Shown: in pieces, positions 1 through 64,000 of the stretch
How positions within the stretch are numbered: the stretch's first letter is position 1
Layout of the letters: each line of letters begins with the position of its first letter
Position numbers and translations under genes: made by a program
NCBI RefSeq assembly: GCF_018687715.1
Contig: NC_056758.1
Coordinates: 30,174,967 to 30,238,966 of the forward strand
From: Carya illinoinensis
Taxonomy: Eukaryota > Streptophyta > Magnoliopsida > Fagales > Juglandaceae
DNA: 64,000 nt
Reading direction: 5' to 3'
Notes under the pieces: generated by a model
Databases searched by the model: none
What the model saw: only the letters and a program-made list of their open reading frames with translations
What the model was told of the DNA's origin: nothing

Positions 1-360
1 TTATTTTTATTTTTCTACGTCTTTTTTTTTTTTTTGCTGCTTCCTTTGTTTATTTATTTACCAATGGTGATTTTTTTTTTCTGCTTCCTGTTTTTTTTAA
101 CCATTTTGTCTTTTTTTTTTTGGCTACTTCCTTTATTTATTTATTAACCAATGGTGTAATTTTTTTTAGATGAAAACTTGAGAAGAAAATTTGAGAAGAA
201 ACTTGAGATCTTTTGAAATGAAAATCTGAGAAGAAACTTGAGATATTTTGAGATGAAAACTAGTAGATCAAAATGTGTGTTTGTTTTTGTAAAACTTCTG
301 ACAGTACGAAAACTTTGAGAAGTTTTCAAAGTTTTAGTTTTTAGTCGCGAAACCAAACGA
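1..360. repeat. T-rich low-complexity stretch with short direct repeats
   Basis: No gene is visible. Long T runs alternate with a partly repeated phrase (TGCTTCCTTTGTTTATTTATT and relatives, near 36-80 and 121-165). A GAGAAGAAACTTGAGAT-like phrase recurs near 175-260. The open frames here are by-products of the composition. Confidence 0.6.
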
Positions 361-364
361 GATT

Positions 365-556
365 AGGTGTGGTTTGGTTAGTAAGATGAGAAGAGATGGT
401 TTTAAATGAAAATTAAATAAAATATTGTTATAATATTATTATTGTTTTGGTATTTAAAAAAGTTGAATTTTATTATATTTTATATGTAAATTTAGAAAAA
501 TTATAATAATTATATAAGATGAGATAATTGAGATGAGTTGAGAGTGTTTGTCAACT
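365..556. mobile_element. Short palindromic MITE, copy 1
   Basis: An AT-rich stretch of about 190 bp. One end reads GTTTGGTTAGTAAGATGAGA and the other end carries the related GATGAGATAATTGAGATGAG phrase. The core has the same ATATTATTATTGTTTTGG and AAAAAGTTGAATTTTATTAT phrases (or their complements) as the copies near 44054 and 61253. There is no coding capacity. The exact ends and target duplication are unclear in this copy. Confidence 0.6.
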
Positions 557-609
557 AGCATTCTCAACCGACAAACTTAATAAAAATAAATAAAAATCTA
601 TTGAAAATT

Positions 610-3350
610 GATGACAGGATTACACTCGCTATGCCCAACTAATTAGAATAGGTTCTGAGGGATTCAGACCAAAAAGGATAGAGTCCAGGCTCTTATTTGG
701 CATGTATTCATAAACCAGCATTTTCTCTTCTCCCTCAATACTAGGGGTGTAATCGGTTCGGTTCGGTCCGATTTTGTACAAAATCTAGGACCGAACCGGT
801 AGGTACCGGTTTTGTATTTTTTAAAACCGATTACGCACCGATTTTCATCCTAAACTGGTATTCCGGTTTTACCGGTTTTCGATCCGGTTTGGCCTAGTTT
901 TCCGGTTTTAATAAAATATAAATTTTTTTATAAAAATTATGTTTAAAAAAAAAAACTGATTTAAAAACTTCTATTTATCATTTACAAAAATTTGCTTTGC
1001 AAAAAAAATCTGCTATGTAAAAAAATTCTGATATAAAAAATCTGTTTTATAAAAAAAATCTGTTATATAAACAAAATTCGCTATATAAAAAACTGCTATA
1101 AAACAAAAAATAAAATAAGAAATCTAGTGTAAAAAAAAAAATCTGCTATAATCCTATATTAGACGATTAGTATTAGTATATATATATTAGTATTAGTTAT
1201 AGCTATATATATTAGACAATATAATAGTATTAATATTAGACTATTAGTATAGTTAGTATTAGTTTTGATGATTTAGTATAACTATACTAATATGAGTATA
1301 ACTATAATCTATATTAGAATATTAGTATTAGTATATGTGTGATTATTTTTTATGTGATTAAAAATTATATATAATATAAAATATATTATATATAGTATTA
1401 ATATATAAATAGTACCGGTCCGGTCCAAAATTAACCAAAACCGAAACCGGACCGGTTCCGGCCGGTTTTTCATTTATGAAAACCAGTTCCTTCCCGAACC
1501 GGTCCAAAATCGGCACAACCGGTCCGGTCTGGTTTGGTACAGGCCGATTTTCTGGTTTGCCGGTTATTTTTTACACCCCTACTCGATACAACAACCGAGA
1601 AGCTTTACTAGATTTCGGTGCTGAAGTTTGGCTATCAGTTTCACTTCATTTCTGAACTCATCCGGTCCTTGTCCAGAGATTCTCGAAAGCCTCTTCATAG
1701 CAACTTCTTGTCCATCTGCTAGTACACCCTGAAAGTTCAAATTTATCAAAAGACTGCAAAAAAATATGAGTGAAACAGCCAAACAGGTGCTTATTTCTTT
1801 GATACTTATTGTCTATTGCATAGCAAATTTACCCTGTATACGGGTCCAAAACCACCTTCTCCGAGCTTGTTGGTGACTGAAAAACCATCAGTGGCTCTAG
1901 ATATTATGGATAGGTCCAACATTGGAAGCTCCATGTCTTCTTCTTGGACTTCCCTGTTTTGACCAATTAATACACTTTTCGCTGTTTCCCCTCATGAAAA
2001 AAAGTAAAATTCATAGTGAGCTTCACTTTAGAATACGAGATGGACATAAAATTCTCACGTCATCAGTCTACTTAATTTTACCTTTTTAAGCTTTTCCTGC
2101 TGCAAATGCGATAGCTCACTAAAAGCATCCCAAAAACAACTGTGACGGATGCCCCAACTATCGCTGCCGTCCTCTTGTTACGACCAACCTCCATCTCTTC
2201 AAATTAGATTTATGAGCAGAAATGCAAATTCTGTTAATCGTCACTTGAAACTAAAACAAAATTCAGAAAGAAAGGAAGACGATGGAAATGATAATTGAAC
2301 TTGATAAGGTATCAAAATACTTACTGACGAAGTTCTATCATGCCAAGAAAAAATAGAGAAAGAAGACCTTTTTCTATTACAAAACAAAGGCCATACCTAG
2401 TTCGGAAGCAGGCATTCGAACATATAGATTCTGTCAACCGGTTGGAAACTGCCTAATATCTAGAAGATCACCATACCAGAGGGTGCAGCCACTGCCTCTT
2501 CCTCTGATATCTGAATTTGTATAAGCCATACAGGAACAATTACTCAAGCATTTAGTCCTGCATTCCTCAAGATTCATACTCTCGTTTACCCAGGAATTTG
2601 TAGTCTCCGGCAATTTTAGCCCAACAAATTTAATAAACCCATGTTTATCTTTATCTTGACAGCTTAGTTGAGTAATGCGCACACATCCTTGAGACCAGTC
2701 CTCTGGGTTCCATCTTTCTTGTGATTTAGACTGGAATCCTTTTAAACATTGACAGACTGGTGACTCACCAATGATACAATTTCCATAGGCGCCACAAAGG
2801 TTGTAGTCATCACAGTTGTCTCTTGGCACATATGAATACGGGCTCCAAGTTGAGGTTGCAGCGATCCATATATAGCGTTCACGGGAATATTTAGTTTGGT
2901 TCATAACGATTCTTGATATTATCGATTTATTTGGAAGATGGTATTCGTAGTATACCTCATTCTCATTGTTGACGAAACTGAACTCGAAAACCGGGTTGCC
3001 TCTCAACTCCGGAGCATCGCTGAAACGAAGGCCATTCCAAGGGCCACTCCTGTAGTACTTCTCAGAGCCCTTCCACATGACTGCTTTAGGGTAATTAGTA
3101 CGTTCTATTCCCCAGGTAAAATCTTCAGGAGATGGGTCATCCCAGTTCTTCCAAGCGGATAAACGCCGGTCAAGACCAGTCTTGAAGTCCCACCCAAACT
3201 TCATCCCTGGTAACAGTGTATCTAAAGGATTATCAAAGCTTTGCCATAGATAATTCTCTGAATTTCCTTCTTCCCTATCTCTCAGTACTAAATTTCCATT
3301 ATCTAAAAGCTGCAATATTGGACTCGAAGCCTCTTTTGTTGAATGTGCTG
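610..3350 (-). pseudogene. G-type lectin S-receptor-like Ser/Thr kinase, truncated and interrupted
   Basis: This is the remnant of a plasma-membrane receptor kinase of the S-locus/G-type lectin family. Reading down the minus strand, the first exon (about 3350-2397) holds the end of the bulb lectin (LLDNGNLVLRD), the S-locus glycoprotein domain (SGPWNGLRFS), an EGF-like Cys cluster (CDDYNLCGAYGNC) and a PAN domain (CLSNCSCMAYTN). A juxtamembrane/TM exon follows (about 2196-2082, AAIVGASVTVVFGMLLVSY). The next exon (about 1985-1833) has the glycine loop GEGGFGPVY. A kinase exon (about 1735-1582) has the VAMK lysine and ends at LLGCCIE; it resumes at 741 with [19 protein letters not shown]. It breaks off near 610, so the catalytic HRD and DFG motifs are absent. 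The lectin N-terminus is also missing, replaced by AT-rich repeat. A stop at 2431-2433 replaces a residue just before the usual QNLYVRM segment. Donor and acceptor sites are still recognisable. Confidence 0.88.
742..1581. mobile_element. hAT-type MITE inserted in the kinase exon
   Basis: A non-coding element of 840 bp. Its termini are TAGGGGTGTAA at 742 and the complementary TTACACCCCTA ending at 1581. The flanks carry an 8-bp duplication with one mismatch: CTCAATAC (734-741) and CTCGATAC (1582-1589). Removing the element joins the two halves of the lectin-kinase exon in frame (GCCIE to GEEKML). Both outer parts are rich in ACCGGT/CCGGTT motifs and the core is AT-rich. The 8-bp duplication and the TAGGGGTG end are what is known for the hAT superfamily. 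Confidence 0.88.
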
Positions 3351-3543
3351 CTTATTGTATTAATAGTTATACTAATATTATATAGTGCATATTAATAGTT
3401 ATATTTATACTATATCATTATATATTATAATATAATATAATATATCATTATATTATATATTATAATATATCATTATAGTCTATAATACAATTATAATATA
3501 CTACAATATATTATCACTATAGTATTATATACTATATTATATA
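3351..3543. repeat. AT-rich core of a second hAT MITE, left of the copia insertion
   Basis: Almost pure A/T sequence with repeated TATTATA and ACTATA phrases, directly abutting the broken lectin-kinase exon. It resembles the AT-rich core of the MITE at 742-1581. It is probably the left remainder of the copy whose right end is at 12038-12230. No left terminus is visible, so this is an inference. Confidence 0.4.
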
Positions 3544-4820
3544 TGTTGCCCAGATGACTAACACAAGAGGGGGGTGAATTGAGTTGTATTAAAAAAATAA
3601 CAATTATAAATCAAATATATAATATAAAATATAAACAAAATATGAAATAGCAATAAATATAAAGAGTAAGGGTAAGAGAAAAGCAAACTCAATATGTTAA
3701 CGAGGTTCGGCCCCACTGCCTACGTCCTCGCCTCAAGCTACCCCTTGAGGATTTTCAAATTCACTATTCAACCTCATTCAGGTGGAGATAGAAACCTATT
3801 ACACCTTTGAACAACACCGCTACAAAGGATCCGTGTAGAACACCCTTTACACTTGCAATCATCTTACACGTGGTGATTCAACTATTCCTCGTGTAGAATA
3901 ATTTCTACACGCACAAGGGTTATACACACCATTTTTCTGATACAAGAGCTGATAGTGGGTAGGTTATCAGAAAACACTTCTCAATGAGTGAAATAAGAAT
4001 AATACAGCGCAAACTATATCTCTCAAAATGAACAAGGATTAAAGTTCAATGCTTAGAGAAGAGAGAATGAAAGTTTTGAATGAATGTTGTATGCTCTTGG
4101 TGTTGTGAATGTGAAGCTCTCAAATGATCTATTTATACACATATGAGATTTCATATTCAAATTTAAAAAGATTCATATGTCAAAAACAATATCATTCACT
4201 TTTTTAAAAAAATCAAACCTAATATTTTACTTTTGACATATGACAAAAGGAGCACACTTTCCTTTTCAAAAAATTCAAACCTAATCTTTTACTTTTTGTA
4301 TATGACAAAAGAAGCACACTTTACTTTTCAAATTTTTCAAACAAAACCATCTACCTTTTGTATAAGTTTAAAAAAGTATCAATCACTTTTGAAAATATTC
4401 AAATAAAACATGCACATGTGAAAGATGACAATCAATCATCTTTAATATTTTCAAAGTTCAACCCTTTAATCAAGGCATGCACATGTAAAAGATGACAATC
4501 AATCATCTTTCAAAATTTTTAAATTTAATTTTCAAAAAATATTCATGCACATGTGGAAAATGTATTTTAATGTTTTATGATAAAATATTAATTTTGAACA
4601 TTAATCCTAATTTCTAATTTTGAAGAGATTTACAACATTACTCTATAACTTTAATGTGAACTTGTTCCCTTCTTGCTCATGCTTCTTTCCTTGATGTGCT
4701 TGACTTCATTGTGTAGACAACTTGAACTTGAGACTTCTTTATTCTTTGAATTCATTTGTTATCATCAAAATTCATGTGTAGATATATAATTACACAAACC
4801 TTGAAACCTTGGGTTCAACA
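3544..4820 (-). repeat. 3' LTR of the Sirevirus-like element
   Basis: 1277 bp, bounded by TGTTGCCCAG and GGGTTCAACA. A minus-strand TATAAATAG lies at 4129-4137. A near-perfect palindrome, CGTGTAGAA-TAA-TTTCTACACG, lies at 3890-3911, like the inverted motifs known in Sirevirus LTRs. A unit of about 60 bp containing GACAAAAG(G/A)AGCACACTTT occurs twice near 4225-4345. Confidence 0.9.
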
Positions 4821-4821
4821 A

Positions 4822-4834
4822 TCTCCCTCTTTTT
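4822..4834 (-). other. Polypurine tract next to the 3' LTR
   Basis: Read on the minus strand it is AAAAAGAGGGAGA, two bases from the LTR. This is where plus-strand DNA synthesis would be primed. Confidence 0.8.
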
Positions 4835-4990
4835 GATAATGACAAATACTTGATAAAACCTAAAACCTGTATTGATACTTAAGCTCTCCCTGAGAATGTG
4901 CGTTAGTTTTTCAAGCAAAAGTATAAATATAATTCTAAGCATATATAATAAGTTTAGCAATTCAAACAATGTTAATATTCTAATCTAACA

Positions 4991-5004
4991 CTTCTCCCCC
5001 TTTT
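4991..5004 (-). other. Second, upstream polypurine tract
   Basis: Minus strand AAAAGGGGGAGAAG, about 170 bp inside the first tract. Repeated polypurine tracts are a known trait of Sireviruses. Confidence 0.6.
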
Positions 5005-5278
5005 GACATCATTAAAAAGGATCCGCAACAAGTAAATGGACCTGAAAAAAACAGTGCGTTAGTAGACACTGTAGATAGTTGAAAAAAATAAATAAATAAA
5101 TTTGATCCGTCCGTGACCCGACAAGTGTGGCTGGAGATTTGAAAAAATCGACTGATGTTGTTGACAAACGAGATTGAAGGCTCCGAGTTTCTAAAAAATG
5201 TCATTTTCACTGATCGAAAAAAAAATCACATTGCTCTTTGACTTGGATGATAGCTCGTTTGGTTCTTTATGCTATCTC

Positions 5279-5286
5279 TATAAAAT
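5279..5286 (+). promoter_or_regulatory. TATA-like box upstream of the antisense frame
   Basis: TATAAAAT on the plus strand, 111 bp before the ATG at 5390. It is followed by a pyrimidine-rich leader without an upstream ATG. Spacing and composition suit a plant pol II promoter for a transcript antisense to the retrotransposon. There is no experimental support. Confidence 0.4.
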
Positions 5287-5389
5287 CAGTCTTAAAGTTC
5301 ATCCAATCTGCATCAGTTTTTCTTCTCATCTCTATAACTCATCTGCATTCCTTCAACATTCTCGTTTTAAACCTTCTATTCTTTTCTCA

Positions 5390-5809
5390 ATGGCTCATTC
5401 TTCTAACATTTCTCTAGATCCATCCATGAGGCATTCTGCAACTCAACCTCCTGTCCTTTCTGCAGCTGTTATTGGTGCCATGTTGCAGCAAGAAAATAAT
5501 AATCTGACTGCTATCTATGACTTGGTGAGTCTTGGGACTCGCTACTCTTCCTCTATTGTTGCTTTTTCCCAGCGGCTACAAGCCAAAAATCATGATGTTG
5601 AAAAGCTCAAAGAACAAATTGTTTTATTTCAACGAATTGTTCAAGAGTTTCACACAAGGGAATGAATCATTCGGCAGAAGAATAAACAGTTGAAATCTTT
5701 ATTAGATTCTTCATTCCGCTTGCCGGTTCCCATGAATAAGAATGACATGATATTGTATGAAGAGAATGAGCGTCTCAAATATGAGGCTAAGAATCTCAAG
5801 TTTATGTAA
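5390..5809 (+). pseudogene. Antisense open frame between pol and 3' LTR of the Sirevirus-like element
   Basis: I do not recognise this protein. The frame has 139 codons on the plus strand, opposite to gag-pol, with ATG at 5390 and TAA at 5807. A single TGA at codon 92 (5663-5665) interrupts it; a CGA-to-TGA change would explain it. The N-terminal part is Ser/Pro-rich. The second half is predicted helical and coiled-coil-like (LQAKNHDVEKLKEQIVLFQ, then LYEENERLKYEAKNLKF). The frame also stays open upstream to about 5198, but the ATG at 5390 follows a TATA-like box and a leader. Antisense frames after pol are known in some plant Ty3 (Tat) elements. I am not aware of one in this copia lineage. 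It could be a captured host fragment or an element-encoded accessory protein. Confidence 0.5.
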
Positions 5810-5901
5810 AAGCATTTAAAAAATTTATCTCTATTTTTATTGAATCTGGGCTATCTTTTAAGAGATATTCATAGCATGCATCATACCTATTTCTCTTCTG
5901 A

Positions 5902-7372
5902 TCATACATAATCTATCTCTGGTAAAGGCTTTGTAAAAATATCTGCTAACTGATCGTGTGTGTTTGTGAACTCTAGTACTATATCGCCTTTTTGTACATG
6001 ATCTCGAAGAAAATGATATTTTATTTCAATATGCTTAGTTTTAGAATGTTGTATTGGGTTCTTTGAAAGATTTATAACACTTGTATTATCGCATTTGATT
6101 GGAATGTGATTATACATGAGTTTAAAATCTTCAAGTTGTTGTTTCATGTAGAGAACTTGAGCACAACAACTATCTGCAGCAACATATTCTGCCTCAGCAG
6201 TAGATAGTGCAACATAATTTTATTTTTTACTAAACTAGGAAACTAGTGCATGACCTAAGAAATGGCATGCTTCACTAGTACTTTTTCGATCTATTTTACA
6301 GCCAGCATAATCTGTATCTGTGTAGCTGATTAGATCGAAAGATGTGTGCTTAGGGTACCATAACCCTAGGTTAATTATACCACTAAGATATCTAAGAATG
6401 CGCTTAATTGCAATTAAATGTGATTCTTTTGGAGATGATTGAAAGCGTGCACATAAGCACACACTAAACATAATATCTGGTCTACTGGCTGTTAAATATA
6501 ATAAGTTACCAATCATACCTTGATATATTTTCGAGTCAACTGGCTTACCGGATTCATCTATCAAGTTTAGTTGATGGGCTCATTGGTGTTCCAATTTCCT
6601 TAGCACTTTCCATCCCAAACATTTTCAGTAATTCTTTAATATATTTTGATTGATTGATGAATGTTCCACTTTTTGCTTGCTTAATTTGCAATCCGAGAAA
6701 GAATGTAAGTTCTCCCATCATGCTCATCTCAAATTCTTCCTGCATAGTCTTAGCAAAAACTTGACACATATTTTCATTAGTAGCACCGAATATTATGTCA
6801 TCAATATAAATCTGAATTAAAAAAATATCATCATTTTCATATTTAATGAAAAGAGTTGTGTCAATTTTTCCTCTTGAAAAATCTTTTTCAATCAAGAAAC
6901 CACTGAGTCTCTCGTACCAAGCTCTAGGAGCTTGTTTAAGTCCATATAATGCTTTTGTGAGTTTGAAAACATGATTTGGAGAAATATGATTTTCAAAACC
7001 TGGAGGTTGCTCAACATATACCTCTTCATTTATAAAACCATTTAAGAAAGCATTTTTAACATCCATTTGAAAAAGTTTGAAATCTCTATAATAAGCATAT
7101 GCAAGTAGTATTCGAATAGCTTCTAATCTTGCGACTGGTGCATATGTCTCATCATAATCGATTCCTTCTTCTTGATTAAAACATTGGGCTACAAGTCGAA
7201 CCTTATTTCTAGTAATGACTCCGGACTCATCTTTCTTATTTCTAAAAACCCATTTTGTTCCAATAATAGTATGATTTTTGGGTCTAGGAACAAGTGTCCA
7301 AATATCGTTTCTTTCAAATTGATTCAACTCTTCTTGCATAGGTAGAATCTAAGATTCATCAAGAAGTGCGTT
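5902..7372 (-). pseudogene. Copia reverse transcriptase and RNase H (Sirevirus-like element)
   Basis: The RT domain (about 7339-6590) begins at WTLVPRPKNHTIIGTKWVF. It carries [26 protein letters not shown] and the catalytic box as YIDDIIFGA (YIDD rather than the usual YVDD). A frame change near 6560 leads into the conserved MIGNLLYLTASRPDI segment and the RNase H part. There a stop near 6233 precedes STAEAEYVAAD and the C-terminal HIEIKYHFLRDHV. It would copy element RNA into DNA in virus-like particles. Stops and the frame change make it inactive. Confidence 0.9.
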
Positions 7373-7499
7373 ATCAATATTTTTTGGTTCAATCTAAGAT
7401 AGAAAAGCAGTATGATTGCAAATATTTCTAAGAGATGATCGAGTACTTACACCTCATGAAGGTTCTCCCAAAATTTGTTCCACTGGATGATCTTTCACA

Positions 7500-8944
7500 A
7501 ATTTCCACTGTTTCGTTGCATCTTATATTAAATTTTGATGATCTTTCCTGATGGTTCCTTGTTGAACTTCTTCTATTGTGTTCTCTTTGTTGAGATTGAG
7601 ACTTTCCATGTTATTTATACCTCCTGTTTCTTCATCAATAGATTTCTTGGAGAGTGGAGAATTAGATTCATCAAATACTATATGCATAGATTCTTGTACA
7701 GTTAAAATCTTTTTATTGAATACTCTATAAGCTTTACTATTAGTAGAATACCCGAGAAAAATACCTTCATCAGATTTTGCATCAAACTTGCCTAAATTAT
7801 CTCTGTCATTCAAAATAAAACATTTGCATCCAAATGCATGAAAGTAACCAATGTTGGGTTTTTTCTCATTCCAAAGCTCGTAGGGGGTTTTATCCAATTT
7901 AGACCTTAGTATAACTCTATTTATAACATAACATGCAGTACTTACCGCTTCGGCCTAAAAATAACTAGGCAAGTTGTTCTCATTGAGCATTGTTCTTGCC
8001 ATCTCTTGAAGTGATCTATTTTTTCTCTCTACTACCCCATTTTGTTGAGGAGTTCGAGGAGTAGAAAGATTATGCACAAAACCATTTTCATCACAAAATG
8101 TTTCAATATTTTTATTAACAAACTCTTTTCCCCTATCACTTCGGATACTTGAAATAGTATAGCCCTTTTCATTTTGAATTCTCTTGCATAATTTGGTAAA
8201 GACATTATGTGCCTCATCTTTATGAGCAAGAAAGATGACCCAAGTATATCTAGAGAAATCATCAACAATAACAAATGCATAATATTTTCCTCTTAGACTT
8301 GCAACTCTATTTGGTCCAAAAAGATCCATGTGTATCAGTTGCAATGGTCCAGTAGTGGAAATATATTTCTTGGTTTTAAAAGAAGTTTTTGTTTGTTTAC
8401 CAAATTGGCATGCATCACAAATTTTGTTTTTAAGAAAATATGTTTTTGGTAAACCTCTCACAAGATCATTTTTTGAAAGTTTGGAAATAAGTTTCATGTT
8501 GGCATGACCTAATCTTCTATGTCATAACCAACTAGTTTCATTTTGAGCTGAAAAGCAAATAGCATCTTATGAGGTAATTTATTCAAAATCAATTGTATAA
8601 ACATTATTGTTTCTAAAAGCAATAAAACAAATATTACAATCATGATCATTCAAAATAATGCATTTATCCATTTTGAAAGTAACTGTAAATCTTTTATCAC
8701 ATAATTGACTTATGCTCAAAAGATTATGTTTTAGACCTTCAACAAGTAAAACATCTTCAATTATGAGAGAAGATTCATTACCAATTTTACTCATTCCCAC
8801 GATCTTCCATTTCGAATTATCTCCAAATGTCACGTATCCTTCTTCTTTAGATCTAAAATCAAAGAACTTAGTCTTGTCTCCCGTCATGTGTCTTGAACAT
8901 CCACTATCTAAAAACCATTTGTTTTTACTTGTGGATGACTTCAT
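7500..8944 (-). pseudogene. Copia protease and integrase (Sirevirus-like element)
   Basis: The protease motif is WFLDSGCSRHMTG near 8910. The GAG-pre-integrase region around 8500 reads RRLGHANMKLISKLSK, followed by the integrase zinc-finger cysteines (CDACQFGK). The integrase core spans about 8380-7955, with HMDLFGP, VDDFSRYTWV, SDRGKEF and the glutamate in PQQNGVVERKN, so the D, D and E residues are present. The C-terminal integrase region (DKTPYELWNEKKPN, GYSTNSKAYRVFN) follows to about 7523. Stops near 8578, 8530 and 7953 break the frame. Confidence 0.9.
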
Positions 8945-9002
8945 GCATACCTATAAAAATAATTAAAATGATTTTTCTTGGTACCCAAGTTCTTTGGCTC
9001 CT

Positions 9003-10640
9003 TTATTTATTAGTATTAGAAGAAACAAGATTTTTAGGTACCCATATGGCCCTAATAGTCATTGTATGATTTCTTCTAATAGGACAAGTATGATAATTAT
9101 AACCATTTCTATTACAGAAATTGCAAATAGCATATGACATATATGAAGAACTTGAATGATTATAATAATATCTTTTTTTTTTGACAAAATTATTTTTATG
9201 AAAAGAATTTTGATTATTGGTCTTTGATGTAGAAGGATTATCAAAGAAATTTTTATAAGATTTGTATTTTTGTTTTGACATATATCCCAAACCTGCCTTA
9301 TCAAAAACACATCTTTGACTACCAAGAAGTTTTTCAAAATTTATTTCTCCATTCGTAAAGTTTTCAACAATATTTTCTAAATCGGTTTTCTTTTTATTCA
9401 ATTCAAGATTTTCATCTTTCAAAATGATACTTTCTTTTCTTAAAATATCAATTTCATTTGTTAAAGAAAAATGTTTCCTTTTCAAAGCAGTATATTTGAT
9501 ACCCAATTTTTCAAATTCCTCATAAACCTCTTCTAAAACATTTTGCAATTCTTCATATGAAGGATCTTCAATATTATCAAGATTTGTTACCTCAATGTCA
9601 TCTTTAGCCATAAGACAAAGATTTGCTGATTTTTCATTGCTTGCTTCACAATCTGAGCTACTTGAATCATCATCCCATGTAGCTTTCATTGCTTTCTTGC
9701 CCTTGTTTCGATCTTATTTTAGCAGGGGACAATCTGACTTGATATGACCAGGCTTATTGCATTTATAACAAATTAAAGTGTCATTTTTACCTGAATCCTT
9801 TTTGAAAAACTTTTTGAAGGATTTTCTCGGAAGAGTTTTATTTTTCTTTAAGAACCTCTGAATTCTTCTTGTTATCATCGCAACTTCTTCATCTTTGTCT
9901 TCATTTTCCTCATCTTCATCACTTTTACTTTCATGAGGAACAGCTTTAAGTGCCAAACTCTTCTTTGACTTTCCTTCTTCTTCTCCTCTTTTCAATGTGT
10001 ACTCATGGGTGAAAAGTGACCCGATGAGTTAATTTACTTCGAGCTTCTTGAGGTCTCTAGCTTCAAGAAATGCTGTCACTTTTGATTCCCAGCATTTTGG
10101 TAGAGAGTTGAGAATTTTTCTTACTATCTCTACCTTGGAATAAACTTTGTCAAGAGCTGTCAAGCTGTTTATGATGTTAGTAAAATGAGTGTGCATACTA
10201 TAAATAGATTCATCATCATTCATCTAAAACATTTCATATTCACGAGTAAGAATATAAATTTTTGATTCCTTGACTTGCGAAATTCCTTCATAAGTAACTT
10301 CCAAGTTATCCCAAATTTCTTTTGCTGTAGTACAAGTCATTATTCTATCAAACTCATTTCCATTGAGAGCATTAAATAATAAATTCATAGCAGTTAAATT
10401 CAAAGTATAAAGTTTATCGTCTTCACGATCAAACTCTTCTTCTTCCTTTTTGACCTTTACTCCATCAACCACTTTTGTTGGAATATAAGGTCTATTTACA
10501 ATGCATTTCCAGATTTCTTGACCTTGAGCCTGAAGGAATATTCTCATTTTAACTTTCCAGAATGAGTAATTATTTCCACAAAAGAGTGGAGGCCGACTGC
10601 TAGATTGACCTTCACCAAATGAAGCTGAAATGTTAGTCAT
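9003..10640 (-). pseudogene. Copia Gag (Sirevirus-like element)
   Basis: The start is MTNISASFGEGQ at 10640. A UBN2/DUF4219-type capsid region follows (FCGNNYSFWKVKMRIFLQ, then ALNGNEFDRI and TAKEIWDNLE). Stops at about 10221 and 10026 interrupt it. Next come an acidic/basic stretch and a CCHC zinc knuckle (CYKCNKPGHIKSDC, about 9740). A region rich in Glu and Lys with heptad character (about 9560-9370) precedes a second Cys/His cluster, CNFCNRNGYNYHTC (about 9110). Such a long Gag with two clusters is typical of Sireviruses. It would form the particle around element RNA. Confidence 0.88.
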
Positions 10641-10685
10641 ATGATCTTAACTCAAAAGATAGTTAATCTTATAATAGAACTCTTA

Positions 10686-10697
10686 GCTCTGATACCA
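10686..10697 (-). other. Primer-binding site of the Sirevirus-like element
   Basis: Minus strand TGGTATCAGAGC, complementary to the 3' end of plant initiator tRNA-Met, two bases from the 5' LTR. Confidence 0.9.
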
Positions 10698-10699
10698 AT

Positions 10700-12037
10700 T
10701 GTTGCCCAGATGATTAACAGAAGAGGGGGGTGAATTGAGTTGTATTAAAAAAATAACAATTATAAATCAAATATATAATATAAAATATAAACAAAATATG
10801 AAATAACAATAAATATAAAGAGTAAGGGTAAGAGAAAAACAAACTTAGTATGTTAACGAGGTTCGGCCCTACTGCCTACGTTCTCGCCTCAAGCTACCCC
10901 TTGAGGATTCTCAAATTCACTATTCAACCTCATTCAGGTGGAGATAGAAACCTATTATACCTTTGAACAACACCGCTACAAAAGATCCGTGTAGAACACC
11001 CTCTACACTTGCAATCACCTTACACGTGGTGATTCAATTATTCCTCGTGTAGAATAATTTCTACACGCACAAGGGTTATACACGCCATTTTTCTGATACA
11101 AGAGCTGATAGTGGGTAGGTTATCAGAAAACACTCCTCAATGACTGAAATAAGAACAATATAGCGCAAACTATATCTCTCAAAATGAACAAGGATTAAAA
11201 CTCAATGCTTAGAGAAGAGAGAGTGAAAGCTTTAAATGAATGTTATATGCTCTTGGTGTTGTGAATGTGAAGCTCTCAAATGATCTATTTATAGACATAT
11301 GAGACTTCATATTCAAATTTAAAAAGATTCACATGTCAAAGACAACATCATTCACTTTTTCAAAAAAATCAAATCTAATATTTTACTTTTGACATATGAC
11401 AAAAGGAGCACACTTTCCTTTTAAAAAAATTCAAACCTAATCTTTTACTTTTTGCATATGACAAAAGGAGCACACTTTCCTTTTCAAAAAATTCAAACTT
11501 AATCTTTTACTTATTGTATATAACAAAAGGAGCACATTTTACTTTTCAAAATTTTCAAACAAGATCATCTACCTTTTGTATAAGTCTAAAAAAGCATCAA
11601 TCACTTTTAAAAATATTCAAATAAAACATGCACATGTGAAAGATGACAATCAATCATCTTTAATATTTTCAAAATTCAACCCTTTAATCAAAGCATGCAC
11701 ATGTAAAAGATGACAATGAATCATCTTTCAAAATTTTTAAATTTAATTTTCAAAAAATATTCATGCACATGTGAAAAATGTATTTTAATGCTTTATGATA
11801 AAATACTAATTTTGAACATTAACCCTAATTTCAAATTTTGAAGAGATTTACAACATTACTCTATAACTTTAATGTGAACTTGTTCCCTTCTTACTCATAC
11901 TTGTTTCCTTGATCTGCTTGACTCCATTGTATAGACAACTTGAGTTTGAGACTTCTTTATTCTTTAAATTCATTTGTTATCATCAAAATTCATGTGTAGA
12001 TATATAATTACACAAAACTTGAAACCTTGGGTTCATT
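10700..12037 (-). repeat. 5' LTR of the Sirevirus-like element
   Basis: It starts TGTTGCCCAG; its far end has decayed to GGTTCATTA. It is about 60 bp longer than its partner because the GACAAAAGGAGCACA-TTT unit occurs three times (about 11397-11545). The minus-strand TATAAATAG is at 11285-11293 and the CGTGTAGAA/TTCTACACG palindrome at 11046-11067. Confidence 0.9.
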
Positions 12038-12230
12038 AATATATATTATATAATATATAATATAGTACATTAAAACTGGTAAAATCAGACCGAACTGGAC
12101 TGGAAACCGATAAAACCGGAGTACCGGTTTAGGAGTGTAACCGGTGCGTAATCGGTTTTGACAAATGTAAAACTGGTACATACCGGTTCGGTCCTAAATT
12201 TTGTTCAAAACCAGACCGGTTACACCCCTA
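12038..12230. mobile_element. Right part of a hAT MITE split by the copia element
   Basis: An AT-rich part is followed by CCGGTT-rich sequence ending in GGTTACACCCCTA. It is the reverse complement of the first 190 bp of the MITE at 742-1581, with moderate divergence. It is inserted in the transposon frame that ends at 12231. The opposite end and the partner of the expected 8-bp duplication (GCTATACG at 12231-12238) are not found, so part of this copy has been lost. Confidence 0.75.
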
Positions 12231-13063
12231 GCTATACGTTCCTCTATTTGTGTCAGTGTCAGTCGAGTTGTAATGGTGACCTGAGTCACAGACATGGTAT
12301 GAAACTGTGTACGAAGCACAGACACAGTAGAATGGATCTCCATACGCACTGCATTGATCATCGCTAATGTTTGTTTGCTGATCGCTGCACGCACGATCTC
12401 AGCCATCTCCTCACAAGTAACATTGTTTACTGATGCCTCGGCCTGTGTGGATGTCTCTGCAGCTGATACTCCATGAGCTCCCTGTTGTGCATCTCTCTGA
12501 GGATCAACCGGTTCTGGAACATGTCTACGAAGACGCAGTCTCGAGTGTCCCATGTTGCGTGAGAGGGTGGTGCTATTTATCGGTCCCATCGGCTCCCGTT
12601 TACGCTCGGCAACATTAAGCACAACACTAGCAAACAACAGAAATTAGGTGATTAGGATTCCGAATGGCAATATATCCATTGAAATGTATCGAGACTCTGA
12701 TCGAATCCTATCAAATATATACCCCACCAAGTCGATAGGAATGCCATAAGTGACCCGTATCATAAATTTCGTCCGATTAATGCCAACCTCTGTCTTGTGC
12801 TGCTGAGGTTCAATGTTGTTGGCAATTATCAAATTCAAGATCTTGAAGAAAGAAGATAAATCTGCCTGTTTGATGCTTTTCATCCTGTCATACCGTGGAG
12901 CACGATCGCTGAAGACTGATAGCAGTAAATAACCCTACTAGACAAGACTCTGGAAATCAGAAATCTTCACTGGTCACTCTAGTGAAACAGTCATCTCCCT
13001 GACTGGACCACTATTAGTCTCACCAGGATTACGTCGCTTACGTCCCGCCCTAGAAGAAGACAT
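12231..13063 (-). pseudogene. Decayed plant transposon protein frame
   Basis: One continuous minus-strand frame with four stops. It starts at 13063 (MSSSRAGRKRRNPGE), passes stops at about 12975, 12939, 12936 and 12644, and runs to 12231, where a MITE end cuts it. The segment MKSIKQADLSSFFKILNL...YISMDILPFGILIT matches what I know of the 'putative plant transposon protein' (Transposase_32-like) family. After the last stop a polar stretch with GPINSTTLSRNMG and a helical tail (CEEMAEIVRAAISKQTLAMI) follows. Its function is unknown. It lies head to head with the En/Spm transposase remnant and may belong to the same element. Confidence 0.6.
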
Positions 13064-13369
13064 TATAATCAACCTGAAATTTACAATTAAAAATTAGATA
13101 TACAACATTAACAATAAAAATACAATAAATAACTATTCACAGTACTTTCAAATGAATAGCAATTTAATAAAGTGAGACATTGTGAACAAAATAACTTTTA
13201 ATAAATAGTACCACATTATTTAATATTAATAGAAACATTAATATTAAAAAAAGTGATAAATTATGGCATTAATTTAATTATAATATAGAAATTATTTTTA
13301 ATTAAAATTGAATGGAACTATAATATGGAATAAAAAAATAATTAATAAATATTACTAAATTTAATTATA

Positions 13370-13770
13370 CTGTTCGAACAGTACATCTGTACAGTTTGAA
13401 TGTGTAAAAAAACGTTCGAATGTATAACTATTACCGTTCGAACACCCAATATAGTGATCGAACGGTAATTGTAATATTCGAACGTTTACATGAACGGTCG
13501 AACGGGTGCAACTTGACTTGGACGTTTGAACGTCTAAACAACGTTAATGTTGTTATTTTATTTAAAGGTGTAGTGCAAAAAAAATACACTGACCAACATA
13601 GTTCAAATCGTTTGAACTCTTACTAATAAGCGTTTGAACGTTTTGGTAAACGGATATTAACGTTCGAATGTATTATTATACGTTCGAACGTTAAATTCAC
13701 GGGGGAAATTTTTCCCGCAAAATAATTTCACGTTCAAACGTTTAGTAAGTAACAATTTGAATGTAAATGT
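13370..13770. repeat. CGTTCGAACG palindromic motif cluster, left
   Basis: About a dozen exact or near copies of the 10-bp palindrome CGTTCGAACG (for example at 13680, GTTCGAACA at 13433, GATCGAACGG at 13457). They are spaced 20-40 bp apart. A smaller group follows at 14340-14440. They are probably transposase-binding subterminal repeats. Confidence 0.7.
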
Positions 13771-13789
13771 TCTACATTTACACGACAGA

Positions 13790-14178
13790 ACCTCACAATC
13801 TCGCGCTCATCCTACCACTCACAGTGTCGCTTCTAGAGGCAACATCTTCCAACCAGCGCCATTCTCCCTCAATCCAGCCCCCAAATATTAATAACTTTCA
13901 TTCATCTCATATATTTTCGGATTAAGAGGTTATTTTTACTGCTTTTTGAAGAGTATTTTCAAGGTTTTGGGCATAACGTACGGTCTCACAATCTTGCGCT
14001 CATCCCACCACTCACAGTGTCGCTCCCAGAGGCAATATCTTCCAACCAGTGCCATTCTCCCTTAATCCAGCCCCCAAATATTAATAGTTTTCATTTATCT
14101 CGTATATTTTTGGATTAAGAGGTTATTTTTATTGCTTTTTGAAGAGTATTTTCAAGGTTTTGGGCATAACGTACGGTC
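13790..14178. repeat. Tandem duplication, about 194-bp unit
   Basis: Two adjacent copies with few differences. Each begins near CACAATCT(C/T)GCGCTCATCC and ends with GGGCATAACGTACGGTCTC. They sit between the left palindrome cluster and the transposase remnant. Confidence 0.85.
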
Positions 14179-14479
14179 TCTTGCAATTTTATCTCTCAAA
14201 ACCAGGTATATATGCTATCTTAATCTCATCTTATTTTGAATATGAGTATTTTCGTTTACTGTACTGAGTTCGTGATATTGTGTATTTTTGTTTAATGTAA
14301 TGAGTTGGTCATTGTTTGGATTTTCGAAGGTTGAAGATGACTGGAATTTGGAATAAACCTGTTCGAATGGTACACGGTTACCGTTCGAACGGGTTTAGTA
14401 CGTTCGAACACTTATTAACACCGTTTGAACGTTATGTTGGTCAGTGTTAAAGTGTTAATTAGAAATTATAATAGTACTA

Positions 14480-15150
14480 AATTTTTAAATCTTTCGATTT
14501 CAATATTAATTAAAATACAAATAATAAGATTTAATAATACTTAAATACTTAATCTTTAAATTAATAAAATGAATTTAGTTTAAAATACAAATAATTAAGA
14601 TATAATAATACTTAAATACTTAAAATTTAAATTAATCAAATGAATTTTAATTAAAATACAAATAATTAAGATTTAATAATACTTAAATACTTAAAATTGT
14701 CATTAATGAAATGAATTTTAATTAAAATACAAATAGTTAAGATTTAATAATACTTAAATACTTAATATTTAAAGTAATCAATTGAAGTTTAATTAAAATA
14801 TAAATACTTAAGATTTAATAATACTTAAATACTTAATATTTAAATTACTCAAATGAATTTTAATTAAAATACAAATAGTTAAGATTTAATAATACTTAAA
14901 TACTTAATATTTAAATTAATGAATTGAAGGTTAATTAAAATACAAATAGTTAAGATTTAATAATACTTAAATAATTAATATTTAAATTAATAAAATTAAT
15001 TTTATTTAAAATACAAATATTCTAGATTTAATAATACTTAAATACTAAATATTTAAATTAATAAAATTAAAGTTATGTTTTAAAATACAAATAGTTAAGA
15101 TTTAATAATACTTAAATACTAAATATTTTAATTAATCAAATGAATTTTAA
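14480..15150. repeat. 71-bp AT-rich minisatellite, about nine units
   Basis: The marker AATACTTAAATAC recurs at 14536, 14608, 14678, 14749, 14820, 14962, 15033 and 15107, with a slightly variant copy at 14891. The spacing is 70-74 bp. The array is non-coding and lies just upstream of the transposase start. Confidence 0.88.
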
Positions 15151-15879
15151 TTAGCATATATTGTATTATTTGTTTGATACATGTTAGTACTATTTTACTT
15201 AATGAATATTTTATCAGTTTTATGAAATTATGCCTCCGAAGAGAAAGGAAGTTCGCATCCCATCTCCACCTGTTTCTAGCTCTCCTTCAGACTCACCATT
15301 AGAGATTGACTCTATAGAACAAGGTAAAATTCTAATAGTCATAAAAGTTATTAATTAAGGTTATAATAGAAAATTATTACAATATTATATATCATGATAA
15401 GTTCACAGCACAATCTCGTCAAGGTTGAGGCACTACTAGAGGCGTGACGTTGGAAAAATATCGTAAGGTGGGTAAGATCAAGGTTAATATTCTTAACGAA
15501 CATACCGGAGGCGAAGGATAACCAGCAGCTTGGCTTGCATCGTCTTACACGAACTTATGTACCTTTGGCAACAAGTTTATGGAAGAAAGTTGTAACAGCT
15601 TACTAGAAATTCAATTGTGAAATTTCTATTGGTTTTAGGAATCTCGTGAAGACCCCATAAGTTTTCACGAATCCATTAATCATATAGATTTTAGTCTAAC
15701 TACGTAGTTAGTGTTATTACTCACTATGGTATCAGAAGTATGTTTTTGATTATTGGAGATAGTTAGAAGAGTCAAAATGTATTATGGTTTGTGCCATTAG
15801 ATTCAGTGGGTTATTTAAGATCTTATGGCGCAATAACCTATTTTCATATTTTTCGGATGAAACGTCTGTTCAAAAATAT

Positions 15880-16190
15880 GGATATTATTGGATAAAAATA
15901 TCTTAAACTGATTTTGTAAATATTATTGGATAAAAATATCTTGAGCTAATTTTTGTAGATATTATTGGATAAAATTATCTTGAGTTGCTTTTTGTGAATA
16001 TTATTGGATAAAAATATCTTAAACTAATTTTTGTAGATATTATTGGATAAAAATATCTTGAGTTGATTTTTGTGAATATTATTGGATAAAAATATTTTAA
16101 GCTGATTTTGTGGATATTATTAAGTAAGAGAGACCTACACTCAACTCTCACTCCAGGTAAGAGAGACCTACACTCAACTCTCACTCCAGC
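15880..16190. repeat. Short tandem repeats inside the solo LTR
   Basis: A unit of about 50 bp, GATATTATTGGATAAAAATA plus TCTTGAGCTGATTTTTGT, recurs about five times to 16120. It is followed by two copies of a 33-bp unit beginning TAAGAGAGACCTACACTCAA. Confidence 0.8.
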
Positions 16191-17128
16191 CTCATATTCT
16201 CTCATATTTTGTCCATAAATACTTCCAGCCACTCCCCACAAAATTATCTTCGTTTACACCTTTCATTAAAAGAACACCAAACTCTCTCATACAGCTTTTA
16301 AGTATTCTTTTGCACGCCCATTTCGAAGTTTTTGTAATTATTTTATCATAAAATATCCTTCATACAAGTTGTTCATTTTTTAGTCTAGTTTACGTGGATA
16401 TCTTATTTGTTCCATTTTAAGGTCATTTGGTTAGTCAAATATTATTTAAACTCTAGAAAGATCATTCTGAGAGATAAACTGGAGAATATGTTATAGTTTA
16501 GAGTTTTTGACCAAGCTAATGGATAGATATTGGTCTAAAATTTTTATGGAGTATTGTTAACATATTTATATGAATATTGGTTGAGGATTGTTGCATGATT
16601 AAAGATTTTGATGAAAGCTTTTCTTAGATCTAGAAACTTAGAAACTGGAAGAGAAAAAACAGTTTCTGTTTTGAGAAAGTTTAAATCTTTGGTGGTTTAA
16701 ACCTATTCCAATGGTTTTGATAATTTTATTAAAGAATCATAATCCTCTTATGTACATGTTAAAATATTATTTTGAAGATATTTGATATTAGTTTCAAAGA
16801 TATGAAATTTTATACAAAAAGATATTTGGATAGGCCAAAGCGTGGATGTTCTTGGGTCCATTTATATTTTGGTTAATGTTTAACCATGTGATCTTGAATT
16901 AGAAGCTTATATATATTTTAGGACATCTTTTTAAATTATGTAACGGTTTGGTTTGAAGATTACATCTTTATAAGTCATAGATCAAAAGGTTAATCAAAAC
17001 AAGTTAGAAACAAAAATCAATGGAAATAGCATATGAGAATTTCGGCCCTATAGAGTTTTAATAGTTGTGATTAGTTTTAAAATTTTTCTAAATTGATATT
17101 TGAGTTTAGGATAAAATTTACATGAGAC

Positions 17129-17446
17129 ATGTAAATTTTGGTGACTTTTGGAGTTAGCATGCAAAACCCTTAAGTTAGGGATAAAATTGTCATTTTTTCA
17201 CATGTAAAAGGTAAAATAGAAATTTTACTCTTAAGTTAGTATTTTTCCATATTTCAAATTATTAATGATTTAGTTCTAACTTTTAGAATGTAAATTTTGG
17301 TGACTTTTGGAGTTAGCATGCAAAACCCTTAAGTTATGGATAAAATTATCATTTTTTCACATGTAAAAGGTAAAATAGAAATTTTACTCTTAAGTTAGTA
17401 TTTTTCCATATTTCAAATTATTAATGATTTAGTTCTAATTTTTAGA
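17129..17446. repeat. 159-bp tandem duplication inside the solo LTR
   Basis: Two consecutive copies starting TGTAAATTTTGGTGACTTTT at 17130 and 17289, nearly identical. Confidence 0.85.
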
Positions 17447-17818
17447 ATCACTAATTACAATTCCTCGTGATCGCGCTTGAGCTTTTATAAGAAACGCAGA
17501 GATCGAGGTAAGTTAGCTTTTAACTTATTAGCAATCTACTATATATGTGTGTTAAGTAAAAAAACTACATTGTATGTATGTGTGTTATCATATATGTCAT
17601 GTCATGTTCACTGTTGCAAGTATGTCATGTTAAGTATGTTTCCGTTACATGTGATATCATATATGAAATATTGTGTGTTATGTGTTTAAGTCATGTCACG
17701 ATATAACCCTATCTCAAGTTGGTCATGTCTTTCAAGTTATGTTCAAATCATGTTATGTTACGTCAGGACTTCTGTCCTTTCGTATTCTAGTCACGTTTCA
17801 TCTTGAGTTACATTTAGT

Positions 17819-18112
17819 TTCGTGGGGTCCACAACAACTGTGACATATGAAGTATGGGGTCATAGCAATTGTGATGCATACACTACGTGAGACACAGAAA
17901 TTGTGACATGTAGAATACATGGGGTCACAATAACTGTGGAGTATGTATTTAACTGCATTGTGACATGTAGAATATATGGGGCCACAACAATTGTAGAGTA
18001 TGTATTTAGCTGCATTGTGACGCGTGGAATACATGAGACCACAACAACTGTAGAGTATGTATTTACACGTAGAATACATGGGGTCACAACAACTGTGGAG
18101 TATGTATTTAAG
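17819..18112. repeat. 57-bp tandem array inside the solo LTR
   Basis: The unit carries GGGGTCACAACAACTGTGGA, GTATGTATTTA and TGACATGTAGAATACAT. Register points at 17921, 17978 and 18035 are 57 bp apart; a shortened unit follows. Confidence 0.85.
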
Positions 18113-19819
18113 CAGTTAAAGACTAAGTTTCAGATCACGTTCATGTTAAGTCAAGTGTCAGATCAAGTTTATGTTATGTCATATTATGTTCACGTACATA
18201 TTATGTTCATGTTCAAATTCATGTCAAGTCAAGTTCAGTTCACGTTTCAATTTAAGTTATGTCAGTTATGCTATGTTGTACGTCAAGTTATGCTTTAATT
18301 ACTTATGAATTTGATTATGCATTCATGTTTTTACTATTATCCATGTATCATTAACCTGTTAGGAACATTATGTTAGATACATGTTAGGAACATTACATCT
18401 TAAATGTCATGAACAGGGGCAGGTAATCTTGTATTGCATGTCTCGACGCTTCAAATGTCCGTCCGATCCCAAACGAAATTTGGGGGCGTCACAAAAGTCC
18501 CAAAGATGTTAAAGAACTTATCAAGAAGCGTTGTTTAGTAACGTTTAAAACATTTATTTAGTTGATAAATTTTTATATTTTACTTAAAGTTATAATATTA
18601 TAAATGATAATATGTTTGTCTAAATTTTTTTAAAGATGGTTTCGAATTAAATTTTGGTTGGAAAGAGGAGCGTAAGACTGTGGAAGAGCTTATGAGTAAT
18701 GCATTTTGTAAATATAAGACGAGGTGTCATGAGTATTATAATAAGTTTGAGAATATGGAAGATGCACGCCAACATCCTTTTCAAGATGTCCAACCTTCTA
18801 ATTGAGAAAAACTTTATGACATGTTTGAGAAGCCATCATATAAGGTATAATTAAATTAATTATTTTAGCCATCCTATTTTTAATTTTGTTTTCTAATATT
18901 TTCAATTCCTATGTAGGAGCAAAATTCTATAAATAAAACAAATACATCGAAATTGAAGATTACTTATCATGCAGGCTCAAGATCTTTCCACCGCCTCTCT
19001 AAGAAATTGGTATTGCTATTTTTTTTATTTGTATATAGTTAACTGAATATATGAATCCTAATGACTTTATATCTTAACAAATATTTATTATAGTAAGATT
19101 CAGATGTCAATTATGATCTGACAAAATTATATGCTACATCACATACTAATTGTAATGGAGAGTGGAGTCATCCTGATGCCCGTGAAAATTATCTAAGTAT
19201 TATAATTTGTTTTAAATAAATATATTAGAATATTTATAATAATATAACTCTTTATCTTATGTGTAGATTAAAATGGTTGCCATATGTACTGAATCCGCGT
19301 CAGATCAAAATTCCTTAATAAATGATGTTGAGATTTTTACACAAGTTCTAGGTCAACGTTCATGATATTTGAGGGGTTTGGGTCACTGTATAAAACATTC
19401 TCCCTCTTCCTCTTCTTCCAGGTCTACCTTTACGATTGCTATAGCGCAAGAGAAAGCGAATCACAGAATCGAAGAATTGGTTGCAAGGAAACATGAGTTA
19501 GAGGCTCAATTGGCGAAATAAGCAGACATAGAGATGCGCTTCAAACAACATAAAGAACAATAAGAAGAGTTCAGGAGAGATATGCAACTTCAAATGCAGC
19601 AGTTTATGCAACAGTACAGTCCTCCAAGCAACTGATGGTTTTTTATGTATAGATTATGACATTATCTAATTATGTATGAACAATACCAATCTCATGGTTA
19701 TGTAATTAGTTCGCACTTATTATAAAACTTTCGTGAGTATTAAACAGTTTCTAATGTATGCTTTCTAAATATTATGAATGTCTATTTGGTTTTTTATTAT
19801 TATGGGATTTTAATAAAAT

Positions 19820-20334
19820 AGTAGTCGTTCGAACGACAATGTAACATTCGAACATTATTGATTGAGCCGTTCAAACGATATCAAATGATCAAAAAACATT
19901 CAAACACAATTTATTATCATAGCGTTCGAACATAACTCAACAATGTTCGATCCCTTTTACCGTTCGATCTATTCCTTGAACATTCGAATGGAAATCCATT
20001 TTGTACCGTTCAAACGTTATCAAAATGTGTGATCGTTTGAATGTATTTTCATAATCGTTCAACCAATTTAATTGTGTTCAAACGTACAATAGTAACCATT
20101 CTAATGACAATCTGGAACGAAATTAAACCGTGACAAATAAATTACATGTTCGAATGATATCAAACGGTCAATTTCAAATTCGTCTCAAAATATATATTTT
20201 AGGATGAAATGGTGATTTTTGTCCCAATATATCTTCTGGGACAGTGATGTAGGGACGACCTTGAGACGATTTTTTGTTTTTGTTTCAAAATATTTTCTGA
20301 GACGAAATACCTATAATCCGATTCTATTGTAGTG
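19820..20334. repeat. Right subterminal region and CACTA terminus
   Basis: GTTCGAAC-like motifs (about 19830-20150) are followed by GAGACGA/TCGTCTC-containing sequence and the terminal TTGTAGTG. This mirrors the motif cluster at 13370-13770. Confidence 0.72.
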
Positions 20335-20560
20335 AATGTACTATATTGCTCAGTTGATTCATGAGTGAGTGAAAAAAGTTTTGAAGAGGCTTTTGGTGGC
20401 TGGTTACGCCTCTCAATTCCAAGAACATGAACATCCTCCGTAAAGCAGGGATCCATGAGACTAATCAAATTGTTCATCTGGAAAGTAGCTAGGGACGATT
20501 TCACATGTCCATTCTGCAACTCGACAAATGAGACATGTGAATCGAAATTAAGGCAGTTGA
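20335..20560 (-). other. Possible coding remnant of unknown identity
   Basis: The minus strand is open here and reads, among others, ATFQMNNLISLMDPCFTEDV and KASSKLFSLTHESTEQYST. The composition looks protein-like rather than repeat-like. It starts exactly outside the CACTA end, so it could be the tail of a host exon at the insertion site. I do not recognise a family. Confidence 0.25.
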
Positions 20561-21567
20561 TCAGGATTTTAAAATGAGAGGATTTTGTATTTGAATGATA
20601 TTAAAAAACAATAATAACAATTAAAATATTTAAAAATAATTGTTTTGCCGAACTCTTATGTCACCTTTCCCGATCGTCTAGCCGAGTTGCATCGGCCCTA
20701 AGATTTCTCTTGATCAATGAAAAGGCACAGGCTTGATTAAGTTATATTTAGGAGTTGTCCCAATGAAGTTCTGGCTCTGTGTGGAAAGCCCATTTCCGCT
20801 TGGAAAGTCGGACCATTGCATTCTCTTAAATTTCATGTACGTGGGCATGAGAAGAATAAATCAAGAAGAGATAGATCAATGCATAAGATCGTGTATTCTT
20901 TTTAAAAAAATAAATAAAGATTAAATTTATATAAAAAATAATTTTTTAATAATTAATTTTACTATTTTTTTTAAATATACAACACTTGCATAATTTATAA
21001 TTATATCTAACATTAATGACTTAAAAGAATTAATAAGCCATGTACATTGTCGGCCTGGATCTATTCATAGCCTTTTTTTTATTTTTTTTAATGGACTGCC
21101 CTACAAAGTTTAGAATCATATCTTATATTGTTTTTATAAATAAAACCTCCTTGTAGTCATGAAGTTTATATTTTTACTCTCTTTAATTAAAACTTTATAA
21201 AAAAAAATTGCTAATAATGGCCGGCATTATTCATTCATATAATTACAGAAAAATTAGTAAGCAATAGGATTGCAATGCAAAATCCTGAAATCGTGTATTA
21301 ATTAATTAATTGATCTCCAAATTAACAAAAAACCGGAAATCGTTTTGGGTAAAATTCTGTTCCCCAATTTGGTGGTCGTAAGGGACATTAATTTTACATA
21401 TTAACCCAGAGATCCTCGTTACGGGTGAAGAAAGGTTACTAATATTGGGAAAGGAATGCACTGTCATGGAGTAACTTAATTATTAACTACTTTCTCTAAA
21501 TAATCTTCAGTACTCATTTCAGTTGAATCTGCTAAAGATAGTTAAGTTGGTAACAGATTACTGAAGG
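20561..21567. other. Spacer upstream of the polygalacturonase gene
   Basis: No gene is seen. It is AT-rich and presumably contains the promoter of the gene starting at 21670. Confidence 0.5.
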
Positions 21568-21576
21568 TATATAAAG
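21568..21576 (+). promoter_or_regulatory. TATA box of the polygalacturonase gene
   Basis: TATATAAAG, 102 bp before the start codon at 21670. It is the only good TATA motif at this distance. Confidence 0.7.
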
Positions 21577-21669
21577 GCCTTAATCAAGACATATTGCATA
21601 AGCCCCAAAGCCTTGAGCCTCGATAAATCATATATAAGACCAACTAGCTAGCTGTGGTTTAAGGATAAT

Positions 21670-24067
21670 ATGGCGGTCATCACAGAAAGATTTCAAGCCA
21701 TTCTCGCCCTAGTATTAATAGCTTTGCTCTCTTTTATGGCCGAAGCTTCACGTCATGGCCCTGTCGAAGGTGATTCCGGAGTTTTCGATGTTGCATCCTA
21801 CGGTGCAAAGGCAGATGGTGAGAGCGACGATGCCATGGTGAGTTCAAACTTCGAAACGCACGTACAACTTTATTATTACTATTATTATGATTTACAACGT
21901 ATATAAATCATGCACGCACAAGGCTTTGTGCTTGACTCTGAAAGTTTGGCTTGGGTTTCATGAGATATTGGTGCCTGCCAAGGAACTGTGATCATTAAAA
22001 TGGGGTGACATTTTCTAAAACTAAAAATCCTCTATAATCCCAATATAAATATCTATTTTTAACACGTACGTACGCAGTACCATTTATATGACGCTTTATT
22101 CCTTTGAGCGCGTCCAAATGATTTTTTTCAGTGAAGGCATAGCGACAGCTCTACAAAGAAGATCCAATATGATCAGTTTATAGACGACACATGCTTGTAC
22201 ATGTAGGAACATTATGAATCTCAGTAAACCGGCATTAGCCTCTATATCATAAGCAGTTTTTGTCATTTCAAAAATCATACTCAAGCCCTCTAGATTTGTA
22301 ATCATTTTTTTCATTGTGACGGCCAATTAAAAGTACCATTATATTTTGCAGCCCAATTCAAAATCTGAATTGTTTTGTGACCTCTACTGTTTTGTGAATT
22401 ATATGATTCAGGCATTTGTGAAGGCATGGGTTGCAGCATGTAAATCTAGTGGTGGCTCGGCTAAGCTTGCCATTCCTACAGGGACATATATGACAGGGCC
22501 AGTCGTGTTTCAAGGGCCATGCAAAGGCTCCATGACCGTTGAAGTTCAAGGAACTATTAAAGCAACAACTGATGTTAGTCAATACAGTTCTCCTGAATGG
22601 TTTTCCTTCGAAAACATCGATGGTTTGATGGTCAATGGCGGAGGAACTTTCGATGGTCAAGGCGCGGCTGTGTGGAAGTACAATGACTGTAAAGATAGCT
22701 CAGACTGTCAACTTCTCCCGGCCGTAAGCTACCAAAACCATTTAGATTTTCTTATATATATTTGAACAGGGTGCTGCTTATATATATATATATATATATA
22801 TGATTTTGTTATGTTTGATGCATGCTGCAGTCAATTAAATTCACGTGGGTGAAAAACGCCGTAGTTCATGAGATAACTTCCCTGAATAGCAAAGCGTTCC
22901 ACATGCACGTTGTTGACTGCGACAACTTTAAAGCCCACGACCTCACTATAACTGCGCCAGGTGATAGCCCGAACACGGATGGCATGCATATCAGCAGGTC
23001 TAATCACGTCAGTATATCTGACAGCCAAATTGGAACCGGTGATGATTGCATTTCCATTGGACAAGGGGCAACTCAAGTCTCCATTCAAAACATTGTTTGT
23101 GGCCCCGGACATGGCATAAGGTATTCAAAATCTCATTCCAAGTATATAATGCAGAATTATCATAAGTTTTATTGCAGATGCTTTACATATAAATTGTAGA
23201 AAGCTTAACGTTTTCCTAAAATTACAAGCATCTAGTAATTAACGTCAGTTCCTATACAGATCATATGGCTGCAGAAACAATTATTAATACTGCATGTCTG
23301 CATTGGTCTTCTTAGGATATTCATGATTAATTACTTGATTTCACAGTTTTTTTCATCATCTTTTTAAATTTCTGGATCAACAACGGATAATTCAACAGCT
23401 AGGTATTGAGATTTATCACGACATTAATCTAAATGCTTGTGTTAATAGTGCGTTTTTCTTTTGGTTTTCTATCGGCCTGCAGTGTTGGCAGTCTTGGCAA
23501 ATATAAGGACGAGAAGGATGTGAGTGGGATTTCCGTGACTGGTTGCACACTGAAAGGCACCACGAACGGTGTGAGGATCAAAACCTGGCCGGGCTCACCT
23601 CCAAGCCAAGCCTCGAGCATTGCTTTTGAGGACATAACTATGGATTCGGTTAAAAACCCCATTGTTATTGATCAGAACTACGGTTCCCACAAAAGTCGGG
23701 TAATAGATACATCTTATAATTACTACTGCAAACTCAATCTCTCCTTTAATTTGAAAAGACGAAAAAAGAATCAAATAATGATGATTTGGATTATAATATA
23801 TAATTCGTTTTCATTTTGCGCGCATTGCAGCCATCCCAAGTGAAGATTAGCAACGTCCGTTACACGAACATAAAGGGCACCTCGTTGTCACCTATGGCAG
23901 TGTCAATAGTGTGCAGCTCAGATGTGCCGTGCACGGGGATTGAGATGACCGACATCGATTTGCAAGTCGAGGGAAAGAGTTCAAAATCGGACTCCGTTTC
24001 ATCCTCATGCTCCAATGCAAAGATTACCTTCGGGGGAAAACAGAATCCCCCAGCTTGTGATGTTTAG
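21670..24067 (+). CDS. Polygalacturonase (GH28, exopolygalacturonase-like)
   Basis: It hydrolyses alpha-1,4 galacturonan in pectin and should act in the cell wall. Five exons join in phase: 21670-21837, 22412-22723, 22831-23120, 23483-23699 and 23831-24067 (1224 bp, 407 residues). All introns are GT-AG. The N-terminus is a signal peptide (hydrophobic ILALVLIALLSFMAEA). All four GH28 motifs are present: SPNTDGMH, GTGDDCISIG, GPGHGIS (created across the third splice) and RIKTWPG, so the catalytic Asp residues and His are kept. The start is the first ATG after the TATA box and directly precedes the signal peptide. Length and sequence suit the pollen-type exo-PG clade; that expression is an inference. 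Oddity: the usual Cys after the IDQNY segment is Gly (IDQNYGSHKSR). An AATAAA-like signal follows near 24229. Confidence 0.93.
22779..22801. repeat. (TA)n microsatellite in polygalacturonase intron 2
   Basis: About eleven TA units just before the branch/acceptor region of the intron. Confidence 0.9.
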
Positions 24068-26095
24068 CGTGCTTGTGCATTTTATACGGGTCGATCGGTC
24101 ATGTCGATGTAATAGAAGCTTGCATGCATGGTTAGAGGGTTACAGACGGAGATTTTATTTTATTTTTTGCTGGGAGACAATATCTTCTTTACAAGACGTT
24201 GTATTCTAGTACTTAATGTATGCGTTCTCAAAAAATAAAGAAGAACGAGAATTACATTGGCCTCTGAATGTCGATCGTAGTAGTACTGGCTGCATGTGGA
24301 TCACGTAATAACGCCTCAATAATCTAGAAAACTTTTCTGAATTGATCTCCATACATACAATATAATATTTACAAGATTTTTTGTTACACATGCATGAGAT
24401 CGAGGTCACTTATTTAAAATTAGTCTCCAGAAAACTTAATTATATTCCTGAAGAGATCTTCAGAAACTGTCAAATAAAATGCGTCCAAGCCGAAATATCA
24501 CAAGTACCGCCTCGTCCCGAACCATCGCAAGGAAAATTATAACCAAATCCTTTTTATATGGCATTAACTTGGAGCCAAGGTGCTTTAGCTAGTTAAGTTT
24601 GGACTATAAAATCCCTAAAGCAATTAAAAATAAAGAAAACAACCCTAAAACTAAAAACCTGAAGACTCCATAGACTATATATATATACAAGAGAGATAAG
24701 ATAGAGACTTAAAAAAACCAAAACAGAGAGAGCCGAGGAGGATTTAGCATCTACGGTCACATATTCAATCTCAAAATCTCTTTTCTGGGAATAATCCTAA
24801 CGTAGTAGGAGGAGCTTGCAAAACCAAACCAAAGAAATAACGTTAAATTTCAGATGAACATTTTGGTGAAGAAAGGGATAAAGATCATCACCATAAGATC
24901 TATCTGGTACTTTTGTTCTTGGTGACTCTCAGCCATATCTCAATCTCATCCTGGGTTGAGGAGGGCGACTTGGAAGACGATTTCGGTGGCCGTGATTTGG
25001 GACCATTAGGCTTCTACAACGGTAGAGAACTTCGTTAATAAACCACGAATCGAATGAAAAAGCACATGGGAATCAAAAGGAAGACTGGAAGCTTTTGGAA
25101 TTTTTGAATTGGAAAAATGGAATTCTAATTATTGCTCGCTTATAATTCTTTAACGGACGAATTTAGATGACGGCGTTAATTTTAACGTTAAAACAACAAA
25201 AACTATTAAACCAATAAAATTATGTTAGATAGACACTTTTTATATATAAAGATATATATATAAAATAAAAGGACATAAAACTTGACATCTATTGGACCTA
25301 TCCTCTCTCTCCACTTCTCTATTGTTCGAGCAGTTATATCATAATGATGATCTTTCCATTTACGTACCCATATATGGACAATTAGTCTATTAATTGAAAG
25401 GTATAAATTTATCTAAATTTTTCTTACTTTCTTGAAAGATAGATTACAAAGTATCAGTCTGTAGATATAGGTATATAAGACTCATCGTCCTTGATGACAA
25501 TTAAATTACTTTAAAAAAAATAAAAAGACACGTTATCGATCGAAAACTAATAATATAACTTTAATAAATTAAAAGACACTATACAAAAATCGAAAAATCT
25601 TCTTCGTAGAATGCACAAAATCCTCGTACGGTTGATTTGTTTAAACTTCCAAGATTAATATAAAAAAACTACATATATTAACAATTAATGTACAGCTAAT
25701 TGACACTCGTGGGAATCAGAGGAGGAACTAAAACAATATTATTGGTTAGCTGATTGAAGTTTGAACAAACCCTTTCTTTAGACGTTAGATGAAGTAGTCC
25801 TTAATTAGTACCATGCATGCATGGCACCTGTCATCAATGGCCTTCGACCAAACTAATTAACATCGAGCCAAGTTCTCATTTTGAGAGATTCGACTCTCGC
25901 TTGTCTATTTAATTTGCAAAGAAAAGGAAAAAAGTACCATGAATTAACCTAGCTAGCATTAAAACAATGATGTGATAAAAGACCCATATATCAGCTCCTC
26001 TCTCCCAAAGCTTTTGAAACTCAGATCTCCGGCCGGCCGGCCTTCTGCAAAATGTTATGATCTCTCCCCCTTTTTCCCCCTTTCCCCTTTCGTCT
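24068..26095. other. Spacer between polygalacturonase and a copia element
   Basis: The 3' flank of the polygalacturonase gene, then AT-rich DNA. One stretch (about 24853-25038, +) reads through a hydrophobic run (IYLVLLFLVTLSHISISSW) followed by acidic residues (VEEGDLEDDFGGRDLG) to a stop. It has no in-frame ATG. It may be a relic of a small secreted-protein exon but I cannot assign it. The rest shows nothing. Confidence 0.45.
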
Positions 26096-26434
26096 TATTA
26101 GAGCACCTGCACCTACCTTAGACGACAACACCTCACAAGCATCTGCTGTATGCTCTCAACGAATGCCACGTCCATTGCATCTGCTGCTCACTGTCAACAG
26201 CATCCCATAACAGACTCTGCCCCATAGATTATTGTGACTTTGCTCCATAGAGAATATTGTAGAATCTTCTAGAATGATTTTCCCTTGTAAATGCTACACT
26301 TCTACTATAAATATGAGTGCTACTGTATTGAGGAATCATTGAATACATGAGGAATACTTTTGTTCAAATAACACTCTCTCTGATGTATTTTTACAAATAC
26401 CTTGGGTACACTTACTTTCCTGCTGGTTTAAACA
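26096..26434 (+). repeat. 5' LTR of the copia element at 26096-31024
   Basis: 339 bp, with CTATAAATATGAG (about 26304) as its TATA region and a GTTTAAACA end. It is about 95% alike to the 3' copy by eye. Confidence 0.88.
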
Positions 26435-26479
26435 TGGTATCGAGAGCCTAAAAGGCCAATGCCCATTTTTCTTTCTTCG

Positions 26480-27330
26480 ATCATCATGGCACCACCCAAA
26501 ACCCTCTCCAAATCCCTCCATCACTAATTCAGCCGCACAGCTCATCACTGTCAAACTTTCTATAGATAATTACTTACTCTGGCACACCCAAATCACAACC
26601 TTCCTCCGCGGCAACCAACTCTTTGGATATGTTGACGGGTCCACTCCCATACCTCCTGGCACCATCGATGATGTCCCCAACCCAAACCATTCATTCTGGC
26701 TTCTTCAAGACCAGCTCATCATGTTGGCAATATACTCCTCTCTCACCAATACGGTCCTTCCTCATGTTCTTGATTGTTCACTTCCCAGCAAATATGAGAA
26801 ACTCTTCACAATCTTTACTCTATTCAGTCCATTGCCCACCTCATGCACACGAAATTTCAACTTGCAACTCTAAAAAAAGGGTCCAATTCAATCTCGACCT
26901 ATTTTCATAAAGCTAAGGAGCTCTCTGCTTCTCTCAATGCCGCAGGTCATCCTCACCCTGAATTTGAGTTCATCATCTATTTCTTGACTGGTCTAGGTTC
27001 TGACTTCAAGTCCGTAGTGTCTTCCATCACTACACATCCCGATCCTCTCTCCATTTCTCAGGTTTATAGTTTTCTTGTTAATCATGAGTCACATCTTGCA
27101 CATCAAACCATGTCTCTTCTCTCAACCAATTCTTTCACTGCCAACTCCACCACTACACGAGGCTCTTCTACTCCTTCCAACTGAAGTTGTGGCCGTGGCT
27201 TTCGGTGTGGAAGGGGTGGCCGTAATTTCTCTCCATCTCCTCCTAATTTCTTTTCCTCTGCTCAGACCAATCGACCCACTTGTCAGCTTGGTAATCGTGT
27301 TGGTTACATGGTTGTTTCTTGCTATCATCG
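26480..27330 (+). pseudogene. Copia Gag remnant
   Basis: The readable core is LATLKKGSNSISTYFHKAKE and FLTGLGSDFKSVVSSITTHP (26843-27184). It is typical of the copia capsid region found with short-LTR elements. The upstream part (from MAPPKTLSKSLHH near 26488) contains many stops. The downstream region after the stop at 27182 is Gly/Arg-rich (CGRGFRCGRGGRNFSPSPP). A later CYHRLDH phrase may be a decayed CCHC knuckle. Confidence 0.75.
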
Positions 27331-27399
27331 GCTTGATCATGCATATTAATCTCCTCCTCCTCCTTCTTTATCAGCTAATTTCACCAATTTTCCAAATAC

Positions 27400-28560
27400 G
27401 TCCTTTGCTTCTACTAACTGGTTTCCAGATACTGCTGCTTCGACACACTTTACTTTTGATTTTTCCAAACTTAATCTCGAGTCCACTGCTTATCAAGGGC
27501 CAGACCAAGTAACAATTGGAGATGGATCATCGCTTGCTATTCAAAACTTTGGCCCTGGCTTACTTCCGACTCCATCTGACAATTTCTTCTCTGTCAATTA
27601 CTTCACGTTCCTTTGATTTCTCTCAATTTATTATCTGTTAGACAATTTTGTTTGGATAACTTTGTTTTCTTTGAATTTAACTCATCTGGTTTCTTTGTGA
27701 AGGATTTACATTCCTGGGATACTTCTTCAGGACCCTGTTAAGAACGGCTTATACATACTTCCAACTGATGATAAGGATGTCCACCTTCCCTCACAGCATG
27801 CTTACATTGGCGAAAGGACTTCACCAAATACATGGCACGCTCGTCTTGGTCACCCCTCTCCACGGATCACCTCTTTTACCATACGACATCACAATCTTCT
27901 TGTCACTTCCACATCTACCTCATCCACTTGCTCGACATGTCTTCAAGCCAAGTCTCATGCTCTCACTCATCCACTTTCACCTTCTCAATCGCAATTTTCC
28001 TTTCAGATATTATTTTTAGATGTCTGGGACCTGCGCCTGTGCTATCCTCTAGTGGTTATAGGTTCTATCCTCCAATATTATTTTTCTATTTTTGACGACT
28101 TTATGAAGTATATTTGGTTCTTTCCTTTAAATGCAAAATATGATGTTTCTCAAATTTTTCCAAACTTCGTTAAATTTGTTCGCAATATTTTTTCTAAAAA
28201 TATTATCGCAGTTCAATCTAACTGGGGTGGTGAATTCCGCCCCTTTCATGCCATCTTGCAAAATCTTGGCATTTCTCATAGAATTTCTTGTCCATATTCT
28301 CATGCACAAAATGGTAGTATTGAACGGCGTCATTGCCATATTGTTGAAACTGTGCTATCTCTTTTAGCCTAGTTTTTAGCTCCTACCAAATATTGGGTTA
28401 ATGCTTTCCAAAGAGCAGTTTTTCTTATAAATAGAATGCCCACACCCATCCTTCATCATTTTTCTCCTTTTCAATTACTTTTTAATTCATCACCTGATTA
28501 TAATTTTTTACGTGTTTTTGGCTCGGCCTGTTGGCCCAATCTTCGCCCCTTTAATCGTCA
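27400..28560 (+). pseudogene. Copia protease and integrase remnant with altered active site
   Basis: Frameshifted protease and GAG-pre-integrase sequence leads to an integrase core (28052-28372): FDDFMKYIWFFPL carries the first Asp and SIERRHCHIVET the Glu. The second catalytic Asp is Asn (QSNWGGEF, where copia integrases have SD). Further stops follow (about 28371, 28575). It is not functional. Confidence 0.8.
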
Positions 28561-28997
28561 CAAATTAGAGATGTGATCTCAGCTCTGTGTCTTCTTAGGA
28601 TACACTCTTAATCACAAAGGATATAACTGTTTACACATCCCCACTGGTAGAATTTATATTTCACGAGATGTACGTTTTGATGAAACATTCTTCCCTTTTG
28701 CTTCGGCTTAGTCTTGATCAAATATAGCCCATAGCTCAGCCCAGCCCTATCCATTGCATCTCTTTTCTCCCTCCTTACCAGATCGGGCCCCCTCTATGGA
28801 TCATCAACCTTCTGCCCAGACCAACCCAGTCGAACCTATTTCTCCTCTCAATCCTAACCTTTCAGCCTATTACCGCTAACCCTAACTTCAGCATCATCTC
28901 TTTATTCAGAAAATACTTCTCCTACGCCGACCTCTTCAAACACGTCTCCTGCACCCAATTCTTCAACCCAAATCTCTCGTTTATCACCTAATACATC

Positions 28998-30640
28998 TTC
29001 AACCTCCATCACCAATATTCATCCCATGACCACTCGATCCAAAGCATCCATCACCCGTCCCCTTCATCGACAAGATGGCACCATTTTATGGCCACCACCG
29101 AAACACAATGCTTCTCTTACCACTCATCTACCTATCCCCGACGAGCCTACTTCCTACAAGGAAGCTTCCAAATTTCTTGTTTGGCGAGTAGCCTTGGCCA
29201 GTGAGTTTGAAGCTCTCCTTCACAACGAGACAAGGTCTCTCGTTCCTCCCCATCCCTCTCAAAATCTTCTTAGTTCAAAATGGGTCCTTAAGACCAAACG
29301 GCTTGCCGATGGAACCATTGAATGACGCAAGGCTTGCCTCGTTGCCAAAGGTTTCCATCAACAAGCTGGACTCGATTATTCGGAGACTTTTAGCCTAGTT
29401 GTTAAGCCTGTCACCATACGCCTTTTGCTTTCTATTGCAGTGTCTTGGAACTGGCATCTTCATCAGTTGGATATACAGAACGCCTTCTTGCACAGGAACT
29501 TGGAAAAAGATGTTTTCATGCAGCAAACTACTGGGTTTTTTCATTCTGACTTTCCTCATTTTGTTTGTAAATTAAAAAAAAAAAAATCATCTATGGTTTG
29601 AAACAAGCCCCTAGGGCTTGGTTTGCAAAGCTTAGTTCAAAATTAATTTCACTCGGTTTTCATGCTTCCATCTCTGATTCATCTCTGTTTATCTTTACAT
29701 CTGGTACTGCCTCTGTGTATGTTCTAAGTTACATTGATGACATAGTGGTCACTACCTCTGATTCCTCTCTCATTACTGATTTTATATCATCTCTATCCGC
29801 ATCTTTCCCTGTCAAAGACCTAGGTTCACTTCATTTCCTTTTGGGAATTCATGTCTGTCGCACGGCTAAAGGCCTTTTTTTATCTCAATCTCGTTACATT
29901 TCTCATCTGTTGAAAAAGACTAATGTGCATGAGTCTAAACCTGTGTCAACACCAATGTCTACCTCTGACAAACTTTCAGCCCTTGATGGGTCCTCTGTTG
30001 AGGATCCTCAGCTCTATCGGAGCATGGTTAGTAGTCTCCAGTATCTATCCTTCACTCGTCCAAATATTTCGTTTACAATTAATAAAGTATGTCAGTATAT
30101 GCATTGTTCTCGCCACTCTCACTGGCAAGCTGTCAAATGCATATTACATTATCTCAAACTCACCGTCTCTCCTGGCTTATATTTCTCCTCTGTCTCTCCC
30201 CTTAAATTAATAACATTTTTAGATGCTGATTGGGCTGGTTGCCTGGATGATTGGAAATCGATGGGTGGTTTTTGTGTCTATTTTGGATCTCATTTAGTGT
30301 CTTGGGGTTCTAAGAAACAAGCGACAATAGCTAGATCATCGACTGAAGCTAAATATAAATCAGTTGCAAATACTGCTTGTGAACTTCTTTAGCATTATTA
30401 AAAGAATTGAGAATTTTTATTTCTGATTCCCCACACTTGTTATGTGACAATATTGGTGCAACTTATCTTTCGGCTAATCCAGTTTTACACCCACAGACTA
30501 AATATGTGGACCTTGATTATCATTTTGTACGTGACCATGTTGCTAACAAAACTCTCACTATCTCCTTTGTCTAGAGTAAAGAACAAATTGCAGATATTTT
30601 TACTAAGCCGCTCTCCTTGACACGTTTTACACTCCTACAT
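28998..30640 (+). pseudogene. Copia reverse transcriptase and RNase H remnant
   Basis: The RT start is SSKWVLKTKRLADGTIE, followed by a stop at 29323. Next come [32 protein letters not shown] and, after an A-run at 29574-29586 that shifts the frame, [13 protein letters not shown]. The catalytic box is YIDDIVVT, in an open frame of 264 codons (29598-30392). RNase H motifs are DADWAGCLDDWKS and SSTEAKYKSVA. After a further stop, VDLDYHFVRDHV and ADIFTKPLS end the polyprotein. Confidence 0.88.
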
Positions 30641-30684
30641 TCAAGCCTCATCATCCAATCGGTGCCGCTTAAATCACGAGGGGA

Positions 30685-31024
30685 TATTAAAGCACCTGCA
30701 CCTGCCTTAGACAATAAAACCTCACAAGCATCCGCTGTATGCTCTCAATAGAATGCCACATCCATTGCATCTGCTGCTCACTGTTAACAGCATCCCATAA
30801 CAGACTTTGCCCCATAGATTATTGTGACTTTGCTCCATAGAGAATATTGTAGAATCTTCTAGAATTATTTTTCCTTGTAAATGCTACAATTCTACTATAA
30901 ATATGAGTGCTACTATATTGAGAAATCATTGAATACATGAGGAATACTTTTATTCAAAGAACACTCTCTCTGATGCATTTTTACAAATACCTTGGGTACA
31001 CTTACTTTCCTGCTGGTTCAAACA
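30685..31024 (+). repeat. 3' LTR of the copia element at 26096-31024
   Basis: 340 bp, TATTAAAGCACC to GTTCAAACA; the TATA region is at about 30894. Confidence 0.88.
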
Positions 31025-31491
31025 CGACTGACCTTTCTCTTCCTCTCCCTTAATTTTTTTTTTTTTTTTGTGTGTTATTTCCCCTATCTATTATCTAATT
31101 TGTCATGATGTCCATTTTTATACATATGAGATGCTAGATGTATCTACCATGGTCTACCGCTCATCGACACAAAGATGCCCAATTCGTGGAGTACTCTTTT
31201 CTTTTTTTATTTTTTTTAAGGAGAACAGTACTCCAATTTTATTGATTACCCTCATTTATGCCAGAGGAATACTTTGTACATATAGTGAAACTTGGGAAGT
31301 TACAAAGAGCCCAGTTGTGGAGCTCCTTCCACCTAATCTAACAGAAAATACTCTAGCTAGACGTCATCATGGTGGGATACTGATGACCCCAAATGTAGTC
31401 AACAGCCTACAGACATATCAAGCAATGCCCGTGGTGAGGAGACCTGATATAGATCACCTAACCACGGGGTGACCTGATTTGGGCCACCCCA
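31025..31491. other. Spacer with T-runs
   Basis: T-runs (31051-31069, 31200-31220) flank unremarkable sequence. The open frame here shows no protein family I know. Confidence 0.4.
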
Positions 31492-32119
31492 TGTTGGGTT
31501 TGTAGAGCCTGGTTTTGTAAGCTAAGAAGTACCAAGTAGATTGTTTACTCTACCTAGAGCTTAAGAGAAACTCAAATTGTTCGTTTGAGGTGCGTGCGAC
31601 AGTGGGTTCAATCGAAGCACAACCCTAGTGTTCGCTGAAGGTGCACTCGATGGTTGGCCCAAGCAAATGTTAGATAGAGAGTTTGCTCAAGTGTTGCTAG
31701 ATTGGCTACTCTAGCCAATGTTGGACAGGTTTTTCACTTGAAAGGCATGCTCAAAACTCCAGTTTTGCCGCCATAGGGTTTCTCACACCATGGCCTATAT
31801 ATATGTTATGTTTTAAAGTTTGAAAAAGAGTAGCATTGAACGTGAAATACAAAGAGAAAATTTTGGAGCATTAGAGAGAGGCCCTAGAGAGAGAGTTGAG
31901 ATTTGTGAGTAAAGTGTTGCTCTTGTAACTCACTGTATATTATAATCTCCTTTATCTCCTTTTGATCAATAAAATCGACTGCAGCTAATCTATGGACGTG
32001 GGCATATTACCGAACCATATAAATCTTGTGTCGTGTGATTGATTCATGTGTTTCCGCATTTACTTTCACTATCTTTCTTGTTATCGTTGTTTGTGGGTAT
32101 GGTGTTATTTTTCCTGACA
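31492..32119 (+). mobile_element. Solo LTR, probably Ty1/copia
   Basis: 628 bp from TGTTGGGTTTGTAGAG to TTTTTCCTGACA, with a perfect 5-bp duplication CCCCA (31487-31491 and 32120-32124). The 3' part has a polyadenylation region (GATCAATAAAATCGACTGCA) and CTTGTGTCGTGTGATTGATT, known from plant copia LTRs. There is no internal domain. Confidence 0.85.
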
Positions 32120-32868
32120 CCCCATGTAGGGTGGCACCGGGGATGAACTCGACAGAGTCTCGCTTTTTTTTCTTTTTTTTTTTCCCTTAGTTTTAAGTTT
32201 GTTTTCCAGCTTGGTTTATTATTTGATTTTTGGGATTTATTTTGAATTTAGTTATGATAGAAAATAAAATAATAGAAATAAGATGGAGAAGAGAGAAGGA
32301 ATGAGAGAAACTTTGAAGGCTACATTTTATTATTCTCAACTGTGTTAAATACAAATTATTGGACCCTATTTATAGAAAAATTACGTTGAGATTAGTTAAG
32401 AATAAATTGGAACACTAGAAATAATAATTTCATTTTGTTAAATGAAGATATTATTAGTCAAATGACTATGATTTATTTTTATGAATTACTATGAAAAATA
32501 ATATGATGGTAATTGTTATTTTTCAAATAATATTATATATGAAAATACTACTATTTTTAAATCTAAGAAGAAATATACCAAATATCTCAAGTTGTTAATT
32601 TGTTCCACAAAAGTTCAATAAACCAAAATCTTCAATTTAGATTATTTGTAAGTTATTAATATTTCATTCTATTATTATTATTATTATTATATTCTCATTA
32701 AGATTATAATAACAGAAAACTTATTTGTATTTTAAACGATGAATTAGAGGTTGATAAAAATGTAATTGTGCAAAAAAGAACAAAGATCTAAATGTGAACT
32801 CAAACAAAAGTTACTATTCATGAGGCTATAACCTCTTTTATTTATTGAATATGTATATAAAGATATAC

Positions 32869-32941
<73 letters not shown>

Positions 32942-33173
32942 ATAGAGTTATCAAATCCAATAAATGGAATAATAGAATTGAAAACCTAATGAGCGAAAAG
33001 AAAAACGAGTAAAACCTAGAGGCTATTTTATATATATTCACACATGATTAGCATACTTACTGTTAGGGCTAAGAAAAAATTTAAAAATCCGACTTCATTT
33101 GATCTTTGGCAAAATGGATTTATTTATTTATTTTTTTTAATTTCGGAGTCGAAGGTATCGTCGGATTGACTCT
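32120..33173. other. AT-rich spacer
   Basis: No gene is seen. It contains an AT/GA microsatellite (32867-32937). Close to the next element lies a GGAGTCGAAGG phrase that matches the GACTCC-rich sequence right of that element. Confidence 0.5.
32867..32937. repeat. Compound (AT)n(GA)n microsatellite
   Basis: About ten AT units followed by about 25 uninterrupted GA units. Confidence 0.95.
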
Positions 33174-33375
33174 TATTAAAGCTAGTTAGCTGGCAATGTA
33201 TTTATTCACACATTTTGTACTCGGTTAAGTTAGGTCCAAACTATTTTGTAACTTGTATATAAGTCGGGCACTTATTTTTGTACTTTACTTTTGACCAAAA
33301 CATTATTGACTTTGAAATACATCTAGAGAGCACAAAAGGGAGTTTCCCCAATTTTCGTATTTTAGGTTTTCTACA
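33174..33375 (+). repeat. 5' LTR, 202 bp
   Basis: TATTAAAGCTAGTTAGCTGG to GGTTTTCTACA. The TATA-like GTATATAAG is at about 33257. Confidence 0.9.
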
Positions 33376-33441
33376 TGGTATTAGTAGCGAATCAATTTCT
33401 TCCGCTGATTTCTTCGTTTTGATCTTCTTCGATCTCATAAT

Positions 33442-34758
33442 ATGTCTTCATCTTCATCTTCTTCTCCTTCTTCACCAACTGTTATTGACAGTCAATACAC
33501 AATCACTCTAGCAAATCTTTCTAACACTTCAATCGTTTCTCCCAAACTCAATGGCAAGAACTATTATTCTTGGAGCCGTGCGATGCTTATGGCGATTGGC
33601 TCTCGGAACAAGATCGGGTTTATTGACGGCAGTATTCAACCTTTGTGTTCTACTGATTCGAATTACAACGCATGGTTTTGCTGTAATTTGATGGTCTCTT
33701 CTTGGATTTGTGCTTCAGTGACTCCAGAAATTGCACAGGCAATCCTTTACATTGAAACTGCTGAGAAAATATGGAATTTGTTGAAACATAGATTTCAACA
33801 AAGTAATGAGGCTTGGATCTTCGAGATCTAGCAATCTCTTAATAGTATCACTCAAGGTTAATCATCCGTGAGTGATTACTTCACTCGCCTTGAGTCTTTA
33901 TGGAATGAATGGCATCAGTTTTCGCCAATTCCTGTTTGTACATGTGGAAAATGTGCTCTCTGCACTAGTAATGTTCTTGAATTTGTTGCTGCTCATGAGG
34001 AAAAGAATCTTACTATGCTTTTTCTTATAGGATTGAATGAGAACTAGCTCACTACTAGAGGTAATATTCTTCTTATGAAGCATTTTCCTTCATTAGATGA
34101 AATTTATTCTCTGATTATTCAAGAGGAGCGTTAGCGTGCATTTTCTCGCACCTCTTCTTTGAATCAAGAGAATATTGCAATGGTAACCTCTCAAGTACCT
34201 TCGAATTCGGTTGTCGCTGCTGTCCCTAGGAGGAATTTTTCTTCCACTGGCCAAAGGGAACCCCCTCACTGTACATATTGTAATAAAAAAGGACATACTC
34301 GAGAGAAGTGTTTTGAACTTCATGGATATCCACTAGGCTGGATATCAAAGAGAAAGAATTCAAGTGATGCAAAATCTTGTTGTCACCGTCCCTCTACCAA
34401 TCAAGTGTCTACTTCCCTAGAGGCAAACACAGTTCCTAATCCTATTCAAGTTCTTTCTCAAGAGCAAATTCAACAACTTCTCAATGCCTTGTACACTCAA
34501 CTTAAACCAGACTCTCCTCTAGGCTTTCCTTCTCCATCCAATTCATTACAGCCTACCAGTTATGCCAATATGGCAGGTATTTCCTCTTCTTTTTCTTTTG
34601 TTAATTCTACTTTCTCATCACAATTACGTTCCCCGAATATTTGGATTGTTGATAGTGGAGCTACAGACCACATGGTCTGCTCTTTGTCTCTTTTCACTTC
34701 ACCTCCTAATCTGTTAATGCCACTGTTAGCCTACCAAATGGTCATTTTGCTTCCGTGA
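33442..34758 (+). pseudogene. Copia Gag and protease start
   Basis: It begins MSSSSSSSPSSPTVIDSQY, then the Gag motif LNGKNYYSWSRAMLMAIGSR. One frame runs to 34758 with stops at 33829, 33859, 34045 and 34132. Each falls where a Gln codon is expected (for example QQSLNSI, QGQSSVSDY). The CCHC knuckle is CTYCNKKGHTREKC (about 34273). The protease is WIVDSGATDHM (about 34640). A frameshift near 34720 separates it from the rest. Confidence 0.87.
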
Positions 34759-34897
34759 TTCATATAGGTTCAGTTAGGTTTTCAGCAAGTTTAATCTTAC
34801 ATCATGTCCTATATGTTCCTTCATTCACTTTCAATTTAATTTCTATGAATAAACTCACCTCAACTTCTAATCTTGCCATGATATTTTTGACTAACAA

Positions 34898-36301
34898 ATG
34901 CTTAATTCAAGACCTGCTTGCTTGAAAACAATTGGAGTGGCTGATCAAAAGAATGGATTATATTTGCTGAATTTTAGTTTTTCATCATGTCCTAGTTCTC
35001 AGTTTTTACCTTCTCAGTTTTTCCATTCTGTTTCATCTTCAATTTCTGCAAATAAACTTGCTTTGTGGCATAGTCGATTAGGACATATGTCTTTGTCCCG
35101 AATGCATTTGTTACATGACGATGTACAATTTCAGCATTATAATGATCAATGTCAAATCTGTCCATTAGCTAAACAGCATAGACTTTCTTTTTCGAGAAGC
35201 TCAATTAAATCCACTCTACCTTTTGAGCTTATTCATTGTGATCTTTGGGGACCATTTGCTATTCCTACTAATAATGGTCATCATTATTTTTTAACAATAG
35301 TTGATGATTTCACTTGTTGCACTTGGATTTATTTGCTAAAATTCAAGTCCCAAACTCGCAGCACCATTGAATCTTTCTTGGCTATGGTTGAAACACAATT
35401 TTCATCCAAAGTCAAGATTTTTCGTTCTGATAATGGGACAGAATTTAACATGTCCACTCTCTTCTCTTCCAAAGGCATTATACATCAGCATAGTTGTTCA
35501 TACACACCACAACAGAATGGAGTTCCTGAAAGGAAACACCAACATTTATTAAATGTTGCTAGGGCTCTCAAATTTCAATCTAACATTCCTTTATCCTATT
35601 GGGGTGATTGTATCATGACAGCTATATACTTAATCAATAGATCTCCTTCCCCTTTGTTAAACAATAAGTCTCCTTATGAGGTTTGGTTTTCCAAAAAGCC
35701 TTCTTATTCTCATTTGAAGGTATTTGGCTACTTATGTTTTGCTACAAATGTCTCTCCTCATAAGACCAAATTTGATCCTCGTGCTAAGAGATGTGTATTT
35801 CTTGGTTATTCATATGGTACCAAGGGTTATAAACTCTTAGATCTTGATACTAAATCCATTTTTGTATCTCGTGATATTGTTTTCCATGAGACTTCATTCC
35901 CTTTTCAACTTCAAAGTCAGACTTGTGATTCTTCATTTGATCTTGTTCTTCCTGTTTGTATTGATGATATTAATTCTTCTCTGCCAGTTCATGTTCCCCC
36001 TTCTAATGACATTAGTCCAAACCATCATGATCTGGTTGATACTATTCCTAGGAAATCTTCTCGGATCAGAAAGCCACCCTCTTATTTGCAGGACTACCAT
36101 TGCAAAATAGTCCAAACTTTTGATCAATCTTTACTCTCTTTGGGTTCCACACAGCAGGCTTCTAATAAAGCTTTTGATATCTCAAGATATCTTTCTTACA
36201 CTCGTCTTTCCCTTGCTCACAAAGCCTTCAGCATCTCTATTTCCACTCATCCTGAACCCAAAACTTACAAACAAGCAGCCACAGATCCTAAATGGCAATA
36301 A
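34898..36301 (+). pseudogene. Copia integrase
   Basis: An open stretch of 467 codons. It contains the pre-integrase WHSRLGHMSLSRM, zinc-finger cysteines (CQICPLAKQHR), and the integrase core with HCDLWGPF, TIVDDFTCCTWIYLL, SDNGTEF and QQNGVPERKHQH, so the D, D and E residues are kept. The C-terminal module is DPRAKRCVFLGYS. It ends at TAA (36299), where a Gln codon is expected before the RT domain. It would insert element DNA in the nucleus. Confidence 0.9.
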
Positions 36302-36304
36302 GCC

Positions 36305-37780
36305 ATGAAAGCAGAAATTTTAGCTCTTGAAAATAACAAAACTTGGACAGTTACTGATTTGCCTCTAGGAAAGAAAGCAATTGGTTCTAAGTGGGTGTAT
36401 AAGGTGAAATACAAGGCGAATGGTAGTGTTGAAAGATACAAAGCACGTCTTGTAGCTAAAGGTTTTACCCAAAAGGAGGGAATTGATTATGCTGAAGTAT
36501 TCTCTCATGTTACTAAAATGACAACAGTTCGCTGTTTTTTGGCATTGGCTGCAAGTCAAAACTGGTTTTTTGAACAACTTGATGTAAACAATGCATTTTT
36601 GCATGAGGATTTAGAAGAAGAAGTTTATATGGTGATCCCACCCGAGTTTGCTAAAGAGGGGGAGAATAAAGTATGTCGTTTGTTGAAATCTCTCTACGGG
36701 TTAAAGTAGGCCAGCTGGCAATGGTTCCAGAAACTAACCACTACTTTTTTATCCCTTGGTTATAAGCAATACAAAGCTGATTACAGCTTATTCACAAAGG
36801 TGCAAGGTTCTTCTTTTACTGCACTTTTAGTATATGTTGATGATGTCATTATTACTTCCAATACTATGTCCTGTGTTGATCAAGTGAAGTCTTATCTTCA
36901 TGATCAATTTCAAATCAAGGACTTGGGCCAGCTGAAATATTTTTTGGGGTTAGAAATTGCACCTACTACTGCTGGAATTTCTCTATCTCAACATAAATAT
37001 GCCCTTGAAATTTTAGAAGATAGTGGTTATCTTGGTTGTAAACCTATTGAGTTTCCTATGGATTCCAAGCTTAAATTGACAAAATCTGATGTTAATGTTT
37101 TGGAAGATCCATTTCCGTAAAGGAGGCTCATTGGGAGATTGCTATATCTCACTATAACTAGGCCAGATTTGTCATACTCAGTCCATTCTTTGGCACAATT
37201 TATGGACAAGTCTTGTAAATCTTATTTGGATGCTGCCTACTGAATTTTAAGATATATCAAAAACACCCCTGCACAGGGTTTGTTTTTTCCAACAGCTTCC
37301 TCTACTCAACTCAAGGGTTTTTCCGATTCTGACTAGGCTGCTTGTGTTGATAGTAGAAAATCTGTTACGGGATTTTGTATATTCCTTGGTGATTCTTTAA
37401 TTTCTTGGGAGTCTAAGAAGCAAACTACAGTGTCTAGAATCTCAGCCAAAGCCGAGTATTGTGCCTTAGCTTCCACCAATTGTGAAGTCATTTGGCTATT
37501 ACAAGTTCTTCATGATTTGCATATTTCTCATTCTTTACCTGTTTCTTTATATTGTGACAGCAAGTTTGCTCTTTTCTTACCTGCCAATCCAATTCATCAT
37601 GCTCGTACAAAGCATGTTGAAATATATTGTCATTTCATATGAGAACAGCAAGCTAAAGGTGTTATCAAGACTTTTTATATTGCTTCAGCTTATCAGTTGG
37701 TAGATATTTTTACTAAGGCTCTCGGTAAAGCTCCATTTCAGCATCTCCTATCCAAGCTGGGCATTCATAATCTTCATGCT
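36305..37780 (+). pseudogene. Copia reverse transcriptase and RNase H
   Basis: RT motifs are [40 protein letters not shown] and SLYGLK. A TAG at 36707 falls at the Gln of the usual LKQA. The catalytic box is LLVYVDDVIIT (36830). Stops at 37118 and about 37241 follow. RNase H has DS(D)-stop-AACVDSRKS (the stop replaces the conserved Trp) and ISAKAEYCALAST. The end motif YQLVDIFTKAL precedes the purine tract. Confidence 0.88.
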
Positions 37781-37796
37781 CCATCTTGAGGGGGAG

Positions 37797-37997
37797 TATT
37801 AAAGCTAGTTAGCTGGCAATGTATTTAGTCACACATTTTGTACTCGGTTAAGTTAGGCCCAGACTATTTTGTAACTTGTATATAAGTCGGCACTTATTTT
37901 TGTACTTTACTTTTGACCAAAACATTATTGACTTTGAAATATATCCAGAGAGCACAAAAGGGAGTTTCCCCAATTTTCGTGTTTTAGGTTTTCTACA
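37797..37997 (+). repeat. 3' LTR, 201 bp
   Basis: It matches the 5' LTR except for about seven differences. Confidence 0.9.
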
Positions 37998-38002
37998 ACT
38001 CT

Positions 38003-39219
38003 AACTCTAATCTAATCCGATCTAACTCTGAATTTATGTTTCGACTTCGACTCTAACTTTGTCCTTTGACTATGATATTGAACATATGTTATAAAAATAT
38101 GTATTTATTTATATATTTGTCATAAATACTAGTATAATTATTTAGTTATATAACTAGAACTTATATAGTTACATTCAATAATATACTAGTGTGAGCTAAT
38201 TATTATAAAATAATATACTTTTACTATAAGATAAATAGACTAATGATAGTTTAGTATATATAAACATCATAGTATTACTACCATATGTATACTAAACATC
38301 ATAGTATTACTACCATATGTAATCAAGTATTGAAATAAGTTAGACATTAGTATTTAAATAAATCTAGTATAATAAGTTAATAACACATATACTAATATAC
38401 TAAAATATAATAACATGTAATTAGATACTAGAAAATCTAGTATGTAATTAAGTTAGAAATAAGTTAGACATTAGTATAATTACATGTAATACTAATTTAT
38501 AATAACATGTAATTAGACGATACAATATAAGTCTTGTATAGAAATAAATTAGACACTATTATAAAAATAACTAACAAGTCTAGTATAATAAGTTAATAAC
38601 ACACAATACTAATTTACAAAATTATAATAACATGTAATTAGACATTACAAATGAGTCTAGTGTAGAAATAAGTTATAAATAAGTTACACACTAGTGTAAT
38701 ATAATAACATGTAATTAGAGACTAAAAATAATATGTAATATTACAGTGTGATAACATGTAATTAGATACTATAGTATAAATCTAGTATAAAAATAAGTTA
38801 GATATTAGTATAAAAGTAAATTAACTATGAATGATTTAGTTTTAGTTTTTAATGTTTTGAAAAAGTTGAAATTTGAAAGTCAACAAAAAATTCTTTTATA
38901 AAATCAGTTAAATATGAAACTGAAAAAATGAAGTTCAAAGAAAGCCCAAATTCGACTCCGCTTTGACTAGTCGGAGTCGGATCCGAATCGGAGCCTACAC
39001 AAGTCAAAGTTGGAGTTTGGATTTGAACTCTAACAAAGTTGGAGTTGGAGTCATATTGAAAGGAATTCGACTCCGAATAAGTCGATACTCACCCCAACTC
39101 ACTGCATGATTACGAAAGTATCAAACAACAAAAGGCAAAAACTTTCTTCCTTCAATGTGACTTTGCCTTTCGAGCTGTCGTGGCCAACTGGCCTCTTACA
39201 ATCTTGCCTCTTTATAATT
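38003..39219. repeat. AT-rich degenerate tandem repeat with GACTCC-rich edges
   Basis: The core repeats phrases such as TAATAACATGTAATTAGA and GTTAGACATTAGTATAA at irregular spacing of about 60-130 bp. A CATCATAGTATTACTACCAT phrase is directly duplicated at about 38264-38320. Both edges, including the sequence left of the copia insertion (33135-33173), carry GACTCC/GGAGTC motifs. The right edge ends GTCGATACTCACCCC. It looks like a MITE-type repeat into which the copia element inserted. Confidence 0.55.
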
Positions 39220-39481
39220 TGTTGTAAGATGGTTGTACCTAACAAGATTTCTTAGCCGTTAGCATATATTTATTTACATTAATTAGATTAGTATTTTATG
39301 TAAGAGTCTAATAATATTATGGTAATATTTTATATATATATTTAAGTCAAAATATTTTGAATTTAGGCATTGATTGTATTTTTTTTAATTACACGGGTCT
39401 TATTACACTATAAATAGGTCATCCCTGTATGTTGTCAATGCACATTGAAATTTAGAGTTTTCTTATATATGATTTTTTACA
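39220..39481 (+). repeat. 5' LTR of the nested copia element
   Basis: 262 bp from TGTTGTAAGATGG to GATTTTTTACA. It contains ACACTATAAATAGGTC (TATA, about 39408). The primer site follows directly. Confidence 0.75.
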
Positions 39482-39973
39482 TGGTATCAAGGCAGACACC
39501 ATCATGGTGCATCTAGTCTTTATTGCCTGTATCACTCCTTTTTGTAGTAGCCACTGGTATCCCTTACTATTTTCTTAATAGTCCACCACGGTTGCTACAT
39601 TGATTTTATTACACTTGACAGTTGCCACTTTCTCACACTTTTTGCTTCATGTATGCTTATATTTTCGAGAAAACTAGGCGACCATACAACTCTTTGAGTG
39701 CTGTTGGTAATTCTGTGTCAAAATCATACAATTCTAGACCGTAATGCGCCTTTACACACCTCTTAAGTTTGCTGGGTGTCCACCCATGCACTAATCGCTC
39801 CTTCGGTGCATCCGTACATGAGCGGCATGCGCCCCCATGCGCCCTTCTTTGTTTGCTATAGTTTGACCCATCTTTCAACCCAACTCAACCCATTACAACC
39901 TAATCCACTTCAAATAAGTTTCTATTCACTTTCTAGCCCAGTTTTATTTCTTAAGCCCGTATCTTCTCTCAAT

Positions 39974-42900
39974 CAAAGTTTTGAAATCCGTTCCGTTCCG
40001 GCTGGAATTGCCAGAATTTTCCGTTCCGGAACACTAGCTGAAACCAGAACTCTATATATTTCGTTCTGCTACAAATTCTGGTTGTTTCGTTGTGTTCCGG
40101 TCTATTCCGGCCGGAATACACTTTCCAGTCTGAAATTTAACAAACAGTGGCATTTTTGTAATTAAGATTAATATCATGGCATTTTCGTAATTTACATTTT
40201 TTCTTCATTTTTCCTTTGGTTTTCTTTTTTCCCCGGTTTCTTACTTTCTTTCTTTTGTTCTTCTCCGTGCGCCGTTCTGAAGTCTAAACTTCTGAGTCTA
40301 TCATCTCCCGATTCTCATTTCTCCCCCCTTCGCGTTTCAATTTTCAAGTTTCAACTCAGTTTCTCTTTCTCTTCCATTTCTATTTTCTTCCTTTCCCGTT
40401 CTTCTCATTTCCGGCCAGAACTCCAGATCTGATCTCCTCAGGAGCACTCCGACGACGCCACCTCCCTGTTGCAGCCGGCAGCTCTGTTTGTGAGTCTTGG
40501 GCCTAGCAGCAACGACGCCGTCGCCGTCGCCCATAGCCGGCAGCTCTGGCTTTTGGCCTCTGATTTCGTCGGTTTGATTTTCCCTCTGCCATTCCGATTC
40601 CCGATTCCTAGATCTAGATCGATCTGTGCAAGTATACCGTATTTCCCTTCCGATTTCATCAAATGATGCTAACTATATGTGCATAAAAAGGATATGATTG
40701 AAGATAAAAAGGATATAATTAAATATAATTTCTTAATATTGAGTTATGAGACAAATAAGTGCTTAAATATGTGTGCGTTTAAATATCAATACAAAAACGA
40801 TAAATCACATATTGATTATGTTGAGGTGTGTAGTACTGAAGATTTCTTTATAACATTTCTCAATCTTAATAATACATTTGATGATATCTGGCATCCCAAC
40901 TAGACCTCATAAAGCTCGATCATGTTGAATATCATACATATGTATGTGAATATAATCAACATGACTATTTTTAGTTATTTTTAATTATCCAAATTACTAT
41001 TTCAGAAACATATATCGATATTGATCATTGGATTCGGACCATATAATATCTGATCTATTGAATGAATATTATTTAAAAGATCTTGAAATTCTCTCTTATT
41101 TTCGTTTAAGTCTTTCCAAATATATGTGCATTTCTAAATGAGTTGATTTTTTTTTTTCATAATGTAGGGGTATATAAATTATAAATGTCTAGTTGTCAAT
41201 CAAATAGTGCTACCTCTACGGCATTTGCTCCTGCTAGATCAGAGGATCCAGCATGGTCCCATGCACATGTAGTGCCAGGAGTAAGAAATAGTACTCAATG
41301 TCTTTATTGTAGCAAAATCATTAGAGGTGGCGGAGTCACGAGGTTGAAGCATCATCTAGGTGGGATTTCAGGTGATGTAGAAGCATGTAAAAAAGTCTCT
41401 GATGATATAAAATGGCAAATGAAAGAGTTGGTCAATGAAATGAAAAAAAAAAAAAACAAAGAGAAGAAAAGAAAACTAAGCTTAGAAATTGGATGTAGAA
41501 GCCCTGTACATTTAACATATGATGATGTTGATGTTGGTGATGATGAGTATAAGGGAGGGAGTCAAGGACACGTTCATGATTCAAAGGGGAAGGGGAAGGG
41601 GAAGGGGAAGGAGAAAGTAGGTGGAAAATCAACGGGGCCATTTAGCAGATTTTTTGCTCCAAGAACAAGTCCTGGCTCTCAACCTTCTATTAAGAGTGCT
41701 ATGTGTTCAAATGAAATGATTGACAAAGCAAAAATGGCTATAGCAAATTGGTGGTATGATGCTAATTTACCTTTCAATACATCTCAATCTAAGTTTTATC
41801 AACCAGCTATAGATGTTATAGCTGCCATCGGGCCAGGATTCAAGGGTCCTTCTTTACATGAGTTGAGAGAAAATTTGTTGAAGAATTCTGTGACTGAGGT
41901 TCGAAATTATCTCTTAGATGTTAAAACATCTTGGAGGGATAGTGGTTGTTCACTAATGGCAGATGGTTAGACAAATCAGAGGCAACAACCAATAATTAAC
42001 TTTTTGGTTTATTGCCCAAAAGGTACAATGTTTTTGAAGCCTATTGATACATCAGGCCTTAGAAAAGATGCTGAAACATTATTTAAAATTTTTGATGAAG
42101 TTGTTCAAGAAGTTGGGGTGGAGAATATTGTGCAATTCATAATAGACAATGATGCGAGTTATAAGGCTACAGGAAAAAAGTTACAGTAAAAGTATGGCTC
42201 TTTCTTTTGGTCCCCTTGTGCAGCTCATTGTATAGATTTGATGTTAGAGAATTTTTGTGATCCCAGACATTTTCCTATTATTGATGAAACTATAAAGAAG
42301 GTAAGGAAGATAACGAAATTCATTTATAACCATACTTGGGTTTTGGCTTTGATGAGAAAGGACTTCACCAAAGGTCATGATTTATGTCGCCCTGCAGTCA
42401 CAAGGTTTGCTACAAATTTTTTAAGTATCCAATGCTTACTGTTGTTTAAGAAAGAGTTTCGACAAATGTTCACTTGTGATAAGTGAATTGTATCAAGTTA
42501 TTCTAAAAGCAACATAGGGAAGGAGATAGCTGAGAATGTTCTAGAAGATATAGAGTTTTAGCCTCAATGTCAGTTTATTGTAACAATCAGCGAGCCTTTG
42601 GTTCGAGTACTACGACTTGTCGATGGGGATGAGAAGCCTGCAATGGGATACTTGTATAATGCAATGGAGAAAGCCAAAGAAAATATAAAAGCAAGATTGA
42701 AGAACAAAATTTCTGCATTTATGCCATTCATCAGGGTCATTGATGCTAGGTGGGAGAAGCAACTTCATAGTCCATTACATGCAGCAAGTTGTCTTCTTAA
42801 TCCTGAAATTTACTTTAACCCTTGCTTTAAAAGTAAAAATGATTTTTCTAGAGGGTTTATGACTTGCGTTTTAAAGATGGAACTTGATATTGATAAGTAA

Positions 42901-43917
42901 GATGAGATCATTCAATAAATTGACATGTATAAGAATGCACACGGTGATTTTGGACAACCTATAGCAATACGCCAGCGTGAAAAAAGTAATCCAGGTAACC
43001 TCAATATCCTTTGTTAAATAGTGTGAATCTATATTTTAATTCTTTTATTTAATTTTAAATAATAATTTATAATTGCACTTTTGTTGTAGTTGCATGGTGG
43101 GGTACTTTTGGAAATGAGTTTCCAGCTCTTCAAACGTTTGCAATCCGCATATTAAGTCAATGTTGTAGTGCAACTGGCTGTGAAAGAAATTGGAGTACAT
43201 TTGAATTTATTCATTCAAAGAAGAGGAATATATTAGAGTATAAACGTTTGAATGATTTAATATTTGTTCGTTATAACTTGAAGGTCCGTGAGAGGTAAAC
43301 TTTTTCAAAAATAATGTTTTTAATTGTTGAAAAATATGTAATATTTTCACTTACGTGTGACTTTTATTTTGGCAGAAACATAAAGAGGGGAAAAGATGCT
43401 TTGGATCCAAACAATCTTGAGAATATTGACTTGATGGAGGAATGGGTAGGTGAAGAATCAGAGCTTATTGATGGAGAAGACTTGGATTGGGGAAGTATTG
43501 AGGAGCCATTAGCCTCACAAAATTTGGAAGATGGTGTTAATGTTGGTCTTGATATTGATGATAATGGTGGTGACAATGACATTGACGAAAATATTTTGAG
43601 TAGCTTTACTAATGTTGATCCTTTTTGTCTTATTGATGAAGATGAATGATTACAGTTGGATTGAGAACTTATGATATTTTATTTAGTTTTATAAATTTGT
43701 GTTTAAGACTTCTATTCACTATGGAGAAATATTATTAAGTTATCAGGTATGTATGCTTTTAAGAATTGTATTGATTTTATTTTAGAATATAGTTATTATA
43801 TATAATTTATCTATATAATGTCTATCCCGAAACGGTACACCGAAACGTACTGGTACCAAAATATTCTGTTCCAGTGCCTTAACCGAAATGGTCACCAGAA
43901 TGGATTTTAAAACTTTG
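39974..43917 (+). mobile_element. hAT DNA transposon, full length (3.9 kb)
   Basis: The terminal inverted repeat is CAAAGTTTTGAAATCC at the left; the right end read inward is CAAAGTTTTAAAATCC. A perfect 8-bp duplication CTCTCAAT flanks it (39966-39973 and 43918-43925). TTCCG-rich subterminal sequence lies on both sides. A BED/hATC transposase occupies the middle. Termini, duplication length and transposase all agree with hAT. Confidence 0.95.
41185..43649 (+). pseudogene. hAT transposase (BED finger, DUF659, hAT dimerisation domain)
   Basis: It would bind the element ends and cut them out. From ATG 41185: a BED zinc finger (residues about 20-70, CLYCSKIIRGGGVTRLKHH), a basic/acidic linker including a run of GKGKGKGKE, a DUF659 region (PSLHELRENLLKNSV), the catalytic region (FIIDNDASYKATGKK, WSPCAAHCIDLMLE) and SEPLVRVLRLVDGDEKPAMG. 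Two introns follow: 42994-43089 (GTAACC to TTGTAG) and 43297-43375. The hATC domain lies between them (WWGTFGNEFPALQ, CERNWSTFEFIHSKKRN). The protein ends with an acidic tail at 43649. In-frame stops lie at 41968, 42187, 42484, 42558, 42898 and 42916. Those at 41968, 42484 and 42558 fall on tryptophans that are conserved in the family. There is no frameshift, so the copy died recently by point mutation. Confidence 0.92.
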
Positions 43918-44053
43918 CTCTCAATCCATAGTCCACACTCTCAGCCCATAGCCTATAGCCACTGCTACATCACTAGGCTTGACCTTTAGCTCTAATTGTT
44001 GGCTTGGGTTGAGTTTGACTGTTGACCCATAAAAGAAACTCTCAAAATATCGA

Positions 44054-44242
44054 CTCTATTTGGATTGTAAAAGTTTTTCATTTCATTATTACAATTTTTT
44101 CAAATTTCCACACAAAATATAATAAACATTTGAACATTTTCAAATTCTAAAAAAATAATAATATAAAAAATAATATTATAACAATATTTTATACTACTTT
44201 CAAATTTCAACTTTCATATAAACTCATCTAATCTTATCTCAC
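44054..44242. mobile_element. Short palindromic MITE, copy 2
   Basis: 189 bp flanked by the 6-bp repeat TATCGA (44048-44053, 44243-44248). The ends are CTCTATTTGGATTGTAAAAG and ATCTAATCTTATCTCAC. The core has ATAATATTATAACAATATTT and related phrases shared with copies 1 and 3. It sits between the leader and gag of the nested copia element. Confidence 0.72.
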
Positions 44243-44551
44243 TATCGAACCTGTACCTTATTCTTCCAACTTTGATGATATTGTCCAGCCCATTGACAAT
44301 ATATTAGATAGATCAAATTATTATATGTGGGCTCAAACATGGGATTTTTTTATGTAATTGTAAATTTTGGCACTATTTCTTGGGAGATATTTTTGCCCCT
44401 AAGCAACAAGAGGGCAAAAGTATTGAAATCTTTGCAAGCAACCTTGAAGATTGGCATAGTGTGCACTATAAGATCCTTTCTTGGTTTATCAACACTAACA
44501 TTTTTTTGATTCATAGTTTGCTCCCTATGCAGTAATATAATTGTACTCTTG
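44243..44551 (+). pseudogene. Copia Gag, first part (nested element)
   Basis: It reads DDIVQPIDNILDRSNYYMWAQT, the usual copia Gag opening, then accumulates stops. It is cut by the CACTA element at 44555 and resumes at 47825. Confidence 0.65.
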
Positions 44552-44931
44552 ATACACTACAAAAAAAAAACACTTTTTCCCGCGAGTTTTGGTCGCCGGA
44601 AATAATCTTGTCAAAAATACATCCATTCTGTAATCGTAGGTCGTTTTAATAACTTGTTACGGCGAGAAAGGTTTGCCACAATTTCGCTGGCCCATTTAAA
44701 TGACTTATTATCACGAATTCTAGTCCCCATATTAACTTTTCTAAATACCCTTATTACTTCTTAGCCCTTTCCGTCACTCTCGCCCCTCCGTCTCTCTCCC
44801 TCCCTCTATCTCTGTCTCTCTAGGGATTTAACATTCTCACGATATTTCCAAACGCTGCCACCGATGCCGTCGTCTCGCTGCCATCCGTCTTCTCCTCCTC
44901 GTCAATCAGTTTCTCTAACTTTAGCTATTAT

Positions 44932-44964
<33 letters not shown>
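44932..44964. repeat. (CT)n microsatellite
   Basis: An uninterrupted run of about 16 CT units inside the CACTA element. Confidence 0.95.
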
Positions 44965-44965
<1 letters not shown>

Positions 44966-45470
44966 ACTCTCGCTTGGATTCACCAAGGTTACTCTCTTTC
45001 TCTCTCTTTCTATATGTGAGCTTACAGCTTTCCGATTTTTGTAGTTTTTATCTTAGATGTTTATTCTTTTTCTTTGTTTTTGTGTAGTTCGATTTGTTTT
45101 TGAGTACCACTCTAGTCTAAGCTTCGCAGTGCACTGATGCTGCATTTGGCTTGGAAATTTAATTAATCTAAGAATCTAATTTCAAGGTATTACATCTCAT
45201 GGATTTTCAACTCCACAAAAATATAACTCCATCACTCGGATCGGTTGGAATTCACTTGGACTTATGAATTAGAGAAACAAATTGATTGGTTATTCCTCTC
45301 CATTCATATATCTATTTTCCCAATTTCAGTCTTGATTAGTTTACAAGATTGAATGGCCAATTCTCCTCTGGACTATAGGGATAATTGAATATATTTTTTC
45401 TTATATTGCAGCTCTCATTTTTCAAAAGAAAAAAAAAATACTACAAACTAATGAGAACTAAGGGACTAAC

Positions 45471-45924
45471 CTTCTTTAGCAAGGCTTTTACACGGTCATA
45501 TGCTTCTCTTAAGAGTTTCACCACCTACACAACCAATGCAAGAAATTTAAATAAACTAAACGTATGTCTACCACTATTAATAAATTACAAGAACCCCAGA
45601 TTCCACAAACATACTTCAACATCAATACATGATTGCATTTCTGAACTTGGCTGCTCATTGATGTGAACTGGCCCAATCGTGTCACTCATCCCACAATTTG
45701 ATACCTTAAATAGGAAAGATGCACTCAATAAGCAAGTTAAATAGGAAATTCTTTTGTTTAAAGTACACAGAAGCTGTTAACTTTTCTGCACCTTCAACAG
45801 TAGCTTTAATGGTAGCAATATTAACCAAGTAGTTGTCCTGAAGCTAATCCTGTGCAGCCCCATTGAATCCCTGAGTACCACGAGCAATTGCCTTTAAATC
45901 TATCTCATCAGCCAATGGTTTATC
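45471..45924 (-). pseudogene. FTSH11: Captured FtsH11-type ATP-dependent metalloprotease fragment
   Basis: Three pieces of a chloroplast/mitochondrial AAA+ M41 protease lie in transcript order on the minus strand. Exon 45924-45772 reads DKPLADEIDLKAIARGTQGF to VNIATIKATVEGAEKLTAS, the end of the AAA module. Exon 45704-45615 reads VSNCGMSDTIGPVHI to QSCIDVE. Exon 45524-45471 reads VVKLLREAYDRVKALLKK. The CAG acceptor, GTATGT and GTTAGT donors and exon phases are intact. The exons with the HExxH zinc site are missing, so no protease activity is possible. In the first exon a 29-32-bp foreign insert replaces the codons for the conserved ADLANL segment and brings a stop. The gene symbol names the likely source, not a working gene. 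Confidence 0.85.
45826..45857. repeat. 32-bp exact repeat, copy A
   Basis: It starts CAAGTAGTTGTCCTG and ends TAATCCTGTGCAG. It is identical to 46541-46572 and interrupts the FtsH11 exon. Confidence 0.92.
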
Positions 45925-46479
45925 CTGTAGATAATATTTGAGCTAGATACTGTAGCTAGACTTGACAACTGATTTTTTATTCTCAAGATTTAGAGATTGA
46001 TATGGCCACAAAAACAAAAAAATGCAGACCAAATTTCTAATGCAGAAAGATTTTGTCTGAAGCAGAAAAACATTTCCTTAAGACAATAAGAGTCCTTAGC
46101 TTGAATGGGCCATACGATGCTCACAAGAGGATGGGACAGTGACAGTGTGAGTTTTGAGATTTCTTGAATAAAAGCTTTCTGCTGTCTAAAGTTGCATGCT
46201 TTTCTTTGACTCTTTTTTAACAATTTTCTCACTTGGGATTTTGTTAGTGCATGTACACTGACAAGTAGAACAGGTACTAAAGTCCTGTGCTAAGAGGTAA
46301 GAACATTTGCATTCAAGTGATTGGAAATTAAATAATTATTGAAAAAGTTCAATAATGATCTATGCAATGGTGTTGATGATCAGGAAGTGGATAACTTTCA
46401 ATCCTCCTGAACATAAGTCTTGTTGATGTCCTCTTTTTTGTTGCTGTTCTTATCGCTTCGTTTTCTGCCTTACCTATAC

Positions 46480-46645
46480 CTAAATTGTCATTTCTTTTGT
46501 TGCAAGGATTTAGTTGTTCCAATGAGATGGCCAATTGGCTCAAGTAGTTGTCCTGAAGCTAATCCTGTGCAGTCATTGTTAGAACCGTTAGCTCCACTCA
46601 GTCTGAGGGGTGATCCAGAAACATCCTTTCCAACTTATTGGTAAA
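46480..46645 (+). other. Possible further captured fragment, unidentified
   Basis: The plus strand is open here and includes the second copy of the 32-bp repeat (46541-46572). It reads PEANPVQSLLEPLAPLSLRG to a stop. The flow is protein-like, but I do not recognise a family. Confidence 0.25.
46541..46572. repeat. 32-bp exact repeat, copy B
   Basis: Identical to 45826-45857, same orientation, 715 bp away. The flanks on both sides differ. Confidence 0.92.
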
Positions 46646-46988
46646 AAGTTCAAAATTTTTAGTAATTATATATAGTCAATTTGTCTTACTTCAGAAGAGA
46701 ATATCTTTATGCAAGTTTAAAAGTAGATAGCATTGGAGTTTTTCTTTATTGTAGATATTCATTATATTGTCAAGTTGGAGTACTACCTGAAATTGCAATG
46801 AGGACTAATAATAAACATTGTCAACATGTTCTGTTTTGCTTTAGGTGTGTAGTATGTAGATGATGAGTAACATAAATTTTGGCATTTAAAAATATTCCAT
46901 ACAGATTGAAGAAAAAATAAACATTGAAATCTTCCTTCAAAAAAGGTTCTAATAGCAATTTTCTTTTGCAATTATTTTTCTGGTGCAG

Positions 46989-47249
46989 ATTGTAGCTTAC
47001 TTAATAGTCACATCCGAGGTAGCAGTGTTGCAGATACTGTACTTAGCTTACAATGGTGACAGAGAAATCTCATGGAGTGAAGCATGTAGTTCCTACATAA
47101 GGTTTTGCAGTAGAATGAAGCTAGCTTTAGCTCTCCATGCCTTGACTCTTTGGTGTCTCATTGTTCTCGCTGTAATCTCAGCTTATAGGACTTTTATCAT
47201 GTTGCCTCCTTCCCTCCCTTCTAAAGAGGTAGAAGAAGAAATAGCTTAA
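46989..47249 (+). pseudogene. Captured last exon of a CASP-like membrane protein
   Basis: An open exon of 86 codons plus TAA after a clear acceptor (GGTGCAG, 46982-46988). It contains two membrane segments ([20 protein letters not shown] and [20 protein letters not shown]) joined by [20 protein letters not shown]. The conserved Cys pair and polar loop are typical of CASP-like (CASPL) four-helix proteins of the plasma membrane. It ends in an acidic tail ([11 protein letters not shown]). Earlier exons are not recognisable, so it is a fragment inside the CACTA element. The subfamily is uncertain. Confidence 0.75.
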
Positions 47250-47824
47250 TACTTCTTTGAGTGGTTTTCTTAAGCACTTGGCTCTTAGAATAGCTGGATT
47301 TCCCATGAATACTTGTATATATCTATATGTTTCTTTGTAATGAAATAATGAGTATGATATTAAGAAACAATACCAAACTGATCTCAAGTTGTTGAAGAAA
47401 TAATAAACAAAATCATTATTGTATTGTGATATTCAGAATATGGAGGGAATGAAATCCATAAAATTTCAATTAATTATAGAATGCTTGTGAGAAAAAGACA
47501 CATTTTATCATTTGATATGAGTGGATAAAAATCAATATAATTAAAAAAAGTGAAAAAAAAAATCGTAAAAAAAAATATTATGAATAGAGGTCATCAGATG
47601 TATTTGTGGCGAATTTTATACTTTTTGCAGCGATTAAATGTTGCATGAAATAATAAAATATTTCTGTCAATTCCTCCTATAGCTGGAAACAATCTTTCTT
47701 GGCTCAAAATTTCTGGCCACTTTCGGACAATTAATTTTAGCCAGGAATAATTATTTGCGACGAAAGATTGTCTATTTGTGGCGACTTATGTTCGCCGGAA
47801 ATGAGCTTGTTTCTTGTAGTGATA

Positions 47825-48332
47825 CTTCGTCGTAGTTTCAACTTGAGACTAAATTTTATCATATGTGATAAGAATCGAGTCAGTATATTTTTTATTTCTA
47901 TTCTTAAGTTAATAATCTTTGAGAACAACTATCTGCTGCATATTCTCAATTTAAATGTTCAAGAGATATTGAACTATTTGCGTCCTATAGTGATTGTCAA
48001 AACTTTATGCACTTCATGATGACCCTTCGTGAGGACTTCAAGTCTATGCAAGCCTTTCTCTTGCAATGCACACTACTTCCAACTCTTGAAATTGTTGTTG
48101 CTGAACTCATTTATGAAGAAAATCGACGATCTACAATGAAGTCAAAATCTCTAAATTTTGTTGTAGGCACTACCTCCAGGGTGTCTTCTAAGTTTTCTTT
48201 TACCAATGTCTCGAGATCTTCACCATCCACATTGTTAACCAAAACTGCTTTATACAAATATTGCAAATGCCTAAGCAATTCTATCTCGAATGTCTCAAAC
48301 TTCATCACAAGAATCAAGCAAAGACCTTTGTC
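47825..48332 (+). pseudogene. Copia Gag, second part (nested element)
   Basis: It continues the copia Gag after the CACTA element: HFMMTLREDFKSMQAFLL and PTLEIVVAELIYEENRRSTM, a typical Gag C-terminal motif. It is cut at 48333 by a hAT MITE. Confidence 0.75.
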
Positions 48333-49038
48333 TAGAGGTGTAATCTGTTAGGTCCTATTTGGTTTGGTTCGGTATGAGGTCATCAACCAAAAATTTTGGT
48401 CTATCATTTTTTCAAACTGAATTGGACCAACTGCCCCTAAAGATTGAATTGTTAGCTATCAGTTTGGTCGGTCCGATTTGGTCTATATGTGCTAGGGATA
48501 TTTTTTCTTCTTTTCATTTTTTGGTAGATAAATTAATACAAAAAATTAATTAAATTAGTAAAATCAAAATTCAGCAAGATCTTTAATGTGGATTATGTAG
48601 CTAACTCATTAAAAAAAGAAATTAATTATAATTATATTCAGGATATTAATTGCTACTAACTTAGTACTTTAGTAGAGTATGTATCTACATATAACAACAA
48701 ATATTATCATATAATTCATCGTATAATATATTAGTTAATTTATAGCATATATTATTTTATGTTTTATATGATCAATAATGATAGATTAGAGAAAATTATA
48801 TAATCAACTTATATAACTACTATATAAATATTATATTATATATTTAAAATTTTATATGTAAGTGATTCGGTAAATTTTGGTCTGATTCGGTAAAAAAAAA
48901 AAAAAAAAAAAAAAGAAAACCACACCCTAGAATCGAACCAAAAACCAAATTTTGGAGACACCATGGACCAAGACCGTGTAGAGGTGAATTTGAACTGGTC
49001 AATTTTTCTGTGTTCGGATTGAAAAATTCTCACCCCTA
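48333..49038. mobile_element. hAT-type MITE, 706 bp
   Basis: The ends are TAGAGGTGTAATC and ATTCTCACCCCTA, with a perfect 8-bp duplication CCTTTGTC (48325-48332, 49039-49046). TTTGGT/TTCGGT-rich arms and an AT-rich core show it is related to the MITE at 742-1581. An A-run of about 24 bp lies at 48892-48915. Non-coding. Confidence 0.9.
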
Positions 49039-49046
49039 CCTTTGTC

Positions 49047-49530
49047 TCACAGACTGCCATCGTAGCTTTCACTACTCATTCTACACTAGTATCTTCTTCT
49101 CAGTCCACTACACTCACTACAGTTAATATTGAGACATTAATTCATCAAGTTTTATTTCAATCTTTTACTACATTTTCTATCATCTAAGGCAAATCTCTTT
49201 GATATATTGACTTTGTGTGTTGTAATCACATGATCTCTAACCCTATCTTATTTTTCAAAAAATCTACACTCTCTCCTAATCCTATCATTTACACTGTTAA
49301 TGGTTCTCATTTGCATGTTAGCCATATAAAATTCATTTCTTTCTCAACGCTATGCTATCCTTAAATCTACTTTTTGTTGGTTAATTTTATGAGTTAGGTT
49401 TTACACTAACATTTTCCAATAATGGTGTTGATACATAGATCCTCAAACAAGTCAGCTCAATGAAACCGACCATAAGATTGTACTTTTGTTCAAGGTTTCT
49501 TCATTACAGATTCCCTCTATAACACCTAGG
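49047..49530 (+). pseudogene. Copia internal remnant after the MITE
   Basis: It continues the sequence left of 48333 once the MITE is removed. It lies in the Gag-protease interval and is too decayed to read in one frame. It fades out before the T-run at 49560. Confidence 0.45.
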
Positions 49531-50334
49531 CCGGCCAAGGCCCAGGCCTACAAAGATTGTTTTTTTTTTTTTTTTATCCCTTTCTCCTTCTTTCCCCCTA
49601 CCCCACAGTGGTTTCTTTTCCCCAACAATTTCTCCCCCACTTTCCCACCTCCCTAATGCTTTCTCACCCACTCACTCCTCCATTTCAATTTACTTTCTTT
49701 TTGTCACTATCTTTTCCTATTTCATCCGAATATTTTTCAACTGTCTTCAACATTCTTTTTTGTGCCACCCTCTCAACAAACTCTCTTTCCATCTCTTTCT
49801 CAATCTTCTCTATGCCAAGCTGCTAGGCATCATTATGGAAACGACACCTCTGTCGACTGGCCCCAAGATCGAGTAGCACGTCCTTTGGTTTGCCTCATCT
49901 CCATTCAGCTTCACTCACTGTACCATCATTGGGTTTCGCTCCGAGCAGGTAAGCCGATCTCTCCTCTTTTGGTTTTTCTTGTTACTCTAATTTTCTCACG
50001 ATAGCTTCCTCAAAAACAACAAACAAGGGAAAGAAAGAATGGAAAAAAGAAAAAGAAATTCCTGCAGAGAGCCTATTCATTTTGTACATCGTTATATATC
50101 TGTAACCTATACATATAAAATTTAAATTATTACATGTAACTATTTTATATTTGTCTCATTGAATTGTACTCATTCTCTGACAAGAAAGTATAATAACATA
50201 AATAAAGGAAGAAGCTAAGCTGGCAGTAGTAGTACTGTACAGCCTTGATTGAATGCTGTCGAGAAAATATGAGTGACAATATATTACACGACTCATTAAT
50301 TTAATAAAAATACGACACAATAATAACAGGTTAG
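49531..50334. other. Pyrimidine-rich then AT-rich spacer
   Basis: A T-run and C/T-rich sequence (49560-49830), then nothing I can assign. Confidence 0.4.
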
Positions 50335-50858
50335 AGTTTAGTTTTAATGGGTTTAGATCAAAACGGATTGACCCGTTAAGACACAATTGCTTAATGGGTT
50401 GATAACAGGTTAATATGTTTTGACCCGTTATGACACGTTAAGAAAGTTAAACTTATAATTATACCATTCTACCTAAAATCAAAATCATTAGAATCTTAAT
50501 TTTGATATTTTTATTATTTGGATAGTAATTTTAGATTTGTAGTTAGTTTTATAATTTTTATATATATTGTGATTTTAATATTTATATAAAATTAAGCTAA
50601 ATTTAATCAGGTCAAACGAGTTAATTTTGAGTCTATTCAATCCATTTACATAAACAGTTTGAAACTCTATTTCTTAATATTCACTAATAGATCAAAAATG
50701 TTGACACGACACGACCCGTTATGTTAACGGGTCGTGTTAGGGTTTAAGATTTTGATACGATAAACTTAATGGGTTGGATTTTGGTTAATTTTTATAATAT
50801 CATATACATATTTTAACACGACATGAACACGCCTCGTTAATACGATTTGACACCTCTA
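50335..50858. mobile_element. MITE-like repeat with ACCCGTT/AACGGGT arms
   Basis: The right end is CGATTTGACACCTCTA (to 50858). Inside, TTGACCCGTTAAGACA and AACGGGTCGTGTTAGGG recur around an AT-rich core. This resembles common plant hAT-type MITEs whose ends read TAGAGGTGTCAA. The left terminus was not found, so the start is approximate. Confidence 0.5.
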
Positions 50859-51076
50859 TAAGAAAGGAGGGTGGGTGCAGTGATGGTCTCAAATATGCAT
50901 ATATTTCTCAGCCTTGGTAGTTATTAAGTTCCTTCACGTGCTGTTTGATAATTTACATAATCGAAAGTACTATATGGAATAACGATTAATTAGAGGCGAA
51001 TGTCGTTACGAACATAGACGTACAGAAGTGGCAAAATCTTAGTAGAAAATAAGAGTACTGTTATAGGAAAACACTA

Positions 51077-51295
51077 AGGTTGTCTTTATGTGTTGAGGTA
51101 TCCTCAACACTTCTCAATTCTTCTCATTATTATTCATTACTTTATTATTATTTTTTACTTATTTTTACTACTATTCCTTATTTTTTACCTACTTTTTATT
51201 ACTATTAATTACTTTATTATTAATTTTTACCTACTTTTTACTACTATTCATAATTCTTCTCAATACTTCTCAACAACCAAACCCACCATAAGACT
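51077..51295. mobile_element. Small MITE-like repeat
   Basis: The left end is GGTTGTCTTTATGTGTTGAG. The right end read inward is GGTTTGGTTGTTGAGAAG. TTTTTACCTACTTTTTA-type phrases repeat in the core. Non-coding. Confidence 0.5.
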
Positions 51296-52419
51296 ATTGT
51301 TGGTGGTTCCTGCTCCCACTTGTTACCATTGACCAACTCCTTTTTTTTTTCTTAATGATTAAGAAAAAATTGTTTAATATTATTATGAATTTTTTTATAT
51401 ATTTTTTAAATATTTAAAAGTATTAAAAAATGATTTAAAAAAAACAAAAAAAAAATTTTGCCTAACGGTGACTCTAGCGGGAGCCAGCCTAGAGTCACCA
51501 GCGGTGCCTATAGCACCGTCCAATGTTATATATAGTCGTGGAGTGTGTAAACGTTGCGTAATCGCTTTGAAAAAGAGTGAAATACATGATTAAAAAGTTA
51601 TTTTTTTTTTCATATAGATTTCATATTAATTTATTTTGAAAAAAAAAAGACTATATAATGTTTGCACAACCATGATTGTAAATATCATTTCTCTAAAAAC
51701 AATGGAAGATTTCCTGTCCGGTCCGATCAAAGTTGGATGCTCCACTCCATGGTGAAAACAAGAGTAAACATGAGAGATGGAGACACCTTTTTCGAGGCTG
51801 AAACCTGGTATTGGTACAGAAATGACCGCTTGCGAAACAGCCAACGAATCAAGAAACGGATAAACTAAAAAACAACCGATGAAAATTGTTTTTTTCCTTG
51901 ATCAGGAAAACGAGGAAAGAGTCATGGCCTCATAGCCTCATCATCATTTTGGATGGCTGTCTCTATATAGAATCATGGTGACTGAACTATGATCATATAG
52001 AATAAATCGATCATCAGTAGTGACGGCAGCCACTATGTAGAAGGAAGATCGATCGATAAGTATCGGGCAAGCTGTTTGGAAGACTTTCTGGGATTGAAAA
52101 GTCTTCCATGGAAATGATGACCTGGTGCAGGTGATTGTTTTTTAGGAGAGCATACTTTTAGCTACTCATCAGGGTGAAGATTGAAGAACATCATCCTACT
52201 TCGAGAGATCAAACAAAGAAAGAAGGTACACCCTCGGTAAATTAGCATGTTGAAGAGCTGTTAAATTATCTCCCTCTTCGCAGGTTAATTGTCTCATATC
52301 ATGGCAGAAAATCTTTGTTCCCACAGATTGTAACTTTTGTCAGCAAGTGGGACCTTACCTCTTTTAATTCATTCCATCTAACGTTCTTTTGAGTACGTTG
52401 TACAAACTATATTTAGCAG
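51296..52419. other. Spacer and probable intron of the pseudokinase gene
   Basis: No exon is assigned. A short inverted repeat, GGTGACTCTAG/CTAGAGTCACC, lies at about 51465-51500. The end (ATATTTAGCAG, 52409-52419) looks like an intron acceptor directly before the GAGCT target site of the copia element. Confidence 0.45.
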
Positions 52420-52424
52420 GAGCT

Positions 52425-52784
52425 TGTTGAATCAACCCAAGTCTGCAGCCACCACCCACCTACTGTCTGCAGCCACCACCCACCCACTGTCTGCAACCAC
52501 CATTTCACCCACCCACTCACTCTGATATAGAGTCATAAAATGCTGCACCATACATAGAAATTATAGGCTACTCTCTCCTATAGGAGAGATCAATTGTGAA
52601 GAAAGTGGCAGTGGGAGAAGAGAAACAAGAGAGAAAGAGGGTACGTGAGAGAGAGATAGAAATTTGTAGAGTTTTTGTAAATCTCATACAAATTCTATAA
52701 AAGAGGCTCCAGTTGATGTAAGCAAATTGTTGAACCACTTAAATATCGTCTTGTGTGATTTTTGGACAGGCCGGAGGCACAACA
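52425..52784 (+). repeat. 5' LTR with a deleted TATA box
   Basis: TGTTGAATCAACCC to GAGGCACAACA. It has three imperfect copies of a 26-bp CTGTCTGCAGCCACCACCCA-type unit at the start. Where the 3' LTR has TATAAATAGG, this copy has TATAGG (52579-52584). The loss leaves the perfect 16-bp palindrome CTCTCCTATAGGAGAG (52573-52588). Confidence 0.92.
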
Positions 52785-52786
52785 AT

Positions 52787-52798
52787 TGGTATCAGAGC
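52787..52798 (+). other. Primer-binding site (initiator tRNA-Met)
   Basis: TGGTATCAGAGC, two bases after the 5' LTR. Confidence 0.9.
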
Positions 52799-53229
52799 TC
52801 TGGTTCGAGTTGTCTGAAAATTCAAGTTGATCAAAATCAATTTTTGACAACTCCAGGGTGTTCCTCGCGTCGAGACGAATCCGTTGCCGCAAATGGAATA
52901 AAAAATGGAGGTCGAAAGAGCCCACACATGCCCCGAGAAGATTGGCGCGTGCATCTACTGAAACTCACACACTCCCACGCGCATCGGAGGTTGAAGACGA
53001 CTGAGCCACATGCTCCCACGCGCCCCCGCGCCAGACGATCAGGACCGTCCATTTTCAGATCTATTTTGGGCTTGATCTAAGCCATTTGGAGTTCGATTTC
53101 AACGATCAAATAGTGCTTTCCAACTATTTGGATCATTCCGGACTCATCCGTAAGGTTAAAGTTTTGAAATTTTGTGTCTAAATTTTTTAATTTCAAATGG
53201 AATGATCTGGAAGAGATAGGAGCTCTGAA

Positions 53230-54050
53230 AATGTCAGTAGTTCCGAGCGTCGGTCCACTGTGTCAAATGCCAAGTTTGAAGTTGAGAAGTTCGATGGAAC
53301 AAGCAACTTCGGCATGTGACAGTGTGAAGTCATGGACGTTTTGATCCAACAAGAGTTGGATATTGCGTTGGAAGGAAAGCCAGATGATATGATTGATCAG
53401 GATTGGAAGAAGCTTAATACTCAAGCTTGTAGTACAATCCGATTATGCCTTACCAAAGAACAGAAGTATTATGTCATGAGAGAGACAAATGTTAGGGTAC
53501 TTTGGCAAAAATTGGAGGATAAGTTCATGAAGAAGAGCATTGAGAGCCATTTGCACTTGAAGAAGAAGCTCTTCAGATTCCAATTTCGTGAAGGTATTTT
53601 AATGTTTAAACATCTGAATAATTATAACCAAATTCTTGCTGATTTGTTAAACTTGGATGTTAAAATCGAAAATGAAGATAAAGCTTTACTTTTGTTAAAT
53701 TCCTTGCCTGATACATATAAGCATTTAATTACTACTCTATTGTATGGGAAGGAAAAGATTAGTTTTGGAAATGTATCTAGTTTTTTAATTAGCAATGAGT
53801 ACTGAAAAAAGGATAAGCAGGTACAACAAGATACATCAAGTAAAACTCTAACAGCAAGAGGGAGACCACAGTCAAGGTATCCCAGAAAGAAGAACGGTTT
53901 TCAATCAAAAACTCGGGCCACATCACGTGGTTCATCAGTCAGCAGAAAGCTCGCTAGAGACGAGTGTTCGTTTTGTCGCAACAAAGGACATTGGAAGAAG
54001 GATTGTCCCAAGCTGAAGGGACAACAGCAGAATCAACCCTCCACAGCTAA
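53230..54050 (+). pseudogene. Copia Gag
   Basis: It reads FEVEKFDGTSNFGM, then a TGA (53317) at the expected Trp, then CEVMDVLIQQELDIALEG and the UBN2-type region to LLNSLPDTYKHLI. A TGA at 53803 (expected Arg) is followed by a basic stretch and the CCHC knuckle CSFCRNKGHWKKDC. It would package element RNA. Confidence 0.88.
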
Positions 54051-54054
54051 TATC

Positions 54055-55662
54055 GTGGACAGAGATGATGATTCAGATTTTTCTTTGATAAGTTTATCAT
54101 TCATTTCTCATTCCGATGAATGGATTATGGATTCCGGATGTACCTATCACATGTGTCCCAATCAGGACTGGTTTACTGACTTCACAAAGATTGAGGGTGG
54201 AGCAGTACTTATGGGCAATGACAGTGCCTGTAAGACTCAGGAAATATGTAGCATTCGGTTAAAGCTGCATGATGGTAGCATCAAGGCTCTAACAGAAGTT
54301 CGGTATGTTCCGAACTTGCTGAAGAATCTCATCTTACTGGGATCTCTGGATTCAAAGGGATTCAGAATCACTATTGAAGACGGAACTTTCAAAGTACTAA
54401 TGGGAGTTCAGGTGGCAATGAAGGGTTTAAGGTGAGGAAATTTGTACTTCTTGCAAGGAAGTACTGTTGATGGAAGAGCTTCCACATGCAGTGAGAAGCT
54501 AGATGAGACTGATGCCGACACCACCAGTCTTTGGCATATGTGTATGAGACACGCTGGAGAAAAGGCTTTGCAAACACTGGTGAAGCAAGGTTTAATCAAA
54601 GGTGCCAAGACTGGTAAGCTGTCTTTCTGTGAGCACTGTGTATTGGGGAAGCAGAGGCGGATCAAGTTTGGAACCGCAGTACACAATACACAGGGAATAC
54701 TTGACTATGTGCACTCCGATGTTTGGGGACCTACCCAAAATGCATCTTTGGGAGGTAAGCATTGGTTTGTAACTTTTGTTGATGATTATTCTCATCGTGT
54801 GTGGGTGTATACGATAAAGAATAAAGATGAAGTGCTGAAAATCTTCCTTGATTGGAAGAAAATGGTTGAGACTCAAACCGGCAGAAAGATCAAGCAGCTC
54901 AGATATGATAATGGAGGTGAGTACACTTCAGACCCCTTCATGGAAGTATGCCGGAGAGAAGGAATTGTCCAACACTTCACGGTACGAGGTACACCGTAGC
55001 AGAACGGTGTGGCAGAACGAATAAATCGTACTTTATTAGAGAAAGTGCGATGTATGTTGCTGAATGCTGGATTCAGTAAGAAATTTTGTGCTGAAGTTGT
55101 GACATATGCCTGCCATCTCATCAACCGACTACCCGTAGCTGCCAATGATGGGAAGACACCCACTGAAATGTGGAGAGGTACACATGCTACTGATTATGAC
55201 TCTTTACACGTTTTCAGATGTCCTACTTACTATCATGCTAAAGAAAGTAAGCTTGATCCTAGAGCCAAGAAAGCAAAATTCTTGGGCTTTAGTACCGGTG
55301 TAAAAGGGTATAGACTCTGGTGCATAGAGTCCAAAAATGTGATCATCAGTAGAGATGTAACATTCAACGAATCTGAGATGCTTAAGTCACATAAGTATAA
55401 AGATTCCAATGAAGGCAGCAGTGATGACGAAACTATAGATGATTCACATGGTGTGAAGTTTATTACTTCAAAGAAGTTGGGAAAGCATGGACAAGATGAA
55501 GTTGATAATCCAAACACAGTACCTCCATGTCAACCTGAATCAATAGCAACCAACAGATCGAGACGAGAGAAACCTATATCGACACGTTTTGTAGACTATG
55601 TGACATATGCATTATCAGCTAAAGGGGGTGAGATCACAACCACTTATAGAGAAGCCATATAG
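54055..55662 (+). pseudogene. Copia protease and integrase
   Basis: The protease is WIMDSGCTYHMC. Pre-integrase is LWHMCMRHAGEKALQTL and the zinc-finger Cys pair is FCEHCVLGKQ. The integrase core has HSDVWGP, TFVDDYSHRVWVYTI and YDNGGEYTS, then TAG (54997) at the Gln before QNGVAERINRT; D, D and E are kept. The C-terminal module is DPRAKKAKFLGFSTGVKGYR. Another stop at about 54433 interrupts the pre-integrase region, and one at 55660 precedes RT. Confidence 0.9.
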
Positions 55663-57142
55663 TCCAGTGAACAAGTTGAATGGACAAAGGCGATGAATGA
55701 AGAGATGCAATCTCTTCACCATAACTAGACTTGGGAGCTTGTGCCGCTTCCAAAAGGAAAGAAGACAATTGGCTGTAAGTGGATCTTCAATCAGAAAGAT
55801 GATCAAGCTGCTAAAAATGGAGTGCGATACAAACCTAGGTTGGTAGTCAGACAGAGGGAATTGACTACAGTGAAGTATTCTCTCCTGTTGTGAAGCATTC
55901 ATCTATTCAGATATTGCTAACTTTGGTTGCACAATATGATCTTGAATTAGCACAGCTTAATGTAAAGACATATTTTCTACATGATGATCTAGAAGAGAAG
56001 ATTTATCTGTCTCAACCAGAAGGATTCACCTCGGCTTGAAGCATTCACCTCGGCAATGGTATAAGCGGTTTGACCGCTTGATGATGGATCTGAAATACAC
56101 TCGTTGTCAATACGATCATCGTCTATATTTCAGAAAACTTGTAAATGAATCTTTCATTTATTTGCTTTTATATGTAGATGATATGTTAATTGTATGTTAA
56201 AGCAAGGGAGAGATAGATCGCTTAAAAACTCAGTTAAGTCAATGAGTTTGAAATGAAAGATCTGGGAGAAGCATGAAGAATATTGGGGATGGGGATCAGT
56301 AGAGATATGGTGAAAGTTACAGTTCACCTTACTTAGAAGCAGTATCTGAAAGGAATACTACAACGATTTAACATCGACTCGAAGACGAAGCCGGTGAGTA
56401 CTCCTATGGCCCCATATTTCAAGCTCAGTGTATTGCAGTCTCCTAAAACCGATGAAGAACGGGACTACATGAGGAATGTTCCATATGCAAGTATTGTTGG
56501 AAGCTTAATATATGCCATGGTGTGTACACGACCTGATATTTCCCAAGCCGTTAGCTTAGTTAGTCACTATATGCATAATCCTGGAAATGTTCATTGGCAT
56601 GCGGCTAAGTGGATTCTACGGTATATTGCGGGGATCGTAGATGTTGGTTTGAAATTCGAGAAGAGTGAAGATAGTCTAGTAACTGGATATGTTGACTCAG
56701 ACTATACAGGTGATCTTGACAAATGCCAATTGACAACTGGATATGTGTTCACTATGGCTGGAGGACCAGTTAGTTGGAGATCAACTTTGCAATCGACAAT
56801 TGCACTATCATCAATTGAGGCTGAATACATGGTTGTAACAGAAGTTGTGAAAGAAGCTATTTGGTTACAGGGATTGGTAACAGATTTGGGCTTTAAGCAG
56901 CAAGAGGTTACCGTTTACTATGACAATCAGAGTGCAATTCATTTGGCCAAGAATCAAGTGTATCACTCTAGAACAAAACACATAAATGTCCGATTTCACT
57001 TTGTACGTAAAATATTAGAAGAAGATGACATCAAACTTTAGAAGATTGGCACTGAAGATAATTCAGCAGAAATATTGACAAAGGACGTCACAGGGATCAA
57101 GTTCCAACACTGTTTGGACTTGATCAATATTGTACACTGCTA
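55663..57142 (+). pseudogene. Copia reverse transcriptase and RNase H
   Basis: The RT start is EWTKAMNEEMQSLHHN, TAG (55726), TWELVPLPKGKKTIGCKWIF. After that the frame is shifted several times (55840-56390), with lost segments around KARLVAKG and GLKQ; LLLYVDDMLIV is still readable near 56164. The last 215 codons (56394-57041) are open: VGSLIYAMVCTRPDISQAVS, YVDSDYTGDLDK and SSIEAEYMVVTEV of RNase H, and TKHINVRFHFVR. The stop at 57039 is followed by the usual tail to 57142. Confidence 0.88.
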
Positions 57143-57273
57143 AGCACCCTCGGGTGCAGTGGAGCGTATTCGATAGCAGAAGTCTCTCATGTCAAAGAAA
57201 GATGTGTATTCATTTGAAGAATGAATCAGTTTGCAAGCAGCCTGGTATGGCATACTTGGGTGGAGGGGGTGAT

Positions 57274-57637
57274 TGTTGAATCAACCCAAGTCTGTAGCCA
57301 CCACCCACCTACTGTCTGCAGCCACCGCCCACCCACTGTTTGCAACCACCATTTCACCCACCCACTCACTCTAATGCAGAGTCATAAAATGCTGCACCTA
57401 ACATAGAAATTGTAGGCTGCTCTCTCCTATAAATAGGAGAGATCAGTTGTGAAGAAAGTGGCAGTGGGAGAAGAGAAACAAGAGAGAAAGAGGGTACGTG
57501 AGAGAGAGATAGAAATTTGTAGAGTTTTTGTAAATCTTATACAAATTCTATAAAAGAGGCTCCAGTGGACATAAGCAAATTGCTGAACCACTTAAATATC
57601 GTCTTGTGTGATTTTTAGACAGGCCGGAGACACAACA
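57274..57637 (+). repeat. 3' LTR with an intact TATA box
   Basis: 364 bp. TATAAATAGG at 57428-57437 marks the promoter that the 5' copy has lost. Confidence 0.92.
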
Positions 57638-59619
57638 GAACTGTGTCGAAAACATGAGCCTTGGTGGAGCTTTGCTGAAACCATGAACCATGGAGGGAGT
57701 GGAACAGATTGCAAGGTATCTTTCGAAAGTGATGATGAAGAAGCCCGTGTTGATCATCGCTTGCTTGTTAACGGTCAATCGAAGATTTCATTAAAACCAA
57801 ATCCAACTAATATCTCAACAACATCCGTAGTGGAAATCCATGTTTATCATCCCTTGTCGGAGTCTCAACCTCCTCCAGCATCACTTGTTGCAAGTTCAAG
57901 CAGAGAAGGAGATGATGAAACGATGTCTGGGCTACATGGAGAAAGTGAAAATCTTAAAGAAATGGAGCTCCCTTCACCTTCAAAGGAAACTTCTCGACGT
58001 TCTAAAATATCCTCAAAAAAACCTTCTCTGGCCAATCTCTTGCCAAAATTACCAAGGCAGCTAACCCGGCAAGAAATCGAAGCGGCGATCAGATGTGGGC
58101 CTAAAAGGAATTTCACAAACAACGCCAAGTATCAGAACATTTCCTTATATGATGGATACCTGCTCGCTTGTCAGTCCAGAGTTTTGATAAAAGTATTCAG
58201 GGGAGATTGTAGTCATGGCATTCTTGAAGCAGAAAAAACATCAGCTGTGTCCATGCAACATAAGCATATACAGGAGTTGATAGGATACCACAAGTCATGT
58301 GAAGATTGTGCTGTTCTGGTCTATCCCTTTGCAGAATGCTGGGGGAACCTGGATGAGTATCTTACTGGTAAGTTCTTGAACCCACAGATTTAAAAAACTT
58401 CATTAGGTAGTGGAAATACCTTGTGTTGGTGAATTCATTCTGTTCTCTTCTCCGTTTTCACAGTTCCTTTTTTTTTTTCCTCTTAATAATCTGTTGATTT
58501 GTAGCCAATGATGGGATATATTATCTGCTGTTTATGCACTACAAAACACAGGCTCAGGGGAGACTCAGTTGGAACTGAGATTTGGAGATAAGCTAAGCAT
58601 GGCTATAAAGATTGCTGAAGGTATTCGATACATGCATGAAGAATGTCCCGGAGGCCCCGTAGTTCATGGTGACTTACAACCAATCAACATATTTCTGACA
58701 TTTAACTTCCGCCCACTGGTGAAAATTATCCCAAATCAGAAGTGCTTATTTCGAGGTTTCAATGTTAGTGCTCCAATTACGTTTCTCTTTCGTAATTGAT
58801 TGTGGCTGAATGCAACAGATATCTGGATTTGGAAAAGAAAAGTGGCTTCATCTAGGGCAAGGATTGTAGATCTAAATAACCCCCAACAGGTTTACAGCTA
58901 AACTACAGGCCAAGTTTTGGAAGTCTTTATTATAGCTTGTTTGAAGCACCACCAAAAGTACCCCTTTTGCCTGATTATTTACTTTAACTAACAAGTTAGT
59001 TTCGGTGAAAAGTGAAAACAGGTGCCGTCTTAAGGATTTATTGGACCATGAAACAATGTCTCTAGTAAAATCCGACGTCCAAGCTTTCGGAGTTCTACTC
59101 TTGAGGTTGTTTTGCCGAATATCTGCACCGAAGATGATGAAAGCTCGATTCAGTGGGTTAGTAAGGCTATTAAAATCATGATCTTGAAAGTGACATGGTC
59201 TCTCTATCCTCAAAGTTCACGTCAAGAATCCCAACTTCTATCTCAGCATGCTTTTTTCTCTGTAAATGGCAGGCTCGACCATTGCTGTTGGAAGGAGCAT
59301 TCCCGGAGTTTCTGGATGATGACTCCAAGGATTATGACCCATATGGAGTTCATACAGTGTTTTGTGCGGCTGCAAAGTGCACAACTAGTAGGCCAGATTC
59401 ACGTCCATGCATGAGTGAGGTACTTCAAAATCTGCCTAACCCATTATCAATCTTCTTACTTTTGAAATAGATAAGACAGTAAGCCACAATTAACGTTTCT
59501 TTTTCTTTCAGGTGATCTCAATTCTTAAACAAGAAAGATTCTGCAATATGCAATTATCGTCACCTAATTACCATACAATGAGGAGTCTCACACTCGCAGA
59601 GTTCACTGGGGAGCCCTAA
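57638..59619 (+). pseudogene. RLK/Pelle-type pseudokinase gene, 5' part displaced by copia
   Basis: Exons: 57638-58367 (ELCRKHEPWW to DEYLTG), 58552-58718, 58819-about 58870, about 59021-59150, 59273-59419 and 59512-59619. The first five bases of exon one also remain left of the copia element (52420-52424). After a Ser-rich linker (SRRSKISSKKPSLANLLP) the kinase fold starts at LTRQEIEAAIRCG, with VLIKVF as the beta-3 strand. The catalytic loop is VVHGDLQPINIFL (HRD changed to HGD; D and N kept). DFG is replaced by SGFGK, so phosphotransfer is unlikely even in the intact gene. Later parts are VKSDVQAFGVLLLRL, DPYGVHTVFCAAAKC and RPCMSEVISILKQ, to TAA at 59617. In-frame stops near 58867 in the third exon and the split first exon point to a pseudogene. 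Upstream exons were not found. Confidence 0.78.
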
Positions 59620-62600
59620 ATTCCCAGCTCAATTATATATGGCTCGCATCCATGACATTTATCTTGAGGATGCCATTAACCCCGGAGCTAGGGAAGATAA
59701 AAGCTTCAGATCAGGGAGAATGTGATCAAGAAAATTACAGAAAACAGCAGAAAGCATAACCGAGATCTTCATGTATTGATAAGCGGCAGATGCATGCAGC
59801 CCGTGCTGCATATATTATGGTTTTAATAAGCTCAAATAAGAAGAGTAATTTTATATCTCTTGACAGGTCATGCTGTCAAGTGATTATAAAACTATTTTGC
59901 TATTTTTCAATTACCTATAGCTACTCGATCCCCTTTTGATGTCGTTCAAGGGGAGGATGATCAATAACAGATTTCAAATAAGAAATTTTACTTTGTGCAA
60001 CGTTTTCATAATTCAAAATGTCGACTCTTCCTACTCTAGATATCAATTTCTACAAATTAAAAGCACAACGTTGAAATTTAGTCCGTGATGTGGATAGGGT
60101 GTTTGGAAAAAAATATACTTCTTAGCATTCAATTAGCTAGCTTAATTTCTATCTCAAATTATCAATCCGGCCTGGCATATCGTTGCATGTTCGAGGCTCG
60201 AGCTAGCTGATTCGAGGCCATGAGGCTCGAGGTTTGCATGATAAATCAGGTTCCATGCATGCTTGTAACATGATGCATGGAACCTTCCCCAGACTGACTG
60301 CACACTTTTTGCAGAGTTATTCATAGCACGTTCTAATTGTTCTAAAACAATATTGAATCTTTAAAACCAAAGTACAAAAATCTCTAATTTATCGGAGCAA
60401 TTAACACAAACGTATATATATAGAGTCGTGATCCTTTAGAAACATTGCCTAGGACTAGGAGATTAACCTCGTAGTTTCAGCCAGATTAATTCTCAACAAT
60501 CATCTTTGTTCAGCACGTCCAAAACTGTAAAATTTCTCCTCGCTTATCCTTTTCTTTCCGGCCGACTTAAAACCCAAGTCTTTACCTATAGTCTTTGGTG
60601 CCGTGACGACTCATTCCGGTCCCCAACAACCACACGTAGATGATAAACCATGTGTTTTTTTCTCGAATGGATAAAGAAGAACATTCCCATCTGATATCAT
60701 AAGAATTGACATTTCATTTCCAAAGTCCATAAAACAGTACTGCTACAGAAAGATGCTTTTCTTGACACAGGCATATCCTCAGTACTGTAGCAGCCAAAAA
60801 ACGAGGGGTGGGGGTGAGAAAGGAGCTGGTTCTGGTTAACTAACCTCCCCCCTTTTCTTTCGTTAGAATCAGTTTGTAGTTATTTTATTTTATTTTCTCT
60901 TCGATCGTGTACATGGAATCATGGGTGCCCCCATCTCACCAGCTACAGAATATATAAAAAGTGCAGCATTAACTTTTACTGCACTTTTGTTTTCGATCCC
61001 TTGATACACTATCTGACAGATACTCGTTATTCAACACTTTAATAATTACATCCTGATTTTCGTGCCCCAAAAATGAAATGGCCGGCCGCAACTATAAATT
61101 AGGGGGATCTTGCGTTGATATTGGTATAATCATTACGGGGGTCTAAATTATATGTATTATGTCAATGTTCATATAAATGAATATGCTCTTCTAGGACGAT
61201 GTGGTTTTTTCTTTGAAATTTTCTTAGTAGGAAAGTGGGACATTTGACTCCGTTTGTTTTGAGAAATACTTTTTTTAAAATTTTTATATAAAATATAATA
61301 AATAATTTAATTTTTTTTAATTTTAAAATAATAATAATATTAAAAAATAATATTCTAATAATATTTTATTCAATTATCAACTTTTATATGAAATATATCA
61401 TCTCATCTGACTATTCAATAAACCGCACGTTATTCTTAGTGCCCCTTTGATTATCATGTGTAATGTCGTGAGGAAATTAGCTATTTGATTTAGGTAAACA
61501 AAATATTAAAGCAGTTTTATGGTCTTGAAGCAGAAATAAAAATTGGATTTTAGAATAAAGTGCCTCAAAATGGTGGTTAAAAGTACACACTTGCTTGATT
61601 AAAGCATTATTAGTGACCCTTTTAAAGTGGGTTTATCGTGGCCCCCGTATGGTGATTCAAATCCTTTGAAACTCCGCATTAAACCCTCCCTTACCTAAGC
61701 ACTGACGTGATAATTTCCCAACAAACAAGTCGGTGCTTACACACTACCATTGTGCCTACAGCTTCCCATGATCTGTGTTTTGTACGTTCTTTAAATATAG
61801 CTATTAGGCCAACCTCCACTTTGCACATTATTGTTTCCACAACATTTTCAAAAGGAAAATGATAATTTTTTAACTCTATATAAAATAGAGAATAGTTTTG
61901 AAATATTAAAATTTATTTTTAATAGAATTACGTATTTTATTGATTTTTTAAAAATAAATTATAAAATAATTATAAAAAAAATTGTACATATATCATGATT
62001 ACTCTATTCTAAATCCAAAATACCGGAAGAAATAATCAGCACAAAGAATACAAGAACTTCAAAAACATATTATATCTTTTTATCATTGGGGAACTTTTTA
62101 TTTTTATTTTTATTTTTAAAACAAGCATATTATAAATATATTAAATAATTACAGGAAACATTAATCAATAGGATGAGAGGTCCTAACATTCAGTCTCAAA
62201 CCTGCAAATACAAGAGGGTGGGACCTATTTCAATGATATATTAAAGCCTACTCAAGAAAATCATTGAAGTATATTTTTATTTTTTGAAAATTTTGAAAAT
62301 AAAATTCCCTTTATCATTATTTTTTTAAAAAATAGGGGAGAAAAAAGAAAAATAAGTTCAGTCGGAGTTTTTACAAGATTGCGTTTTAGATTAATTTGTA
62401 TAATTTTTTAAAATACGGACCTCACAAAATAAATTCCAAAAATCTTTCCTTTAATATTAAACCCACAGAGGAAAAATATCTTTATCAAACGGCATTTGTG
62501 TGGCCTCGGCTGAGCTCCGTATCTATCGACCACTCTCTCTCTCCAAATTATCTTTTCGCCTCCTCCTTCGTTTCAATCCCTCGCTTATTTGTCCGAAAAC

Positions 62601-62766
62601 AAAAAGTTTCGCTTGCACACGGAACGCTCTTCTAATCCTTCGCTAATTTGGCCCATGAAGCTCTGAGCAATTAGTCTTTGATAGGCCCTCGCTTTCATTT
62701 TTGTGAATTCTTGGTGAGGTTTTCTTGTGTGCGTCTTGTGGGTTGTTTAATGCTGAGCTTGATTCA
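59620..62766. other. Intergenic spacer
   Basis: No gene is seen apart from the MITE at 61253-61430. From about 62490 the sequence becomes C/T-rich, as expected for a 5' leader of the gene that may start at 62767. Confidence 0.5.
61253..61430. mobile_element. Short palindromic MITE, copy 3
   Basis: It starts CCGTTTGTTTTGAGAAATAC and ends TCATCTCATCTGACTATTCA. The core carries ATATAAAATATAATAAATAA and AATAATATTCTAATAATATT, shared with copies 1 and 2. Confidence 0.65.
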
Positions 62767-64000
62767 ATGAGATTGCTCTGTTCACTTGCAAATGGCCTCT
62801 GCTTCCTCCATGTCAGGTATGCATGTCTACGCTGTTTGGTTGCTGAGAAAATGTGGGAAAATTCAGGAAATTGAAATCACGAATATTGGTTTCCAATGTT
62901 TGTAACTTTGAAGCACGAGAAGGAATTAAAAAAAAAAGAACAAACTAACACCCAGTGAAGTTTTCTTAGTACCACTGTGCCGCTTATTTGAGTCAATTTT
63001 GGTTTTTCTGGCTATTGTAATGTTTTCTCAGCTACCGTTAAGAATTGTCTCTATGTAAATACGGTATCTTGGATTTTTGTCTTATGGCCATGGGGTTCCG
63101 AAATACTGAAAATTGTGGTTATGTAAATCTTGTAGTTTCGTTAGAATGCGTTAACGCGTGTAAATCACCAAATTGGCATGGGAGTGGAAGATATGATTGT
63201 AACGTTCTATCGTGCGCGTGGAAAGCGCCCAGGATCTTGACCGGTTTCCTTGCGAGCACAGCTCACCCACCTCAGTGTTCCTCGCCGCTTTACGGACGAA
63301 ATGGAAGAAGATGCCGGAGTAATTCTGTAATGTTCCTTGAACTGCCTTAGGAGACGTATTATCTGAATTTTGGTTCCTGTCAGTTCAAATGCGTTTCCAA
63401 AATCTATTTTATGTTTGTCATGTTCAAAACTTTGGATTTTTGTGCGAGAGGATTGCTTCTATCCATAAATTTGAAACTTTTAACTGAGGTCAGACTTTAA
63501 GCTAAAGTTGGGATGCTGATTTAATGCATGGGAAGCATCAAAGTGTCTCTTGCGAGTCGCAATTAGTTGAAGTTTTTGCAGTATCTTAATATAGGATTAA
63601 TATAAACTTGGCACGTTTTTAGAATCTTTATAAATCTTTGAGAATGAGAAGTGCTGTTTATTTTGTTTTAGATTTCACGGACACTTGCCCCCCTTTTTGC
63701 CAGACCAAATTATGTTATAAAAAACCTCTTGTTTGTGGAAGATATTTCTCTTACAAAACTCAAATCTTGAAATGATTTTTGTTTGTGAAGTGATGCTTGT
63801 CTCTTATAAAAGTTCGTCACTCCAAAGTTACAATGCTGTTGTCACAAAAATGGCACTTGCACAAGAACTGTTGTATGTATTTGGGATTACTGGTATGCTG
63901 ATTATAGAAACTGGCTTGCATTAGCTAATTTAACTGGAAAACCTGTGCCATGTTATCCTCTTCCAGAGATGCGAATCCTCTGATGAAAGAGGTTGGTATT
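62767..64000 (+). CDS. Possible first exons of an unrecognised gene, cut by the window edge
   Basis: The first coding exon may be 62767-62816 (MRLLCSLANGLCFLHV), ending at CAG|GTATGC. A 1150-bp intron follows. An acceptor CTCTTCCAG at 63966 gives RDANPLMKEVGI in phase up to the window end. A C/T-rich leader lies upstream. A start in another frame (MASASSMS, 62792) meets a stop in exon two, and a start inside exon two (MKEVGI) is also possible, which would make exon one non-coding. I do not recognise the protein. Confidence 0.35.

Follow-up and report, generated by a model that had tools for sequence, protein, structure and literature searches.

The window analysed here is a stretch of 64,000 nucleotides from the assembly of Carya illinoinensis (C7:30174967-30238966), and within it lies a complete, non-autonomous CACTA element of 3267 bp (44555-47821), whose interior is occupied by pieces of host genes (Table 1). 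The element begins with CACTACAA and ends with TTGTAGTG, and the CACTA termini and 3-bp ATA duplication reported earlier from the sequence alone are exact, with one ATA abutting the outside of each end. When reverse-complemented, the right end (CACTACAAGAAAC..) is similar to the left one. Subterminal repeats, a further feature of CACTA elements besides the termini CACTA...TAGTG and the 3-bp duplication, were also found: TCGCCGGAAA occurs in the window at positions 44593 and 47792 only, and GTGGCGA occurs on its plus strand at 47606 and 47778 only. Compared with all the other copies whose left end is intact, the window copy is missing about 110 bp just inside the left terminus. A Pfam scan of 13 open reading frames of the element revealed no transposase domain.

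Table 1. Features of the element, its cargo and its insertion site, in positions of the window
Feature	Position	Strand	Basis or remarks
Decayed copia-like gag, the insertion site	44300..48351	+	Flanks 44300-44554 and 47825-48351
Left target-site duplication, ATA	44552..44554	.	Sequence
CACTA 5' end	44555..45106	+	CACTACAA terminus, GTCGCCGGAAA subterminal motif, CT-rich leader
FtsH11-type gene fragment with internal losses	45107..46099	-	Parent G000:C6:1357091-1359831
FtsH exons	45471-45524, 45615-45704; ~45775-45924	-	First two intact; third truncated
Junction of the ~1.15 kb loss of the FtsH parent	45769..45771	-	BLAST pieces overlap by 3 bp; strict rule, 4 unmatched bases
Templated filler, 32 bp	45826..45857	+	Identical to 46541-46572 (helicase exon)
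Block D2	46098..46478	.	Relatives on C1, C3, C8, C2 and in a C15 cluster
Block D3	46475..46847	+	From G000:C1:48085075-48085448; exon-like open stretch, GT after 46640
Unmatched sequence in the D3/CASPL gap, 22 bp	46848..46869	.	
3' part of CASP-like 2D1 gene	46870..47430	+	Parent G000:C12:29987328-29987888, 92%
Last CASPL exon with acceptor and stop	46989-47249	+	
CACTA 3' end	47431..47821	+	Subterminal GGCGAC and TTCGCCGGAAA motifs, TTGTAGTG terminus
Right target-site duplication, ATA	47822..47824	.	Sequence

With the element and one ATA removed, the flanks form a single frame with scattered stops (..EDWHSVHYKILSWFINT..YNCTLDTSS..FQLETKFYHM..EQLSAAYSQFKCSRDIELFASY..), which we take to be that of a copia gag; no Pfam domain was found in this frame. 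Both flanks were matched in all seven of the copia-like copies that were fetched (L035-L041), one of them (L038) with a rearranged left flank, and the right flank has 35 further matches in the genome, a few being pieces of one place. The joined 60+60 flank bases match the same seven copies, and in the five alignments printed (L039, L040, L036, L038, L041) the match runs without a gap across the join, these being empty sites. As such sites exist and the gag frame is continuous without the element, the insertion is a true one, and the cargo came from elsewhere.

Search of the host assembly (674,387,116 bases, 17 contigs) bore out the expectation that more copies share both ends. Nine copies were studied, the copy lists being lower bounds: five belong to subfamily A (C7, which is the window copy, C11, C10:3.82 Mb, C13 and C5) and four to subfamily B (C9, C3, C12 and C10:20.75 Mb). 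Both ends and matching 3-bp duplications are present in eight of the nine, that is in seven of the eight further copies, the exception being C13, whose left end is damaged. The duplications are ATA in the window, CAC in C11, TAA in C10:3.82 Mb, GGG in C5, ACT in C9, TAA in C3, ATA in C12 and ACA in C10:20.75 Mb; the C5 copy terminates in TTATAGTG. For the C9 copy, a related unoccupied site lies at C3:52.55 Mb and contains ACT once. Additionally, the part running from the CASP-like (CASPL) block to the 3' end recurs at 77-83% in other elements (C10:35.98, C9:39.07 and C15:37.70 Mb), the first two of which have the 3' terminus, and further elements match the family at one end only. Derivation of subfamily A straight from B by deletion was considered and is weakened, D2 being 73 bp longer in A (q1544 versus q1617).

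The CACTA transposase domain PF02992 is abundant in the genome (of 2420 candidates 150 were scored, and all 150 lay above the cut-off). Comparison by eye of the 150 places listed of the 2420 revealed no autonomous partner with the same ends within ~30 kb of the terminal matches, barring a different CACTA element of ~16 kb that splits the C5 copy and has a duplication of its own (GTA) and a transposase reading frame of 869 aa.

The sequence-only reading had described one mobile unit with at least two loci captured in opposite orientation. This much is supported by the copies, by the parents on C6 and C12 and by the interrupted gag, but its account of the cargo was incomplete, as there are four blocks and it had missed D2 and D3. 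The minus-strand FtsH11-type exons it had placed at 45471-45924 are real, however the captured segment extends beyond them on both sides and the first piece is broken by a 32-bp insert. On the FtsH pieces of the window, Pfam detected the M41 peptidase (E 8.7e-5) and the AAA lid (E 0.0079), both below the gathering score; on an exon of the FtsH parent, M41 was found at E 6.7e-31. Against the PDB, one piece matched YME1 (E 0.0014) and a second matched Cdc48, as its best hit, together with FtsH chains, the AAA fold being common to both. The captured protease is presumably FtsH11. Its block matches the C6 parent in pieces, at 93.5-96% identity. The ~1.15-kb loss takes out the exon with the M41 HESGH motif, which is missing in the window copy, and the same stretch of the parent is unmatched in mid-copy in C11, C13 and C5. 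The earlier claim of intact splice borders holds for two FtsH exons and for the CASPL acceptor; it fails for the AG adjoining 45924, which in the parent falls inside a codon for Gln, in an uninterrupted exon (..EHYLQDKPLAD..), and is no acceptor.

The relatives of D2 lie on C1, C3, C8 and C2, with 14 more places on C15 between 30.9 and 31.7 Mb. The relative on C1 has beside it a 5' end that is CACTA-like (75% to copy B); D2 may therefore have arrived by way of another element. D3 is 93% identical to a locus on C1, which is on the same strand as, and downstream of, open reading frames with AAA_11/AAA_12 domains, a position from which we infer that the D3 exon is probably part of that gene, a candidate SEN1-type helicase. 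With the 45 residues of the exon as query, protein search detected no homologue, and neither Pfam nor the PDB gave a match at a useful score.

The last CASP-like exon had likewise been recognised correctly on the plus strand. It matches PF04535 (E 1.4e-12), its best matches are proteins of Carya illinoinensis and Juglans, and it is 84% identical to a full-length Juglans protein; by the Pfam family and the closest named proteins, the cargo is identified as coming from the gene of CASP-like protein 2D1. The parent locus on C12 also has the upstream exons (P0002 residues 1-188, in four pieces), and among the fetched loci the pecan proteins numbered 09G (P0001) and 12G (P0067) have their best fits on C9 and C12, respectively. 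In a tree of 66 CASP-like exon sequences the window exon groups with P0001, with a support of 99/76 (under the tool's star) from few columns.

Against the parent, the dN/dS of the CASPL exon lies at 0.74-1.10 in all nine copies (3-5 synonymous and 9-13 nonsynonymous differences). Amongst the ten pairs within subfamily A, seven have values of 0.74-1.50, and the remaining three, formed by C11, C13 and C5 mutually, have values of 0.15-0.37 on 6-9 differences. Frame-changing indels are seen in each of the eight other copies, in the form of one extra base near the exon start in C11, C13 and C5; in the window the exon has lost one codon and stays open. With respect to its parent the exon looks neutral, so that nothing shows a selected function, and the proposal of coding selection finds no support in dN/dS.

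The 32-bp insert in the FtsH block replaces 130 bp of the FtsH parent and puts an in-frame stop into the FtsH frame. It is found at this site, with 0-1 mismatches, in four out of four copies that keep the site (window, C11, C13 and C5), the stretch being lost in C10:3.82 Mb. Since the helicase locus (L021) has the 32-mer natively and the FtsH parent lacks it, the transfer went from the helicase block to the FtsH block, and before the A copies spread. The template may have been either the element's own D3 or the host helicase locus, both being identical there. An inverted filler was considered and rejected, as the filler and the copy at 46541 run in the same direction within the element.

The K2P distance to the parent is 7.0-7.8% for CASPL (mean 7.4, nine copies), 5.5-6.3% for D3 (mean 5.9, eight copies) and 1.7-3.5% for FtsH (pooled over pieces, mean 2.8, five copies). 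The FtsH figure, and any date from it, is rough, as short pieces taken alone are 2.8-7.2% from the parent and one piece of 59 bp is closer, by a single difference, to a second FtsH locus on C5; for D2 the distances, to the three relatives compared, are 4.6-7.1% and leave its rank loose. The donor genes are constrained and introns are not, and hence these divergences serve as ranks and not as dates. The distribution of the cargo is independently in keeping with them: all nine copies and the more distant elements have CASPL, both subfamilies have D2 and D3, and FtsH is confined to A, that is to five of the nine copies. Divergence and presence or absence thus agree in suggesting that CASPL was captured before D3 and D2, and FtsH after them.

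Under a strict matching rule, the pieces overlap by 3 bp (CAG) at the right side of the filler, by 2 bp at FtsH/D2 and by 0 at the left side of the filler, while at D2/D3 the overlap is 4 bp against the B copy and 1 bp against L020/L021. Extra bases were seen at other joins: 1 and 4 at the FtsH losses of 478 bp and 1.15 kb, respectively, 11 between the 5' end and FtsH, and 22 between D3 and CASPL. Such a mixture of joins fits error-prone break repair with template switching, without proving it.

The ends of the element differ more between the subfamilies than the cargo does. Between A and B the divergence is 2.1-3.1% for D2, 2.5-3.7% for D3 and 4.4-5.8% for CASPL, as against 8.5-15.6% for the 5' end and 17.7-21.4% for the 3' end. 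At the 5' end, 10 of 15 transitions between C11 and C13 are at CpG sites, which suits decay by methylation; at the 3' end, 35 of the 61 differences between C11 and C3 are transversions, for which such decay is not a suitable explanation. Considering the distance between the 3' ends next to that for D3, some portions of the ends may have had a history of their own, and it is possible that 3' ends were exchanged among related elements.

Taken together, these observations identify the element, with a probability of about 0.94, as a Pack-CACTA transposon whose interior was built stepwise from copies of host DNA. It has fragments of host genes without a transposase, their parents are retained, and multiple copies share termini and cargo; as the FtsH (C6), helicase (C1) and CASPL (C12) parents are still in place, the captures are copies. 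This kind of element is already known, for example from soybean Tgm-Express1, and what the pecan family adds is an unusually full record of stepwise capture. The non-autonomous element would be moved in trans by a CACTA transposase. At each capture, a broken or excised element would undergo faulty repair in which another locus is copied and the copied DNA is rejoined with little or no matching sequence, so that the interior would be replaced step by step. The cargo would mostly be passenger DNA, sometimes transcribed and spliced, and a selected function for it is highly improbable.

Whether DNA transposons capture genes by copying during repair or by fusing neighbouring insertions is debated. 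Fusion, the model proposed for Arabidopsis Pack-CACTA elements, is described with supporting maize and rice cases in PMC8903248: two elements of the same family on either side of a host fragment lose their inner ends and then move as one. It competes with our reading in the capture step only and deserves serious consideration there, although we hold it to be the less probable course. The position of FtsH, the youngest cargo, with the 5' end on one side and the older cargo on the other, is that expected from fusion. However, in the stretches fetched around the parents, 9 kb for FtsH and 7 kb each for helicase and CASPL, BLAST revealed no element end, though excision could have cleared such ends, and the helicase-derived filler points to copying by repair at least once. 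With some reserve we put forward a further proposal, that older cargo served as template during repair of newer cargo, which would turn the family into a datable record of stepwise uptake; if true, it would favour break repair with template switching over fusion for this Pack-CACTA family. With nine copies, three of four parents placed, a capture order, empty sites and one templated scar, the family provides a compact test case.

It is far less probable that the element acts as a chimeric gene or as a source of regulatory antisense RNA against FtsH11 and CASPL. The FtsH block does lie antisense to the element, and the CASPL acceptor is intact with an open exon behind it in the window; P0001 fuses element sequence of the C9 copy to the CASPL exon, and chimeric transcripts of a soybean CACTA element are recorded in PMC1947982. 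However, the stop within the FtsH frame and a helicase-to-CASPL splice that is out of phase speak against a product, and the low dN/dS of the three pairs among C11, C13 and C5, with few differences, stands against the ratios to the parent in all nine copies and the indels in all eight others. That the exons are native, single-copy gene remnants between chance CACTA-like ends, for which nothing speaks except their presence, can practically be dismissed in view of the gag frame running through the empty site, the eight other copies and the parents on other chromosomes (C6 and C12).

The maize elements Ds2 and Ds-l4 have 8-bp duplications. According to PMC3260210, their interior too is replaced by filler, sometimes by gene fragments, however they belong to the hAT superfamily and have different ends. 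Animal Pack-TIR elements, explained in PMC8277862 by gap filling and template switching, similarly contain foreign fillers, often joined at short matches; the present case differs in being a plant CACTA element with a filler whose source is either cargo that the element already carried or the parent of that cargo. The Pack-CACTA elements of Arabidopsis, maize and rice likewise have CACTACAA termini and cargo drawn from two or more loci, and multi-locus cargo with stepwise insertions is reported for Pack-TYPE elements in PMC8903248; the pecan family differs from what is described there in host and cargo, in the templated filler between cargo blocks and in captures that can be ordered by divergence from the parent. 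Tgm-Express1, a CACTA element with five captured gene fragments, resembles it in having several unrelated host fragments with introns kept and usable splice borders (PMC1947982); in the pecan family, by contrast, the capture order is readable from nine copies in two subfamilies, and the window copy lies inside a decayed retrotransposon, not a gene. Gene-capturing transposons of this kind are also covered by a 2026 review (PMC13317346). Among the literature matches listed for CACTA in Carya illinoinensis, none was, by title, about transposons.

In P0001 (Carya I3760_09G166400), a protein to which the C9 copy corresponds, element sequence and the CASPL exon are fused at GT/AG borders. Its first part corresponds to L014 3179-3257 (oriented, with two frames there) and ends at GT, after which the CASPL acceptor CAG/ATT follows. 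The CASPL exon of the C9 copy has a 2-bp loss which is not in P0001, and so the protein probably stems from another allele or assembly. As a copy of the element matches a named pecan protein, annotators are warned that cargo of transposons is counted among the genes.

Among the nine copies of the Pack-CACTA element, the 3' end (window 47444-47821) differs by 17.7-21.4% between the two subfamilies, whereas the D3 cargo block of the same elements differs by just 2.5-3.7%, an inequality that may possibly reflect an exchange of ends among elements. Between window-equivalent positions 45700 and 45769, the copies on C11, C13 and C5 also carry several hundred bases for which no match exists there in either the FtsH parent or the element of the window. 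Part of the D2 block has 14 clustered matches, each of 82-137 bp, at C15:30.9-31.7 Mb.

In the C9 copy (C9:40.07 Mb; fetched locus L014, oriented 3179-4179), the named pecan protein P0001 joins element sequence to the captured CASPL exon, and transposon cargo is therefore carried as a gene in the annotation.

A second CACTA element of about 16 kb (C5:41621603-41637613; loci L012, L031, L032 and L013) is nested within the C5 copy, with a GTA target duplication and an open frame of 869 aa encoding a tnp2 transposase. The score of this transposase is common to many copies among the 150 listed matches to the CACTA transposase profile PF02992, which suggests a recent burst of the family.

Elsewhere in the window, four pairs of direct repeats flank copia-like frames and probably represent LTR retrotransposons differing in age; other gene pieces and two tandem duplications are listed with them.

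Direct repeats, gene pieces and tandem duplications in the window
Feature	Window position	Strand	Unit	Likeness
Direct-repeat pair 1	3544-4817/10700-12035			85%
Direct-repeat pair 2	26096-26434/30685-31024			94%
Direct-repeat pair 3	33174-33375/37797-37997			96.5%
Direct-repeat pair 4	52424-52784/57273-57637			94%
S-locus/lectin receptor fragment	2434-3351	-		
Polygalacturonase (GH28) exons	22331-23199	+		
BED zinc finger with weak DUF659 match (found also in hAT-type transposases)	41185-41970	+		
Tandem duplication, two units	13792-14180		196 bp	93%
Tandem duplication, two units	17129-17448		161 bp	98%
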